Below the pieces are notes generated by a model, which was given only the letters and a program-made list of their open reading frames with translations, was not told the DNA's origin and ran no database searches. From Thiomonas intermedia (GTDB taxonomy: Bacteria > Pseudomonadota > Gammaproteobacteria > Burkholderiales > Burkholderiaceae_C), in the NCBI GenBank assembly GCA_022730375.1, contig DZDA01000005.1, positions 1 to 57,159 of the forward strand: a DNA stretch of 57,159 bases, written 5' to 3'. Each line of letters opens with the position of its first letter. The first letter of the stretch is position 1. A program made the translations under genes and the position numbers. Below, piece after piece: positions 1-57,159 of this stretch.

Positions 1-70
1 TGCAAGCCGTGAGGTGGACAAGGAAACTTGGGGCGGCCCGGCGTTTCCTTGAGAGGAGCGCTCAAAGCAA

Positions 71-104
71 AACGCCCGCAAGGACTATGGTCGTTGCGGG
101 CGTT
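71..104 (-). terminator. Intrinsic terminator downstream of pyk
   Basis: A perfect 11-bp stem (AACGCCCGCAA at 71-81 pairing with TTGCGGGCGTT at 94-104) with a 12-nt loop lies 18 bp beyond the pyk stop codon. The T-run is clearer on the plus strand (five T at 103-107) than on the minus strand, so it may act in both directions and also end a gene entering from the left of the window. Bases 1-70 show nothing else I can support. Confidence 0.75.
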
Positions 105-122
105 TTTGCTGCAGCGGGCTGT

Positions 123-1556
123 TTAGCGAGGCACGCGCATCACCTTGAGCATATTGGTGCCGCCCGCCGTGCCAATCGGCTCGCCGCAGGTGATGGCGTA
201 GCTGTCGCCAGAGGCCACGGCGTTTTTCTCGATCAGCCGGGCTTCGGCCTGGTTGAGCAGGGCGTCGCGGTCGGTGGTGCTGAAGCTCAGCAGCATCGGG
301 CGCACATTGCGATACAGCGCCATGCGGCGCACCGAGGTTTCGCTGCGCGACAGCGCATAAATCGGCACATTGACACGGTGGCGGCTCATCCACAGCGCGG
401 TGGAACCTGATTCGGTCAGCGCCACAATCGCCTTGCAGCCGAGGTGGTGCGCGGTGAACAGCGCGGCCATGGCGATCGACTGGTCGATGCGGGTGAACTG
501 CTTGTTGACGAAGTCGTGTTCGAGCTTGACCTCCTCGACGGTTTCCGCCGCCTCGCAGATGCTGGCCATCGCCTCGACCGTCTCCACCGGGTACTTGCCC
601 GCCGCCGTTTCCGCCGAGAGCATGACCGCATCGGTGCCGTCGAGCACCGCGTTGGCGACATCGGACACTTCGGCGCGGGTGGGTACGGCGTTGACGATCA
701 TCGACTCCATCATCTGGGTGGCGGTGATCACCACACGATCCATTTCGCGCGCCATGCGGATCATGCGCTTTTGCAGCGCGGGCACTGCGGGATTGCCGAC
801 TTCCACCGCGAGGTCGCCACGCGCCACCATGATGCCGTCGGAGGCGCGCAGAATTTCCGCCAGCGCCGGAATCGCCTCGACCCGCTCGATCTTGGCGATG
901 AGCGCGGGCTTGTGGTGGTAGGGCTCGGCGGCGACGTTGGCGAGTTGCCGCGCCAGCTCCATGTCGGTGGCATTTTTGGGAAAGGACACGGCCAGATAGT
1001 CGGCCTGGAAGGACATCGCGGTGCGAATGTCCTCCATGTCCTTGGCGGTGAGGGCGGGGGCCGACAGGCCGCCGCCCTGCTTGTTGATGCCCTTGTTGTT
1101 CGACAGTTCGCCGCCGATGGTGACGACGGTGTGGATTTCTTCTCCGCTCACATTCTCGACGGTGAGCACGATGAGGCCGTCGTTGAGCAGCAGACGGTCG
1201 CCCGCGTGCACGTCGCGCGGCAGGTCTTTGTAGTCCAAGCCGCAGCGGGTTTCATCGCCGATTTCGCAGGTGGCGTCAAGAACGAATTTCTGCCCGGGTT
1301 CCAGCATGACCTTGCCGTCCTTGAAGCGGCCGACCCGAATTTTCGGGCCTTGCAGATCGGCCATGATGGCAACGGACTTGCCCAGGCGGGTGGCCGTTTC
1401 GCGGATGAGTTGGGCGCGGTCGATATGGTCTTGCGCCTTGCCATGAGAAAAGTTGAGCCGAACGACATCGACCCCGGCCGCGAGCATGCGTTCGAGGATG
1501 TCTGGCGAGGAACTGGCGGGGCCGATGGTGGCAACGATTTTGGTGGCGCGGGACAT
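123..1556 (-). CDS. pyk: Pyruvate kinase
   Basis: Converts phosphoenolpyruvate and ADP to pyruvate and ATP, the last step of glycolysis, in the cytosol. The protein (477 aa from this start, usual for bacterial type II enzymes) opens with MSRATKIVATIGPASS, carries the N-terminal barrel signature VVRLNFSHG, the active-site region ALIAKIERVEAI and MVARGDLAVEVG, and the metal- and substrate-binding run ITATQMMESMI. The regulatory C-terminal domain is complete. An upstream in-frame ATG at 1583 would add nine unconserved residues, so I chose the ATG at 1556. It is transcribed alone, divergent from the diguanylate cyclase gene, and ends at a strong hairpin. Recognition is secure. Confidence 0.96.
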   Translation of the reverse strand: MSRATKIVATIGPASSSPDILERMLAAGVDVVRLNFSHGKAQDHIDRAQLIRETATRLGKSVAIMADLQGPKIRVGRFKDGKVMLEPGQKFVLDATCEIGDETRCGLDYKDLPRDVHAGDRLLLNDGLIVLTVENVSGEEIHTVVTIGGELSNNKGINKQGGGLSAPALTAKDMEDIRTAMSFQADYLAVSFPKNATDMELARQLANVAAEPYHHKPALIAKIERVEAIPALAEILRASDGIMVARGDLAVEVGNPAVPALQKRMIRMAREMDRVVITATQMMESMIVNAVPTRAEVSDVANAVLDGTDAVMLSAETAAGKYPVETVEAMASICEAAETVEEVKLEHDFVNKQFTRIDQSIAMAALFTAHHLGCKAIVALTESGSTALWMSRHRVNVPIYALSRSETSVRRMALYRNVRPMLLSFSTTDRDALLNQAEARLIEKNAVASGDSYAITCGEPIGTAGGTNMLKVMRVPR

Positions 1557-1739
1557 GGTTAGCGGGATATGGGGGATGGGCAAAAGAAGGCGATCAGTGA
1601 AAATGTGGAATCCCTCACAGGAAACCGGGGTGTAGTGTAGAGCGTGCTCTTGACGATTTCGCGCCAGCCGTCAGAATCTCGTCAGCCCGGTTGACCCGGC
1701 GCACTCCGAAAAATCCCGACACGTCACTTGTCTTCCTCT

Positions 1740-3095
1740 ATGAGCGACCCTTTTCAGCCCGAGCCCAATCCGGCCATGAGCCCCAGGGCGGAGCTTTGGC
1801 CCGGACTGGCCGCCGTGCCGGAAGTCAGAAGCCTGCTGGAAGCGGTCGATCTGCCCATAGGTCGTTGGGACGCCGACGGACGGCTGACTTTTTTCAATCC
1901 GCCCTATCTGAGCTGGGCACGGCGAAAGCCTGACCAACTGCGCGGCAGAACGCTCAAAGAGCTTTACGGCGATGAGGCCTGGACTGCGGCGCAGCCTGCG
2001 TTCGAGCGGGGATTCGCGGGCCAGCAGGCCGATTACCTGCGCCTGCTGCGTCACCTTGATCCGCCGCGCTGGGCGCGGATCCAGGTGTTCCCCGAGCGGG
2101 GAGCGGGCGGGCGTATCGAAGCCATCTACACCATTGCGCACGATGTGCACGACGACGTCACTGCTGCGATGGCGCTCAAGCGCTCGAACTGGCTGCTCGA
2201 ACAGGCGCTGGACAATCTGCCCTGGGGCGTGATCGAGAGCAACGCCGAACTCATCGTCACGCGGTGGACGCGTTCGGCCGAGGCCATTCTGGGCTACTCC
2301 GAGGCCGAACGTCTGGGCACGCATCGCCTGGCCATGGGGGTGCCCGAGGAGGAGCGTGCGCGCACTCTGGCGGTCTATGAGCGTTTGCTGCTCGGAGAGA
2401 TCGACAGCTGGGTGGAACAGGCGCAATACATTCGCAAGGACCGGCGGCGGATCTGGGTGGAATGGACGCTGTCGGCGCTGCGCGACGAGGAAGGGCGCGT
2501 GGTTTCGCTGTTGACCTTCGTGCGCGACATCACCCACCAGATTGACACCCACGCCCGGCTGCTGCACCGCGCCGAACGCGACGCGCTGACGGGGGTGCTC
2601 ACCCGCCGCGCCATCATGGAGCGGCTCGATACCGCGCTGGCGCGACGCACCCGCGACGACATGCTCGCCCTGTGCTTCATCGATCTCGACGGCTTCAAGC
2701 AGATTAACGACCGCCTCGGCCATGTGCGCGGCGACCGTCTGCTGGTGCAGGTGGCGCACGCCATGCAGGACGTGCTGCGGCGCGACGACGCCATAGGGCG
2801 CATCGGCGGCGATGAGTTTGTGGTGCTCAGCGCCGTGGCCGATCTGTCGGCAGCGCAGTCGCTCGCGGCCAAGCTCGTTGAGGTCTGCGCGGCGGCGGGC
2901 TACGACCTGCTCTCAGGCATGCGGGTTACGGCCAGTATCGGTGTGGCGGCCGCGCCCACGCACGCGCGCAGCAGCTTCGAGTTGCTGCAACGCGCCGATG
3001 ACGCCATGTATGTGGCAAAACAGCAGGGTAAAAATCGCTGGAACCTGTGTCACCGACACATCGATGGAGCCGACTTCGCAACGCATCGCCCGTAA
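1740..3095 (+). CDS. PAS-PAS-GGDEF diguanylate cyclase
   Basis: Probably makes the second messenger cyclic di-GMP from two GTP. The 451-residue protein has two PAS-like sensor regions (about 30-140 and 150-270, the second ending in the VRDITHQ linker typical of PAS/PAC) followed by a GGDEF domain (about 275-440). The catalytic motif GGDEF is intact at 356-360 and the product-inhibition site RxxD (RRDD, 347-350) lies exactly five residues before it, so feedback inhibition is expected. There is no EAL domain, no membrane segment and no signal peptide, so it should be cytosolic; the ligand is unknown. The start is uncertain: an in-frame TTG at 1728 and ATGs at 1740 and 1776 all lack a good ribosome site; I took 1740. 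Confidence 0.9.
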   Translation: MSDPFQPEPNPAMSPRAELWPGLAAVPEVRSLLEAVDLPIGRWDADGRLTFFNPPYLSWARRKPDQLRGRTLKELYGDEAWTAAQPAFERGFAGQQADYLRLLRHLDPPRWARIQVFPERGAGGRIEAIYTIAHDVHDDVTAAMALKRSNWLLEQALDNLPWGVIESNAELIVTRWTRSAEAILGYSEAERLGTHRLAMGVPEEERARTLAVYERLLLGEIDSWVEQAQYIRKDRRRIWVEWTLSALRDEEGRVVSLLTFVRDITHQIDTHARLLHRAERDALTGVLTRRAIMERLDTALARRTRDDMLALCFIDLDGFKQINDRLGHVRGDRLLVQVAHAMQDVLRRDDAIGRIGGDEFVVLSAVADLSAAQSLAAKLVEVCAAAGYDLLSGMRVTASIGVAAAPTHARSSFELLQRADDAMYVAKQQGKNRWNLCHRHIDGADFATHRP

Positions 3096-3130
3096 TACGG
3101 CGCGGAAGCAAGCCTTACCCGCCGCTATTT

Positions 3131-3457
3131 TCAAGCCCAGGTGTGGCTGATCCAGCTCAAGGCCCAATAGGCCACCATGCCGCTGAGTATGGTGCCCAGA
3201 ATGCCCCGGCGTGCGAAAAAATAGCCCGCAGCAATCACGGCGGCGCCCAGTTTCACCCAGGGCGGCCCGAGCGGGGTGAGTAGAAACAACTCGGGCGCCA
3301 CCACGGCGGCCAGCGCTGCCGCGGGGGCGAACCGCAGGGCGATCTTGACGCGCGCGGGCAAGGGCATGGCTTTGCGCGAGAGCAAAAACAGATTGCGGCT
3401 CAGAACCGTGACGGCCGTCATGCCGACCACGAGGGCGATCTGCTGGAACAAGGTCAT
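3131..3457 (-). CDS. azlD: AzlD-family branched-chain amino-acid exporter, small subunit
   Basis: A 108-residue membrane protein with about four hydrophobic segments and the AzlD/YgaH family pattern (VTVLSRNLFLL near the N-terminus, LRFAPAAALAAVVAPELF in the middle). AzlD pairs with AzlC to export branched-chain amino acids and analogues such as azaleucine or valine. The ATG at 3457 is preceded by GAG five bases upstream and sits 13 bases after the azlC stop, so the two are co-transcribed. A TTG at 3490 would overlap azlC and adds unconserved residues. Substrate is inferred from the family only. Confidence 0.88.
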   Translation of the reverse strand: MTLFQQIALVVGMTAVTVLSRNLFLLSRKAMPLPARVKIALRFAPAAALAAVVAPELFLLTPLGPPWVKLGAAVIAAGYFFARRGILGTILSGMVAYWALSWISHTWA

Positions 3458-3470
3458 GGCCGCTCGATTC

Positions 3471-4223
3471 TCAAGGTTTGGTGCCGTCAAGCACAGCGCC
3501 CGCGGTGAGCTGGCGGCTGCTCCAGGCTTCCCACGCCATGCCCACGATCAGCGCGCCGACGATGGCTGCCGCCAGATTGAGCCGTAGCGGTAGCCAGAAC
3601 AGCAGCGCACTCAAGGCCGAGGCGACGATGATCACCCCGGCTATCGTGCGGTCGGCCAGCAGCGAGAGCACGATGCCCAGCAGCGCCAACGTGCCGGCAA
3701 ACGCCAGCCCCCAACTGCCGGGAATGTGCTGCGCCATCGCAATGCCGAGCAGCGAGGGAATCTGCCAGGCCACCCAGTTGGTCAGCGACACGCCGAGAAA
3801 GTATTGCACCTGCTGCGGATCGCGGGTCGGGTGGGGGTGGCGCCGGATCATCAGCACCTGGTTCAGGTCGCCGATCAGGTAGCCGTAGGCCAGACGGCGC
3901 CATCGCGGCACTTGCTCGAAGTAAGGGCGCATTTGCGCACTGAAGACGACAAAACGCAGATTGACGCAAAACGCGGTGCCCAGAATCAGCCACAGCGGCG
4001 CACCGGCTGCGATCAGCGGCAGAACGGCCAGCTGGGCGCTGCCCGCAAACACGAACAGGCTGATGGCCAGCGCCAGTTGCACGCTGAGGCCCGACTTCAC
4101 CATGGCGACGCCCGTCACCAATCCCCAGGCGGCGATGCCCAGAGACACGGCACGCATATCGCGCATCCCCTCCCGAAAGGCAGGTTGGGTCAACATCGAC
4201 TGAACTCGGGCGAGGGAAGGCAT
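3471..4223 (-). CDS. azlC: AzlC-family branched-chain amino-acid exporter, large subunit
   Basis: A 250-residue inner-membrane protein, close to the E. coli YgaZ length, with the AzlC hallmarks: FREGMRDMRAVSLGIAAWG at the N-terminus, FAGSAQLAVLPLIAAGAPLW in the second and third membrane segments, and FCVNLRFVVFSAQMRPYF. It should form the transport channel with AzlD, transcribed immediately after it. Longer in-frame starts up to 4310 exist but add a polar, unconserved leader; the ATG at 4223 matches family length, although no clear ribosome site is visible. No Lrp-type regulator gene adjoins, unlike many azlCD loci. Confidence 0.9.
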   Translation of the reverse strand: MPSLARVQSMLTQPAFREGMRDMRAVSLGIAAWGLVTGVAMVKSGLSVQLALAISLFVFAGSAQLAVLPLIAAGAPLWLILGTAFCVNLRFVVFSAQMRPYFEQVPRWRRLAYGYLIGDLNQVLMIRRHPHPTRDPQQVQYFLGVSLTNWVAWQIPSLLGIAMAQHIPGSWGLAFAGTLALLGIVLSLLADRTIAGVIIVASALSALLFWLPLRLNLAAAIVGALIVGMAWEAWSSRQLTAGAVLDGTKP

Positions 4224-4309
4224 GGGAAATCTGTAGAGTGAGTCGCTATTTTGCGCCGCATCAAAAGACCCCGACAAGCGGCGCGATGATCGTTGTGACA
4301 AATCATGCA

Positions 4310-4334
4310 CACCTCCCGCGTGCAGCGGGAGGTG
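4310..4334 (-). terminator. Hairpin 3' of the O-oligosaccharyltransferase gene
   Basis: A perfect 10-bp stem (CACCTCCCGC at 4310-4319 with GCGGGAGGTG at 4325-4334) and 5-nt loop begin three bases after the stop codon of the minus-strand gene at 4338. Only a short T-run (ATTTG) follows on the minus strand, so termination may be partial. azlC starts 87 bp further on. Confidence 0.5.
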
Positions 4335-4337
4335 CGT

Positions 4338-6227
4338 TCAGTGATTGACCGGTACGACAACCCGTCGCAGCACGGGGGCTTGCTTCAAAGCTTCGAGCAA
4401 GGGCGCGGTTTGCGCTGCAGACAGACCGGCCTGCGCGGCTTGCGCGGGGAACTGTTTGACCAGTCCGGGGGCATACAGCCAGAACGAACTGGCGGTGTAG
4501 CGCGCCAGCGCCAGCGCCTGCTGGGCATGGCCGAGGCGGCTGAGCAGCAGGATGCGCCGGATCAGCAGATTGGGGTCCCCGTAGGCATGGCTGACTCGAT
4601 CGATCTCGGCCTGCTCGCGCAGCAGTTCGGCGTGAGAGTCGGCGGCGCGCACTTGAAGGCCGCTGGCCACGGCAAAGCCGATCAGGGGCCGGAAGAACAG
4701 ATCGCTGCGCTGCGCCTGCCGGATGGCCGCACCGGCCGCCACGCGATCTGCGGAGTACGCCGTGTTGGTGACGTTGTAGTCGTAGCCCGCCTTGGCGACC
4801 AGTGCGACGGCCAGCGCGCCCACGGCGAGTGCCGCAGGGCGGGGTAAGGTTAGAGCGACCGGGGCCGCTTCGCCGCGGCCGAACCCGTCCATCCAGCCTG
4901 CCAGAAAGGCAAACACCCAGAGGAAATAGAGATACCACAGGGGATATTCGACCAGGCTGTGCAGACCCAGAAACGCCACGCCCATCCAGGCGGTGAGGGC
5001 GATGGGCGAGGCGTCGTCCGGTGCGGCGCGGCCCTGTTGCATCCAGCCCCGGGCCGAGCGCCACAGCCAGGCCAGGGCGACGATCACAATCGGCAGGGCG
5101 CCCGCCAGCCCGGTTTCCGCCAGCAGTTGCAGAATGAGATCGTGGGCGTTGTCGATGTTGTCCAGCGGCAGCGGGTGCAGGGCATGATGAATGGCCGCGT
5201 GTTGCAGCCCCCAGCCCAGTTGCCCCCAGCCCGCGCCGAACCAGGGCAGATGCTCGAACACCTGCCAGGCGTTGCGCCAGATCAGCGCGCGGGCATTGAC
5301 GGGTTGATCGAGCTGGCGCGTCACGGCATCGAGAAAGCTGATCCAGCCGAGGTGATCGGCTTCGCGCAACGCCAGCCACCACAGCGCATACAGCACCGGC
5401 GCCGCCGCCAGCGCCGCCCAGCGCGGGTCGCGCCAGGCTCCGCGCACCGCGATCAGCACCAGAATGGCGGCGACGACCGCCTGCACCATGCCCGTGCGCG
5501 AGCCGCAGACTACCAGCGCCCAGCTCATGCCGATGACGGCGCCCCAGACCACGCTCACGCGCAATCGCGGGGCCCACCAGGCCAGCCCGGCCAGGCCGAG
5601 CGCGACGGCGGTGGCGTAATGATTGGGTTGCCGCAGATTGCCGAACACCCGCCCGGTGGAGGGGTAGCTGATGAGGTCGGAGTACAGCGGCGCATGCGCC
5701 GCCAGCCAGGAGGCTAGCGACGGCATCTGCCAGAGGGCGAACTGCACCAGTCCGAACAGCACCTGAATCAGTCCTTGCAGCAGCAGTCCGGCCGCGGCCA
5801 CGTCGAGCCAGGGGCGTTCGTCCATGCCCGCGCCCGGGCGGCTGTGGCGCTGCACGGCGGCGTTGCCCAGTCCGGCGGCCAACGCCGCGCTCAACAACAC
5901 TGCCACGGTGATGGCGCCCTGGCTGGCGTAGGCGAGCTGCCCGCTGAGTGTCTGCAAGCCGACCACGGCAGCGGCCACGCCAAAGCCGAGCGCCGCCAGG
6001 CCGAAGCGTGGCGTCAGGCCGCTCCAGGCGGCGGCGAGAAACACCGCGGCCCAGAGTGCGGCGGCAACCAGTGTGGTGCCCATCTTGGCCACCACGCCTG
6101 GATCGAAAGGCCAGATCAGCGGCAGCGACATGGCCAGCCCAAGCAGGCCAAGGGCAAGCGATTGCGATAGCGGGAATCGGTCAGACACGGAGGTCGGGGC
6201 AGGGGATGTTGGTGAAGGCGCAGCCAT
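4338..6227 (-). CDS. PglL/O-antigen-ligase family membrane glycosyltransferase
   Basis: A large polytopic inner-membrane protein (629 aa from this start; about 12 hydrophobic segments) with a big periplasmic loop in the second half. The run GNLRQPNHYATAVALGLA matches the PglL_A motif of bacterial protein O-oligosaccharyltransferases, and NARALIWRNAWQVFEHLPWFGAGWG plus NAHDLILQLLAETGL match the Wzy_C ligase region. Such enzymes transfer lipid-linked oligosaccharide to pilins or other periplasmic proteins, or to lipid A core if they are WaaL. The C-terminal 150 residues are soluble. No pilin gene is adjacent, so the acceptor is unknown. Starts at 6236 and 6275 are also possible. The upstream protease gene is 48 bp away on the same strand. 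Confidence 0.85.
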   Translation of the reverse strand: MAAPSPTSPAPTSVSDRFPLSQSLALGLLGLAMSLPLIWPFDPGVVAKMGTTLVAAALWAAVFLAAAWSGLTPRFGLAALGFGVAAAVVGLQTLSGQLAYASQGAITVAVLLSAALAAGLGNAAVQRHSRPGAGMDERPWLDVAAAGLLLQGLIQVLFGLVQFALWQMPSLASWLAAHAPLYSDLISYPSTGRVFGNLRQPNHYATAVALGLAGLAWWAPRLRVSVVWGAVIGMSWALVVCGSRTGMVQAVVAAILVLIAVRGAWRDPRWAALAAAPVLYALWWLALREADHLGWISFLDAVTRQLDQPVNARALIWRNAWQVFEHLPWFGAGWGQLGWGLQHAAIHHALHPLPLDNIDNAHDLILQLLAETGLAGALPIVIVALAWLWRSARGWMQQGRAAPDDASPIALTAWMGVAFLGLHSLVEYPLWYLYFLWVFAFLAGWMDGFGRGEAAPVALTLPRPAALAVGALAVALVAKAGYDYNVTNTAYSADRVAAGAAIRQAQRSDLFFRPLIGFAVASGLQVRAADSHAELLREQAEIDRVSHAYGDPNLLIRRILLLSRLGHAQQALALARYTASSFWLYAPGLVKQFPAQAAQAGLSAAQTAPLLEALKQAPVLRRVVVPVNH

Positions 6228-6275
6228 GCGCGGCATTATCCTTGCGCGGAAGATTCGACTGCTCTGGCGCGGCAT

Positions 6276-7838
6276 TCACTGCGGCAGCGTCTTGTCGATC
6301 TGCACCTGCTGCGCGTGCGCTTGTTCGAGGGCGCGCAGACGCGCGTTGATGATCGACGCCTCGAAGTAATCCGCCCCCGGCGTGCGCTGCGCAATGTGCA
6401 GTTGTTCGATGGCCGCTTCGGTTTTTCCTTGCAGGGCGTAAGCCTCGGCCGTGGCGCGGTGTTGCGCCGCAAAGGCGCCCAGGGCGGCCTCGGCGCGGGC
6501 CAGGTCTTGCCACAACACGATGTCTTGCGGATGCGCCACGGTCTGCTGGCGCAGAAACTCTCGCGCCGATTTTTTATTGGGCAGGGCCAACAGGCTGCGC
6601 GCCAACAGATGCCGAGCGGCGGTGGAATGCGGAAATTGGCGGTAAAGCGCACGGGCTGCATCGGCTGCCTGCGCGGGTTGGCGCTCCAGCAGCAATTCGG
6701 TCTGCAGCAGATCGAGTGGCAGATGCTCGGCGGCCGGGGCGCTGGCGGCCGCAGCTTGCGCCCGCGCGAGCGCCGCTGCGGCGGCGTCAAACCGCCCCAG
6801 CCTTTGCAGCAACACGGCCTGGCCGTAGTCGATGGCGGCCTGCTGGGCGGAGAAGGCGGCTTTGTCAGCGCTGAAGCGCTTTTCCTCGCGCTGCATGGCG
6901 TCGCGCGTGCTTGGGGTGAGCGCGCGGGCGCGGGCGTGCATGAGACAGAACATCAGATCGTGGTCGGGCGGCAAGGGCTGGTTGCCGCCGCGCGCCTGGG
7001 CGTCGGCGATGCGCTCGCTGGTCAGCGGGTGCGTCTGCAGGAAGGCCAGCACATCGGAGTCGTCGAGCCGGGAGAGGTTTTGCAGCCGCAGCAGCATGCT
7101 GGCCATGGCCTGCGGCGGATAGCCCGATTCCGCCAGCACCTCTTCGCCGGTGCGGTCGGCGTCGCGCTCGTTGCTGCGCGAAAAGCGCAGGGCGTTGTCG
7201 ATGGCTGCGGCCTGCCCGCCCATCGCCAGACCTTGCGCGGCCTGATCCTGTCCCGCGCTGGCGGCGGCGATGGCCAGCAGCAGCGAACCGATGCTCAGCA
7301 GCCTGTCGCGGCCCATCTGCGCCAGCCGCTGGGCGATGTGGCGCTGGGTGATGTGCGACATTTCATGGGCGAACACGGCCGCCGCTTGATCGTGCGATTG
7401 CGCGTCGATGATCAGCCCGGTGTGCACCCCGATCCAGCCGCCGGGCAGGGCAAAGGCGTTGAAGCTGCGGTCGCGCAGCAGAAACACGTGAAAGTGCGCG
7501 GGCGCCTCCATCTCGGCGGTGCGCCGGGCAGCGGGCGTGAGGCGGTCGACGATGGCCTGCAGATAGTCGCGCAGCAGGCTGTCGTGCAGGAAGTCGGGCT
7601 CCTGCCGCATTTCGCGCATGATGATTTCGCCCAGACGTTTTTCCTGCGCCGAAGACAGGCTGCCCTGCGCGGGGTCGCCCAGGGTCGGCAGGCTGCTGGC
7701 GTAGCCGGGGGCGTGGGTGTCAGCGCCTTGCGCCCAGACCGGCGCGCCGGACAGCGCCGCGCCGAGCAGGCAGACGGCGGCTTGCTGGCTGATGTGGCGC
7801 AGGCGGCGTAGGCGGAAATGAGGCGAGACGAAGCGCAC
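6276..7838 (-). CDS. BepA-like periplasmic M48 metalloprotease with C-terminal helical repeats
   Basis: A 520-residue secreted zinc protease of the BepA/YfgC (Oma1-like M48C) type. Residues 1-36 form a signal peptide with cleavage after VWA. The catalytic zinc motif HEMSH is at 158-162 and the third ligand is in NERDADR near residue 224. The C-terminal half (about 300-520) is alpha-helical with TPR-like repeats. The E. coli homologue helps assemble or degrade LptD and BAM substrates in the outer membrane, and I infer a similar role. The start codon is GTG (7838) with no clear ribosome site, but it gives a good signal peptide. The gene follows ptsI on the same strand after 76 bp. Confidence 0.88.
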   Translation of the reverse strand: MRFVSPHFRLRRLRHISQQAAVCLLGAALSGAPVWAQGADTHAPGYASSLPTLGDPAQGSLSSAQEKRLGEIIMREMRQEPDFLHDSLLRDYLQAIVDRLTPAARRTAEMEAPAHFHVFLLRDRSFNAFALPGGWIGVHTGLIIDAQSHDQAAAVFAHEMSHITQRHIAQRLAQMGRDRLLSIGSLLLAIAAASAGQDQAAQGLAMGGQAAAIDNALRFSRSNERDADRTGEEVLAESGYPPQAMASMLLRLQNLSRLDDSDVLAFLQTHPLTSERIADAQARGGNQPLPPDHDLMFCLMHARARALTPSTRDAMQREEKRFSADKAAFSAQQAAIDYGQAVLLQRLGRFDAAAAALARAQAAAASAPAAEHLPLDLLQTELLLERQPAQAADAARALYRQFPHSTAARHLLARSLLALPNKKSAREFLRQQTVAHPQDIVLWQDLARAEAALGAFAAQHRATAEAYALQGKTEAAIEQLHIAQRTPGADYFEASIINARLRALEQAHAQQVQIDKTLPQ

Positions 7839-7914
7839 GGAATCGGTCGGAGAAAAGGGCGTCAGGGGTCTGCAGGTGAAGACTGGCCCTGGCTCGACAG
7901 GTTCCCGGAAGTCT

Positions 7915-9666
7915 TTAGCCCAATGCCGCGAGCGCCGCTTGCAGTTCTTCGGGCTCGAAGCTCGACAGCACGGTCTGCACCAGCGGCGTGAGCTTGTCGG
8001 GGTCGGCGCGCAGCACCTCTTGTTTGACCGCGAGAATCTGCGACGGATGCATGGAAAAACTGCGCAGGCCCATGCCCAGCAGCAGGCGGGTCATGGTCGG
8101 GTCGCCTGCCATTTCGCCGCACACGCTTACTTCCACCGGCCGGCCCTTCCAGGCGGCCGCGGCGCGGGTCTGGGCGATGATCTGCGCCAGCAGGTTGAGC
8201 ACTGCGGGATGCAGCGGGTCGTAGAGGTTGGAGACGCTCTCATCCGCGCGGTCGATGGCCAGGGTGTATTGCACGAGATCGTTGGTGCCGACCGATAGAA
8301 AGTCGAAATGCCGCAAAAACAGCGGCAGCGCCAACGCGGCGCCTGGCACTTCGATCATCGCGCCCATTTCCACCGGACCGTATGAAACGCCCTTGGCATC
8401 GAGTTCGGCGCGGGCCTTGTCGAGTTCGGCAAGGGTCTGGCGGATTTCGCTGGCGTGCGCCACCATGGGGATGAGCACCTTCAGCGGCCCGAGCGCGGCG
8501 GCGCGCAGCAAGGCGCGCAACTGCATGCGGAACATCGCCGGGTCGGACAGGCTGTAGCGAATGGCGCGCAGCCCCAGCGCCGGGTTGAGATGGGTGAACT
8601 CGCCGTCGCGATAGTCGTCGGCGTCGAGCGGTTTGTCCGAGCCGATATCGATGGTGCGGATGGTGACCGGCTTGCCCAGCATGGCCTGCATCACGCGGCT
8701 GTACGCGGCGTACTGCTCGTCTTCGCCGGGCAGATGATCACCACGATTCATGAACAGGAATTCCGTGCGGAACAGGCCCACCCCCATCGCACCGGCATCG
8801 AGCGCGGGCGCGCAGTCTTCGGGCTGTTCGATATTGGCGAGCAGTTCCACCGGCTCGGCGTTGAGGGTGCGCGCCGGGGTGAATTTCAGGCGCTTGAGCC
8901 GTTCGCGGGCGAGCTGCGATTCTTGCTGGCGCAGGCGGTAGTCTTCGAGGATGACGGGTGAGGGATCGACAATGAGCAGCCCGCTGTCGCCGTCGATGAT
9001 GACCAGATCGTCCTGGCGGATCAGGTTGCCGGCCGAGCGCGCGCCCACCACTGCGGGAATGTCCAGACTGCGGGCGACGATGGCGGTGTGCGAAGTCTTG
9101 CCGCCCACATCGGTGACGAAGCCGCGGAACACCCCGGTCTTGAACTGCAGCATGTCGGCCGGGGCGATGTCGTGGGCGATGAGCACCAGATCGCCGTTGC
9201 CGCTGGCCGAGCGGGCCAGCCCCGCGCTGCCGCGCAGGGCGCGTAGCACGCGCTCGACCACCTGCTCGACGTCGGCAATGCGCTCGCGCAGATAGGCGTC
9301 GTCCATTTCCTCGAAATTGCGCGAAATGACGTCGAGCTGGGCGGTGAGCGCCCACTCTGCGTTGTAGCGGCGCTGGCGAACCCAGGTGATGGTGTCGAGC
9401 GCCATCTGCCGGTCATCGAGCAGCATTTTGTGCACGTCGATGAAGGCCGCCATTTCGGCCGGGGCATCGGCCGGCAGATCAGCCTTGAGGGTGTCGAGTT
9501 CGGCGCGCACGGCGCGGCGCGCGGCGCGCAGGCGCTCAATTTCCGCCTCTTCAGTGCCGGGGTCGACGAAGTAATGCGCCACGTCCAGCCGGGCCGAAGC
9601 GAGGATGACGGCACGCCCGATGGCCATGCCGCGAGAAACCGGAATACCGAACAGTTGAAGAGCCAT
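7915..9666 (-). CDS. ptsI: Phosphotransferase system enzyme I
   Basis: Cytosolic enzyme I takes phosphate from PEP and passes it to HPr. The protein (583 aa, normal length) starts MALQLFGIPVSRGMAIG, has the phospho-acceptor histidine in GGKTSHTAIVARS (His193), and the PEP-binding barrel with LFRTEFLFMNR, IRTIDIGSDKPL and the cysteine region VSVCGEMAGDP. An upstream in-frame start at 9735 adds an unconserved basic leader. Betaproteobacteria usually carry manX-ptsH-ptsI together, but here HPr and EIIA lie about 10 kb away on the same strand. No EIIB or EIIC is seen in the window, so this may be a mainly regulatory PTS. Confidence 0.96.
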   Translation of the reverse strand: MALQLFGIPVSRGMAIGRAVILASARLDVAHYFVDPGTEEAEIERLRAARRAVRAELDTLKADLPADAPAEMAAFIDVHKMLLDDRQMALDTITWVRQRRYNAEWALTAQLDVISRNFEEMDDAYLRERIADVEQVVERVLRALRGSAGLARSASGNGDLVLIAHDIAPADMLQFKTGVFRGFVTDVGGKTSHTAIVARSLDIPAVVGARSAGNLIRQDDLVIIDGDSGLLIVDPSPVILEDYRLRQQESQLARERLKRLKFTPARTLNAEPVELLANIEQPEDCAPALDAGAMGVGLFRTEFLFMNRGDHLPGEDEQYAAYSRVMQAMLGKPVTIRTIDIGSDKPLDADDYRDGEFTHLNPALGLRAIRYSLSDPAMFRMQLRALLRAAALGPLKVLIPMVAHASEIRQTLAELDKARAELDAKGVSYGPVEMGAMIEVPGAALALPLFLRHFDFLSVGTNDLVQYTLAIDRADESVSNLYDPLHPAVLNLLAQIIAQTRAAAAWKGRPVEVSVCGEMAGDPTMTRLLLGMGLRSFSMHPSQILAVKQEVLRADPDKLTPLVQTVLSSFEPEELQAALAALG

Positions 9667-9830
9667 GCGGCGATGGTAACGGCGGCGCGGCGGCGCAAAA
9701 CACCCTGCACTGCGTAATACCAGACGGGCCAGCAAGGAGATGCGCGGCTCATTAAGCTATCCAAAGCACTTTTGCGCCGCAGAGCGCGCGGTGTTTTCCC
9801 TGATCAATGCACTTTTCTCTGGAGTTCACC

Positions 9831-10235
9831 ATGCACAAACTTGCACTATCCCTGGCCCTGCTCGGCTTTGCCGCCGCACCGGCATTTGCATCCACCATGC
9901 ATCACGAGCTCAAGATCGAGCTTGCCGCACAGAACAACTCCGGCGAGACCGGCTACGCCCTGATCAAGCCCATGGGCAAGGGCATCGAAGTCATCGTCCA
10001 TATCAAGGGCGGCCCCAAGGGCGTGGCGCAGCCAGACCATATCCATCCCGGCACCTGCGCCAACCTCAACCCGGTCCCCAAATACCCTCTGGAAAACGTG
10101 GTGGACGGCAAGTCGGTCACCAAGCTGCCGGGGGTGAGCATGGATGATCTGTTCAAGGAGCCCATGGCCATCAACGTGCATGAAAGCGCGCAGGACCTGA
10201 AGAAATACGTGGCCTGCGGCGACATCAAGAAATAA
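9831..10235 (+). CDS. Secreted SOD-like protein with a copper-triad pattern but no zinc loop
   Basis: A 134-residue exported protein of uncertain function. Residues 1-21 are a signal peptide (cleavage near AFAS). By eye the mature part follows the Cu/Zn superoxide dismutase order: an HxH pair in QPDHIHPGTC (His70, His72) like the copper ligands His46/His48, the disulfide cysteine (Cys76), a later VHESAQDL (His117) like copper ligand His120, and VACGDI (Cys129) like the conserved ACG near the SOD C-terminus. The bridging His63 and zinc ligands are absent because that loop is missing. It may bind copper, or be a CHRD-type relative. Start ATG has GGAG seven bases upstream. The gene is divergent from ptsI and ends at a terminator. 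Confidence 0.8.
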   Translation: MHKLALSLALLGFAAAPAFASTMHHELKIELAAQNNSGETGYALIKPMGKGIEVIVHIKGGPKGVAQPDHIHPGTCANLNPVPKYPLENVVDGKSVTKLPGVSMDDLFKEPMAINVHESAQDLKKYVACGDIKK

Positions 10236-10269
10236 GCTGAACCTGCCTCGCGCTACCATTTCAGCCAAC

Positions 10270-10298
10270 ACGGGGCGTCGCGAAGGCGCCCCGTTTTC
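10270..10298 (+). terminator. Intrinsic terminator after the SOD-like gene
   Basis: An 8-bp GC-rich stem (ACGGGGCG at 10270-10277 with CGCCCCGT at 10287-10294) is followed by TTT. It lies 35 bp after the stop codon and just before the GNAT ribosome site, so the GNAT gene probably has its own promoter or relies on read-through. Confidence 0.7.
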
Positions 10299-10314
10299 AT
10301 TGGAGATGTGCAGC

Positions 10315-10794
10315 GTGATCACCTTTGTCGATGTCGATCTGTCCCGCCCCGAGCATGCCAGCGCGGTGCTGGAACTCATTTCCCGCTACGCCCGCGATCC
10401 GATGGGGGGCGGCGAAGACCTCGCGCCCGAGGTCAAGGCCGTGCTGGTGCAGCGCCTGCGCGAGCGTTCTGATTATTTCGGCGCCCTCGCCTTGGACGGC
10501 GCCACACCCGCCGCGCTGATCAACTGCTTCGAGGGGTTTTCCACCTTCATGGCCCGGCCGCTGATGAACGTGCATGACGTGTATGTGGAGCCGGCCTACC
10601 GCGGCCAGGGACTGTCGCGCCGCCTGCTGCAGCGGGTGGAAGACGTGGCGCGCCTTCGGGGCTGCGGCAAGCTCACCCTGGAAGTGCTCGACGGCAACGC
10701 GTCAGCCATTGCCAGTTATCGCCGTTTCGGCTTCGAGACCTACGCCCTGGACCCGGCGCATGGCCGGGCGCAGTTCTGGCAGAAAAAACTTTGA
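10315..10794 (+). CDS. GNAT-family N-acetyltransferase
   Basis: A single-domain cytosolic acetyltransferase of about 159 residues using acetyl-CoA; substrate unknown. The acetyl-CoA site is clear: VHDVYVEPAYRGQGLSRRLL contains the motif A pattern R/QxxGxG/A (RGQGLS), followed by LTLEVLDGNASAIASYRRFGF, the motif B region. The best ribosome site, GGAG at 10302-10305, is nine bases before the GTG at 10315; an ATG at 10306 touches the GGAG directly and would be poorly spaced. The gene converges on the TRAP permease gene with only four bases between stop codons. Confidence 0.88.
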   Translation: MITFVDVDLSRPEHASAVLELISRYARDPMGGGEDLAPEVKAVLVQRLRERSDYFGALALDGATPAALINCFEGFSTFMARPLMNVHDVYVEPAYRGQGLSRRLLQRVEDVARLRGCGKLTLEVLDGNASAIASYRRFGFETYALDPAHGRAQFWQKKL

Positions 10795-10798
10795 TCTT

Positions 10799-12883
10799 TC
10801 AGGCTGCCGCTTGTGCGGCCTGGCTTCGCGTGCGCAGGCCATGCCACACCAGTACGACAGCGGCGAGCACGAACCCGGCTTCATCGGTCATTGGCAGCGC
10901 CGTGATCAGCAGTGCGGCGGCGGCAAAGGCCAGCAGACGCTCCAGTACGGTCATGTTGGCGCGTAGATAGCCCACGGCCACCGCGCCCCACAACACAATG
11001 GCCAAAATGGCCTTGGCCGTCACATAGGCCACACCCAGCCAGGTCCAGTCGCCTTGCAGCATGAGCTGCGGGTCGTACACCGCCATATACGGCACGACGA
11101 AACCCGCCAGCGCGATCTGCGTAGCCTTGAAGCCGATGCGCATGGGCGAGGCCTTGGCTACCGAGGCGGCCGCGAACGCGGCCAGCGCCACTGGCGGCGT
11201 GAGGTCGGCCATGATGCCGAAATAGAACACGAACATGTGGCTGACGATGAGCGGCACGCCCAGCTTGAGCAGGGCGGGCGCGGCAATCGAACTGGTGATG
11301 ATGTAGTTCGGGATGGTGGGAATGCCCATACCCAGCACCAGACAGACCAGCATGGTGAGCAGCAGCGACAGCAGCAGGCTGTGCGCGCCGATGTCCACGA
11401 TGAACCCTGCAAAGCTCGTGGCCGCGCCGGTGAGGGTGAGCACGCCGACGATCACGCCGACGATGGCGCAGGCGATGCCCACCGGCAGCGCTTGGCGGGC
11501 GCCGTCGATCAGGCTGTCGCGCAGCACGCTCAGGGTTTGATGTCCGCCCTTGACCACCAGGTTGATGGCGACCAGCGCCGCAATGACGCCCAGCACCGGC
11601 AGGATGCCGAACTGCAGGAACGCCGCCGCGCCCAGACCGCAGGCAAACCAGAACACCATGCGGAACGCCGTGTGCGAGATGCGCGCGGCGATGGCTGCGC
11701 CCAGCAGCAGAATGGCAGTGAGCGACAGCCCCATCATGCCAGCGAACATGGGGGTGAAGCCGTGGAACAGCATCCACACCAGCGCAGCCAGCGGCAAGGC
11801 CAGGTGCCAGTTTTCCTTCAGCGCCTTCCAGGGGTTGGGAATCTGGTCGGCAGGCAGTCCGAGCAGCTTTTTGCGCCCTGCCTCCAGATGCACCATCCAG
11901 AACGCGGTGAGGTAATACAGCGCGGCAGGGATGACGGCCGCCTTGACGATGTCGGCATACGCCACATTGAGCGTTTCGGCCATGATGAAGGCCACCGCGC
12001 CCATGACCGGCGGCATGATCTGCCCGCCCATGCTGGCCGTGGCTTCCACCGCCCCGGCGAACACCGGCGAGTAGCCGAAGCGCTTCATCAGCGGAATGGT
12101 GAACTGGCCTACCGTGAGCACATTGGCCACGCCGGAGCCGGAGATGGTGCCCATCAATCCGGAAGAGATGACCGCCACCTTGGCAGGGCCGCCGCGCGCC
12201 TTGCCCACCAGCCCCAGCGCCAGTGCGTTGAACAGCCGGATCATGCCGGCATGCTCCAGAAACGCGCCGAACAGAATGAACAGAAAGATGTAGGTCGCCG
12301 ACACCAGGGTGGGAATGCCGTAGATGCCCTCGGTGCCGAGATAGAGCTGGTTGATGATCTGGTCGAGCCCGTAGCCGCGGTGGCTGATGGCGTCGGGCAG
12401 GTACTGGCCGAACAGGCCGTAGAGCAGAAAGGCTGCGCACACCAGCGGCAGCGCCAGGCCCAGACTGCGCCGGGCCGCCTCGAACAGCAACACCACCACC
12501 GCGGCGCCGACCCAGAGGTCGGCGAGCGTCGGGTCGCCGCTGCGCTGAATCAGGTCGGCTTCGAAAAACCAGTGATACAGCCCGAGCCCGAAGGCGGCAG
12601 CGCCCAGCAGCCAGTCGAACCACGGAATGCGGTGCATCCAGCTCCCGCGCTTGAGCGCCGGCACGACCCAGAACACCAGCAACATCAGAAAGCCCACATG
12701 CAGCGAGCGCATCACCAGGCTCGACAGCGGATGGAAGGCGGCCACGACGAGCTGATAGGCCGAAAAGGCCAGCGCAGCCGCCATGACGGTGCGCTGCGCG
12801 AGCCCGGAAAGACTGCGCTGGTGGCCGCTGTCGGCGTGCGGCTCGGAGGAAGTGTGGATCAGGTCGTCGGCGTTGGCGCTCAT
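10799..12883 (-). CDS. TRAP transporter fused permease (small plus large subunits, TAXI type)
   Basis: A 694-residue inner-membrane protein with roughly 18 hydrophobic segments. It fuses the four-helix DctQ-like part (residues about 30-150) to the DctM-like 12-helix translocator: MGTISGSGVANVLTVGQFTIPLMKRFGYSP and MPPVMGAVAFIMAE are typical of the 4TM/12TM fused family, and the C-terminal 180 residues resemble the DUF3394 extension. Sodium- or proton-driven uptake with the receptor encoded just upstream is expected. The gene follows the TAXI receptor gene after 98 bp, which contain a small hairpin (GTGGC and GCCAC around 12915-12927). Substrate cannot be read from sequence; known TAXI systems take up dicarboxylates or glutamate. 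Confidence 0.92.
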   Translation of the reverse strand: MSANADDLIHTSSEPHADSGHQRSLSGLAQRTVMAAALAFSAYQLVVAAFHPLSSLVMRSLHVGFLMLLVFWVVPALKRGSWMHRIPWFDWLLGAAAFGLGLYHWFFEADLIQRSGDPTLADLWVGAAVVVLLFEAARRSLGLALPLVCAAFLLYGLFGQYLPDAISHRGYGLDQIINQLYLGTEGIYGIPTLVSATYIFLFILFGAFLEHAGMIRLFNALALGLVGKARGGPAKVAVISSGLMGTISGSGVANVLTVGQFTIPLMKRFGYSPVFAGAVEATASMGGQIMPPVMGAVAFIMAETLNVAYADIVKAAVIPAALYYLTAFWMVHLEAGRKKLLGLPADQIPNPWKALKENWHLALPLAALVWMLFHGFTPMFAGMMGLSLTAILLLGAAIAARISHTAFRMVFWFACGLGAAAFLQFGILPVLGVIAALVAINLVVKGGHQTLSVLRDSLIDGARQALPVGIACAIVGVIVGVLTLTGAATSFAGFIVDIGAHSLLLSLLLTMLVCLVLGMGIPTIPNYIITSSIAAPALLKLGVPLIVSHMFVFYFGIMADLTPPVALAAFAAASVAKASPMRIGFKATQIALAGFVVPYMAVYDPQLMLQGDWTWLGVAYVTAKAILAIVLWGAVAVGYLRANMTVLERLLAFAAAALLITALPMTDEAGFVLAAVVLVWHGLRTRSQAAQAAA

Positions 12884-12981
12884 GGCTGGAATCCGAGGCG
12901 TGTGAAGGCCGCTCGTGGCGGCGCCACACGATGGATGAGACGCCCCATTCAGGCGGGCCGAGGCGAAAATGCCATGCCGGT

Positions 12982-13962
12982 TTACTTCAGTACACCCGCT
13001 TCGCGGTAGTACTTGGCCGCGCCCGGGTGCAGCGGCACGGGCGAATTGAGCGGCGCGTCCTTGAGGCTGATGCCCTTGGCTGCGGAGTGCGCCGCCACTA
13101 GTTCGGGCAGGTGGGTGAATAGGGCCTTGGTCATCTGATAGACCAGTTCTTCGCTCAGTCCCTCGCGGGTGACGAGGAAGTTCTGGATGCGCGCCGTCGG
13201 CACCGCGGCGGTCTGGCCTTCATAAGTGTTCGCCGGAATGACCCCGCTTTGATACGCCGGATCGCCCACCTTGGCGATGATGTCGGCAGGTACGGGAACG
13301 ACCACGATTTTTTGCGACGCAGCCAGATCGCGCAACGAAGCTACGCCCAGCCCGGCCGATTGCAGCGTAACGTCGAGCTGACGGTTTTTCATCAGTTCCA
13401 CCGATTCGCCGAAGGGCAGGTATTCGACCTTGGAAAAGTCTTTGTAGCTCAGCCCGGCAGCCTTGAGCAAGGCGCGGGCGTTGAGTTCGGTGCCGCTCTT
13501 GGGCGCACCAACCGAGATGCTCTTGCCTTTCAGATCGGCCAGGGTCTTGATGCCGGAATCTTCGCGCGCCACGATCTGCACATAGTTGGAATAGATCGCC
13601 GCTAGGGTGCGCAGCTTTTTCAGCGGGGCTTTGAACCCGGCGTCGGCCTCGCCTTTCCAGGCGTCCGAAAGGGCGTCGCCCAGCGAGAAACCCAGCTCGG
13701 CGCGGCCGGCTTCGAGCAGATTGAGGTTTTCCACCGAACCCTTGGTCGCTTGAACCGAACTCTTGGCGGCGGGTATGGCCTTGGTGTAGATCTGTGAGAG
13801 CGCAACGCCCAGCGGGTAGTACACCCCGCTGGTGCCGCCGGTGGCGATGGTGAGGTACTCGGCCGCAAACGCAGGGCGCAGGGCCAGGGGGGAGAGCAAA
13901 GCGGCGCCGCCAGCGAGCGCAAGGACGCGGCGGCGAGCGGGGGAGGCGGGGTTGCGAGTCAT
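12982..13962 (-). CDS. TAXI-family TRAP transporter solute-binding receptor
   Basis: A periplasmic receptor of 326 residues delivering substrate to the fused TRAP permease encoded directly downstream. The mature start YLTIATGGTSGVYYPLG is the TAXI family signature, and later LKGKSISVGAPKSGTELNA and LPFGESVELMKNRQLDV fit the fold. The signal peptide contains RRRVLAL followed by a mildly hydrophobic stretch and a Pro/Ala-rich cleavage region ending AFA, which could direct it to Tat export; tatABC is in this window. Two ATGs are in tandem; the second (13962) has GGAG at the better seven-base spacing. It lies 79 bp after the ABC ATPase gene on the same strand, so one long transport operon is possible. 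Confidence 0.93.
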   Translation of the reverse strand: MTRNPASPARRRVLALAGGAALLSPLALRPAFAAEYLTIATGGTSGVYYPLGVALSQIYTKAIPAAKSSVQATKGSVENLNLLEAGRAELGFSLGDALSDAWKGEADAGFKAPLKKLRTLAAIYSNYVQIVAREDSGIKTLADLKGKSISVGAPKSGTELNARALLKAAGLSYKDFSKVEYLPFGESVELMKNRQLDVTLQSAGLGVASLRDLAASQKIVVVPVPADIIAKVGDPAYQSGVIPANTYEGQTAAVPTARIQNFLVTREGLSEELVYQMTKALFTHLPELVAAHSAAKGISLKDAPLNSPVPLHPGAAKYYREAGVLK

Positions 13963-14041
13963 CATCGATCTCCGTGGTTGTGTTGTTACAAACGGAAACG
14001 ATGCTAATGCCTCTGGGGCCAAATGCAACTGGGCAATGACC

Positions 14042-14806
14042 TCAGAGAATCTTGGACAGGAACTGCCGCGTGCGCTCGTGCCGCGGCGCGCCGAAAAACT
14101 GCTCCGGCGGGGCGGATTCGATGATTCTTCCCTGATCCATCATCACCACGCGGTCGGCCACCTCGCGGGCAAAGCCCATTTCGTGGGTGACGACCACCAT
14201 GGTCATGCCGTCGCGCGCGAGCGACTTCATGACGTCGAGCACTTCGCCGACCAGTTCGGGGTCGAGCGCGGAGGTGGGCTCGTCGAACAGCATCAGCTTG
14301 GGGCTCATGGCCAGCGCGCGGGCAATGGCGATGCGCTGCTGCTGCCCGCCCGAGAGCTGGTTGGGATAGGCGTCGCCCCGATCGGCCAGGCCGACGCGGG
14401 CGAGCAGTTGCCGGGCCCGCTCCACCGCCTGCGCCCGGGGCTGCTTGAGCACATGCACAGGCGCTTCGATGATGTTCTGCAGCGCCGTCATGTGGGCAAA
14501 CAGATTGAAGCGCTGAAACACCATGCCGACTTCAGCGCGGTGGCGGCAGATGTCGCGGTCGTGCAGTTCGTGCAGCCGGTCGCCCACCTGACGGTAGCCG
14601 ACCAGCTCGCCATCAACCATCAGCCGACCAGAGTCGATTTTTTCCAGGTGGTTGATGCAGCGCAGGAAGGTCGATTTACCCGAGCCGGAAGCGCCCAGCA
14701 GGCAGACCACTTCGCCGCGTTGCACGTCGAGCGAAATGCCCTTGAGCACCTCGATGGCGCCGAAGCGCTTGTGCACGCCCTCAGCCTTGACCATGATGTC
14801 GCTCAC
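14042..14806 (-). CDS. Polar amino-acid ABC transporter ATP-binding protein
   Basis: A 254-residue ATPase of the GlnQ/HisP group that powers uptake with the permease and binding protein encoded upstream. Walker [10 protein letters not shown], signature [15 protein letters not shown], Walker [15 protein letters not shown] and the switch histidine in [10 protein letters not shown] are all intact. The insert [26 protein letters not shown] between Walker A and the Q loop is typical of HisP-type proteins. The start codon is GTG overlapping the permease stop as GTGA, a sign of translational coupling. Substrate is unknown: GlnQ, HisP and GltL proteins are too alike to separate by eye. Confidence 0.94.
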
Positions 14807-15681
14807 TGGGCAGTCCTCCCACGGGCAAGGCGTGCGCGCAACTGCTGCAAGGGCGTCAGGGGCGCCGTGCGGGTGGCGCTGCGTCCGAAATGGCGTTCGA
14901 TGTAGAACTGCCCGATGGACAGCAACGTGGTCACGATCAGGTACCAGATGCTCGCCACCAGCAGCAGCGGAATGGTGCGGTAATTCACGGAGTAGATGAG
15001 CTGCGCCGAATACAGCAAATCGCTCACGGCGATCACGCTGACCAGCGAGGTGGTTTTGAGCATCGAGATCGCCTCGTTGCCGGTAGGCGGCACGATGACC
15101 CGCATGGCCTGCGGCAGCACGATGCGTCGCATGATCTGCAGCCGTGACATGCCCAGAGCGGCCCCGGCCTCGCCCTGGCCTTCGTCCACCGACAGAATGC
15201 CCGCGCGCACGATCTCGGCCATGTAAGCGCCTTCGTTGAGGCCCAGCGCCAGAATGGCGGCAACGAAGGGAGTGATCAGGTTGTTGGCATCGAAACTCCA
15301 GGAGCCGATGCCGATATTCGGGTAGAGCGCGGTGATGTTGAACCAGAACAGAATCTGCACCAGCACCGGGGTGCCGCGGAACAGCCAGATGTAGAACCAG
15401 CTCGCCTTCGAGACCATCGGGTTGTGCGAAAGGCGCATGACTGCCAGCAGCACGCCCAGCGCCACGCCGATGACCATCGAAATCACGGTGAGTTCGAGGG
15501 TAAGCAGCAAACCGTGCAGGATGCGCACGGAGAAGAAATATTCACCGACGACCGACCACTCAAAGCGCGGGTTGGTCGTCAATGAGTAGGCCGTGGCTAT
15601 GAGCAGCACAAGAACGGCGGCAGCGGCCACCCAGCGGCCGGGATGTCTGGCCGGGATGGCTTGAATGTCGTCAGGTCGCAT
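14803..15681 (-). CDS. Polar amino-acid ABC transporter permease (HisM/GlnP family)
   Basis: A 292-residue inner-membrane permease. It has an N-terminal helix (about 17-33), then the HisMQ core with [38 protein letters not shown] (the RGTP motif) and the EAA loop [25 protein letters not shown]. Only one permease gene is present, so it probably forms a homodimer. The C-terminal 25 residues are basic and cytosolic. Downstream it overlaps the ATPase gene by four bases; upstream it is separated from the binding-protein gene by a stable hairpin that probably lets the binding protein be made in excess. Confidence 0.94.
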
Positions 15682-15699
15682 CAGTCAGGCAGGGTAATG

Positions 15700-15725
15700 G
15701 CGTGGCCGACCGGGGTCGGCCACGC
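15700..15725 (-). terminator. Intergenic hairpin between binding-protein and permease genes
   Basis: A perfect 11-bp stem (15700-15710 with 15715-15725, GCGTGGCCGAC and its complement) with a 4-nt loop and no real T-run on the minus strand. Such hairpins between a binding-protein gene and its permease gene commonly protect the upstream mRNA from 3' decay or terminate partially. Confidence 0.55.
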
Positions 15726-15748
15726 GGGGTCAGGCAAACCGCCTGGTT

Positions 15749-16615
15749 TTACTGCACGGCCGGGTTGATGGCGGGCTCTTTGATGGCGCCCTGGGTGATG
15801 CCCCATTTGTGCAGGATCTTGGCGTATTCGCCGCTGGCGATTACCTTTTTCAGTGCGGCCAGCACGGGCTCGGCCAGACCGCTGTTCTTCGGAATGGCAA
15901 TGCCGTAGGGCGCGGAGTTGTAGGAATCTCCCGTCAGCTTGAACTGACCGCGAGACTCTTCGACGATCCAGGCCGCCACCGGCGAGTCGGCCATGCCCAC
16001 TTGTGCGCGGCCGCTGGCGATGGCGAGGTTGGCGCCGTTCTGGTCTGGGAACACCGACACGGTGACGGCCTTCTTGCCGGCAGCTACGCATTCCTTGCTC
16101 TGCTTGTTGGCGTCATCGGCCTGGGTCGTGCCCTTCTCGACGGCCACGGTCATGCCGCACAGATCGGCCAGGCCATTGACCTTGGCGCCGCCCTTGGCCT
16201 TGACGTAGAACGAGGTGCCGGCGGTCATGTAGCTGACGAAGTCCACCACTTCCTCGCGCTTCTTGGTGATGGTGAACGACGACATGCTCATGTCGTACTT
16301 GCCCGACTGCAGCGCCGGAATGATGCTGTCGAAACTGGCGTTGACGAAATCCGCCTTGACGCCGAGTTCCTTGGCGATGGCCTTGCCCAGATCGACGTCA
16401 GCGCCGACGACGGTCTTGCCGTCCTTGGCGATGAATTCCATCGGCGCATAGGTGGCGTCGGCGGCGATGGTCAGGCGGCCTTGTTCCTTGTATTTCTGCG
16501 GCAGGGCGATGGAGGCTGCAGACGCGCTGGCGCAGAAAACCGCGCAAAGCGCCACCGAACCCGTCAACGCGCCCAGACGGCGCGGCGATGCGAGCTTGCG
16601 AAGAGTGAACGTCAT
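15749..16615 (-). CDS. Polar amino-acid ABC transporter periplasmic binding protein
   Basis: A 288-residue secreted family 3 solute-binding protein. Residues 1-33 form a Sec signal peptide (cleavage after ASA). The fold signature is intact: LTIAADATYAPMEFIAKDG at the ligand site, FDSIIPALQSGKYDMSMSSF, and VDFVSYMTAGTSFYVK. Two cysteines (LCGMTV and KECVA) may form a disulfide. A ribosome site AAGGA lies seven bases upstream of the ATG. The first gene of the ABC unit, it presumably has its promoter in 16616-16844, where I could not pick one confidently. Ligand unassigned; lysine/arginine/ornithine, glutamine and cystine binders share this fold. Confidence 0.94.
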   Translation of the reverse strand: MTFTLRKLASPRRLGALTGSVALCAVFCASASAASIALPQKYKEQGRLTIAADATYAPMEFIAKDGKTVVGADVDLGKAIAKELGVKADFVNASFDSIIPALQSGKYDMSMSSFTITKKREEVVDFVSYMTAGTSFYVKAKGGAKVNGLADLCGMTVAVEKGTTQADDANKQSKECVAAGKKAVTVSVFPDQNGANLAIASGRAQVGMADSPVAAWIVEESRGQFKLTGDSYNSAPYGIAIPKNSGLAEPVLAALKKVIASGEYAKILHKWGITQGAIKEPAINPAVQ

Positions 16616-16750
16616 GATTTTTTCCTTAAGAGGTGTGAACTGCGATGTTTTGATGTTCGCCAGCGATGGCAGGCAGCCCAGGATGCTCTCGAAGCAAAAC
16701 GAATGGCCCTATCTTGCAGCGACGTTTCGCATCCGGTCACGCATGGTATT

Positions 16751-16771
16751 AAAAAAACCGGAGCATTCGGT
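16751..16771 (-). terminator. Weak intrinsic terminator downstream of the histidine kinase gene
   Basis: On the minus strand ACCG (16771-16768) and CGGT (16760-16757) form a short stem with a 7-nt loop followed by seven T. The stem is only four to five base pairs but the T-run and position (74 bp past the kinase stop) suit a terminator. The rest of 16616-16844 holds the binding-protein leader and nothing else I can name. Confidence 0.35.
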
Positions 16772-16844
16772 CACCGACGGGAGGTCTGAAGGCAGACACG
16801 ACTCAAGCAAGTATTGCGCCAGTCTGCTGGAAACGATCACACAC

Positions 16845-17906
16845 TCAGGGTTTGCGTCCGAGCCAGATTTCGAAGCAGGCGCCGCCGCCAGCGCGGGGCA
16901 GGCAGCGTGCTTCGCCGCCATGCTGGCGGGCGATGCGGCGCACGAGGGCCAGGCCCAGCCCGGTGCCTTCGCCGCGCCCGGACAGGCGCTCGAAAGGCTC
17001 GAAAATGCGCTGCGCATCGGCCGGGGGAATGCCCGGCCCCTGGTCGCAGACGCGGATGATGCCGCCGCCCTGCACTGCGGTCAGGCTGACTTGCGGCGCG
17101 GCGCCTGGTGCGTGTCGCTTGGCGTTGTCGAGCAGGTTGCGCACGGCGCGGCGCAGCAGGCGCTCGTCGCCCTGCAGGGTGATCCAGTCGCCGTGCACTT
17201 CAACGTCGAAACGTGCGGCTTCTTCGGCCAGAAGGGCGAGCAGGTCCAGTTCTTCGAGCTGGAGGGTTTGTCCGGTCGCGGCATCGAGTCGGCTGGAGAG
17301 CAGGATGTCGTCGATCAGCGCATCGAGCTCGGCAAGATCATGTTTGGCGGCACGCGCGGCGACATCGCGCGCAGCGGCGGGCACGGGGGTGGACAGCGTC
17401 TCCAGGCTGAGACGCAGCCGCGTGAGCGGGGTGCGCAGTTCGTGCGAGGTGTAGGCCAGCAGCGATTTATGGCTCTGCATCAGCGATTCAATTCGCCCGG
17501 CGGCGGTGTTGAAGCTCTGCGCGAGTTGCGCCACTTCGTCGCGGCCTTGCACGGGCACGCGCGCGCTCAGATCACCCTCGCCCAGCGCCTGTACGCCTTG
17601 CTGCAGGTTTTCCAGTCGGCGGGTGAGGCGGCGCATCAGGGGCAGGGTCACGGCGCTGACCACCAGCGCGGTGAGCACCGTGCCGGTGAAGGGCGACAGC
17701 AGCAAGCGTCGCCAGGGCGAGGGCTGGATGCCTTGCGCCGCCATGAGCGCGCGGAACATGGCACGGCGGATTTCCGCCTCCTGCGGATCGGAAAAAAACA
17801 GCCAGTGAAACAGCAGCGCCGACACCACGGCCTGCGCGAGCAGCGCGAGGATGAGCGCAAGCCAGAGGCGCCGCCACAGCTTTGACTTCGCGCCGGACGC
17901 GGCCAT
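16845..17906 (-). CDS. Sensor histidine kinase, Cpx/Env-like
   Basis: An inner-membrane sensor kinase of 353 residues, partner of the response regulator encoded two bases upstream. Membrane segments lie near 14-36 and 72-94, enclosing a very short periplasmic part of about 35 residues, too small for a classical ligand domain. A HAMP region (about 90-145) leads to the dimerisation/phosphoacceptor box SHELRTPL with His155. The catalytic domain shows NLLDNAKRH, DQGPGIP and GEGTGLGLAL. The ATG at 17906 is preferred to a TTG at 17912 that overlaps the regulator stop. Together with the Spy/CpxP-like gene upstream this resembles a Cpx-type envelope stress system. Confidence 0.93.
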   Translation of the reverse strand: MAASGAKSKLWRRLWLALILALLAQAVVSALLFHWLFFSDPQEAEIRRAMFRALMAAQGIQPSPWRRLLLSPFTGTVLTALVVSAVTLPLMRRLTRRLENLQQGVQALGEGDLSARVPVQGRDEVAQLAQSFNTAAGRIESLMQSHKSLLAYTSHELRTPLTRLRLSLETLSTPVPAAARDVAARAAKHDLAELDALIDDILLSSRLDAATGQTLQLEELDLLALLAEEAARFDVEVHGDWITLQGDERLLRRAVRNLLDNAKRHAPGAAPQVSLTAVQGGGIIRVCDQGPGIPPADAQRIFEPFERLSGRGEGTGLGLALVRRIARQHGGEARCLPRAGGGACFEIWLGRKP

Positions 17907-17908
17907 GT

Positions 17909-18655
<747 letters not shown>

Positions 18656-18718
18656 GGGAAATCCCGTTCAGGAAGTCGCAGTTTCAAAAAACGCAGTTTC
18701 AGCAAAACAAGGTTTCAT

Positions 18719-18749
18719 CAAAAACACACAGGCCGCGACAAGCGGCCTG
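18719..18749 (-). terminator. Intrinsic terminator between the Spy-like gene and the response regulator gene
   Basis: On the minus strand CAGGCCGC (18749-18742) pairs with GCGGCCTG (18736-18729) around a 5-nt loop, followed by TGTG then TTTTT. It lies 21 bp past the Spy-like stop codon, separating chaperone output from regulator output. Confidence 0.75.
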
Positions 18750-18769
18750 CGTCCATCTGTGACGATGCC

Positions 18770-19366
18770 TTATTGCATCATGCCCGGGCCGCCCATCGGG
18801 TTCATGCCAGGACCCATGCCGGAGCCGTGACGATGTTCCATGCGCTCCATGCGGTGTTCCATCATGGCGTAGAGCTTGGCGCGTTGCTCGGGAGTGAGGA
18901 TTTGCGCCATTTCGTACTGCGTCTGCGTGCGGTCACGCGAGAGCTGGTTGGCCAGGGCCATCTGTTTGTCGCGCAAGGCCTCGAGTGCGCCGCGATCGAT
19001 CTGCGGCGCGGCCAGCAGCTTCATGCGCTGCTGCATCAGACCGCGCATTTGCTCCATTTCCGGGCGAGCTTTTTCCCAGGATTGTTTTTGCAGCGCGCGC
19101 ATTTTTTCACGTTGCTCCGGGTTGACGCCAGCTTTGGAGAGCATGCGCTCCATGCCGCGTTCGCCGTGTTTGCCGGGGCCGCAATGGCCCATTTTTCCCC
19201 CCATGCCGCCGTGCTGCATGGGGGCATCGGGCGGCGGGGTTTGCGCGCTGGCCAGCGCGGCGTGGCTGGCCACGGCGACGACCACTGCGGCACTGACCAT
19301 GCCCAGGGTACGACGCAGCCGCGACATCGGGGCGGACGTGGAAGGAGATGAGGCTTGAGGATTCAT
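18770..19366 (-). CDS. Spy/CpxP-family periplasmic stress protein
   Basis: A 198-residue exported protein related to the periplasmic chaperone Spy and the Cpx inhibitor CpxP. After a signal sequence (hydrophobic stretch about 19-38, cleavage after ASA) there is a Met/His/Gly-rich segment with MQHGGMGGKMGHCGPGKHGE, then an alpha-helical part with two LTxxQ-type motifs (VNPEQREKM and LTPEQRAKL), and a Met-rich tail. Met/His-rich stretches could bind copper or silver. The ATG at 19366 has AAGGA five bases upstream; a longer frame to 19426 lacks such a site. It sits just before a two-component system on the same strand, as cpxP does beside cpxRA, although here it is upstream and not divergent. 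Confidence 0.85.
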   Translation of the reverse strand: MNPQASSPSTSAPMSRLRRTLGMVSAAVVVAVASHAALASAQTPPPDAPMQHGGMGGKMGHCGPGKHGERGMERMLSKAGVNPEQREKMRALQKQSWEKARPEMEQMRGLMQQRMKLLAAPQIDRGALEALRDKQMALANQLSRDRTQTQYEMAQILTPEQRAKLYAMMEHRMERMEHRHGSGMGPGMNPMGGPGMMQ

Positions 19367-19474
19367 GGCAGTCCTTGAGAAGGAAGTGACGATGAATCCA
19401 TTTTGCGCTGCGGCGATTGCCCGCAAGTCTCGCGGGGGTGAAGATATGTAAAGCTGCGAAATCTTGTGCCGCGC

Positions 19475-19744
19475 TTACTCGCCTTCGCCAAATTTGTCGT
19501 CGAACAGCGCCTGCACCGCGTCGAGTGCGATATCGGCCTGATCGCCTTCGGCATCGATCGTGACGGTGGAGCCGATGCCCGCCGCCAGCATCATCACCCC
19601 CATGATGCTCTTGGCGTTGACGCGGCGCGCGCCCTTGGAAATGAAGATGTCGCAGGGGAACTGTCCCGCGAGCTTGGTGAGCTTGGCCGACGCGCGGGCG
19701 TGCAAACCGAGCTTATTGCTGACTTGAATGCTGCGTTGCGGCAT
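19475..19744 (-). CDS. ptsH: Phosphocarrier protein HPr
   Basis: An 89-residue cytosolic PTS carrier taking phosphate from enzyme I at His15 (LGLHARAS) and passing it to EIIA. The regulatory serine region is present as NAKSIMGVMML with Ser46, the site phosphorylated by HPr kinase in organisms that have it. The gene overlaps the end of the EIIA gene by 32 bases in another frame, so translation is probably coupled. ptsI, normally next, is missing here and lies about 10 kb downstream at 7915-9666. Between this gene and the Spy-like gene start are 108 bp with nothing evident. Confidence 0.95.
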   Translation of the reverse strand: MPQRSIQVSNKLGLHARASAKLTKLAGQFPCDIFISKGARRVNAKSIMGVMMLAAGIGSTVTIDAEGDQADIALDAVQALFDDKFGEGE

Positions 19745-20174
19745 GAGAAGGGCTGCGGAGGGGCTGTTGTTGTGGGGCGTTTGCGGAAACCTGAATCACG
19801 CCCTGAATGGCGCCAGCCGCCGCACGGGCGGCCAGACCGTCGAGCGACTCATCTTGATAGCACACCGACCGCAGCAGCATGGGCAGGTTCACCCCGGCCA
19901 CGATCTTGAGCTTGAGGTCGCCGGCCAGCTCGGATAGTCGCAGCGCGATATTGCTCGGCGTGGCGCCGAAAACGTCGACCAGCACCAGGGCGCTGCCATC
20001 TGCCGCAGCCTGGCGCAGCGCGGGCAAGGCGGCCTGCGCCGTGTCTTCAACAGCGGCGTCGGGCGCCACGTCGAAAGCCAGCAACTTCTGCGGACAACCG
20101 GCGTAGACATGGCTGGCGCATTCTTTCAAGGCGCTGGCGAGCGGGGCGTGGGCAACGATGAATAGACCGGGCAT
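19713..20174 (-). CDS. PTS mannose-type EIIA component
   Basis: A 153-residue cytosolic EIIA-Man domain protein with the phospho-acceptor His9 in LFIVAHAPLASAL and the family run LVLVDVFGATPSNIAL followed by VAGVNLPMLLRSV. No EIIB or EIIC partner is fused or adjacent, so it is likely part of a regulatory PTS, as proposed for many betaproteobacteria, rather than a sugar importer. The last 25 residues are rich in Ser, Gln and His and probably disordered; this tail is what overlaps ptsH. It is usually called manX or ptsA-like in relatives. Confidence 0.93.
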   Translation of the reverse strand: MPGLFIVAHAPLASALKECASHVYAGCPQKLLAFDVAPDAAVEDTAQAALPALRQAAADGSALVLVDVFGATPSNIALRLSELAGDLKLKIVAGVNLPMLLRSVCYQDESLDGLAARAAAGAIQGVIQVSANAPQQQPLRSPSHAATQHSSQQ

Positions 20175-20224
20175 ACGAACCTTACCGGCGAGTGAACCTG
20201 CTTTGCATGATAGGTCGCTGATTT

Positions 20225-20797
20225 TCAGGGGGATGGGGATAAATTCACAGATCCGGCGAAAGTTTGCGCCGCCTCATCCTTGAAGTCGTCTGTGGGGGCA
20301 AACGCGGTGACCTGATAGACGTTAATGCCCTGAGTGAACAGCAAAACCCGCTCTCGCACCGGCTTGCCGTCGGGCGTCTGACCGTCGATGCGAAGGTCAA
20401 GACCGTCTGGCAGACCCGGTGTGGCATTTTTGGGAATGTCAGGCGAAGAGAAGGTGACCTTGCCATGCACATTGTCAACCGCGGCCTGATGCAACTGAGC
20501 CAGCGCCCGGGCGGCCAGCGCGGGGTTGGGCAGCTGGGCATGGGCGAGCGCGAAGGTCATTTTGTCGGCCACGCAGCCGGTCATACTCATTTTTATTTTC
20601 TGGTCAGCCAGCACCACGTCCTGAGCAATCTGCTCCGGTTTGCAGGGATAGGTCAACAGAATGTTGATGTCCTTCGGTCGCACATCACGCCAGTCGAGTG
20701 CGGGAGAGCAGGCGCTGAGAAGCGCCGCAGCGGTAAGCAGCAGGGTGGAGAAACGGATCACCGACGCTGCCGCTGGATATCGGGCTGTGGATAACAT
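20225..20797 (-). CDS. Putative lipoprotein of unknown function
   Basis: A 190-residue predicted lipoprotein. The N-terminal signal ends in the lipobox LLSAC (Cys about residue 30). The mature part has two cysteines (YPCKPEQ, TGCVADK), which could form a disulfide, and a mixed alpha/beta look with KIKMSMTGC and VYQVTAFAP. I do not recognise a characterised family. It is divergent from the thioredoxin-fold gene with 39 bp between start codons, and precedes the EIIA-ptsH pair on the same strand by 50 bp, so it could share their transcript. Confidence 0.75.
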   Translation of the reverse strand: MLSTARYPAAASVIRFSTLLLTAAALLSACSPALDWRDVRPKDINILLTYPCKPEQIAQDVVLADQKIKMSMTGCVADKMTFALAHAQLPNPALAARALAQLHQAAVDNVHGKVTFSSPDIPKNATPGLPDGLDLRIDGQTPDGKPVRERVLLFTQGINVYQVTAFAPTDDFKDEAAQTFAGSVNLSPSP

Positions 20798-20836
20798 ACC
20801 CCCATTATCCCGTGACTTCGGAGTCGAGGTGGCTGT

Positions 20837-21376
20837 ATGTCGAAGGTGAAGGTGTTTTCTCAGAGCGAGCCACGAGAGGGTTTCGTCGCTTTAGGCCAAC
20901 AGTGGCGACAGTTTCTGCGCCTTGTTTCACTGCTTTTGCTGAGCTTGACGGCAGGCGCGGCCTGGGCGGAAACGCCACTGCCGCTGGTGCAGAACCTGCA
21001 GCAAAGCGCAATTCAGGCCGCGGCAAAGGATCAACCCCTCATCGTCATGTTCAGTCTGCCCAATTGCCCGTTCTGCGAAAAGCTGCGGCGCACTCAATAT
21101 CAGTTCATGGCCAAAGACGGCTATGTGGTGCAGCAGATCGAGATCACCAGCCGCGCCCCGGTCACCGGATTCGATGGCAAGCCGACGACGGGCGTCCAAC
21201 TGGCTCGGCAGTTCGGCATCCGGCTTGCGCCGACGGTGCTGTTTTTCGGGCCCGGCGGCAAAGAGATCGGCGAGCGCATCACCGGTGCGCCGACGGCCGA
21301 TTTTTACGGCGCGTTCATTGATCGCGCGCTGAAAGAGAGTGCGCAGGCGCTCAAGGCCAAGTCGGGCGCGGCCTGA
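20837..21376 (+). CDS. Exported thioredoxin-fold protein
   Basis: A 179-residue protein with an N-terminal membrane/signal segment (about 27-44, cleavage near AWA) and one thioredoxin-like domain. The redox motif is CPFC (Cys77, Cys80) in MFSLPNCPFCEKLRRTQY and the cis-proline loop is RLAPTVLFFGPGG. CPFC and the family look (SoxW/DsbD-C-like) suggest a periplasmic disulfide reductase; its partner is unknown. GAGGT lies upstream of the ATG. It stands immediately before the RND efflux cluster on the same strand, separated by about 260 bp of regulatory-looking DNA, so a link to thiol chemistry is possible but not shown. Confidence 0.85.
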   Translation: MSKVKVFSQSEPREGFVALGQQWRQFLRLVSLLLLSLTAGAAWAETPLPLVQNLQQSAIQAAAKDQPLIVMFSLPNCPFCEKLRRTQYQFMAKDGYVVQQIEITSRAPVTGFDGKPTTGVQLARQFGIRLAPTVLFFGPGGKEIGERITGAPTADFYGAFIDRALKESAQALKAKSGAA

Positions 21377-21403
21377 GCGGATAGGGCGGATAGGGCGGAT
21401 AGG
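21377..21403. repeat. Three tandem copies of a 9-bp unit
   Basis: GCGGATAGG occurs three times without interruption at 21377-21385, 21386-21394 and 21395-21403, starting directly after the stop codon of the thioredoxin-fold gene. Copy number at such short repeats can vary by slippage. Function unknown. Confidence 0.9.
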
Positions 21404-21454
21404 GGCTTGTCGCGCATTGGCGACAAATCGCCTCTCGACAAGACGGGAAATCCG

Positions 21455-21479
21455 ATACCCCCACGAGTATTGATATACT
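21455..21479 (+). promoter_or_regulatory. CsoR/RcnR-type operator candidate overlapping a -10 element
   Basis: ATACCCCCACGAGTAT (21455-21470) has matching ends ATAC/GTAT around a C-run, the general layout of CsoR/RcnR-family operators (short A/T-rich half-sites flanking a G/C run). TATACT at 21474-21479 is a five-of-six -10 match directly after it, without a good -35. The core CCCCCACG (21458-21465) recurs inverted at 21544-21551, and TACACC/GGTGTA (21555-21560, 21565-21570) forms a further small dyad. A CsoR/RcnR-family gene ends this cluster. The site assignment is inference. Confidence 0.5.
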
Positions 21480-21634
21480 CCGCCATGTATATATCGCGTG
21501 ACCTCGCCGCGCGGGGCGGCTATCCTCGAAGCAGTCTGCCCCGCGTGGGGGCTATACACCTGAGGGTGTAGTCGTTTCGGGGTCGGTTTCACGCATTCCT
21601 TGTTTAGATTTCCTCTTTCTGGCGGAGCTGGATG

Positions 21635-23107
21635 ATGACGGATTCCATGCCTCGACGCGTGCGCGTTGGGTTGTTGGCAGGTGCTTGTCTTTACGTTCTC
21701 GGGAGTATGGCGTCGGCGCAGGCTGAGACGCTGGATTTCCGTCAGGCGGTGGACGTGGCGCTGAGGCAGAACCCCGATTTGCTCGGCGTACAGGCACAGA
21801 TGGCGCAGGCGCGTGCCGGCATCAATCAGGCCGAGGGCGCCAAAATGCCCAAGATCACGGTGTCGGCGGGGGTTACCCGGACCAACGATGCGCTGAATGC
21901 CTTCGGCATCAAGCTGTCGCAGCGGCAGGCGACGTTCAATGACTTTGGCGCTGGGCAGTTCGACCCGACCAACCCCAATGTGCTGAGCGTGGCCCCCAAC
22001 TCGCTCAACTATCCGGGCTCGGTCAACAACTTCAACACCCGCATCCAGGCCGAGCTGCCGATTTACACCGGCGGCAAGTTGCAGGGGTATCTGCAACAGG
22101 CCCGCTCCATGCTGATGGCGGCACAGGCGGGCGATCAAGCGGCCAAGCAGCAGATCATCTATCACGCGCTGCAGGCGTATGACGGGGTTTATACCGCGCG
22201 CGCCTTCAAGGGCGTGGCGGGCAAGGCGCTGGAAGCGTCGCAAAGCCAGGTGAAAACGGTGGACAGCCTGTTCAAGCAGGGGGTGGTGATCAAAAGCGAT
22301 TTGCTTTCCGCGCAGGTGCGTCAGGAAGACGTGAAGCTGCAACAGGATCAGGCCGCCAATATGGAAGCGCAGGCGATGGACGCGCTGCATGTGGTGCTCG
22401 GCGTACCGCTGAACCAGCCCATCACCTTGGGGCCGGAGGTCATGGTGACCCTGCCCGAGGGCGACCCGAATGCGTGGGTCGGACAGGCGATGGAGCGCAA
22501 TCCGAAAATTCAGGCGCTGCAGCACCAGATTGCCGCGGCTGGCGGCAAGATCGAGGTAGCGCGCGCTGACCGCTATCCGCAGGTCGGCGCCATGGCGCGG
22601 TTCGATACCAATGATCCCAACGTCGGCTTCGAATCGCGCAGTTACACCGTGGGCGCGCAGCTCAACTGGACCATTTTTGACGGCGGCGTGACGCAGAACG
22701 CGGTCGATCAGGCCGTGGCCAAGCGCATGGAACTGCAGGCCAAGCTGCAGAGCGAACAGAACCAGCTTGGCATGCAGGTTCAGGACAGCTACCGCAAGGC
22801 CATCGACGCGTCCAATCAGGTCAAGACCCGCGAGCTGGCGGTCAAGCAATCCGAGGAGGCGGCACGCATTGTCAGCAAACGCTATGCCGATGGCGTGGGC
22901 ACGTTGGTAGAAGTGCAGGGCGCACAGGCACAGCTCGACAAGGCCCGGGCTGACCTCATCATGGCCAAGCAGCAGGTCAATATGCAGCGCGCCGCGTTGC
23001 GGCTGGCGATTGGTGATCTGACGCTCGACGCCACGCAGCCGATCAAGCCGGTGGCGCAAGCCGCGGTGGTGCAGACTGTTGCTGCAGACGCGCCCCCCAA
23101 ACCCTGA
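21635..23107 (+). CDS. TolC-family outer-membrane efflux channel
   Basis: A 490-residue outer-membrane protein with a signal peptide (cleavage near ASAQA) and two TolC/OEP repeats of long coiled-coil helices, e.g. RQAVDVALRQNPDLLGVQAQMAQA and LGVPLNQPITL at the end of the first half, then VGAQLNWTIFDGGVT in the second. No lipobox, so it is TolC-like, not an OprM-type lipoprotein. It would form the exit duct for the adaptor and RND pump encoded next. GGAG lies seven bases before the ATG at 21635; an ATG at 21632 is spaced less well. The 77 bp after it show no terminator. Confidence 0.93.
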   Translation: MTDSMPRRVRVGLLAGACLYVLGSMASAQAETLDFRQAVDVALRQNPDLLGVQAQMAQARAGINQAEGAKMPKITVSAGVTRTNDALNAFGIKLSQRQATFNDFGAGQFDPTNPNVLSVAPNSLNYPGSVNNFNTRIQAELPIYTGGKLQGYLQQARSMLMAAQAGDQAAKQQIIYHALQAYDGVYTARAFKGVAGKALEASQSQVKTVDSLFKQGVVIKSDLLSAQVRQEDVKLQQDQAANMEAQAMDALHVVLGVPLNQPITLGPEVMVTLPEGDPNAWVGQAMERNPKIQALQHQIAAAGGKIEVARADRYPQVGAMARFDTNDPNVGFESRSYTVGAQLNWTIFDGGVTQNAVDQAVAKRMELQAKLQSEQNQLGMQVQDSYRKAIDASNQVKTRELAVKQSEEAARIVSKRYADGVGTLVEVQGAQAQLDKARADLIMAKQQVNMQRAALRLAIGDLTLDATQPIKPVAQAAVVQTVAADAPPKP

Positions 23108-23184
23108 AAGCGCGGCCGACCGGGCGCTTTGCCCGTCTGCCGCGCGCCGTTTCCTGAAGTGCATCCGAATCTGATCTTTCTCTC

Positions 23185-24285
23185 ATGACCGCCATGAACC
23201 ATTCTGTCCTGCCTTTGCTGCGTCGTGCGCCGCTGGCCCTCGTGCTGTCCACGGCCCTGTTGTCGGCCTGCGGTCATCCCTCTGAGACCGCGCAAACCCC
23301 CGCAGCGCCCCGCGTGGTGGCGGCGCAAACGCTCAAGCTCGCTTCGAGCGATCAGAAAAATCTCACCCTGCTGTCGGGCACGGTGATGTCGAGCAATCAG
23401 GTGCAGATCGCGTCGCGGTTGATGGGCTATATCCGCACCCTCAATGTCAAAGAAGGGCAGACCGTGAAGGCCGGACAGTTGCTGTTCCAGGTCGATCCCA
23501 CCGATATTCAGGGTCAGGTGGCGCAGGCTCGCGCTGGGCTGGCGCAGGCGCAGGCCAATCTGGCCAATGCCAAGGGTGATTTCGAGCGCTTTGGCAATCT
23601 GTACAAAGAGCAGGCCATCCCCAAGCAGCAGTGGGATCAGATCCAGTTGCGCTATCAGGTGGCGCAGGAGCAGGTGGCCGCCGCGCAGGCCGGTTACAAC
23701 ACCGCTGCAGCGCAGATGCGCTACTCCTCCGTGACCTCGCCGATCACCGGTGTGGTGGTGCAGAAGATGGCCAACCAGGGTGACCTGGCCGCGCCGGGCC
23801 GCCCGGTGCTGGTGATCGAAGGGCAGGGCAAGCTGCAGGTGACGACGCAGGCGCCGGGTGATGTGTTCGCCAAGATCAAGGTGGGCGACAAGGTGCAGGT
23901 GCTGGCCAACGGCAAATCGCTTCAGGGCACCATCGCCCAGGCTGTGCCGGTGGCTGACCCGATGAGCCACACCCACACGGTGAAGATCGACCTGCCAGCC
24001 AACGCCGGGCTGGACAGCGGCAGCTTCGTGCGCGTGGGCTTTGCCGTCGGCAGTTCACCGCAGTTGCGTGTGCCGCAAAGCGCCGTGGTCGATCGCGCCG
24101 GGATGACCGGGGTGTTCGTCGTTGACAAGGACGGAATCGCCCACTTCCGGCTGGTGCGTCTGGGTGCGCAGATGGGCGCCGACGTCGAAATTCAGGCCGG
24201 GCTGAACGCGGACGACACCATCGTCACCAGTAATCTGCCTGAAGTGGAAAACGGCGTGAAGATCGGCGGAGGCAACCGTGGCTGA
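23185..24285 (+). CDS. RND efflux periplasmic adaptor lipoprotein (HlyD/AcrA family)
   Basis: A 366-residue membrane-fusion protein linking the RND pump to the outer-membrane channel. The signal ends in a lipobox (LLSAC), so it is lipid-anchored like AcrA. The lipoyl/barrel-sandwich halves are visible (GYIRTLNVKEGQTVKAGQLLFQVD and SPITGVVVQKMANQGDLAAPG) around a coiled coil (about 115-175), then a beta-barrel and membrane-proximal domain. No His-rich metal-binding extension is seen, unlike several heavy-metal adaptors. It overlaps the pump gene by eight bases, so translation is likely coupled. Confidence 0.93.
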   Translation: MTAMNHSVLPLLRRAPLALVLSTALLSACGHPSETAQTPAAPRVVAAQTLKLASSDQKNLTLLSGTVMSSNQVQIASRLMGYIRTLNVKEGQTVKAGQLLFQVDPTDIQGQVAQARAGLAQAQANLANAKGDFERFGNLYKEQAIPKQQWDQIQLRYQVAQEQVAAAQAGYNTAAAQMRYSSVTSPITGVVVQKMANQGDLAAPGRPVLVIEGQGKLQVTTQAPGDVFAKIKVGDKVQVLANGKSLQGTIAQAVPVADPMSHTHTVKIDLPANAGLDSGSFVRVGFAVGSSPQLRVPQSAVVDRAGMTGVFVVDKDGIAHFRLVRLGAQMGADVEIQAGLNADDTIVTSNLPEVENGVKIGGGNRG

Positions 24286-27200
24286 ACATGCGGCTCCCAT
24301 AAACAGCGCGGGCAAGCTGGCGCGCGCCTTCATCGAATCGAAGATCACCGCCCTGATCATGGTCGGTCTCACCCTCGCCGGGGTGCTGGCCTTGCTGGTC
24401 ACGCCGCGCGAATACAACCCGCAGATCGTGGTGCCGGCGGCGAACATCATCGTCGCCAAGCCGGGTGCGGGGCCGCAGGAGATTCAGAATCTGGTGGTCA
24501 AACCGCTCGAAGCCATCATGGCCTCGATGTCCGGCGTCGATCACACCTATGGCTATGCGACCAACGACTTCGGCGTGGTCACGGTGCAGTTCAAGGTGGG
24601 CGAAGACCAGGAGAAAAGCCTGGTCAAGATGTACAACCAGTTGATGCAGAACCTCGACCGAATTCCGCCCGGGGCCATGCAGCCGGTGATCAAGCCGATC
24701 AATGTGGACGACGTGCCCATCCTCACCCTGACGCTGTCGTCGGCGCAGATGAACGGCATGCAGCTGCGTGACGTGGGCGAGAAGGTGCTGGCGCATCTGC
24801 GCAATGTGCCCGGGGTGTCGTTCACCGAGGTGGTGGGCGGCGCTCCCCGCGCGGTGAACGTGGCGATTTCGCCGAGCAAGCTGGCGGCCGCCGGCATTCC
24901 GCTAGAACAGCTCGACAAGATTCTGCAAGGCAGCAATGCGGCAGCGCCCATCGGCAATCTGGTGGACGGCAACAAGGTCACTCCGGTTCGCATCGACAGC
25001 TTCCTCGGCAACGCACAGCAGGTGGGCGACATCCTGATCGGTGCGCCGGGCGGCAAGCCGGTCTATCTGAAGGATGTGGCCAAGGTCACCGAAGGGCCGG
25101 AGCAGGTGGACGACCTCTCGCACTTCGCCTGGGGTCTGGCCGCCAAGGGCAAGCCGCATGGTCAGGAGATGAGCGCGGTCACCCTGGCCATCGCCAAGAA
25201 ATCGGGCACCAATGCGGTGGTCGTGGTGCACGATGTGCTCGCCAAGCTCAGCGAGATCGAGAGCTATGCGCTGCCGCAGGGCGTGCATGTCACCGTGACC
25301 CGCGACGACGGCCACAAGGCCAACGAGGCGGTGAACACGCTGGTGGAGCATCTGGGCATTGCCATTGTCAGCGTGTCGCTGCTGCTGTGGTTCTTCCTCG
25401 GCTGGCGCGAGGCGGGCATCGTGACGCTTACCGTGCCGCTGACGCTGTTTGCCGTGCTCACGGTCGATCTGATCGTCGGCCAGACCATCAACCGCATCAC
25501 CCTGTTCGCGCTCATTCTCTCGCTGGGTCTGCTGGTGGATGGCGCCATTGTGGTGATCGAGAACATCCACCGACACCTGCATGGCGGGCCGATCAAGAAC
25601 TTTAATCGAACGGTGATTCAAGCAACCAACGAGATCGGCAACCCCACCAATATGGCGACGCTGGCGGTGATTCTCGCCTTCGTGCCGATGGCCTTTGTCA
25701 GCGGCATGATGGGGCCGTTCATGCGCCCCATCCCCATCAACGTGCCGGTGGCCATGATCGCTTCGCTCATCCTGGCCTATACCGTGGTGCCCTGGGCGGC
25801 GCGCGTCTGGCTGAGCAAAAAAGCCATGCGCGAAGCCCTGGCGCACAGCAGCAGCCTGGAAGAAGAAGGCGCGCACAAGCAGGACAAGCTGCACACGGCC
25901 TATCTGAAACTGATCGAGCCCATGCTGCGCAGCCGCACCCGGCGCAACCTCATGTTCCTCGCCGTGCTGCTGCTGCTCATCGTGGCCATGCTGATGCCGG
26001 CTTGGCAGTTCATCCGGCCCTCGGGAATGAACGGGCCTTTGTCGGCTCTGGGCGTTGAACTCAAGATGCTGCCCAACGACAACACCAACACCTTCCTGGT
26101 GCAGGTCGATACCCCGGCGGGTTCCACGCTGGAGCGCACCGATCAGGTGGCGCGCGCGGTGGGCGATGTGCTGGCCGCCAATCCTTATGTGGTCGATTAC
26201 CAGACCTTTGTTGGACAGGCAGCGCCGATCGACTTCGCCTCGCTGGTGCGCGGCGACATGCTCAAGCGGGGTGACAACTTCGCGCAGATCCGCGTGAACC
26301 TCGTAGGCAAAGGCGAGCGCTCGGTCGAGTCTCACGAAATCGTGCAGAAGCTCTATGACCAGTTGGCCCCGGTGCGCGCACGTTTCCCGTCCACCTTCAT
26401 CAAGCTGTTTGAAACCCCGCCGGGCCCGCCGGTGCGCGCGCAGGTCATGGCCGAGTTGTATGGGCCGAACTACGACACCCTGCGTTCCTCCGCCAAGGAC
26501 GTGCTGGGCGACTTCGACAAAACCTACGGCCTGATGAACCGGGACGACTCGGTGACGTCCACGACGTCGGAATACCGCATCAAGATCGACCGCCAGAAAG
26601 CGGCGATGTCGGGCATCGTGCCGGGGCAGATCATCCAGCTGCTGCACAACTATGTGTCGGGGCTGAAGGTTGGTGCGGTGCATGACAGCAACGCGCTGGA
26701 GCCGGTCAACATCATCGTGCGCGTGCCGCGCGCCGATCGCCAAAGCCCGCAGCAACTGCTCGACGTGCCGATCCAGAATGCGCAAGGCAAGGTGATTCCG
26801 CTCTCCGCCATCGCCACGGTGGAGAAGGCCACGCTGGCCAAGCCCATCTACACACGCGACCAGCATCCGGTGGTTTATGTCGGTGGCGAGATGATTCATT
26901 CGAGCCCGGTCTATGCCACCCTGAGCCTGAACTCCATGCTCGACGGCAAGAAACTGGCCAACGGAACCACCTTCACCACTGGCAACCTCGGCTTCACCGA
27001 AACCCCGGCCAGCGACCTCAAGGGTTATCAGTTGCTCTGGGGCGGCGAAATGCGCCTGACGCTCGACGTATTCCGCGATCTGGGCGCTGCCTTCATGGTG
27101 GCACTGGTGTTCATCTACCTGCTGCTGGTGGCGTATTACAAGTCCTTCCTGTTGCCGGTCATTGTGATGGGCGCCATTCCGCTGACGCTGATTGGCGTGT

Positions 27201-27604
27201 TCCCCGGCCACTGGATCACGCATCAGTCGTTCACCGCCACGTCGATGATCGGGGTCATCGCGCTGGCCGGCGTGGTGGTGCGCAACTCGCTGCTGCTGAT
27301 CGACTTCATCCTCGACTACCGCGCCCGCGGCTACAGCCTGCAGGAGTCGGTGGCGCAGGCCGGCGCGGTGCGTCTGCGACCCATTTTGCTCACCGCCCTG
27401 GCCATCATCTTCGGCTCGGCGGTCATGGTGTCCGATCCGGTGTTTGGCGGGCTGGCCGTGTCGCTGATTTTCGGCACCCTGCTGTCCACCATCCTCACCC
27501 TGATCGTCATCCCTCTGCTCTACTACGTCTGGCAGATCCGGGTGAAGCCCAAAGTTCCGCCCAAGGCCCCGGCCGCACCGGCTGAACCTGTGCTGACGAC
27601 TTGA
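24278..27604 (+). CDS. RND-family efflux pump, inner-membrane subunit
   Basis: A 1108-residue proton-driven pump with the usual RND layout: TM1, large periplasmic loop, TM2-6, a second loop, TM7-12. In TM4 the proton-relay motif reads LGLLVDGAIVVIENI (Asp421, Glu428): the second Asp of the HAE1 pair DD is Gly, as in metal pumps of the CzcA type, but the extra CzcA Asp six residues earlier is Ser. It therefore fits neither the drug nor the metal branch cleanly, and the substrate is unknown. The start is GTG with GGAGG five bases upstream, inside the end of the adaptor gene. A small DUF2892 gene follows by 38 bp. Confidence 0.93.
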   Translation: MAEHAAPINSAGKLARAFIESKITALIMVGLTLAGVLALLVTPREYNPQIVVPAANIIVAKPGAGPQEIQNLVVKPLEAIMASMSGVDHTYGYATNDFGVVTVQFKVGEDQEKSLVKMYNQLMQNLDRIPPGAMQPVIKPINVDDVPILTLTLSSAQMNGMQLRDVGEKVLAHLRNVPGVSFTEVVGGAPRAVNVAISPSKLAAAGIPLEQLDKILQGSNAAAPIGNLVDGNKVTPVRIDSFLGNAQQVGDILIGAPGGKPVYLKDVAKVTEGPEQVDDLSHFAWGLAAKGKPHGQEMSAVTLAIAKKSGTNAVVVVHDVLAKLSEIESYALPQGVHVTVTRDDGHKANEAVNTLVEHLGIAIVSVSLLLWFFLGWREAGIVTLTVPLTLFAVLTVDLIVGQTINRITLFALILSLGLLVDGAIVVIENIHRHLHGGPIKNFNRTVIQATNEIGNPTNMATLAVILAFVPMAFVSGMMGPFMRPIPINVPVAMIASLILAYTVVPWAARVWLSKKAMREALAHSSSLEEEGAHKQDKLHTAYLKLIEPMLRSRTRRNLMFLAVLLLLIVAMLMPAWQFIRPSGMNGPLSALGVELKMLPNDNTNTFLVQVDTPAGSTLERTDQVARAVGDVLAANPYVVDYQTFVGQAAPIDFASLVRGDMLKRGDNFAQIRVNLVGKGERSVESHEIVQKLYDQLAPVRARFPSTFIKLFETPPGPPVRAQVMAELYGPNYDTLRSSAKDVLGDFDKTYGLMNRDDSVTSTTSEYRIKIDRQKAAMSGIVPGQIIQLLHNYVSGLKVGAVHDSNALEPVNIIVRVPRADRQSPQQLLDVPIQNAQGKVIPLSAIATVEKATLAKPIYTRDQHPVVYVGGEMIHSSPVYATLSLNSMLDGKKLANGTTFTTGNLGFTETPASDLKGYQLLWGGEMRLTLDVFRDLGAAFMVALVFIYLLLVAYYKSFLLPVIVMGAIPLTLIGVFPGHWITHQSFTATSMIGVIALAGVVVRNSLLLIDFILDYRARGYSLQESVAQAGAVRLRPILLTALAIIFGSAVMVSDPVFGGLAVSLIFGTLLSTILTLIVIPLLYYVWQIRVKPKVPPKAPAAPAEPVLTT

Positions 27605-27642
27605 ATCTGACTACTCAACGATCACAACCTTGGAGATTTGAA

Positions 27643-27867
27643 ATGACTGTCGAACGCTATATCCGTGTTATCGCAGGCACCTTTGTGCTGCTGTCCGTGC
27701 TGCTGGGCGCGCCCGCCAGCCCGATCTTCGTCTCGCAGTGGTTCCTGCTGGTCACCGGCTTCGTGGGCGCCAACCTGCTGCAGTTCGGTTTCACCAATCT
27801 GTGCCCGCTAGGCTTTTTCCTGCGCAAGCTGGGCGTGCCCGATTCCAAAGCCAACTGCTGCGGCTGA
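27643..27867 (+). CDS. DUF2892 (YgaP-like) small membrane protein
   Basis: A 74-residue protein with two membrane helices (about 8-24 and 29-48) and the DUF2892 pattern (VERYIRVIAGTFVLLS, then FGFTNLCPLGFFLRKLG). DUF2892 is the membrane part of YgaP-type rhodaneses and often occurs alone in sulfur-related operons. The cytosolic tail ends with a vicinal cysteine pair (NCCG) in addition to Cys at NLCPLG, so thiol chemistry is conceivable. ATG 27643 has GGAG seven bases upstream. It lies between the RND pump and the TDT channel genes, nine bases before the latter's first possible start. Confidence 0.88.
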   Translation: MTVERYIRVIAGTFVLLSVLLGAPASPIFVSQWFLLVTGFVGANLLQFGFTNLCPLGFFLRKLGVPDSKANCCG

Positions 27868-27879
27868 TCGGGCAGGGTG

Positions 27880-28887
27880 ATGGCACGTTCTGCTCATCCC
27901 CGCCTCAAGTTCCTCGCGCCCGGCTGGTTTGCCGTGGTCGTGGGCTGGGGCGGCCTCGCTTTGGCCTGGCATCAGGCCACAGCCCTGCTCGGTGAACCCG
28001 CGGCCATGATCTCGCAGGCGCTGGGCTGGGCCGCCATTGGCGCGCTGGGCGTGCTCGCGCTGCTCACCGGGCTGAGATTGCAGCGGCATGCCACCGACTG
28101 GTTGGCCGATGTGCGCCACCCCGTGCGGCATCCCGTGCTGGCCCTGGCGCCCATGGCGATGCTGGTGACAGCCGGGTTTGCCGTGCAAGTGCTGGGCGCC
28201 AACAACGTCTGGATGGCTGGATTCTGGATGCTGGGCGCCTTGGCTCAGTTGGCCGCGACGGTCTGGATCTTTCATCGCCTGCGGCAGAGTGCAGCGACTG
28301 ACAAAGCGCCGAATTGGGCGGGCATTACCCCAGCGCTCTTTCTGGCCGCGGCGGGCAATGTCGTCGTGCCCTATGCCGGCGTCGACCTCGGTTTTCAGAT
28401 CTGGTCCGTGGCGCAGTGGACGATTGGTGCGCTCTTTTTTGTCGTGGTGCAGGTGCTGTTCATGGTGCGCGTCACGGCCTTCGGCATGCTGCCGCGCAAG
28501 CTCTTGCCCATGCTGTTCATCACAGTAGCACCTCCGGCGGCCGGTGGCCTGGGCCTGGCTCAACTGGGCGCGCCCGTCGAGGCACTGGAAGGAGCGTGGG
28601 GCATTGCGCTGTTCTTCGTCATTCTGAGCTTTCTGTCGTTCAAGCCGATGATGCAGGAAGCCTTTGCCATCGGCCACTGGGCGCTGTCCTTCCCCTTGGC
28701 CGCGTTTGCCGGCCTCTCGATGCACCTCGCCCTCATGACGCAAAACGGCGCGATGCAGACCTTTGCCATTCTGGCGCTGGCGCTGGCCTCGGTGATCATT
28801 GGCTGGTTGAGCCTGGCGACGGCGCGCGGCCTGCGCGATGGCAGTTTGCTCGCACCCGAGCCGGTGGCGCTGATTCATGCGGCCTGA
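27880..28887 (+). CDS. TDT/SLAC1-family (TehA-like) membrane transporter
   Basis: A 335-residue integral membrane protein with about ten helices of the TehA/SLAC1/Mae1 family (tellurite-resistance/dicarboxylate transporter family). Family members pass anions; fungal Ssu1, a sulfite exporter, is one. Runs such as LGANNVWMAGFWMLGALAQL, LFLAAAGNVVVPYAGVDLG and VQVLFMVRVTAFGMLPRKLLPMLF fit the five hairpin repeats. GTG at 27877 and ATG at 27880 are both possible; the ribosome site is weak (GGGCAGGG). Its place in the RND cluster, between DUF2892 and a CsoR/RcnR-family regulator, suggests export of an anion related to the pump substrate; I suggest sulfite or another sulfur anion only as a hypothesis. 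Confidence 0.85.
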   Translation: MARSAHPRLKFLAPGWFAVVVGWGGLALAWHQATALLGEPAAMISQALGWAAIGALGVLALLTGLRLQRHATDWLADVRHPVRHPVLALAPMAMLVTAGFAVQVLGANNVWMAGFWMLGALAQLAATVWIFHRLRQSAATDKAPNWAGITPALFLAAAGNVVVPYAGVDLGFQIWSVAQWTIGALFFVVVQVLFMVRVTAFGMLPRKLLPMLFITVAPPAAGGLGLAQLGAPVEALEGAWGIALFFVILSFLSFKPMMQEAFAIGHWALSFPLAAFAGLSMHLALMTQNGAMQTFAILALALASVIIGWLSLATARGLRDGSLLAPEPVALIHAA

Positions 28888-28992
28888 ACGGGCTTGGCTG
28901 GTGCAGCCGACGGATTCGAGCCGCTCGCCTATGATGGAGAAAATCGGATGAAACGCGGCAGCAAGCCCATACAGATTCCCGGAGCCATCACC

Positions 28993-29286
28993 ATGTCAGT
29001 TCTGACCAACGAAGCCTCTCGCACGGACATTCTCAACCGCCTCAAGCGTGCCGAAGGGCAGATGCGCGGCGTGCAGCGCATGATCGAAGAGGGCGAGCCC
29101 TGTCTGAAGGTGGCGCAGCAACTCTCGGCGGTGCGCAAGGCGCTCGACAGCACTTTTGTGCGCATGACCGTGTGCTATCTGGAGCAGGAACTCGACGGGC
29201 GTCTGGAGCACACCGAGGGCGGCGAGCAGCCCAAGCTCAGCGCCATGCTCGACGAAGTCGAAACCCTGCTGGCCCGGATGAACTGA
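28993..29286 (+). CDS. CsoR/RcnR-family regulator with non-canonical cysteine pair
   Basis: A 97-residue all-helical DUF156 repressor: NRLKRAEGQMRGVQRMIEEG is the family helix 1, Cys37 in GEPCLKVAQQLSAV is the conserved first ligand. Aligned without gaps to M. tuberculosis CsoR (Cys36, His61, Cys65), the second and third copper ligands are Tyr62 and Glu66, and an extra Cys61 sits one residue before the His position. CstR-type persulfide sensors have a 29-residue cysteine spacing; here it is 24. It is thus neither a standard copper sensor nor a typical CstR. An upstream ATG at 28948 also has a GGAG; 28993 (GGAG eight bases upstream) fits the family start. It ends the RND cluster, convergent with mnmA by six bases. 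Confidence 0.9.
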   Translation: MSVLTNEASRTDILNRLKRAEGQMRGVQRMIEEGEPCLKVAQQLSAVRKALDSTFVRMTVCYLEQELDGRLEHTEGGEQPKLSAMLDEVETLLARMN

Positions 29287-29292
29287 AAGTTT

Positions 29293-30399
29293 TCAGTCGT
29301 TCCTCGATGCGGCCTCGATGATGCCGCCACCTAGGCAGACCTCGCCGTCATACAGCACCGCAGACTGTCCCGGTGTCACCGCCCATTGCGGTGAGTCGAA
29401 CTTCAGGGTGAAGCGCTCAGTGCCTTGGCCCTGATAACGGCCAGCGGCGTCCACCTGACGATAGCGAGTCTTCGCACCGTAGCCACAGTCCCCATCAGCG
29501 GGCGCCGTGCCCGACACCCAACTGGCCGACAGCGCCTGCAGCGTGTGGCTTAGCAGCAGCGGATGATCGTGGCCCTGCGCCACGATGAGTTGATTGCGTT
29601 CCAGATCCTTTGCGGCCACGAACCAGGGCTCGCCGTTGCCGCTCTTGCTTCCCCCCAGGCCGATGCCCTTGCGTTGCCCCAGGGTGTAGAACGCCAGTCC
29701 CAGATGCTGGCCTATGGTCTTGCCCTCCGGGGTTTTCATCGCGCCGGGTTGCGTGGGCAGGTAGCGGCTGAGAAAGTCGCGAAACGGACGCTCGCCGATG
29801 AAGCAGATGCCGGTGGAGTCTTTTTTGCGGGCGTTGTGCAGGCCTATCGCTTCGGCTACTTTGCGCACTTCAGTCTTGTTCAGCTCGCCCACTGGAAACA
29901 GCGTGCGCGCAAGTTGCGCCTGATTGAGTCGGTGCAGAAAGTAGCTCTGGTCTTTCGAGGCGTCCAGCCCGCGCAGCAGCTCGAAGCCGTGGTCGGTCTC
30001 ACGCACCCGCGCGTAATGTCCGGTGGCGATGCGGTCTGCGCCCAGGCGCATGGCATGGTCGAGAAAGGCCTTGAACTTGATCTCGGCGTTGCACAGCACG
30101 TCCGGGTTGGGCGTGCGTCCAGCGGCGTATTCGCGCAGGAAATCGGCAAACACCCGCTCTTTGTATTCCGCCGCGAAATTCACCGCCTCGATATCGATGC
30201 CGATGCGGTCGGCCACGCTCGCGGCGTCGAGCCAGTCCTGACGCGTGGAGCAGTATTCACTGTCATCGTCGTCTTCCCAGTTTTTCATGAACAGGCCAAC
30301 GACCGTGTACCCCTGCTGTTTGAGCAGCCAGGCGGAAACGGAGGAATCGACCCCGCCGGAAAGCCCGACCACGACGGTGCCGCGAGAAGAAGATGTCAT
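29293..30399 (-). CDS. mnmA: tRNA-specific 2-thiouridylase MnmA
   Basis: Installs sulfur at position 2 of the wobble uridine of tRNA Lys, Glu and Gln, using sulfur relayed from IscS. The 368-residue protein has the PP-loop [11 protein letters not shown] (10-20), the catalytic cysteines Cys103 ([12 protein letters not shown]) and Cys199 ([12 protein letters not shown]), and the C-terminal beta-barrel. The ATG at 30399 matches the family; a longer frame to 30441 runs into the upstream gene. It follows the Nudix gene by 28 bp, the same pairing as nudJ-mnmA in E. coli, and is convergent with the CsoR-like gene. Confidence 0.96.
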
Positions 30400-30427
30400 G
30401 CGCAAATTGTAGAAAAACGGGCTGGGT

Positions 30428-30916
30428 TCAACCGAACACACTTGGGTCGGTGGCGATCAGTTCCAGGGGGTAGCGCTGCCCCCGTAAGTAATCCTCAACG
30501 CAACGCAACACCAGCGGGCTGCGATGACGACTGGCACTGGCGCGCAGGGCGTCGAGGTCCATCCATACCGTGCGCACGATGCCTTCATCCAGTGCGCGCC
30601 CGGGGTCTGCTGCGGAGAGTTCGCCGCAGAACGCGAGTCGCAGATAGCTCACATCCTGATGGCCGTTTGCAGTGTGACGCTGGGTGCGCGACAGATACAC
30701 GCCCACCAAGTCGGTGGGGACGAACACCCGGCCGGTTTCTTCCAGTGCTTCACGTACCGCGCCCTGCAGCGGGCTTTCACCCACTTCCAGATGGCCTGCG
30801 GGCTGGTTCAGGCGCAAGCCACCCGCCGTCTGCTCTTCGACGAGCAGAAAACGACCGGCCTGTTCGACGATTGCGGCAACCGTGACGCGAGGACGCGCAG
30901 AGGGATCAGATTGCAT
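30428..30916 (-). CDS. nudJ: NudJ-like Nudix hydrolase
   Basis: A 162-residue cytosolic Nudix pyrophosphatase. The box is complete: [22 protein letters not shown] (G-x5-E-x7-REUxEExGU). E. coli NudJ hydrolyses nucleoside tri- and diphosphates and the thiamin precursor HMP-PP. The runs [11 protein letters not shown] and VVYL-like [21 protein letters not shown], and the position directly before mnmA, support NudJ. The ATG at 30916 gives the family N-terminus [11 protein letters not shown]; a longer frame to 30988 crosses the tandem repeat at 30942-30969 and is unlikely to be translated. Confidence 0.87.
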
Positions 30917-30941
30917 GGCGGCAAGAATGAAAGAAATTGAA

Positions 30942-30969
30942 ATAGGGCTTGATGCATAGGGCTTGATGC
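30942..30969. repeat. 14-bp perfect tandem duplication
   Basis: ATAGGGCTTGATGC occurs twice in direct succession (30942-30955, 30956-30969) in the divergent intergenic space between the Nudix gene and pntAA. It lies about 26 bp upstream of the Nudix start and is followed on the plus strand by an A/T-rich stretch (AAAATATTAAAAAA). Confidence 0.92.
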
Positions 30970-31043
30970 AAAATATTAAAAAAGGCAAAAGAGATTTCCT
31001 GATGTACGTAATTTGCGCTGCGGCAATCTTAGGGAAAACGCGG

Positions 31044-31139
31044 GATAATGCTGCACTTGGATCTATTGCTTAGGCAAGCAGATTTGTTCCGACTGAGTGG
31101 GGCTGAAACGACCTCGTGTTCGTGCTGCGTTCAGACCCC
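31044..31139 (+). promoter_or_regulatory. pntAA promoter element and structured leader
   Basis: GATAAT (31044-31049) is a good -10 match, with no clear -35. It would give a leader of about 110 nt. Within it GGGGCTGAA (31099-31107) pairs with TTCAGACCCC (31130-31139) apart from one bulged A, enclosing a 22-nt loop, ending 29 bp before the pntAA start. Whether the hairpin regulates pnt is unknown. Confidence 0.4.
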
Positions 31140-31168
31140 GATAAAGCAGACTTCAAAGGAGAGACTCC

Positions 31169-32290
31169 ATGCGTATCGGCATTCCGGCAGAAACTTTGGC
31201 CGGCGAAGCCCGTGTTGCAGCAACACCGGAAACAGTCAAAAAATTGATTGCCCAGGGGCACACCGTCGTGATACAGGCCGATGCCGGCCTGCGCGCCGAC
31301 GCCCCTGACGCAGATTACATCGCCGTTGGCGCCGCCATCGGCGATCGCGCCGAGGCCTTTGCGGCCGAAATGGTGCTCAAGGTCAGGCCTCCCACAGCCG
31401 AGGAACTCGGGCTGATGAAGACCGGCACCGTGTTGGTCGGCATGCTCGATCCCTTCAACGCCGAAGGCTTGCAGGCCATGACCGACGCGGGCCTGACGGC
31501 GTTTGCGCTCGAAGCGGCGCCGCGTACCTCACGGGCGCAGAGCATGGACGTGTTGTCCAGCCAGGCCAATATCGGCGGTTATAAGGCCGTCATGCTGGCG
31601 GCTAATCTTTACCAGCGCTTCATGCCCATGCTGATGACGGCGGCCGGCACGGTGAAGGCCGCGCGCGTGGTGATTCTGGGGGCCGGGGTGGCGGGTTTGC
31701 AGGCCATTGCCACGGCAAAACGTCTGGGCGCGGTGATCGAGGCTTCGGACGTGCGCCCTGCGGTCAAAGAGCAGATCGAGTCGCTGGGCGCGAAGTTCAT
31801 CGACGTGCCCTTCGAAACCGATGAAGAGCGCGATATTGCCCAAGGCGTCGGCGGTTATGCCCGTCCAATGCCCGCCAGTTGGATGCTGCGGCAATCCGCC
31901 CTCGTTGCCGAGCGGGTCAAGCAGGCCAATGTGGTCATTTCCACTGCGCTGATACCGGGCCGCCGGGCGCCGGTGCTGATTACCGAGGAAATGGTCAAGT
32001 CGATGAAGCCGGGCTCGGTGATTATCGACATGGCCGCGGCGCAGGGCGGCAACTGCCCTTTGACCGAAGCTGGAAAAATTGTGGTCAAGCATGGCGTGAC
32101 CTTAGTTGGAGAAACCAATCTTCCCGCCCTCGTGGCCGCCGATGCATCGGCTCTGTACGCGCGCAATGTGCTCGATTTTCTGAAACTGGTGTTCGACAAG
32201 GAAAAGGGTTTTGTGGTGAATATGGAAGACGACATCGTCGCCGCCTGCCTGATGTGCCGCGATGGACAGTTGCTGCGCAAGACGGCCTGA
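31169..32290 (+). CDS. pntAA: NAD(P) transhydrogenase alpha subunit, part 1
   Basis: The cytosolic NAD(H)-binding domain I of proton-translocating transhydrogenase, which reduces NADP with NADH using the proton gradient. The 373-residue protein begins MRIGIPAETLAGEARVA and shows the Rossmann run VVILGAGVAGLQAIATAKRLGA, EASDVRPAVKEQIESLGA and the loop GGYARPMPASWM. AAGGAGAG lies just upstream of the ATG. In this organism the alpha chain is split: the membrane part is a separate gene 45 bp downstream, followed by pntB, the common three-gene arrangement in many proteobacteria. Confidence 0.95.
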   Translation: MRIGIPAETLAGEARVAATPETVKKLIAQGHTVVIQADAGLRADAPDADYIAVGAAIGDRAEAFAAEMVLKVRPPTAEELGLMKTGTVLVGMLDPFNAEGLQAMTDAGLTAFALEAAPRTSRAQSMDVLSSQANIGGYKAVMLAANLYQRFMPMLMTAAGTVKAARVVILGAGVAGLQAIATAKRLGAVIEASDVRPAVKEQIESLGAKFIDVPFETDEERDIAQGVGGYARPMPASWMLRQSALVAERVKQANVVISTALIPGRRAPVLITEEMVKSMKPGSVIIDMAAAQGGNCPLTEAGKIVVKHGVTLVGETNLPALVAADASALYARNVLDFLKLVFDKEKGFVVNMEDDIVAACLMCRDGQLLRKTA

Positions 32291-32335
32291 TTTTCCACCC
32301 CGTCAATGATTTTCATCCTGAACAAGGACTGAACC

Positions 32336-32638
32336 ATGCATGAAATCTCTCCTCTGGTGATCAATTTCACCATTTTTGTTTTGGCAATCTATGTGGGCTA
32401 CCACGTGGTATGGAATGTCACCCCGGCTTTGCATACCCCGCTGATGGCGGTGACCAACGCCATATCCGCCATCATCATCGTGGGCGCCATGCTGGCCGCA
32501 GCGTTGACCGTGACGCCACTGGGCAAAGTCATGGGAACCCTCGCGGTCGCGCTGGCTGCCGTCAATGTATTCGGCGGCTTTCTCGTGACGCGGCGCATGC
32601 TGGCCATGTTCAAAAAGAAAACAGCCGGCAAAAGCTAA
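32336..32638 (+). CDS. pntAB: NAD(P) transhydrogenase alpha subunit, part 2
   Basis: A 100-residue inner-membrane protein, the short N-terminal half of the proton-channel domain II. Three to four helices are visible (about 7-25, 35-57, 60-83) with the family motif [19 protein letters not shown]. It works with PntB membrane helices to couple hydride transfer to proton flow. It lies between pntAA and pntB on the same strand. The 103 bp before pntB hold no gene. Confidence 0.94.
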
Positions 32639-32741
32639 ATCACACCCCAATAGATATCTGACGTTACCGCTTCGCCAACAGATGTCGCACCGATCTGGTT
32701 CGAACCGCGGCAGGTGACGCGCAGCATCAAGGACTCAATTT

Positions 32742-34178
32742 ATGACACTCAGCATGAATCTCGTGACCCTGCTGTATTTGCTCGCAGCGGTCTTTTTCAT
32801 TCAAGCGCTCAAAGGCTTGTCGCACCCGACGACCAGCCGACGCGGAAATGTGTTCGGCATGGTAGGCATGGCCATCGCGGTACTCACCACCGTGGCCCTG
32901 ATCATCAAAATCGGTGGTGACGCTGGTGCGCTTGGCCTCAGCTATGTCCTGCTGGGCCTGGTGATCGGCGGCGGTATTGGCGCGGTCATGGCCAATCGCG
33001 TTGAAATGACCAAAATGCCTGAACTGGTCGCTTTCATGCACAGCATGATCGGTCTGGCGGCGGTATTCATCGCCGTGGCCGCGGTGGCCGAGCCGCATGC
33101 CTTCGGCATTGTTCAGTCGGCGGGCGACCTGCTGCCCAAAGGCAACCGTATCGAGTTGTTCATTGGCACCATCATTGGCGCGGTGACGTTCAGCGGTTCC
33201 GTGATCGCCTTTGGAAAATTGTCCGGGCGCTACAAATTCCGGCTTTTTCAGGGTGCCCCGGTGCGATTTCCGGCGCAGCACTGGGTGAATCTGCTGATTG
33301 GCTTGGCAGCGGTCGCTTGCGGTATCTGGTTTTTTGTCTCCCTGTCCTGGACGCCTTTCCTGATCATGATGGCCCTGGCCTTTGTGCTGGGGGTTCTGAT
33401 CATTATTCCGATCGGCGGCGCCGACATGCCGGTAGTGGTGTCGATGCTCAACAGTTATTCCGGATGGGCTGCGGCCGGCATTGGTTTTTCGCTCGAAAAC
33501 AATATGCTCATCATCGCCGGTTCATTGGTCGGATCTTCCGGTGCGATTCTGAGTTACATCATGTGCAAGGCGATGAACCGCTCGTTCATCAGCGTGATTC
33601 TTGGCGGGTTTGGCGCCGAGTCTTCGACGACGACCGCGGCAGTGCAGCAGCGCCCGGTGAAATCCGGCAGCCCGGATGACGCCGCGTTTCTCTTGTCCAA
33701 TGCCGAAACTGTCATCATTGTGCCCGGTTACGGTTTGGCCGTGGCCCGCGCGCAGCATGCTGTCAAGGAACTGGCGCTGAAACTCACCGAGCACGGAGTG
33801 AATGTGAAATATGCGATTCACCCTGTGGCCGGCCGCATGCCGGGCCATATGAATGTGCTGCTCGCCGAGGCCGAGGTGCCCTACGATCAGGTTTTCGAAA
33901 TGGACGATATCAACCCAGAGTTCGGGCAGGCTGATGTCGCCGTGATTCTTGGCGCCAATGACGTGGTCAATCCTTCGGCGAAGAACGATCCAAAATCACC
34001 GATTGCCGGTATGCCGATTCTTGAGGCTTACAAGGCAAAAACGGTGATCGTGAACAAGCGATCGATGGCCGCAGGGTATGCTGGCCTGGATAACGAACTG
34101 TTTTACATGGACAAAACCATGATGGTATTCGGTGATGCCAAAAAAATCGTAGAAGATATCACCAAAGCCATCGAATGA
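32742..34178 (+). CDS. pntB: NAD(P) transhydrogenase beta subunit
   Basis: A 478-residue subunit with an N-terminal membrane region of about eight to nine helices (domain II) and a C-terminal cytosolic NADP(H)-binding domain III (about 300-478). Domain III shows IIVPGYGLAVARAQHAVKEL, HPVAGRMPGHMNVLLAEA, DINPEFGQADVAVILGANDVVNP and KRSMAAGYAGLDN, the full family set. AAGGA lies eight bases before the ATG at 32742. It closes the pnt operon, ending at an intrinsic terminator 30 bp downstream. Confidence 0.96.
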   Translation: MTLSMNLVTLLYLLAAVFFIQALKGLSHPTTSRRGNVFGMVGMAIAVLTTVALIIKIGGDAGALGLSYVLLGLVIGGGIGAVMANRVEMTKMPELVAFMHSMIGLAAVFIAVAAVAEPHAFGIVQSAGDLLPKGNRIELFIGTIIGAVTFSGSVIAFGKLSGRYKFRLFQGAPVRFPAQHWVNLLIGLAAVACGIWFFVSLSWTPFLIMMALAFVLGVLIIIPIGGADMPVVVSMLNSYSGWAAAGIGFSLENNMLIIAGSLVGSSGAILSYIMCKAMNRSFISVILGGFGAESSTTTAAVQQRPVKSGSPDDAAFLLSNAETVIIVPGYGLAVARAQHAVKELALKLTEHGVNVKYAIHPVAGRMPGHMNVLLAEAEVPYDQVFEMDDINPEFGQADVAVILGANDVVNPSAKNDPKSPIAGMPILEAYKAKTVIVNKRSMAAGYAGLDNELFYMDKTMMVFGDAKKIVEDITKAIE

Positions 34179-34208
34179 TGGATTGAAGCATTCCAGTGCT
34201 TATGAATG

Positions 34209-34236
34209 AGCCCGCCTTGTGCGGGCTTTTTTATTT
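34209..34236 (+). terminator. Intrinsic terminator of the pnt operon
   Basis: A perfect 7-bp stem (AGCCCGC at 34209-34215, GCGGGCT at 34221-34227), 5-nt loop and a long T-rich run (TTTTTTATTTTTT). It lies 30 bp after the pntB stop. Confidence 0.92.
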
Positions 34237-34292
34237 TTTGTTTTGTCGTATGATGAGCCCGTTTTTAACTTTCAACACAGGAGAAGGTGCTC

Positions 34293-34592
34293 ATGGCAAC
34301 GTATAAAGAATTGCAGTCACAGATTGAAGCCCTCAAACAGCAGGCCGAAACGCAACGCAAGGCAGAGATTGCTGCCGTGGTGAGCGATATTCGCGCCAAA
34401 ATGGACGAATACGGTATTACCTTGGCCGATCTCGGTTCGCGTCGCGGCGGGGCGTCGTCCAAGGGATCGACGGTCGCGCCGAAATATCGCAACGCGCAGA
34501 CGGGCGAAACTTGGACCGGCCGGGGAAAAATGCCGCGCTGGCTTCAAAGCGCGGTGGACGGCGGTAAAAGCAAGGAATCTTTCCTGATCTGA
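34293..34592 (+). CDS. H-NS-family nucleoid protein
   Basis: A 99-residue DNA-binding protein of the H-NS type found in Burkholderiales. The N-terminal coiled coil (about 3-45, KELQSQIEALKQQAETQRK) mediates oligomerisation; a flexible Gly/Ser-rich linker follows; the C-terminal DNA-binding loop is YRNAQTGETWTGRGKMPRWL, matching the H-NS core TWxGRGRxPxW. Such proteins silence A/T-rich, often foreign DNA. The ATG at 34293 follows AGGAGAAGG. A -10-like TATGAT lies at 34249-34254, just after the pnt terminator. The gene stands alone and ends at tandem hairpins. Confidence 0.93.
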   Translation: MATYKELQSQIEALKQQAETQRKAEIAAVVSDIRAKMDEYGITLADLGSRRGGASSKGSTVAPKYRNAQTGETWTGRGKMPRWLQSAVDGGKSKESFLI

Positions 34593-34615
34593 ATACAGCA
34601 CGGCGCTTTGCCTGC

Positions 34616-34670
34616 ATGTTGCGAGTGAGACTCGCAACATAAAAAAACCGGGAATGACCCGGTTTTTTTT
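34616..34670 (+). terminator. Tandem hairpin terminator after the H-NS gene
   Basis: Two adjacent perfect hairpins: ATGTTGCGAG (34616-34625) with its complement at 34631-34640, then AAAAAAACCGGG (34641-34652) with CCCGGTTTTTTT (34658-34669). The second has T-runs on both strands and should terminate in both directions. Confidence 0.92.
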
Positions 34671-34780
34671 ATGGGTGACGCTCTCAACGATGCATTGCGT
34701 TAAGTCATGATATTTACACGCAGTAGTGCGAGTGACGGCAAAAAATCGCGAGCATAGAGCCTGAGCCAGGAAACATGTGC

Positions 34781-35620
34781 ATGAACGACTCTAAAACGCC
34801 AATCTGGGCAGCCCGCAGCGGCTGGTGGGGGCGTTTGCAGCCAGCAGAAAAGGCCCGTGTGGCTTCGGAAGTGGGCTACCAGACCGTGCCAGCAGGGCAG
34901 GCGCTGCAGCCTCTGGGCGAAACGGCCCAGCATTGGATCGGCTTGATGTCGGGGCTTGCGAAATTTACCGTGACAACGACCAGCGGGAAACCGTTGGTTT
35001 ATTCCGGCGTGGGGGCTGGCGGTTGGTTCGGCGAAGGAACGCTGATGCGACTGGGGGTGTGGCGCTATCAGGCCCAGGCCATACGCACTTGCGAATTGGC
35101 GCTGGTGCCGCGCGAGACTTTTCTATGGTTGCTGGAGCGCAATATTGCCTTCAACCATTATCTCCTGCAGCAACTCAACGACCGCCTCGAACTGATGACC
35201 TTGCAGGCGCTGGACGATCAGCAAAGCGGTGCTGAATCGATTGTCGCCCGAACCCTGCGGCATTTGTTTCACCCGCTTGCCGGCGCGAATGGCGGCGCGC
35301 TGAAAGTCACCCAGTCAGAAATCGGCCAGCTTTGTCATTTGTCGCGCCAGCGGGTGAATCAGGCCTTTCAACGCCTGGAGGCGGACGGCGTGCTGCATCT
35401 GCGGTATGGCGGAGTGGAAATTCTCGATACGGACAAATTGCGGGCTTGGGAGTTTCATAGTTTGAACGCCAAAACGTCGGAAAAATCGCAGCTCAAGCTG
35501 CGACCTGCTGCGCTGTCCAGATTGAACGGCGTGGCCGACTATTCCCGCGCGTCTGATTCGACTGGGGAGAGCACGAGCGCCAGCTCGGCCGAACCTCCGG
35601 GGTGCGGAACGCGTGGGTAG
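34781..35620 (+). CDS. Crp/Fnr-family transcriptional regulator
   Basis: A 279-residue regulator: cupin-like sensor domain (about 15-125, with LMSGLAKFTVTTTSGKPLVYSGVGAGGWFGEGTL), dimer helix (ALVPRETFLWLLERN onward) and a Crp-type helix-turn-helix (about 170-225, LKVTQSEIGQLCHLSRQRVNQAFQRLEADGVL). There is no N-terminal cysteine cluster, so it is not an Fe-S Fnr; the effector pocket lacks a clear cAMP signature. The C-terminal 50 residues are an unusual Ser/Ala-rich extension overlapping the convergent methyltransferase gene by 82 bp. AGGA spaced nine bases favours the ATG at 34781 over 34775. Targets unknown. Confidence 0.88.
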   Translation: MNDSKTPIWAARSGWWGRLQPAEKARVASEVGYQTVPAGQALQPLGETAQHWIGLMSGLAKFTVTTTSGKPLVYSGVGAGGWFGEGTLMRLGVWRYQAQAIRTCELALVPRETFLWLLERNIAFNHYLLQQLNDRLELMTLQALDDQQSGAESIVARTLRHLFHPLAGANGGALKVTQSEIGQLCHLSRQRVNQAFQRLEADGVLHLRYGGVEILDTDKLRAWEFHSLNAKTSEKSQLKLRPAALSRLNGVADYSRASDSTGESTSASSAEPPGCGTRG

Positions 35621-36165
35621 GGCGGCTTGGGCCACTGCCACTGTGTGGACGGAAATACCGCGCGCATGGCCAGAATGTCGCAGTGATAGGGTGGGCCCTG
35701 TATCCACCCTTCCTCTGCGCCGGGTTTTGCGGTTTGCATGAACAGGGCGAAGAGCCGCCCTTGTGGCGCCAGCCACCGATGCAGCCGATTTGCGTAAGCC
35801 ATCCAATCGTCCGGGTAAAGCGCGCACAGGCAGGTTTGCTCCCAGATGGCGTCAAACGGTTGTGGCGTATCCCATTGCCGCACGTCGGCCTGCAAAACGG
35901 TCGCGCTCAAACCCTGTTGCTGCAAGCGCTTGGTCACCAGGGCGACGGCCTGCTCGGCGTAGTCCAGCGCCATGACTTCAAACCCCGCGGCCGCCAAGTG
36001 CAAAACCTCGTGGCCTGCGCCGCAGCCCGGCACCAGAATGCGACAAGGTTTGAGCGTACTCTCGCCGATCCAGTGCAGAAGTTGCGGATGCACAGCGCCT
36101 CGATCCCATCCAGTCGTGTGGGTGCGAAAGCGTTCGTTCCAGAATTCAGCGGTCGGTCCGGGCAT
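35539..36165 (-). CDS. TPMT-family S-adenosylmethionine methyltransferase
   Basis: A 208-residue cytosolic methyltransferase of the thiopurine S-methyltransferase family. The SAM motif is ILVPGCGAGHEVLHLAAAGFEV, followed by ALDYAEQAV and WEQTCLCALYPDDW; the start FWNERFRTHTTGWDRGAVHP is the family N-terminus. Bacterial members methylate thiols or tellurite/selenite, giving metalloid tolerance. The substrate here is not evident, but the neighbourhood has other sulfur- and metalloid-linked genes. The gene converges on and overlaps the 3' end of the Crp/Fnr gene by 82 bp, and is divergent from mlaF. Confidence 0.88.
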   Translation of the reverse strand: MPGPTAEFWNERFRTHTTGWDRGAVHPQLLHWIGESTLKPCRILVPGCGAGHEVLHLAAAGFEVMALDYAEQAVALVTKRLQQQGLSATVLQADVRQWDTPQPFDAIWEQTCLCALYPDDWMAYANRLHRWLAPQGRLFALFMQTAKPGAEEGWIQGPPYHCDILAMRAVFPSTQWQWPKPPYPRVPHPGGSAELALVLSPVESDARE

Positions 36166-36239
36166 GAGGCAAGTTATCGTTGGAGTGGCTGAAGCGGCGA
36201 GCGTTGTGGGGTCAGCGCAGCGGTTTTGTCGGGAAATCC

Positions 36240-36252
36240 CTAGAATCTACTT
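36240..36252 (+). promoter_or_regulatory. -10-like element upstream of mlaF
   Basis: CTAGAATCTAC contains TAGAAT (36241-36246), 39 bp before the mlaF ATG. The same CCTAGAATC or CCTAAAATC pattern lies upstream of murA and hisIE in this window. No convincing -35 is seen. Confidence 0.4.
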
Positions 36253-36284
36253 TTCGTTCTAACTGATCGTCACTGCCCTTGCCT

Positions 36285-37118
36285 ATGCCCGTTTCCACTG
36301 CTGATGCCATTGTCCAGATCGACGCGCTCGATTTTGGGTATGGCGAGCGGCCGATTCTGCGTCACATCGACATGACCGTTCAGCGGGGTCAGGTGGTCGC
36401 AGTGATGGGCGCATCGGGCGGGGGGAAGACCACGCTGCTGCGGCTGATCGGCGGGCAGGTCAGGCCCCAGCGGGGTTCGGTGCGGTTCGAGGGACAGGAC
36501 CTGGCCGGTGCGTCGCAGGATCAGATTTTCGCCATGCGGCGGCGCATGGGCATGTTGTTTCAGTTCGGCGCCCTGTTTACCGATATGAGCGTTTTCGACA
36601 ACGTGGCTTTTCCGTTGCGTGAGCACACGGATTTGCCGGATTCGATGATTCGCGATCTGGTGCTGATGAAGCTCAACGCCGTCGGGCTGCGCGGAGCGCG
36701 CGATCTTTATCCCGCAGAGCTTTCGGGCGGGATGGCGCGGCGGGTGGCGATGGCGCGGGCCATTGCGCTCGATCCGGCGCTGGTGATGTATGACGAGCCG
36801 TTTGCCGGGCTCGACCCCATTTCGCTGGGGATTTCGGCGCGGTTGATCCGCAGCCTCAACGACGCGCTGGGCCTGAGCAGCATTGTGGTGTCGCATGATG
36901 TCGAGGTGACTTTCGACATCGCCGATTACGTTTATATCCTGGGCAACGGCAGCTTGATCGCGCACGGTACGCCGCAGCAGATGCGCGAGAGCACCGATCC
37001 CCTGGTGCATCAGTTCGTGCGCGGAGAGCCCGACGGTCCGGTGCATTTTCATTACCCTGCTGCGGCGATTGGCGATGATTTTTTGCGGCCTGACAGCGTG
37101 CGCAAGGAGCGGGCATGA
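36285..37118 (+). CDS. mlaF: Mla phospholipid transport ATPase
   Basis: Cytosolic ATPase of the MlaFEDB complex that moves phospholipids between inner and outer membrane to keep the outer leaflet free of phospholipid. The protein (277 aa) has Walker [10 protein letters not shown], the signature region [19 protein letters not shown] (SGGM variant typical of MlaF), Walker [17 protein letters not shown] and switch [13 protein letters not shown] at 36279 is two codons upstream; I took the ATG. It is the first gene of a long plus-strand block and overlaps mlaE by four bases. Confidence 0.96.
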
Positions 37119-37900
37119 CGGTTGCCGACAGACTGGTTTCCATCGGCGCAGGCACGCGGCAACTGCTGTCCAGCTTGGGTTATGCGGCGCGCTTGTTCGC
37201 GCGGCTGCTGTGGCTGGTCGGCCGGGTGTTCATGCGTCCCAGCCTGCTGATTCAGCAGATGTATTTTCTCGGCAATCTGTCGCTGGTCATCATTGCGGTG
37301 TCAGGCCTGTTCGTCGGCTTCGTGCTGGGGCTGCAGGGCTACTACACCTTGTCGCGCTATGGTTCGTCGAGCGCGCTGGGGGTGCTGGTGGCGCTGTCGC
37401 TGGTGCGCGAGCTCGGCCCTGTTGTCACCGCCTTGCTGTTCGCCGGTCGCGCGGGCACCTCGCTCACTGCCGAAATCGGCCTGATGAAAGCGGGCGAGCA
37501 GATTGCAGCGATGGAGATGATGGCCGTCGATCCGGTGGTGCGCGTGCTCGCTCCGCGGTTCTGGGCCGGTGTGATCGTCATGCCCCTGCTGGCGGCCGTG
37601 TTCAGCGCGGTGGGCATCATGGGCGGCTATGTTGTCGGCGTAGTGATGATCGGCGTGGACGCCGGTCAGTTCTGGTCGCAGATGCAAAGCGGCGTCGATG
37701 TGTTCAAGGATGTGGGCAATGGGGTGATCAAGAGCGTGGTGTTCGGCCTGGCCGTCACTTTCGTCGCTCTGTTGCAGGGCTGGCGCAGTCAGCCGACGCC
37801 CGAAGGCGTTTCGCGGGCCACCACGCGCACCGTGGTCATTGCTTCGCTGGCGGTGCTGGCACTGGATTTTGTGCTGACCGCCATGATGTTCAGCACCTGA
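37115..37900 (+). CDS. mlaE: Mla phospholipid transport permease
   Basis: Inner-membrane permease of the Mla system, 261 residues, with about five to six helices. Family runs present: [63 protein letters not shown] and ALAPRFWAG-like [23 protein letters not shown] overlap with mlaF indicates coupled translation. It forms the core of the complex with the MlaD hexamer on its periplasmic side. Confidence 0.96.
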
Positions 37901-37927
37901 GGGCATGAGGCCCTGGAGTTGTCGCAA

Positions 37928-38404
37928 ATGAATCAACGAAAAATCGATCTGTGGGTGGGCATACTCGTTGTGCTGGGGGCTGCCGCCTTGCTGTTTCTGG
38001 CGCTCAAGGCGGGTAACCTGCTGCAGATCAACTGGGGGCCGACCTATATGGTGACGGCCCGGTTCGACAATATCGGCGGCCTCAAGGCGGACGCGCCGGT
38101 GAAGAGCGCGGGCGTGGTGGTAGGGCGGGTGACGTCCATCACCTTTGACAATCAGACCTTCCAGGCCGACGTGCACATGGCTATCGATCAGCGTTTCAAA
38201 TTCCCTGTTGATACCTCGGCCAAGATTCTGACGGCCGGTCTGCTGGGCGATCAATACATTGATTTCAGCCCCGGCGGCAGTGAAAAGAACCTCGCCAACG
38301 GCTCGGTGATCCGCAATACCCAGTCGGCCGTGGTGCTCGAAAATCTGATCGGCCAATTCCTCTACAACAAGGCCGCATCGAGCGGGGCGGGGGACGGCAA
38401 ATGA
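37928..38404 (+). CDS. mlaD: Mla lipid-binding MCE-domain protein
   Basis: A 158-residue protein anchored by one N-terminal helix (about 6-27) with a single MCE domain (about 38-115: VTARFDNIGGLKADAPVKSAGVVVGRV, then ILTAGLLGDQYIDFSPGGS). MlaD forms a periplasmic hexameric ring on MlaE that passes lipid to MlaC. GGAG at 37915-37918, nine bases upstream, supports the ATG at 37928 over a TTG at 37919. Overlaps mlaA by four bases. Confidence 0.95.
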   Translation: MNQRKIDLWVGILVVLGAAALLFLALKAGNLLQINWGPTYMVTARFDNIGGLKADAPVKSAGVVVGRVTSITFDNQTFQADVHMAIDQRFKFPVDTSAKILTAGLLGDQYIDFSPGGSEKNLANGSVIRNTQSAVVLENLIGQFLYNKAASSGAGDGK

Positions 38405-39225
38405 AACAGGCCGCGCGACTTCTGCCGCTGCTGGCGCTGGCCACCCTGGGCGGCTGTGCCACGCACAACCCGCAAGACCCGCTCGAGCCTTACAACCGGG
38501 CGATGTTCACCATCAATGACAAGGTCGACAAGGCCGTGCTCAAACCGGTTGCCACCGGCTATAAAGACATCACACCTACGCCGATTCGCCACGGCGTGAC
38601 CAATTTCTTCGGCAATTTTGGCGACGTGTGGTCGATGACCAATGATTTTCTGCAGGGCAATGTGCACGATGGCCTGAGCACTTTCATGCGCGTGGGGGTC
38701 AACTCGGTGTTTGGCCTGTTCGGCACTCTCGACATCGCCACCGAGATGGGCATTTACAAACACCCCAACGACTTCGGGCTCACTCTGGCGCGCTGGGGCG
38801 TGGGTTCCGGGCCGTATGTGGTGCTGCCGTTCTACGGGCCGAGTTCGGTGCGCGATGCCGCTGGCACCGGCGTGTTTCTCGCTTATGGCCCATCGGCGCA
38901 GATCAGCCCGCCCAGCGCCAGCTATGGCGCGCTGGCGCTCAATCTGGTGAATACCCGCGCCAATCTGCTCAACGCCTCCAATCTGTTCGACCAGATTGCG
39001 CTCGATCCCTACGTCTTCACACGCAGCGCCTATGAGCAGCGCCGCAAATCCCAGGTTGAAGATGTGCGTGACCGGCCCATCATCGATCTGGGCGAGCCCA
39101 ATCCGCTGGCCAAATACAGCTACGGCGACGCGAACGGCGGCCTGCTGGGCATTGCCTCCCCGACGCCGACTGCCGCGGCCAGCGCGGCGAAATCAGACGC
39201 CAAGACAGACGCACCCTCGCACTGA
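38401..39225 (+). CDS. mlaA: Mla outer-membrane lipoprotein (VacJ)
   Basis: A 274-residue lipoprotein (lipobox LGGC, Cys about 19) of the VacJ family that removes misplaced phospholipid from the outer leaflet with a porin partner. Family motifs: DPLEPYNRAMFTINDKVDKAVLKP, NFFGNFGDVWSMTNDFLQG, DFGLTLARWGVGSGPYVVLPF. The C-terminal 35 residues are Ala/Asp/Thr-rich and disordered. In E. coli mlaA lies elsewhere; here it sits between mlaD and mlaC, an arrangement seen in other betaproteobacteria. ATGA overlap with mlaD. Confidence 0.95.
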   Translation: MKQAARLLPLLALATLGGCATHNPQDPLEPYNRAMFTINDKVDKAVLKPVATGYKDITPTPIRHGVTNFFGNFGDVWSMTNDFLQGNVHDGLSTFMRVGVNSVFGLFGTLDIATEMGIYKHPNDFGLTLARWGVGSGPYVVLPFYGPSSVRDAAGTGVFLAYGPSAQISPPSASYGALALNLVNTRANLLNASNLFDQIALDPYVFTRSAYEQRRKSQVEDVRDRPIIDLGEPNPLAKYSYGDANGGLLGIASPTPTAAASAAKSDAKTDAPSH

Positions 39226-39297
39226 ACCGACTGCCGCTGTCATCCTCAGGGGCGGCGGCGCGTTAATCGACACAACACAAGAACTGGAGAACCTCCC

Positions 39298-39945
39298 ATG
39301 CTTCGACGCCACTTCATGGCTTTATCCCTGTCTTCCGCGGTCATGCTGGCCGGGGTACCGGTGCTCGCCCAGGCCGCAGACGCGAAGGGTGCAGACACAC
39401 TTTCGCCGCCGCAACTGATCGAGTCCATGTCCAACGAAATCCTCCGCGATGTGCAGCAAGATCCCAAGCTGCGCAGCGGCAACCCGGAAGTCGTGATGCA
39501 GTTTGTCGAGCAGAAAATTCTGCCGATTGTGAACTTCCAGAAAATCACCCAGAGCGCCGTGGGGCGTTACTGGCGCGAAGCCACTCCGGCACAGCGCACC
39601 GCGCTGGAGCAGCAGTTCAAACAACTGCTGGTCTATACCTACGCCGGCGCCGTCAAGCAGATCAAGGATCAGAAGGTCAAGATGCTGCCTTACCGTGAAC
39701 CCGCGAATGCGCAGGATGTGACGGTGCGCACCCGCGTGATCAACAACGGCGAACCGCTGCAACTCGACTACCGCCTGGAGAACACCCCGGCCGGCTGGAA
39801 GATCACCGATGTCAACGTCATGGGTATCTGGCTGGTCGATAACTACCGCAGCGTGTTCGCCCAGGAGATCGGGCAAAAAGGCATCGATGGCCTGATCGCT
39901 ACGCTGAAGGAAAAAAACCAGAACCTCGCCCAGGCCAAGGGCTGA
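39298..39945 (+). CDS. mlaC: Mla periplasmic lipid carrier
   Basis: A 215-residue periplasmic shuttle carrying phospholipid between MlaA and MlaFEDB. Signal peptide about 1-24 (cleavage after AQA). Mature features: SPPQLIESMSNEILRDVQQDP, EQKILPIVNFQKITQSAVGRYW, RTRVINNGEPLQLDYRL and WKITDVNVMGIWLVDNYRSVF, all typical of the family. It follows mlaA after 72 bp and precedes mlaB by 13 bp. Confidence 0.95.
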   Translation: MLRRHFMALSLSSAVMLAGVPVLAQAADAKGADTLSPPQLIESMSNEILRDVQQDPKLRSGNPEVVMQFVEQKILPIVNFQKITQSAVGRYWREATPAQRTALEQQFKQLLVYTYAGAVKQIKDQKVKMLPYREPANAQDVTVRTRVINNGEPLQLDYRLENTPAGWKITDVNVMGIWLVDNYRSVFAQEIGQKGIDGLIATLKEKNQNLAQAKG

Positions 39946-39958
39946 TCTGGATTTCACC

Positions 39959-40249
39959 ATGCCGGTTTACGCCCTGCCCGCCGCTCTGACCCTCGATACC
40001 GCCTCGGCCGTGCGGCGCCAAGCGCTGGCGGCCTTAGGTGAGGCTTTAGGTGCGCAGTCAACGCCTTGGGTTGTCGATGCGGGCGCCTTGCAGACCTTCG
40101 ACTCCGCCGCGCTGGCCCTCCTGCTCGAATTGCGCCGCGCCGCCCCTCAGGAAGCCCTCGAGGTGAATGCCATTCCCGCCCGATTGCGTGATCTGGCGCA
40201 CTCTTACGGGCTTGAGTTTCTGTTCGGCCCCGCAGCTGAGCACCCCTGA
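39959..40249 (+). CDS. mlaB: Mla STAS-domain protein
   Basis: A 96-residue cytosolic STAS-domain protein that binds MlaF and is needed for its stability and activity. The STAS core WVVDAGALQTFDSAALALLLEL contains the conserved DSAxL motif. The low conservation of the rest is normal for MlaB. It ends the mla genes; an intergenic 15-bp stem follows. Confidence 0.88.
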   Translation: MPVYALPAALTLDTASAVRRQALAALGEALGAQSTPWVVDAGALQTFDSAALALLLELRRAAPQEALEVNAIPARLRDLAHSYGLEFLFGPAAEHP

Positions 40250-40257
40250 TTTTTCTC

Positions 40258-40297
40258 GCCCGCACGGAGCGGCGCATCGCGCCCGCTCCGTGCGGGC
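40258..40297. repeat. 15-bp perfect inverted repeat between mlaB and the ABC exporter
   Basis: Bases 40258-40272 (GCCCGCACGGAGCGG) are the exact complement of 40283-40297, with a 10-nt loop. No T-run follows on either strand, so it is not a standard intrinsic terminator. It could stabilise the mla mRNA 3' end or attenuate the block. Confidence 0.85.
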
Positions 40298-40311
40298 GCT
40301 GTTCATTGCTC

Positions 40312-41211
40312 ATGTCATCAAATCCTCCTGCTGTTTCTTTTGATCGCGTCGTCAAGCAGTACGGCCAGAACTTGGCCGTCGATGGCGTCGCGCTCGACAT
40401 CGCCGACGGCGAGTTCTTCGGCCTGCTCGGCCCCAACGGCGCGGGCAAAACCACGCTCATCAGCATGCTGGCCGGCCTCACGCGCCCGACTTCGGGCCAT
40501 GTGCGGGTGGCCGGCTTTGATGTGCAGCGCGACGCCGCGGCGGCCCGCCGTCTGCTGGGCGTCGTGCCGCAGGAACTGGTGTTCGACCCGTTTTTCACCG
40601 TGCGCCAGGTGCTGCGCATTCAATCGGGCTATTTCGGCTTCAGGCAGAACGATCTGTGGATCGACGAATTGCTGCACAACCTCGGGCTCACCGCGCAAGC
40701 CGACAAGAACATGCGGGCCTTGTCCGGCGGCATGAAGCGCCGCGTAATGGTGGCGCAGGCGCTGGTGCACCGGCCACAGGTCATCGTGCTCGACGAGCCC
40801 ACGGCAGGTGTGGACGTCGAGCTGAGGCAATCGCTATGGGAGTTCATCGCCCGGCTCAACGCCGAAGGTCATACCGTGCTGCTCACCACGCACTATCTCG
40901 AAGAAGCCGAGGCGCTGTGCAAACGCATCGCGGTGATCAAGGGCGGCAAGGTGGTCGCGCTCGATCGCACCGAGGCACTGCTGCAGCGGTTTGCCTCGTC
41001 CGTGCTGTACTTCCGCCTGCTCAAGGGGCGCTTGCCCGAGGGGCTGGGGGCCGAGCAGGGCGGGCGCGTGGCGCTGGCTGTGCGGGGCGCGCAGGATGTG
41101 GAGCACAAGCTCGCCGCGCTGCGCCAGGCGGGCTGTGAGGTCGATGAACTGGAGCTGCGCCGCGCCGACCTCGAAGACGTGTTTCTCGAATTGATCGGAG
41201 CCGCGCGATGA
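40312..41211 (+). CDS. ABC-2 type exporter ATP-binding protein (YadG-like)
   Basis: A 299-residue ATPase of the YadG/CcmA-like drug or lipid exporter group. Walker A GPNGAGKTT, signature LSGGMKRRVMVAQAL, Walker B VIVLDEPTAGVDVE and switch TTHYLEEAEALC are intact; residues about 225-299 form the C-terminal extension common in this group. The ATG at 40312 is preferred to a TTG at 40306. It overlaps the permease gene by four bases. In many beta- and gammaproteobacteria this pair adjoins mla-ibaG-murA, hinting at an envelope role, but the substrate is unknown. Confidence 0.93.
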   Translation: MSSNPPAVSFDRVVKQYGQNLAVDGVALDIADGEFFGLLGPNGAGKTTLISMLAGLTRPTSGHVRVAGFDVQRDAAAARRLLGVVPQELVFDPFFTVRQVLRIQSGYFGFRQNDLWIDELLHNLGLTAQADKNMRALSGGMKRRVMVAQALVHRPQVIVLDEPTAGVDVELRQSLWEFIARLNAEGHTVLLTTHYLEEAEALCKRIAVIKGGKVVALDRTEALLQRFASSVLYFRLLKGRLPEGLGAEQGGRVALAVRGAQDVEHKLAALRQAGCEVDELELRRADLEDVFLELIGAAR

Positions 41212-41963
41212 CCGGGCTGCATACCCTGCTGCAGAAGGAACTGCAGCGCTTTCTCAAAGTGGGTTTTCAGACCGTGGCGGCCCCCGTGGTCACGGCGCTG
41301 CTCTACCTGTTGATCTTCTCCCACGCCTTCACCGCGCACCTGCAGGTGTTTGGGCATGTGCCGTACACCGCCTTCCTCATCCCCGGCCTGATGATGATGA
41401 GCGTGCTGCAGAACGCGTTCGCCAACACCTCGTCTTCGCTCATACAGTCCAAGATCACCGGCAATCTGGTGTTCGTGCTGCTGTCGCCGCTCAAACCCTG
41501 GGAGCTGTTCGCAGCCTATGTGGGCGCTTCTGTGCTGCGGGGGCTGATGGTCGGTGCCGGGGTGCTGCTGGTGACGATGTGGTTCGTCCCGCTGACCTTT
41601 GTGTATCCGCTGTGGATTCTGGTCTTTGCCATTCTGGGTGCGAGCATGCTGGGTGCGCTTGGCCTGATTGCGGGTATCTGGGCGGAGAAGTTCGATCAGA
41701 TGGCCGCCTTCCAGAACTTCATCATCACCCCCGCGACGTTTCTGTCGGGCGTGTTCTACTCGGTTCACAGCCTGCCGGGTTACTGGAAACTGGCCTCGCA
41801 CCTCAACCCGTTTTTCTATCTGATCGACGGCTTCCGCTATGGCTTTTTCGGCTCGGGCGACGTCTCGCCCTGGGTCAGTCTGCTGGCGGCGCTGCTGGGT
41901 AACCTGCTTTGCGGCGGCATCGCCCTGGCCATGCTGGTGCGCGGCACCAAACTTCGGAACTGA
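41208..41963 (+). CDS. ABC-2 type exporter permease (YadH-like)
   Basis: A 251-residue inner-membrane permease with six helices. Typical family runs: FKVGFQTVAAPVVTALLYLLIF-like N-terminus, HVPYTAFLIPGLMMMSVLQNAFANTSSSLIQSK, and ITPATFLSGVFYSVHSLPGYW followed by NPFFYLIDGFRYGFFG. Works with the ATPase encoded just upstream (ATGA overlap). Substrate unknown. Five bases separate its stop from the ibaG start. Confidence 0.93.
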   Translation: MTGLHTLLQKELQRFLKVGFQTVAAPVVTALLYLLIFSHAFTAHLQVFGHVPYTAFLIPGLMMMSVLQNAFANTSSSLIQSKITGNLVFVLLSPLKPWELFAAYVGASVLRGLMVGAGVLLVTMWFVPLTFVYPLWILVFAILGASMLGALGLIAGIWAEKFDQMAAFQNFIITPATFLSGVFYSVHSLPGYWKLASHLNPFFYLIDGFRYGFFGSGDVSPWVSLLAALLGNLLCGGIALAMLVRGTKLRN

Positions 41964-41968
41964 ACCCC

Positions 41969-42220
41969 ATGTCTCTTCCCACCCCCCAAGACCTCCACCG
42001 CTACATCGCCGCCGGGCTGGAATGCACCCATCTGCACGTCGAAGGTGATGGCCAGCATTTTTACGCCACCATCGTCAGCACGGCTTTCGAAGGACGCAAC
42101 CGGGTGCAGCGGCACCAACTGGTTTACGGAGCACTCGGCGAGCGCATGCGCGCGGAAATTCACGCGCTGTCCATGAAAACGCTCACCCCGCAGGAATTCG
42201 CGGCATTACCGAACGCCTAG
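41969..42220 (+). CDS. ibaG: BolA-family protein IbaG
   Basis: An 83-residue cytosolic BolA/IbaG protein. The class motif [17 protein letters not shown] is complete, with the invariant His, and [17 protein letters not shown] forms the core strand. BolA-type proteins form Fe-S complexes with monothiol glutaredoxins; IbaG in E. coli is acid-induced and its gene sits between mlaB and murA, as here apart from the ABC pair. It may share the mla-murA transcript. Confidence 0.92.
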
Positions 42221-42224
42221 AATC
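42217..42224 (+). promoter_or_regulatory. -10-like element upstream of murA
   Basis: CTAGAATC at the ibaG stop codon contains TAGAAT (42218-42223), about 68 bp before the murA ATG. The flank GAACGCCTA(A/G)AATC is shared with the hisIE upstream region. No good -35 seen. Confidence 0.35.
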
Positions 42225-42290
42225 CTGCCTTTTTCGCACGCGACTATGCGTGCTGCCCGGCAGCGCAAGACTGCCGAGCTGAAGGTCATC

Positions 42291-43583
42291 ATGGACAAAC
42301 TCAGAATCACCGGGCAGCGCACGCTGCAAGGCGTGGTGCAGGCCAGCGGGGCGAAGAACGCCGCGCTGCCGCTGATCGCCGCCGCGCTGCTCACCGCCGA
42401 GACGGTGCAGTTGAGCAACGCGCCGCAGCTCATGGATGTGCGCACCCTGGCCAAATTGCTGCGCAGCCTGGGCGCTCAGGTCGAACAGGACGGGGGGCAG
42501 ATCCGCCTCAGCGCTGCGGCGGTGAATCACTACGAGGCGTCGTATGAACTGGTCAAGACCATGCGCGCCTCGGTGCTGGTGCTCGGCCCCTTGCTGGCGC
42601 GATTTGGGCAGGCGCGGGTGAGCCTGCCGGGAGGTTGCGCTATCGGCGCACGCCCGGTCGATCAGCACATCAAGGGGCTGCAGGCGCTGGGGGCGGACAT
42701 CGCGGTGGAACATGGCTATATCGTGGCCCGCGTGGCGACGCCTTCCGGCCGTTTGCGCGGCGCGCGCATCAGTACCGACATGGTTACGGTGACGGGCACC
42801 GAAAACCTGATGATGGCCGCCACGCTGGCCGAGGGCGAGACCCTGATCGACAACGCGGCGCGCGAGCCCGAGATTGTCGATCTCGCGAATTTGTTGCGTG
42901 CCATGGGCGCGCAGATCAGCGGCGACGGTACTTCGCAGATCCGCATTCAAGGCGTGGAGGCCTTGCACGGGGCGGAGCACCGCATCATTCCCGACCGCAT
43001 CGAAGTCGGCACTTTTCTGTGCGCCGCCCTGGCAGCGCACGGCGACGTGACCGTGCAGGGCGCCGAACCGGCACATCAGGACGCCTTGCTCGACAAGCTG
43101 CGCGAAGCCGGCGCCCAGATCGACACCGGCGAAGGCTGGATTCGGCTGCGCGCCGATGCGCTGCCTGGCGGCCGTCCGCGCGCCGTCTCGGTGCGCACGA
43201 CTGAATACCCCGGCTTTGCCACCGACATGCAAGCTCAGTTCATGGCGGTCAACTGCCTGGCAGACGGCGCTGCGCGCATGACGGAAACCATTTTCGAGAA
43301 TCGCTTCATGCATGTGCAGGAGCTCATGCGGCTGGGCGCGCAGATCGACATTGACGGACACACCTGCGTGGTGCGCGGCGTGCCGCAGCTTTCGGGCGCC
43401 ACCGTCATGGCGACTGACCTTCGCGCCTCGGCCGGCCTGGTGGTGGCGGCGCTGGCGGCCGAAGGAGAAACCGTGATCGACCGCATCTATCACCTCGACC
43501 GCGGCTATGACGCCATGGAGGTCAAGCTGCGCGGCCTGGGCGCGCAGATCGACCGTATCAGCGACCGCATCAGCGGCAAGTAA
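42291..43583 (+). CDS. murA: UDP-N-acetylglucosamine 1-carboxyvinyltransferase
   Basis: First committed step of peptidoglycan synthesis: transfers enolpyruvate from PEP to UDP-GlcNAc in the cytosol; target of fosfomycin. The 430-residue protein starts [10 protein letters not shown], has Lys22 in SGAKNAALP, the active-site loop [16 protein letters not shown] with Cys116, the run [25 protein letters not shown], and [15 protein letters not shown]. Cys at the active site predicts fosfomycin sensitivity. A longer frame from 42246 is unconserved. AAGG lies upstream of the ATG. hisG follows after 10 bases, so murA and his genes are probably co-transcribed. Confidence 0.97.
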
Positions 43584-43593
43584 GGAAACCGAC

Positions 43594-44262
43594 ATGCTGA
43601 CCCTCGCACTGTCCAAGGGACGAATTTTCGAAGACACCCTGCCCATGCTGGCGCGGGCGGGCATCACGGTGTCGGGTGATCCCGAGTCCACGCGCAAACT
43701 CATCCTTCCGACCAATCGGCCGGATGTGCGCGTGGTGCTGGTGCGGGCCAGCGATGTGCCGACCTATGTGCGCTACGGCGGTGCCGACATGGGCGTGGCC
43801 GGGCTGGACGTGCTGCGCGAATACTTCGCCGGCAGCGGCGCTGACGGCTTGTATCTGCCGGTCGATCTGGGCATTGCCCGCTGCCGCCTGAGTGTGGCGG
43901 TGCGGCATGATTTCGACTACGCAGGCCAGGTCAAACAGGGCGCGCGTCTGCGGGTGGCGACCAAATACCTGCACATGGCGCGAGAACACTTCGCCACCAA
44001 GGGCGTGCACGTCGATCTGGTCAAGCTCTACGGTTCGATGGAGCTGGCGCCGCTGACCGGGCTGGCCGACGCCATCGTCGATCTGGTGTCCACCGGCGGC
44101 ACGCTCAAGGCCAATGGCCTGGTCGAGGTGGAACACATCATGGACATTTCCGCGCGTCTCATCGTCAACCAGGCCGCGCTCAAAACCCGCACGGCTTTGC
44201 TCAAACCCCTGATCGACCAACTGCGCGAAGCCGCGCAAGCGCCCGAGGAGTCCGCCGCATGA
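43594..44262 (+). CDS. hisG: ATP phosphoribosyltransferase, short form
   Basis: Catalyses the first, feedback-controlled step of histidine synthesis (ATP + PRPP). At 222 residues it is the short HisG(S) type, lacking the C-terminal regulatory domain; such enzymes need the HisZ regulatory subunit for activity. Family runs: [40 protein letters not shown]-like [14 protein letters not shown] and [21 protein letters not shown]. No hisZ is in the window; in relatives it is near purA. AAGGA precedes the ATG. Overlaps hisD by four bases. Confidence 0.96.
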
Positions 44263-45608
44263 ACGCGCCGCTCAGTGTCCCGCTTAGTGCCCCGATCCAT
44301 GCTTTGCAACTGCGCAGGCTAGACGCCACCGGCCCCGACTTCGAGGCGCAATACCGCGCCCTGTTTGCCCGCATGGCCGATGAAAACGCCGAGATCGATG
44401 CCCGCGCGGCCGACATCCTGCGCGATGTGCAACTGCGTGGCGATGCCGCCGTGCTCGACTGCACCCGCAAGTTCGACCGCCTCGACGCGCCCGACATGGC
44501 TGCGCTGGAGATCAGCCAGGCCGAGTTGCAGGCCGCGCTTGCCGCCATCACCCCGGAGCAGCGCGACGCGCTCGAGGTCGCCGCTACCCGGGTGCACCGC
44601 TACCACGAGCGCCAGTTGCAGCAAGTCGGCCAGAGCTGGGAGTACCGCGACGAAGACGGCACTCTGCTCGGCCAGAAGGTCACGCCACTCGACCGCGTGG
44701 GCATCTATGTGCCCGGCGGGAAGGCGGCCTATCCCTCTTCGGTGCTGATGAACGCCATTCCGGCGCATGTGGCGGGTGTGCAAGAGATCATCATGGTCGT
44801 GCCCACGCCCGACGGCGAGCGCAACCCGCTGGTGCTGGCCGCAGCGGCCGTGGCCGGCGTTAGCCGGGCCTTCGCCATCGGCGGCGCGCAGGCGGTGGGC
44901 GCACTGGCTTACGGCACGGCCACCGTGCCCGCGGTGGACAAGATCGTCGGCCCGGGCAACGCCTATGTGGCCGCGGCCAAGCGCCGGGTGTTCGGCGTCT
45001 GCGGCATCGACATGATCGCCGGGCCGTCCGAGATTCTGGTGCTTGCCGACGGCAGCACGCCGCCCGACTGGGTGGCGATGGATCTGTTCAGCCAGGCCGA
45101 GCATGACGAACTGGCGCAGAGCATCCTGCTCTGTCCCGATGCGGCCTATATCGACGCCGTGGCCGAGGCCATCCACCGGCTGCTGCCCGACATGCCGCGC
45201 AAGAACATCATCACCGTCTCGCTGAACGGCCGCGGCGCGCTCATCCGCGTGCGCGACATGGCGCAGGCTTGCGATCTGGCCAACCGCATCGCGCCGGAAC
45301 ACCTGGAGATTTCCGCGCAGAACCCGCATCAATATGTGCCTGCGCTCAAGCACGCCGGCGCGCTGTTCCTGGGCGCCTACACCTCCGAGTCGCTGGGCGA
45401 CTACTGCGCCGGGCCCAACCATGTCTTGCCCACTTCGGGCACGGCCCGGTTCTCCTCGCCGCTGGGGGTGTACGACTTCATCAAGCGCTCCAGCATCATC
45501 GAAGTCAGCGCCGAGGGCGCGCAGCAACTCGGCCGCATCGCCAGCGTGCTGGCCCACGGCGAGCGCCTGACCGCGCACGCCCGCGCCGCCGAAATGCGGC
45601 TGCGCTGA
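44259..45608 (+). CDS. hisD: Histidinol dehydrogenase
   Basis: Zinc enzyme for the last two steps of histidine synthesis (histidinol to histidine with two NAD). The 449-residue protein shows [52 protein letters not shown], the zinc/catalytic region [12 protein letters not shown] and the C-terminal [24 protein letters not shown] overlap with hisG gives coupled translation. hisC starts 12 bases after its stop. Confidence 0.97.
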
Positions 45609-45620
45609 AACGGAAATGCC

Positions 45621-46706
45621 ATGAGCCGATTCTGGAGCGAAGTCGTTCACGGCCTGACCCCTTATGTGCCGGGCGAACAGCCGCGCATCGACGGGCTGAT
45701 CAAGCTCAACACCAATGAATGCCCCTATCCGCCCAGCGACCAGGTGCTGCAGGCCATCGCGGCGCAGACCACGGGCGATTTGCGCCTCTACCCAGACCCG
45801 CAGGCCACAGGGCTCAAGGCAGCGATCGCGCACCATCACGGGCTGAAGGCCGAGCAGGTCTTTGTCGGTAACGGCTCGGACGAAGTGCTGGCGCATGCCT
45901 TCATGGCCTTGCTGCGGCACCCGGCGCCGTTGCTGCACCCCGATATTTCGTACAGCTTCTATCCCGTCTACGCCCGCTTGTATGGCATCGAGACCCGCGA
46001 GATCGCGCTGCGTGCCGACTTCTCCATCGCGGTCGATGACTATCTGCAGGCCGGGCCGAACGGCGGCATCATTTTCCCCAATCCCAATGCCCCAACCGGC
46101 ATGGCGCTTCCCCTCTCGGAGGTGGAACGTCTGCTGGCGGGCAATCCCGATTCCGTGGTGGTGGTCGATGAGGCGTATGTCGATTTCGGCGCGCAGACCG
46201 CTGCCGCGCTGGTCGATCGCTATCCGCAATTGCTGGTGATTCGCACCCTGTCCAAGGCCTGGGCGCTGGCCGGCTTGCGCGTGGGCTATGCGCTGGGCCA
46301 CCCCGATCTGATCGATGCACTCAGCCGGGTGAAAGACAGCTTCAATTCCTATCCACTCGACCGTCTGGCGCTCGCCGGCGCCACGGCTGCCATGACTGAT
46401 GCCGCCTGGCTGGCGCAAACCAGCGCACGCATTCAAGCCAGCCGTGACGCGTTGAGCGAAGGCCTGCGCGCGCGCGGGTTCGAGGTGCTGCCTTCGCAGG
46501 CGAATTTCGTGTTCGCGCGCCACCCCGCACATGAGGGCGCACGCCTGGCGGCGCAGTTGCGCGAGCAGCGCATTCTGGTGCGGCAATTCGCGCGCCCGCA
46601 GCGCATTGCCGACTTCCTGCGCATCACTATCGGCACCCCGCAGCAGTGCGAAACCTTGCTGAACGCTTACGACGCCATTGCTGATCAGACGGCTGCGTCG
46701 CGCTGA
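45621..46706 (+). CDS. hisC: Histidinol-phosphate aminotransferase
   Basis: PLP-dependent enzyme of 361 residues converting imidazole-acetol phosphate to histidinol phosphate. Seen: [12 protein letters not shown] near the N-terminus, [38 protein letters not shown], and the PLP-lysine region [19 protein letters not shown], then FVFARHP. It lies in the his operon between hisD and hisB (45 bp). A second hisC for tyrosine or phenylalanine may exist elsewhere; this one is the operon copy. Confidence 0.96.
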
Positions 46707-46751
46707 CGTTACGATTGCGCCTGTCGACCGCCGTTCTCACGCCACCTCCCC

Positions 46752-47339
46752 ATGCGCACTGCCCAGGTTTCCCGCAACACCGCCGAGACGCAAATCACCG
46801 TGTCCATCAACCTCGATGGCACCGGCGTCTCCAAACTGTCCACCGGTGTTGGCTTCTTTGATCACATGCTCGACCAGATCGCCCGGCACGGGCTGATCGA
46901 CCTCGACATCCAGGCCAAGGGCGATCTGCATATCGACGCGCATCACACGGTCGAAGATGTGGGCATCACGCTGGGCCAGGCGCTGGCGCGGGCCATCGGC
47001 GACAAGAAGGGCATCCGCCGTTACGGCCATGCCTATGTGCCGCTCGATGAAGCCCTGAGCCGCGTGGTCATCGATTTTTCAGGCCGCCCCGGTCTGGAAT
47101 GGCATGTGCCGTTCACCCGCGCCATGATTGGCGAATTCGACGTCGATCTGGCCCACGAATTCTTTCAGGGGTTGGTCAATCATGCCGCCATCACCGTGCA
47201 TGTCGACAATCTGCGCGGCGACAACGCGCATCACCAGTGCGAAACCGTGTTCAAGGCTTTCGGCCGCGCCCTGCGGGCGGCCGCCGAACGCGATCCCCGC
47301 ATGGGCGAAGTGATTCCCTCGACCAAAGGTTCGCTGTAA
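46752..47339 (+). CDS. hisB: Imidazoleglycerol-phosphate dehydratase
   Basis: A monofunctional dehydratase of 195 residues (no N-terminal phosphatase domain as in E. coli HisB). The manganese-binding His motifs are present: [33 protein letters not shown] and [15 protein letters not shown] separate histidinol phosphatase is therefore needed and is not in this window. The last codons and stop are duplicated just downstream as a 14-bp imperfect repeat. Confidence 0.97.
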
Positions 47340-47359
47340 ATTGGCCGCTGTAAATGGGC
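47332..47359. repeat. 14-bp imperfect tandem duplication covering the hisB stop codon
   Basis: CGCTGTAAATTGGC (47332-47345) is followed directly by CGCTGTAAATGGGC (47346-47359), 13 of 14 identical. The first copy includes the hisB stop TAA; the second carries a spare TAA. Confidence 0.85.
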
Positions 47360-47432
47360 ATTACAGGCCCGCTCTTGTCTTTCTGTCTTTCGCGCTGCTT
47401 TCTGAAGTCAAACCGCCTCCTTTCCTGAATCG

Positions 47433-48092
47433 ATGAAACGCGTTGCCGTTGTGGACTATGGCATGGGCAATCTGCGCTCGGTGTCGCAAGCTGTGGCGCA
47501 TGTCGCCGCAGGCTCCGAGTTTGACGTGGTCGTGACCTCCGACCCCGCCGTGGTGCGCGCAGCCGACCGCGTGGTGCTGCCCGGCCAAGGCGCCATGCCC
47601 GACTGCATGCGCGAGTTGCGCGAGTCCGGCCTGCAGGAGGCCGTGCTGCAAGCCGCCGCCAGCAAGCCGCTGTTCGGCGTCTGCGTGGGCATGCAGATGC
47701 TGCTCGATCACAGCACCGAAGGTCATGTCGATGGTCTCGGCCTGATTCCCGGCCAGGTGCAGCGCTTCGAGCTCGACGGCCAGTTGCAGCCCGATGGCAG
47801 CCGCTACAAAGTGCCGCATATGGGCTGGAACGCGGTGTGGCAGGGCCGCGATGCGCGTGGGGCGCTGCATCCGCTATGGGCGCATGTGCCTGATGGCGCG
47901 GCGTTCTACTTCGTGCACAGCTTTTACGCAGCGCCGCAAGACGGCAGCCACAGCGCGGGCGAGACCGAGTATGGCGTGCGGTTTGCCAGCGCGGTGGCGC
48001 GCGACAACCTTTTCGCCACCCAGTTTCACCCCGAAAAAAGTGCCGACGCCGGGCTGATGCTGTATCGCAATTTTCTACACTGGTCGCCCTGA
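47433..48092 (+). CDS. hisH: Imidazole glycerol phosphate synthase, glutaminase subunit
   Basis: Class I glutamine amidotransferase that supplies ammonia to HisF. The 219-residue protein has [14 protein letters not shown] at the start, the oxyanion run [11 protein letters not shown], the nucleophile elbow [13 protein letters not shown] with the catalytic Cys, and the His/Glu pair in [12 protein letters not shown]. The 93 bp upstream hold the hisB tail repeat and no gene. Its stop codon abuts the large palindrome at 48092-48252. Confidence 0.96.
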
Positions 48093-48252
48093 GAGGGTGT
48101 GAACAAATCCGCCATGACCGCTCCTCGCGCCCAAACACCCCCGCTCGGTGTTGCAAATGCTCGCCGTGCCGACGGGCACGGCTGTGCTTTGCGCCTTGAC
48201 CGGGGGCGTTTGGACGCGCTGCTCGGCCACGCCGGATTCATTCACACCCTCT
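48092..48252. repeat. 161-bp imperfect palindrome (MITE-like or structured RNA element) between hisH and hisA
   Basis: The whole stretch reads as one long inverted repeat. The tips AGAGGGTGTGAA (48092-48103) and TTCACACCCTCT (48241-48252) are exactly complementary. Inside, CCAAAC(A/G)CCCCCG (about 48131-48143) matches its partner (about 48200-48212) with one change, and GTGCC/GGCAC close a GACG loop near 48172. Aligning the two ~79-base arms by eye gives roughly three quarters identity with one gap. It fills most of the gap between hisH and hisA. A frame for 66 residues (48099-48299) crosses it but has no family look. Nature unknown: a miniature inverted-repeat element or a folded RNA. Confidence 0.8.
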
Positions 48253-48337
48253 GGGCGCGATCGGTGAAGCCGAGTTCCCAGTGTTGTTTCCTGTTCTGAC
48301 TTCTCAGTTCTGATCTCTTTTCCACTGCCCTGACATC

Positions 48338-49072
48338 ATGCTGCTCATTCCGGCAATCGACCTCAAGGACGGCCAGTGCGTTCGCCTCGAACAAGGTGAA
48401 ATGCAAGGCGCCACGGTGTTCTCCAAAGATCCCGCCGCCATGGCCCGGCACTGGATCGACCAGGGCGCTGAACGCCTGCATCTGGTCGATCTCAACGGCG
48501 CCTTCGCCGGCAAGCCGCGCAATGCCGAGGCCATTGCCGCGATTCTCGACGAGGTGGGCGATGAGATTCCGGTGCAGCTCGGCGGAGGCATCCGCGATCT
48601 CGACACCATCGAGGCCTATCTCGACCAGGGCCTGAGCTTTGTCATCATCGGCACGGCCGCGGTGAAAAACCCCGGCTTCCTGCGCGATGCCTGCAGCGCC
48701 TTCGGCGGCCACATCATCGTCGGCCTCGACGCCCGCGACGGCAAAGTCGCCACCGATGGCTGGAGCAAACTCACCGGCCACGAAGTCGCCGATCTGGCAC
48801 GCAAGTTTCAGGACTACGGCATCGAAGGCGTGATCTACACCGATATCGGCCGCGACGGCATGCTCACCGGCATCAACATCGAGGCCACGGTGCGACTGGC
48901 CGAAGTGCTCGACGTGCCGGTCATCGCCTCCGGCGGTCTGTCGGGCATGGACGACATCGAAAAGCTCTGCGCGGTGGAAAGCAGCGGCGTCGAAGGCGTG
49001 ATCTGCGGCCGCTCCATCTACACCGGCGCGCTCGATTTCGCCGCCGCCCAACGCTACGTCACCAGCCGCTGA
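48338..49072 (+). CDS. hisA: ProFAR isomerase
   Basis: Beta/alpha-barrel isomerase of 244 residues in histidine synthesis (Amadori rearrangement of ProFAR to PRFAR). The catalytic Asp8 is in [16 protein letters not shown] and the second Asp in [13 protein letters not shown]; phosphate-binding [10 protein letters not shown] and [13 protein letters not shown] are present. The internal half-barrel repeat shared with HisF is evident. It lies 85 bp after the palindromic element and 32 bp before hisF. Confidence 0.97.
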
Positions 49073-49104
49073 CGCGGCCCTTAGCGGCACTAAGCGCTCC
49101 CATC

Positions 49105-49878
<774 letters not shown>

Positions 49879-49895
49879 GCGTCTTGCGCAAACTG

Positions 49896-49925
49896 TTGGG
49901 CCAGGGCGGGGGGAACGCCTAAAAT
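49896..49925 (+). promoter_or_regulatory. Possible promoter upstream of hisIE
   Basis: TTGGGC (49896-49901) and TAAAAT (49920-49925) are spaced 18 bp, just before the hisIE start at 49933; the transcript would then be nearly leaderless or the element may instead serve genes further on. The flank GAACGCCTAAAATC matches the one before murA. Confidence 0.35.
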
Positions 49926-49932
49926 CTATTCC

Positions 49933-50679
49933 ATGAACTGGCTCGATCAAGTCAAATGGGATGCCCGCGGGCTCGTGCCCGCCATCGCGCAAGATGCGCA
50001 CACCGGGCGCGTGCTCATGTTCGCCTGGATGAACCGCGAAGCGCTGGAACTGACGCACCAACGCGGCGAAGCGGTGTATTGGTCGCGCTCGCGGCGCCGG
50101 CTGTGGCACAAAGGCGAAGAATCAGGCCATGTGCAGACCGTGCGCGACATCCGCCTCGATTGCGACGGCGACGTAGTGCTGCTGCAGGTGGAGCAGGCGG
50201 GCGGCATCGCCTGCCACACCGGGCGGGAGTCCTGTTTTTTCAACAGCCTCGATCATGGTCACTGGAAGGCGGCGGATCCGGTACTGAAAGACCCAGCACA
50301 CATCTATGACGGTGCGTCTTCGCATGGGCAGGTTGATGAGGCCGGGGCCGCCGATTCCAGCGCGGGGCTGGAGCGCATCTACGCCACCATCGTCAGCCGT
50401 AAAGGGGCCGATCCAAGCGCGTCTTATGTGGCGCGGCTGTTTCACAAGGGCGAAGACGCCATTCTGAAAAAAATCGGCGAAGAGGCCACCGAACTCGTCA
50501 TGGCGGCCAAGGATGGCGAGGCGGAGAAAATTCTGTATGAGACCGCTGACCTGTGGTTCCACAGTCTGATCGCCCTTGCCCAGCATGGCCTCACACCGCA
50601 ACAAGTGCTTGCCGAACTGGAGCGCCGCGAAGGCAGGTCTGGTCTGGCCGAGTTTGCCGCACGCGCGGCTAAACCCTGA
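49933..50679 (+). CDS. hisIE: Bifunctional phosphoribosyl-AMP cyclohydrolase / phosphoribosyl-ATP pyrophosphatase
   Basis: A fusion of the second and third histidine enzymes, 248 residues. HisI part (about 1-125): [33 protein letters not shown], the zinc/magnesium sites [17 protein letters not shown] and [14 protein letters not shown] linker of about 30 residues ([20 protein letters not shown]) leads to the HisE part (about 155-235) with [19 protein letters not shown] and [22 protein letters not shown]. Both active sites look complete. Many betaproteobacteria have separate hisI and hisE, so the fusion is a lineage marker. Frame is continuous with no sign of a sequencing artefact. Confidence 0.94.
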
Positions 50680-50689
50680 GCACGTCGCC

Positions 50690-51058
50690 ATGAACGATCC
50701 AAAAATCATCATCGATCAACCCGGCCCTCAAGACGTCGAGGGGCTCAAAACGATTGCGCTGGTCGTCTATGTGCTGCAGGCGTTGAGTTTTTTCTGGGGC
50801 ATCACCGCCGTTGTCGGCGTGATCATCGACTATGTGAAGCTCGATGACGCCCGCGGCACCTGGGTGGAAAATCATCTGCGCTGGCAGATTCGCACCTTCT
50901 GGTGGGCGCTATTCTGGTCGGTACTCGGTTTCGCCCTGATCTGGGTTTTCGGCCTGGGGTTTCTGGTGCTGGCCGTGGTGTATTTCTGGACCATCTACCG
51001 CGTAGTCAAAGGCTGGCTCAAACTCACCGAGCGCAAGCAGGTGCGTCCTTCTCTCTAA
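50690..51058 (+). CDS. DUF4870-type small membrane protein
   Basis: A 122-residue protein with three hydrophobic helices (about 22-46, 66-90, 88-108) and charged ends. YVLQALSFFWGITAVVGVIIDYVK, followed by WVENHLRWQIRTFWW, resembles the DUF4870 family of unknown function. Members with this look often lie between hisE and the HIT/tat genes in Burkholderiales, so the position is conserved but uninformative. Starts 10 bases after hisIE. Confidence 0.8.
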   Translation: MNDPKIIIDQPGPQDVEGLKTIALVVYVLQALSFFWGITAVVGVIIDYVKLDDARGTWVENHLRWQIRTFWWALFWSVLGFALIWVFGLGFLVLAVVYFWTIYRVVKGWLKLTERKQVRPSL

Positions 51059-51086
51059 ATCTTTTTCCTCGCTGTTGCCGTGCGCC

Positions 51087-51437
51087 ATGACTGATTCCCA
51101 ATGCATTTTCTGCAAAATCGCCGCAGGTGAACTGCCCGCAAAAGTGCTGTACCAGGACGAGGATGTGGTCGCATTTCACGACATTCACCCGGCCGCGCCC
51201 GTCCATTTCCTGATCATTCCCCGACTGCATCTATCGTCTTTATTCAATGTGGGTACTGAGCACAATGCTTTACTCGGTAAAATGTTGCAGCTTGTACCCC
51301 GACTGGCGCGTGAGCAGGGTTGTGATGATGGGTTCCGTACCGTCATCAACACCGGCCAGAACGGAGGGCAGGAAGTGTTTCACCTGCACTTGCACGTTAT
51401 GGGCGGCCCCCGTCCGTGGAAAAAACAGGCCCCTTAA
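51087..51437 (+). CDS. HIT-family nucleotide phosphoramidase (HinT-like)
   Basis: A 116-residue histidine-triad protein: MTDSQCIFCKIAAGELPAKV at the start, VAFHDIHPAAPVHFLIIPRLH, and the catalytic triad EVFHLHLHVMGG near the C-terminus. HinT proteins hydrolyse adenosine phosphoramidates and acyl-adenylates. A TTG four codons upstream (51075) is possible; the ATG is preferred. Position between his and tat genes is conserved in related genomes. Confidence 0.94.
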   Translation: MTDSQCIFCKIAAGELPAKVLYQDEDVVAFHDIHPAAPVHFLIIPRLHLSSLFNVGTEHNALLGKMLQLVPRLAREQGCDDGFRTVINTGQNGGQEVFHLHLHVMGGPRPWKKQAP

Positions 51438-51461
51438 ATTTTTGCGGCGAAGGAGTAAATC

Positions 51462-51704
51462 ATGGGCTCATTTAGCATTTGGCACTGGCTGATCGTGCTG
51501 GTGATTGTGATGATGGTGTTCGGCACCAAGAAGTTGAAGAACATGGGTTCCGACCTCGGTTCTGCAGTGAAAGGCTTCAAGGACGGCGTGCGCGATGCCA
51601 GCGCAGATGACAAGCCCGCCGAGGCCGACAAGCAGCTTGCCGCTGAAGCCAGCGCCAAGAAGGAAGCCATCGACGTGCAGGCCAAAGAGAAGTCGTCTTC
51701 CTGA
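51462..51704 (+). CDS. tatA: Sec-independent translocase subunit TatA
   Basis: An 80-residue pore-forming subunit of the twin-arginine translocase, which exports folded proteins. One N-terminal helix ([21 protein letters not shown] with the conserved FGTKKL hinge), an amphipathic helix ([15 protein letters not shown]) and an acidic/Lys tail. A terminator 18 bp downstream separates it from tatB, which may raise TatA relative to TatBC. Confidence 0.95.
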
Positions 51705-51721
51705 AGACGGCCCTCACCGTG

Positions 51722-51745
51722 AGCCGGCAGCGATGCCGGTTTTTT
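51722..51745 (+). terminator. Intrinsic terminator between tatA and tatB
   Basis: AGCCGGC (51722-51728) pairs with GCCGGTT (51735-51741, one G-T pair) around a 6-nt loop, and six T follow (51740-51745). It lies inside the tat gene row, 18 bp after tatA and 76 bp before tatB. Confidence 0.8.
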
Positions 51746-51820
51746 GTCTTGTCCCGATTTTGTCCGCCTCTCTTTTCTTGTGCGGCCCCCCTGCTGCGCC
51801 ATTGCTCCCACTGACCGCCC

Positions 51821-52309
51821 ATGTTTGACATCGGAATGTCCGAAATCGGCTTGATCGGCGTGGTTGCGCTCGTCGTTCTAGGGCCCGAAAAATTGCCGCG
51901 TGTGGCTCGCACAGCGGGCAATCTGCTGGGCCGCGCGCAGCGCTACTTGGCTGACGTGAAAGCCGAGGTCAATCGCCAAATCGATCTTGAAGAACTGCGC
52001 AACGTGAAATCGTCCCTTGAGACTGCGGCGCAGGATATGAAAAAGTCGGTGAGCGACAACGTGGCCGAGGTCAGGGGCAGTTTTGACGATGCCTGGAAGG
52101 AAGCCACGGCGGGTCTGAGTGGCGAGTCCGAGCCTTCGATGGCCGATGGTTTTTCGTCCCCCAGTCTGCCCAGCCCCGACTATCCGACCAAGAAACGCAA
52201 AAAACTCTCGGGCAATACGGTTCCGCAGTGGTACCGGCGGCAGGCTCGTGTGCGCACCCAGGCCTTGTCGGGAGCGGCGCGAATGGCGCGTTATCGCGTC
52301 AAGCGCTGA
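51821..52309 (+). CDS. tatB: Sec-independent translocase subunit TatB
   Basis: A 162-residue receptor-complex subunit. The N-terminal MFDIGMSEIGLIGVVALVVLGPEKLPRVAR is the TatB signature (Glu in the helix, LGPEKLP hinge), followed by a long amphipathic/coiled region (about 25-90) and a basic C-terminus. With TatC it binds twin-arginine signals. 66 bp separate it from the tatC start. Confidence 0.94.
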   Translation: MFDIGMSEIGLIGVVALVVLGPEKLPRVARTAGNLLGRAQRYLADVKAEVNRQIDLEELRNVKSSLETAAQDMKKSVSDNVAEVRGSFDDAWKEATAGLSGESEPSMADGFSSPSLPSPDYPTKKRKKLSGNTVPQWYRRQARVRTQALSGAARMARYRVKR

Positions 52310-52375
52310 TCGCCGTGCTGATGCGGCGCCCCTTCTGCATATTCCATCCTCTCTTTGCAAACGAGTGCATCGCCC

Positions 52376-53179
52376 GTGTCTGACCCCAAGAAAACAGTGA
52401 CACCGGACAGCCCCGAGGCCGAGCAGCCGTTCATCACGCATCTGGTCGAACTGCGCAACCGGCTCGTCCGCGCCATTGCGGCCATCGGCGTGGTGTTCAT
52501 CGTGCTGTCAATCTACCCCGGCCCTTCGGGGCTGTTCGATCTGCTGTCCCAACCGCTCATCGCGCATCTGCCCAAGGGCTCGACGATGATCGCCATTGGC
52601 GTGATCTCGCCATTTGTGGTGCCCATCAAGGTCACGCTGCTGGTGGCGTTTATGATCGCCTTGCCTGCAGTGCTCTATCAGGTTTGGGCCTTTGTTGCGC
52701 CGGGCCTTTACACGCATGAAAAGCGGCTGGTCATGCCGCTGATCATCAGCAGTACGCTGTTGTTTTACATGGGGGTGGCGTTTTGCTACTTCTTCGTATT
52801 CGGGCGATTGTTCACCTTCATTCAGGGTTTTGCCCCGAAAGTGATCACCGCCGCCCCGGACATTGAGGCGTACTTGAGTTTCATGCTGACCATGTTCATG
52901 GCTTTCGGCACAGCGTTCGAGGTGCCGGTGGTGCTCATGGTGCTGGTGCGCTTCGGGCTGGTGACGGTTGAGCAGCTCAAATCGTGGCGCAGCTATTTCA
53001 TCGTGGTGGCGTTCATTGTGGCGGCCATCGTCACGCCGCCGGATGTGGTGTCGCAGACTTCGCTGGCGCTGTCGATGATTCTGCTGTTCGAGGTCGGCAT
53101 TCTCGCGGCAAAGTATCTGGTCAAGTATTCGGCGCCGCCTTCCGACGAAGAAAAAGACGTGCAGTCGCCAGCAGCCTGA
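52376..53179 (+). CDS. tatC: Sec-independent translocase subunit TatC
   Basis: A 267-residue protein with six membrane helices that recognises the twin-arginine motif. FITHLVELRNRLVRAIAAIG is the conserved N-terminal signature, YQVWAFVAPGLYTHEKRLV the first periplasmic/cytosolic loop region, and FGTAFEVPVVLMVLVRFGLV and FIVAAIVTPPDVVSQ the C-terminal half. I chose GTG at 52376 (protein starts MSDPKK) because the longer frame begins with TTG and adds seven unconserved residues; no strong ribosome site is visible. It converges on the DegS-like gene with 25 bp between. Confidence 0.95.
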   Translation: MSDPKKTVTPDSPEAEQPFITHLVELRNRLVRAIAAIGVVFIVLSIYPGPSGLFDLLSQPLIAHLPKGSTMIAIGVISPFVVPIKVTLLVAFMIALPAVLYQVWAFVAPGLYTHEKRLVMPLIISSTLLFYMGVAFCYFFVFGRLFTFIQGFAPKVITAAPDIEAYLSFMLTMFMAFGTAFEVPVVLMVLVRFGLVTVEQLKSWRSYFIVVAFIVAAIVTPPDVVSQTSLALSMILLFEVGILAAKYLVKYSAPPSDEEKDVQSPAA

Positions 53180-53204
53180 GCGCTACGCATAACGCCATTT
53201 CCGC

Positions 53205-54386
<1,182 letters not shown>

Positions 54387-54449
54387 ACAGAGACCGAGTG
54401 AGGAGATGTCTCCTCACATGGCGGCGCGTCATCACGCTTCAAGGCCACC

Positions 54450-55193
54450 ATGCGCAGAGACCATTTGCAGGGCGAAATCGACACTTATCTCGATTGCGCG
54501 CGTTTTACCGATTATTGCCCGAACGGCCTACAGGTCGAGGGGAGAGACGAGATTGCGCGCATTGTCACCGGCGTCACGGCCAGCCTGGCGCTGATCGAGC
54601 GCGCCATCGCGCTGCGGGCCGATGCGCTGCTGGTGCATCATGGCTATTTCTGGCGCGGAGAAGATCCATGCATCATCCGCCAGAAGCGCAAGCGCTTGGG
54701 GCTGCTGCTCGCTGCCGATCTCAACCTGTTCGCCTATCACCTGCCGCTCGACGCGCACTGCGAGGTCGGCAACAACGTCATGCTGGCGCGGCGTCTGGGC
54801 TGGTCGGTGCAGGGCCGCTTCGGCAAACAGCAACTGGGCTGTCTGGGCAGCGCGCCGCAAGCGACCATCGGCCAACTCGAGCAGGCCGTTGCGCGCGATC
54901 TGGGTCGCACGCCCCTGGTGGTGGGCGAGGCCGATGCGCCTGTAGGGACATTGGCCTGGTGCACTGGCGGCGCGCAGGACTGGATCGAAGACGCCTGGGC
55001 TGCGGGGGCGCGCACCTTTGTCAGCGGCGAGATTTCCGAACCCACGGCGCATTTCGCGCGTGAAATGGGCATTACTTATCTGGCTTGCGGCCACCATGCC
55101 ACAGAGCGCGACGGCATTCGTGCGCTCGGCGACCATCTGGCCGCACATTACGGACTCGACCATGTCTTCATCGACCTCGACAACCCCGCCTGA
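54450..55193 (+). CDS. Nif3/DUF34-family metal-binding protein (YbgI-like)
   Basis: A 247-residue cytosolic protein of the Nif3-like dinuclear metal family. Metal ligands are visible in [26 protein letters not shown] and GHHATERDG, with the [11 protein letters not shown] motif. Often annotated GTP cyclohydrolase I type 2; the true reaction is unsettled, and roles in metal insertion or coenzyme repair have been suggested. It starts 63 bp from the divergent degS-like gene and overlaps pdxA by 32 bases. Confidence 0.92.
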
Positions 55194-56214
55194 ATCGTCA
55201 CCCAGCCGCCCGATCGCCCTGACCCTGGGCGACCCCTGCGGCATCGGTACCGAAACCCTCGTGCGGGCCTTTGCGCAAGGCGAGGCGAACGGGTGCGTGG
55301 TCTACGGCGACGCGGCCTGGCTGGCCCGCACGGCGCGCGCCCTACGGTTTTCACCCGACAGCAGCCGTCCTGCCATCGTGGAACTCGACGAGCTGGCAGA
55401 GTGGAAGGAGGTTCCGTGTGGGGCCATTCCCGTGCTGCCCATCGTCGCGCTGCCTGCCGATCTCGTCATCGGGCAGGTGGACGCCCGCGCTGGTGCGGCG
55501 GCCTACGCGTGCATCGAAGCCGCGGCCCAAGACGCCCTCGCGGGTCGGGTGGCCGCCGTGGTGACGGCGCCCATCCACAAAGCGGCGCTGCATGCCGCGG
55601 GCGTGAACTTTCCCGGGCATACCGAAATCCTGCAGCACATTGCCGGCGGCGCACCCGTGCGCATGATGCTGGCCAACGAGCAACTCAAGACCGTGCTGGT
55701 GACTGTGCACATGGCCTTGCGGCAAGCCATCGATGCGGTGACGACCGAATCGGTTTTGCAGACCTTGCGCATCGCCCATCAGGCTGCCCGTGGCTGGGGG
55801 CTGGAGCAGCCGCGCATCGCCGTTGCCGGGCTGAACCCGCATGCGGGCGAGTCAGGTCTGTTCGGCGACGAGGAAGAGCGGATCATCGCCCCGGCGGTCG
55901 CTCAGGCGCGTCGCGAGGACATTGCCGCCAGCGGGCCTTACCCGCCTGATACCGTGTTCATGCGCGCGCGTCACGCACCGCCCGAGCATCCGGGCGCCTT
56001 CGACATCGTGGTGGCGATGTATCACGATCAGGGACTGATTCCGGTGAAGTATCTCGGCGTGGAGCAGGGCGTGAACGTCACGCTGGGGCTGCCCTTCGTG
56101 CGGACCAGCCCCGATCACGGTACGGCGTTCGACATCGTCGGCCGCGATCTGGCCGACCCCTCCAGCCTGATTGCAGCCATTCGCATGGCCCGCGATCTTG
56201 CTGTGCCGCACTGA
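55162..56214 (+). CDS. pdxA: 4-hydroxythreonine-4-phosphate dehydrogenase
   Basis: Enzyme of the DXP-dependent vitamin B6 route, making 3-amino-2-oxopropyl phosphate for PdxJ. The 350-residue protein has [45 protein letters not shown] with a metal-binding His, [16 protein letters not shown] and [19 protein letters not shown]. The ATG at 55162 lies inside the Nif3-like gene end (32-bp overlap), so translation is probably coupled. A frame extending to 55018 is only read-through of the neighbour. In many relatives pdxA is beside surA and rsmA; here it is with the Nif3-like gene. Confidence 0.95.
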
Positions 56215-56219
56215 GAAGT

Positions 56220-56235
56220 CCGTGCAAAGGCACGG
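56220..56235. terminator. Short hairpin between convergent pdxA and DUF4404 genes
   Basis: CCGTGC (56220-56225) and GCACGG (56230-56235) form a 6-bp stem with a 4-nt loop five bases after the pdxA stop. No T-run follows on the plus strand, so its strength is doubtful. Confidence 0.35.
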
Positions 56236-56257
56236 CCCGGCGGTAGGTGCGAGTGTT

Positions 56258-56533
56258 TTACAGCCCCAGGCCGAGCAGCAGGCTGCGCAGTTCTCGCAGG
56301 ACCAGATCGACATTCGGGTGCTCGGCGGCGAAGCGGGTGGCCAGGGTTTGCGCCTGTTCCGCGAGATCGTCGTTCTGCGCGGGAGCCGATTCGGTCTGCT
56401 TGCGATCGAGTGCGGCCTGAATGTCGCGATCCAGGGTCTGCAGCAGGTTCTTGAGCTCGGGGTCGAGGGTGGGTTGCGATTGCAGCACGGTGTGCAGGCG
56501 CTGCAGGGTGTCGCGGATTTGTGTATCAGACAT
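56258..56533 (-). CDS. DUF4404-family small helical protein
   Basis: A 91-residue, mostly helical cytosolic protein (IRDTLQRLHTVLQSQPTLDPELKNLLQTLDRDIQ, then AAEHPNVDLVLRELRSLLLGLGL at the C-terminus) matching the DUF4404 layout. Function unknown; genes of this type are usually solitary. It lies between pdxA and the aldo/keto reductase. No ribosome site stands out beyond a modest purine run. Confidence 0.78.
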   Translation of the reverse strand: MSDTQIRDTLQRLHTVLQSQPTLDPELKNLLQTLDRDIQAALDRKQTESAPAQNDDLAEQAQTLATRFAAEHPNVDLVLRELRSLLLGLGL

Positions 56534-56600
56534 GATGTAGGTGATTGCAGGGGTACGAGGGCATTGTGCCCAGACGCGGCAGGCGCGGCAAGCACAGCGG

Positions 56601-57159
56601 TCAAATCATGGCCAGAGGCTGTTTGCGACCCGGCGGGGCAAAGGCGGCGTCTAGCGCTTGCAGATCGCTGGCCGAGAGTTGCAACTGGGCGGCGGCCAGA
56701 TTGTCTTGCAAGTGCGCGGTACGCACGGCCTTGGGGATGGCGATGACCTCGGGCTGGCGCAGCACCCAGGCCAGCGCCACCTGAGCCGCGCTGACACCCA
56801 TCCGCTGACCGACTGTCTGCAGCGCGGGGTGGCCGCCGAGCGCGCCTTGATCAATAGGGCTGTAGGCCATGAGCGGCAGCCGGTGGCGCGTCTGCCAGGG
56901 CAGCAGATCGAACTCCACGCCGCGCGCGCCCAGGCTGTAATAGACCTGATTGGCGGCGCAGGCCGATCCGCCTGGCAGCGCAAACAGCTCTTCCAGATCG
57001 GATACATCGAAATTGCTCACGCCCCAGTGACGGATCAAGCCGCGGCTCTGGAGCTGGGCAAACCCGGCCAGCGTTTCAGCCAGCGCGTACTCGCCGCGCC
57101 AATGCAGCAGGTACAGATCGATGCGGTCGAGCTTCAAGCGTTGCAGGCTGCGTTCGCAG
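56601..57159 (-). CDS. Aldo/keto reductase, N-terminus beyond the window
   Basis: The C-terminal about 186 residues of an NADPH-dependent aldo/keto reductase (YafB/YeaE-like). Seen: LGLDRID-like KLDRIDLYLLHW, IRHWGVSNFDVSDLEEL, NQVYYSLGARGVEFDLLPW, MAYSPIDQGAL and the NADP-binding AIPKAVRTAHLQDNLAAA. The frame is open to the right edge of the window (CERSLQRLKLDRID), so roughly the first 85-90 residues with the catalytic Asp and Tyr lie outside. The internal TTG at 57137 is not the real start. Substrate unknown. Confidence 0.9.
   Translation of the reverse strand, partial: CERSLQRLKLDRIDLYLLHWRGEYALAETLAGFAQLQSRGLIRHWGVSNFDVSDLEELFALPGGSACAANQVYYSLGARGVEFDLLPWQTRHRLPLMAYSPIDQGALGGHPALQTVGQRMGVSAAQVALAWVLRQPEVIAIPKAVRTAHLQDNLAAAQLQLSASDLQALDAAFAPPGRKQPLAMI

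Follow-up and report, generated by a model that had tools for sequence, protein, structure and literature searches.

A putative exported protein of Thiomonas intermedia with a predicted superoxide dismutase fold, three candidate copper-ligand histidines and no zinc site

The window, the whole stretch of 57,159 nucleotides of Thiomonas intermedia DNA that was analysed, contains a gene for a protein of 134 residues with the predicted fold of superoxide dismutase (SOD) (Table 1). The open reading frame (ORF) is a real gene: it has 28 relatives, a terminator-like hairpin lies behind it, and its dN/dS against 8 relatives is 0.03–0.19, which shows that the protein is under strong purifying selection. 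GGAG is found six bases 5' of the ATG at 9831, and an alternative in-frame ATG lies upstream, at 9807. The hairpin region, a stretch of 48 bases, has a folding energy of -21 kcal/mol (z -4.0). The gene probably has its own transcript, since the upstream ORF (7915-9735), presumably for a PTS enzyme I-like protein, is in the opposite orientation and the downstream ORF (10300-10794, + strand), which we take to be acetyltransferase-like, lies beyond the hairpin. No promoter of the sigma-70 type came up in a consensus scan at the gene, with 0.4 expected and 0 found. There is one copy of the gene in the genome. Further along the window, two ORFs at 10799-14028 seem to resemble a TAXI-TRAP transporter, with a fused permease and a solute-binding protein, and three consecutive ORFs at 21632-27604 what we assume to be an RND efflux set of outer-membrane factor, periplasmic adaptor and pump.

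Table 1. Features of the SOD-fold gene and its protein, and loci of two groups of relatives
Feature	Coordinates	Strand	Basis or remark
Gene for the 134-residue protein with predicted SOD fold	9831-10235	+	stop codon 10233-10235 included; relatives, dN/dS
Signal peptide, residues 1-20 (MHKLALSLALLGFAAAPAFA)	9831-9890	+	sequence, pLDDT, A20 conservation; putative cleavage site
H70-I-H72, candidate ligands for copper at the HxH position of SodC	10038-10046	+	profile register, conservation
C76, first of the disulfide cysteines, at the loop cysteine position of SodC	10056-10058	+	register, conservation; putative disulfide
H117, third of the candidate ligands for copper, at the late His position of SodC	10179-10181	+	register, conservation
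Y126, SodC catalytic Arg position, three before last Cys	10206-10208	+	Tyr 42/46, Ser 4/46
C129, second disulfide cysteine, within ACG	10215-10217	+	register, conservation; putative disulfide
Intrinsic-terminator-like hairpin 3' of the gene	10270-10294	+	10 pairs
Divergent SOD-fold subfamily adjoining gene for ~440-residue protein	L124:5006-7229, L125:5007-7273, L126:5016-7161, L127:3591-5426		
Remote relatives without H70	L041:1408-1923, L043:1129-1923, L045:742-1191 and 1456-1926		two tandem copies in one genome

Residues 1-22 of the window protein have pLDDT values under 50 in the predicted structure, and A20 is invariant in all 46 members of the family. Cleavage of the signal peptide would fit best after A20 (between AFA and ST), leaving a mature protein of 114 residues, STMHHELK...CGDIKK. 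The sequence-only reading had described a secreted protein with a mature part of 113 residues; the signal peptide is there, and the length was one residue short. H70, H72, C76, H117 (in V116-H117-E118) and C129 (in A128-C129-G130) are found in the ORF where that reading had placed them. Single-sequence searches with the window protein gave no Sod_Cu or CHRD match in Pfam, and none in NCBIfam or among the PDB sequences. Its sole Pfam match, SoxG (E 0.0064, 17.1 bits), was rejected because it is below the cut-off of 21 and conflicts with the predicted fold; the same match was seen in 6 of the 29 members scanned. A PDB match of the family profile to chlorite dismutase (E 1.2) was taken as chance.

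AlphaFold models were made of two members that are 51% identical to each other. The model of the window protein, from a 29-row alignment, has a mean pLDDT of 83.1 (at least 90 for 76 residues) and a pTM of 0.75, and the separately predicted second model reaches 83.0 and 0.75. When a structural aligner was run on Foldseek candidates, all 50 matches listed for each model were SOD-fold proteins, with Z from 11.9 to 13.3 and an rmsd of 2.0–3.2 Å over 101–115 residues. They were Cu/Zn SODs, CCS, which is the copper chaperone of SOD, and once the SOD-like protein of Bacillus subtilis. For the window model, the best among the matches listed had a Z of 12.9 and an rmsd of 2.2 Å across 106 residues; for the second model the values were 13.3 and 2.5 Å across 107 residues. 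All 50 PDB matches listed by Foldseek for the window model were likewise SOD or SOD-like, the best with E 1.3e-3 (1xtm); with Foldseek alone no PDB match reached E 0.001, and its TM-scores of 0.43–0.61 are over the whole model with the unstructured signal peptide included. No CHRD structure was among the PDB matches listed, a listing that is silent on CHRD membership. In the model, strand 69-75 carries H70 and H72, strand 112-119 carries H117 and the last strand carries C129, and these seem to correspond to the strands of SOD that bear its copper ligands and its second disulfide cysteine. The SOD-like fold suggested from the sequence is thus supported by structure prediction and fold search: the predicted models have the Greek-key barrel of Cu/Zn SOD, and the matches listed were to SOD folds and not to an unrelated one. 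The Bacillus subtilis protein (1xtm and 1s4i, the latter also among the structural matches listed) is a bacterial SOD-fold protein as well. It is not known to have copper ligands, which agrees with 1xtm being titled a double mutant, Y88H-P104H; the family described here differs in that it retains all three copper-ligand histidines.

A scan for close relatives gave 29 loci, 28 of which hold true relatives of the gene. The remaining one, from Opitutaceae (L029), was dropped because its match, in a frame of 534 residues, was confined to the signal-peptide end of the query (residues 4-60). The relatives come from Thiomonas species and from MAGs labelled Thiomonas, Burkholderiaceae, Burkholderiales, Betaproteobacteria, Proteobacteria or Acidiferrobacter. 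The genome searches were made within the phylum of the window, while the close-relative scan and the searches of plasmid, phage and virus collections reached further. With the window's own genome counted, the gene is present in 9 of 13 genomes of the genus and 2 of 100 of the family. A profile match at E 0.001 was found in 6 of 369 genomes of the class; besides the window's own there was a single close match (E 1e-67), the other four genomes having remote or CHRD-like matches. In the order that contains this close match, 19 of 57 genomes carry the gene. At the limits used there was no relative in 298 other genomes or in phages, and four pattern matches in viral contigs were not confirmed as relatives; a BFVD search gave SOD-like and CHRD proteins of viruses, with E-values of 0.007 and weaker. 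Of the 72,556 plasmid records a single one had a relative, that of Thermomicrobium roseum DSM 5159, which is 47% identical across residues 24-133 and annotated as 'CHRD domain-containing protein'. This relative has a C-terminal hydrophobic stretch.

The first 28 relatives were found by peptide patterns, two of them containing the histidines, so conservation among them is biased. The set used for conservation has 51 rows (29 initial, 21 from profile searches, and Thermomicrobium), 46 of which are non-identical; these form 14 clusters at 80%, and the lowest pairwise identity is 35%. The 21 profile-search rows are less biased and agree with the first set, though some duplicate the first 28. Twenty-four positions are invariant in the 46 members, among them H70, H72, C76, H117 and C129. 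A further histidine that precedes the HxH, H57, was weighed as a possible fourth ligand but then discarded; it is invariant in the first 29 members, yet His in just 37 of the 46. The proteins have two conserved cysteines and an ACG or SCG, in the window protein as ACGDIKK.

To compare the family with its possible kin we used 24 SodC proteins and 34 CHRD domains, all from the class of the window, so the result is a local one. The SodC set was reduced from 25 by filtering out L105 (no HxH, and also without the usual zinc loop), and the fragments L106-L108 were left out; the CHRD domains come from 22 genomes, with some repeats of one protein, and the filter removed none of the 34. In hhalign, 100–103 columns of the family aligned to SodC with the HxH, the cysteine, the late histidine and the last cysteine in register, although one earlier run ended before the last cysteine. 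The wide alignment scored 30.3, as compared to a mean of 12.7 and a highest value of 27.3 in 150 column-permuted controls, and a reversed alignment scored 17.1 against a real 27.8; the probability was modest, 10–55% across runs. Because the five residues are invariant in all 46 members, and the score in this register is above all 150 controls, the agreement is more than chance. The copper histidines and disulfide cysteines are then ordered as in Cu/Zn SOD, as the sequence-only reading had it.

The likeness to SodC (Sod_Cu, PF00080) consists of the predicted fold, the HxH, the disulfide cysteines, the late histidine and an ACG-x-I in register, and the difference is that the family has no bridging histidine, zinc ligands, electrostatic loop or catalytic arginine. 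Pfam Sod_Cu had no match at E 1 in any of the 29 members scanned. The SodC columns, identified by order, are filled in 23 of 24 proteins for the bridging histidine, in 24 and 22 for the two further zinc histidines and in 23 for the zinc aspartate. None of 30 family members has the motifs of the bridging histidine and zinc ligands, and the loop is deleted in the alignment to SodC; it had been claimed already from the sequence that these residues are gone. Since those columns have no counterpart in the family, the metal would be copper rather than zinc. The catalytic arginine, three residues before the last cysteine in 23 of 24 SodC proteins, is never found in the 46 members.

Enzymes without zinc are known. 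According to the available text of PMC13017621, the fungal Cu-only SODs (Candida albicans SOD5) and the animal CSRP have no zinc site or long loop VII, but a disulfide and an open copper site; the fungal enzymes are exported, are fast despite the missing zinc and long electrostatic loop, and retain the bridging histidine and a pair of acidic residues, E110/D113, whereas a mycobacterial Cu-only SOD has a full loop VII and a closed site. The family is similar in that the zinc site and the long loop VII are lost and the disulfide cysteines kept. It differs in having just three invariant histidines, with no bridging one, and in being bacterial here where fungal Cu-only SOD and CSRP are eukaryotic. 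The E110/D113 pair is also absent, because the stretch from C76 to T97 has just four residues in between that are invariant in the 46 members, P81, P83, L87 and G93, none of them acidic. The suggestion that the protein could be a copper-only SOD is therefore not supported in the fungal sense, with no bridging histidine, no invariant acidic residue from C76 to T97 and Tyr or Ser at the Arg position.

It is conceivable, but in our opinion unlikely, that the protein would nevertheless be a working zinc-free superoxide dismutase that replaces SodC outside the cytoplasm with three copper histidines only. The predicted fold is the same, the three ligands are in register with SodC, and the fungal enzymes (PMC13017621, in its available text) are examples of fast zinc-free SODs that also lack the long electrostatic loop. 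SodC and the SOD-fold gene are also seldom in the same genome: Sod_Cu has no match in any of the 13 genomes of the genus, 9 of which have the SOD-fold gene, and in one order of 57 genomes (SOD-fold 19, SodC 10) only one has both. This is a weak argument, with a Fisher p of 0.14, or 0.043 when the 13 genus genomes are added, and kinship uncorrected. The simultaneous absence of the bridging histidine, the acidic pair and the arginine, whose position is Tyr or Ser throughout the family, argues against a fast dismutase.

The sequence-only reading had also pointed to CHRD domains for comparison, which turned out to be apt, since CHRD is closer in sequence than SodC, the other family compared: hhalign of the family against CHRD scored 39.3 (E 1.3e-6, probability 91%), with 150 permuted controls at most 20.5 and a reversed alignment at 20.6 against a real 29.1. 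SodC against CHRD directly scored 18.3, with controls at most 18.1. In this sample the family is therefore closer to SodC and to CHRD than these two are to each other, and by sequence it is placed between SodC and bacterial CHRD, with CHRD the nearer of the two. The window protein by itself scored weakly against locally built models, 5.4 bits for SodC and 5.9 for CHRD.

Bacterial CHRD domains (PF07452) share with the family the HxH, a late N-V-H and the lack of a zinc or electrostatic loop. In the 34 sampled (L051-L055, L057-L085), the HxH is present in all and the late histidine, mostly as N-V-H, in 33, at the positions of three copper ligands of SOD. The ends of the proteins differ. A C-terminal strand like GEIRGQ is found in 32 of 34 CHRD domains as compared to 1 of 30 family members (loose pattern), and ACG is in none of the CHRD domains, 26 of which have no cysteine, where the family has two cysteines and ACG or SCG. 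Pfam CHRD matched none of the 29 members scanned, the window protein among them, and the Thermomicrobium relative is just over the cut-off, 24.5 as compared to 24.1. In the available parts of PMC3608174, PMC7522526 and PMC5776111 bacterial CHRD proteins are mentioned with no metal test, and the literature searched, in the parts available, gave no report of copper in them.

The closeness to CHRD could suggest a metal-free domain that acts at the cell surface, structurally or in binding, with histidines kept for another reason. The Thermomicrobium match to Pfam CHRD points the same way, and so does chordin, whose CHRD domains adopt the SOD fold without any visible metal, and for which the authors consider SOD activity unlikely (PMC13382577, available text). 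Moreover, the site is missing from some relatives: four more distant proteins, encoded in three genomes of a single other genus, have kept both cysteines and lost H70, three of them also the late histidine, and are probably metal-free forms, which means that the fold can exist without the site. These proteins (L041, two at L042/L045, and L043; family profile E 4.4e-8 or better) and the CHRD-like L044 (E 8.1e-6) are not among the 46. On the other hand, chordin has not conserved the histidines that coordinate metal, according to the same part of PMC13382577, whereas all three are present in the 46 members, and bacterial CHRD keeps them as well (33–34 of 34). We regard a metal-free role as improbable. 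Since bacterial CHRD has kept the histidines, the three-histidine constellation may be an older feature of the CHRD group, which chordin may have lost.

The neighbouring genes, mostly read by eye, vary between lineages, and no recurrent copper gene was seen near the SOD-fold gene. Pfam searches with 8 neighbour proteins gave matches for CtaA and a Rho_N protein. In one locus (L012) a fragment with the motif DKTGTLT, presumably that of a P-type ATPase, lies about 1.8 kb from the gene. In Thermomicrobium roseum (L056:3929-4967) the gene of a lipoprotein-like cupredoxin follows 13 bases downstream of the relative, and the two are possibly a copper pair.

In a second, divergent subfamily the SOD-fold gene adjoins, in all four loci, a gene for a protein of about 440 residues that has a signal peptide, a single CxxCH and the stretch PS[FY]ARQTG..CEVCHT.FPELTPFGRLFKLNGYTLTG. 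The four closest copies of this protein in 57 genomes are exactly those of the four loci (68–100% identity, query included; the next is 47%). It is perhaps an outer-membrane monoheme cytochrome, Cyc2-like, and the SOD-fold protein could then be a periplasmic copper electron carrier, for instance from such a cytochrome to the respiratory chain. We find this very unlikely. The protein of about 440 residues had no match in Pfam (4 of 4 copies), NCBIfam (2 of 2 tried) or the PDB sequences (1 of 1 tried), and nothing like it adjoins the gene in the subfamily to which the window protein belongs. An open three-histidine site is also not typical of fast electron transfer.

Copper binding appears to be the likeliest job of the protein, judged from its three invariant copper-ligand histidines, the loss of all zinc features and the signal peptide. 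We propose, with moderate confidence, a zinc-free SOD-fold protein with three histidines that probably binds copper, and is more likely a handler of copper than a fast dismutase. The cupredoxin gene beside the Thermomicrobium relative and the lack of Sod_Cu matches in the genus speak for this reading; the modest profile link to SodC, the remote proteins that have lost the site and the varied neighbourhoods of the gene speak against it. It would be a single-domain protein exported to the periplasm, with the predicted beta-barrel of Cu/Zn SOD from which the zinc loop and the electrostatic loop are cut away. H70 and H72 on one strand and H117 on another would form an open site, and the same three histidine ligands hold copper in reduced Cu/Zn SOD. 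A disulfide between C76 and C129 would pin the loop. Copper could thus be bound outside the cytoplasm and buffered or handed on, with a dismutase activity that would be slow at most. The gene is found in Thiomonas, Acidiferrobacter and relatives, and these live in acid or metal-rich water.

If this is true, a bacterial protein of 114 residues with an open three-histidine site would be a smaller, bacterial counterpart to the copper-only proteins of eukaryotes. The family combines a CHRD-like core and the cysteine pair of SOD in one protein. A wider idea, which we put forward tentatively and consider rather doubtful, is that the family and bacterial CHRD together form a large, overlooked group of zinc-free SOD-fold proteins with a three-histidine copper site, and that the family links chordin-type domains to Cu/Zn SOD. 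The family protein would be a small, soluble test case for whether bacterial CHRD binds copper, and for how the chordin repeats are related to the SOD fold.
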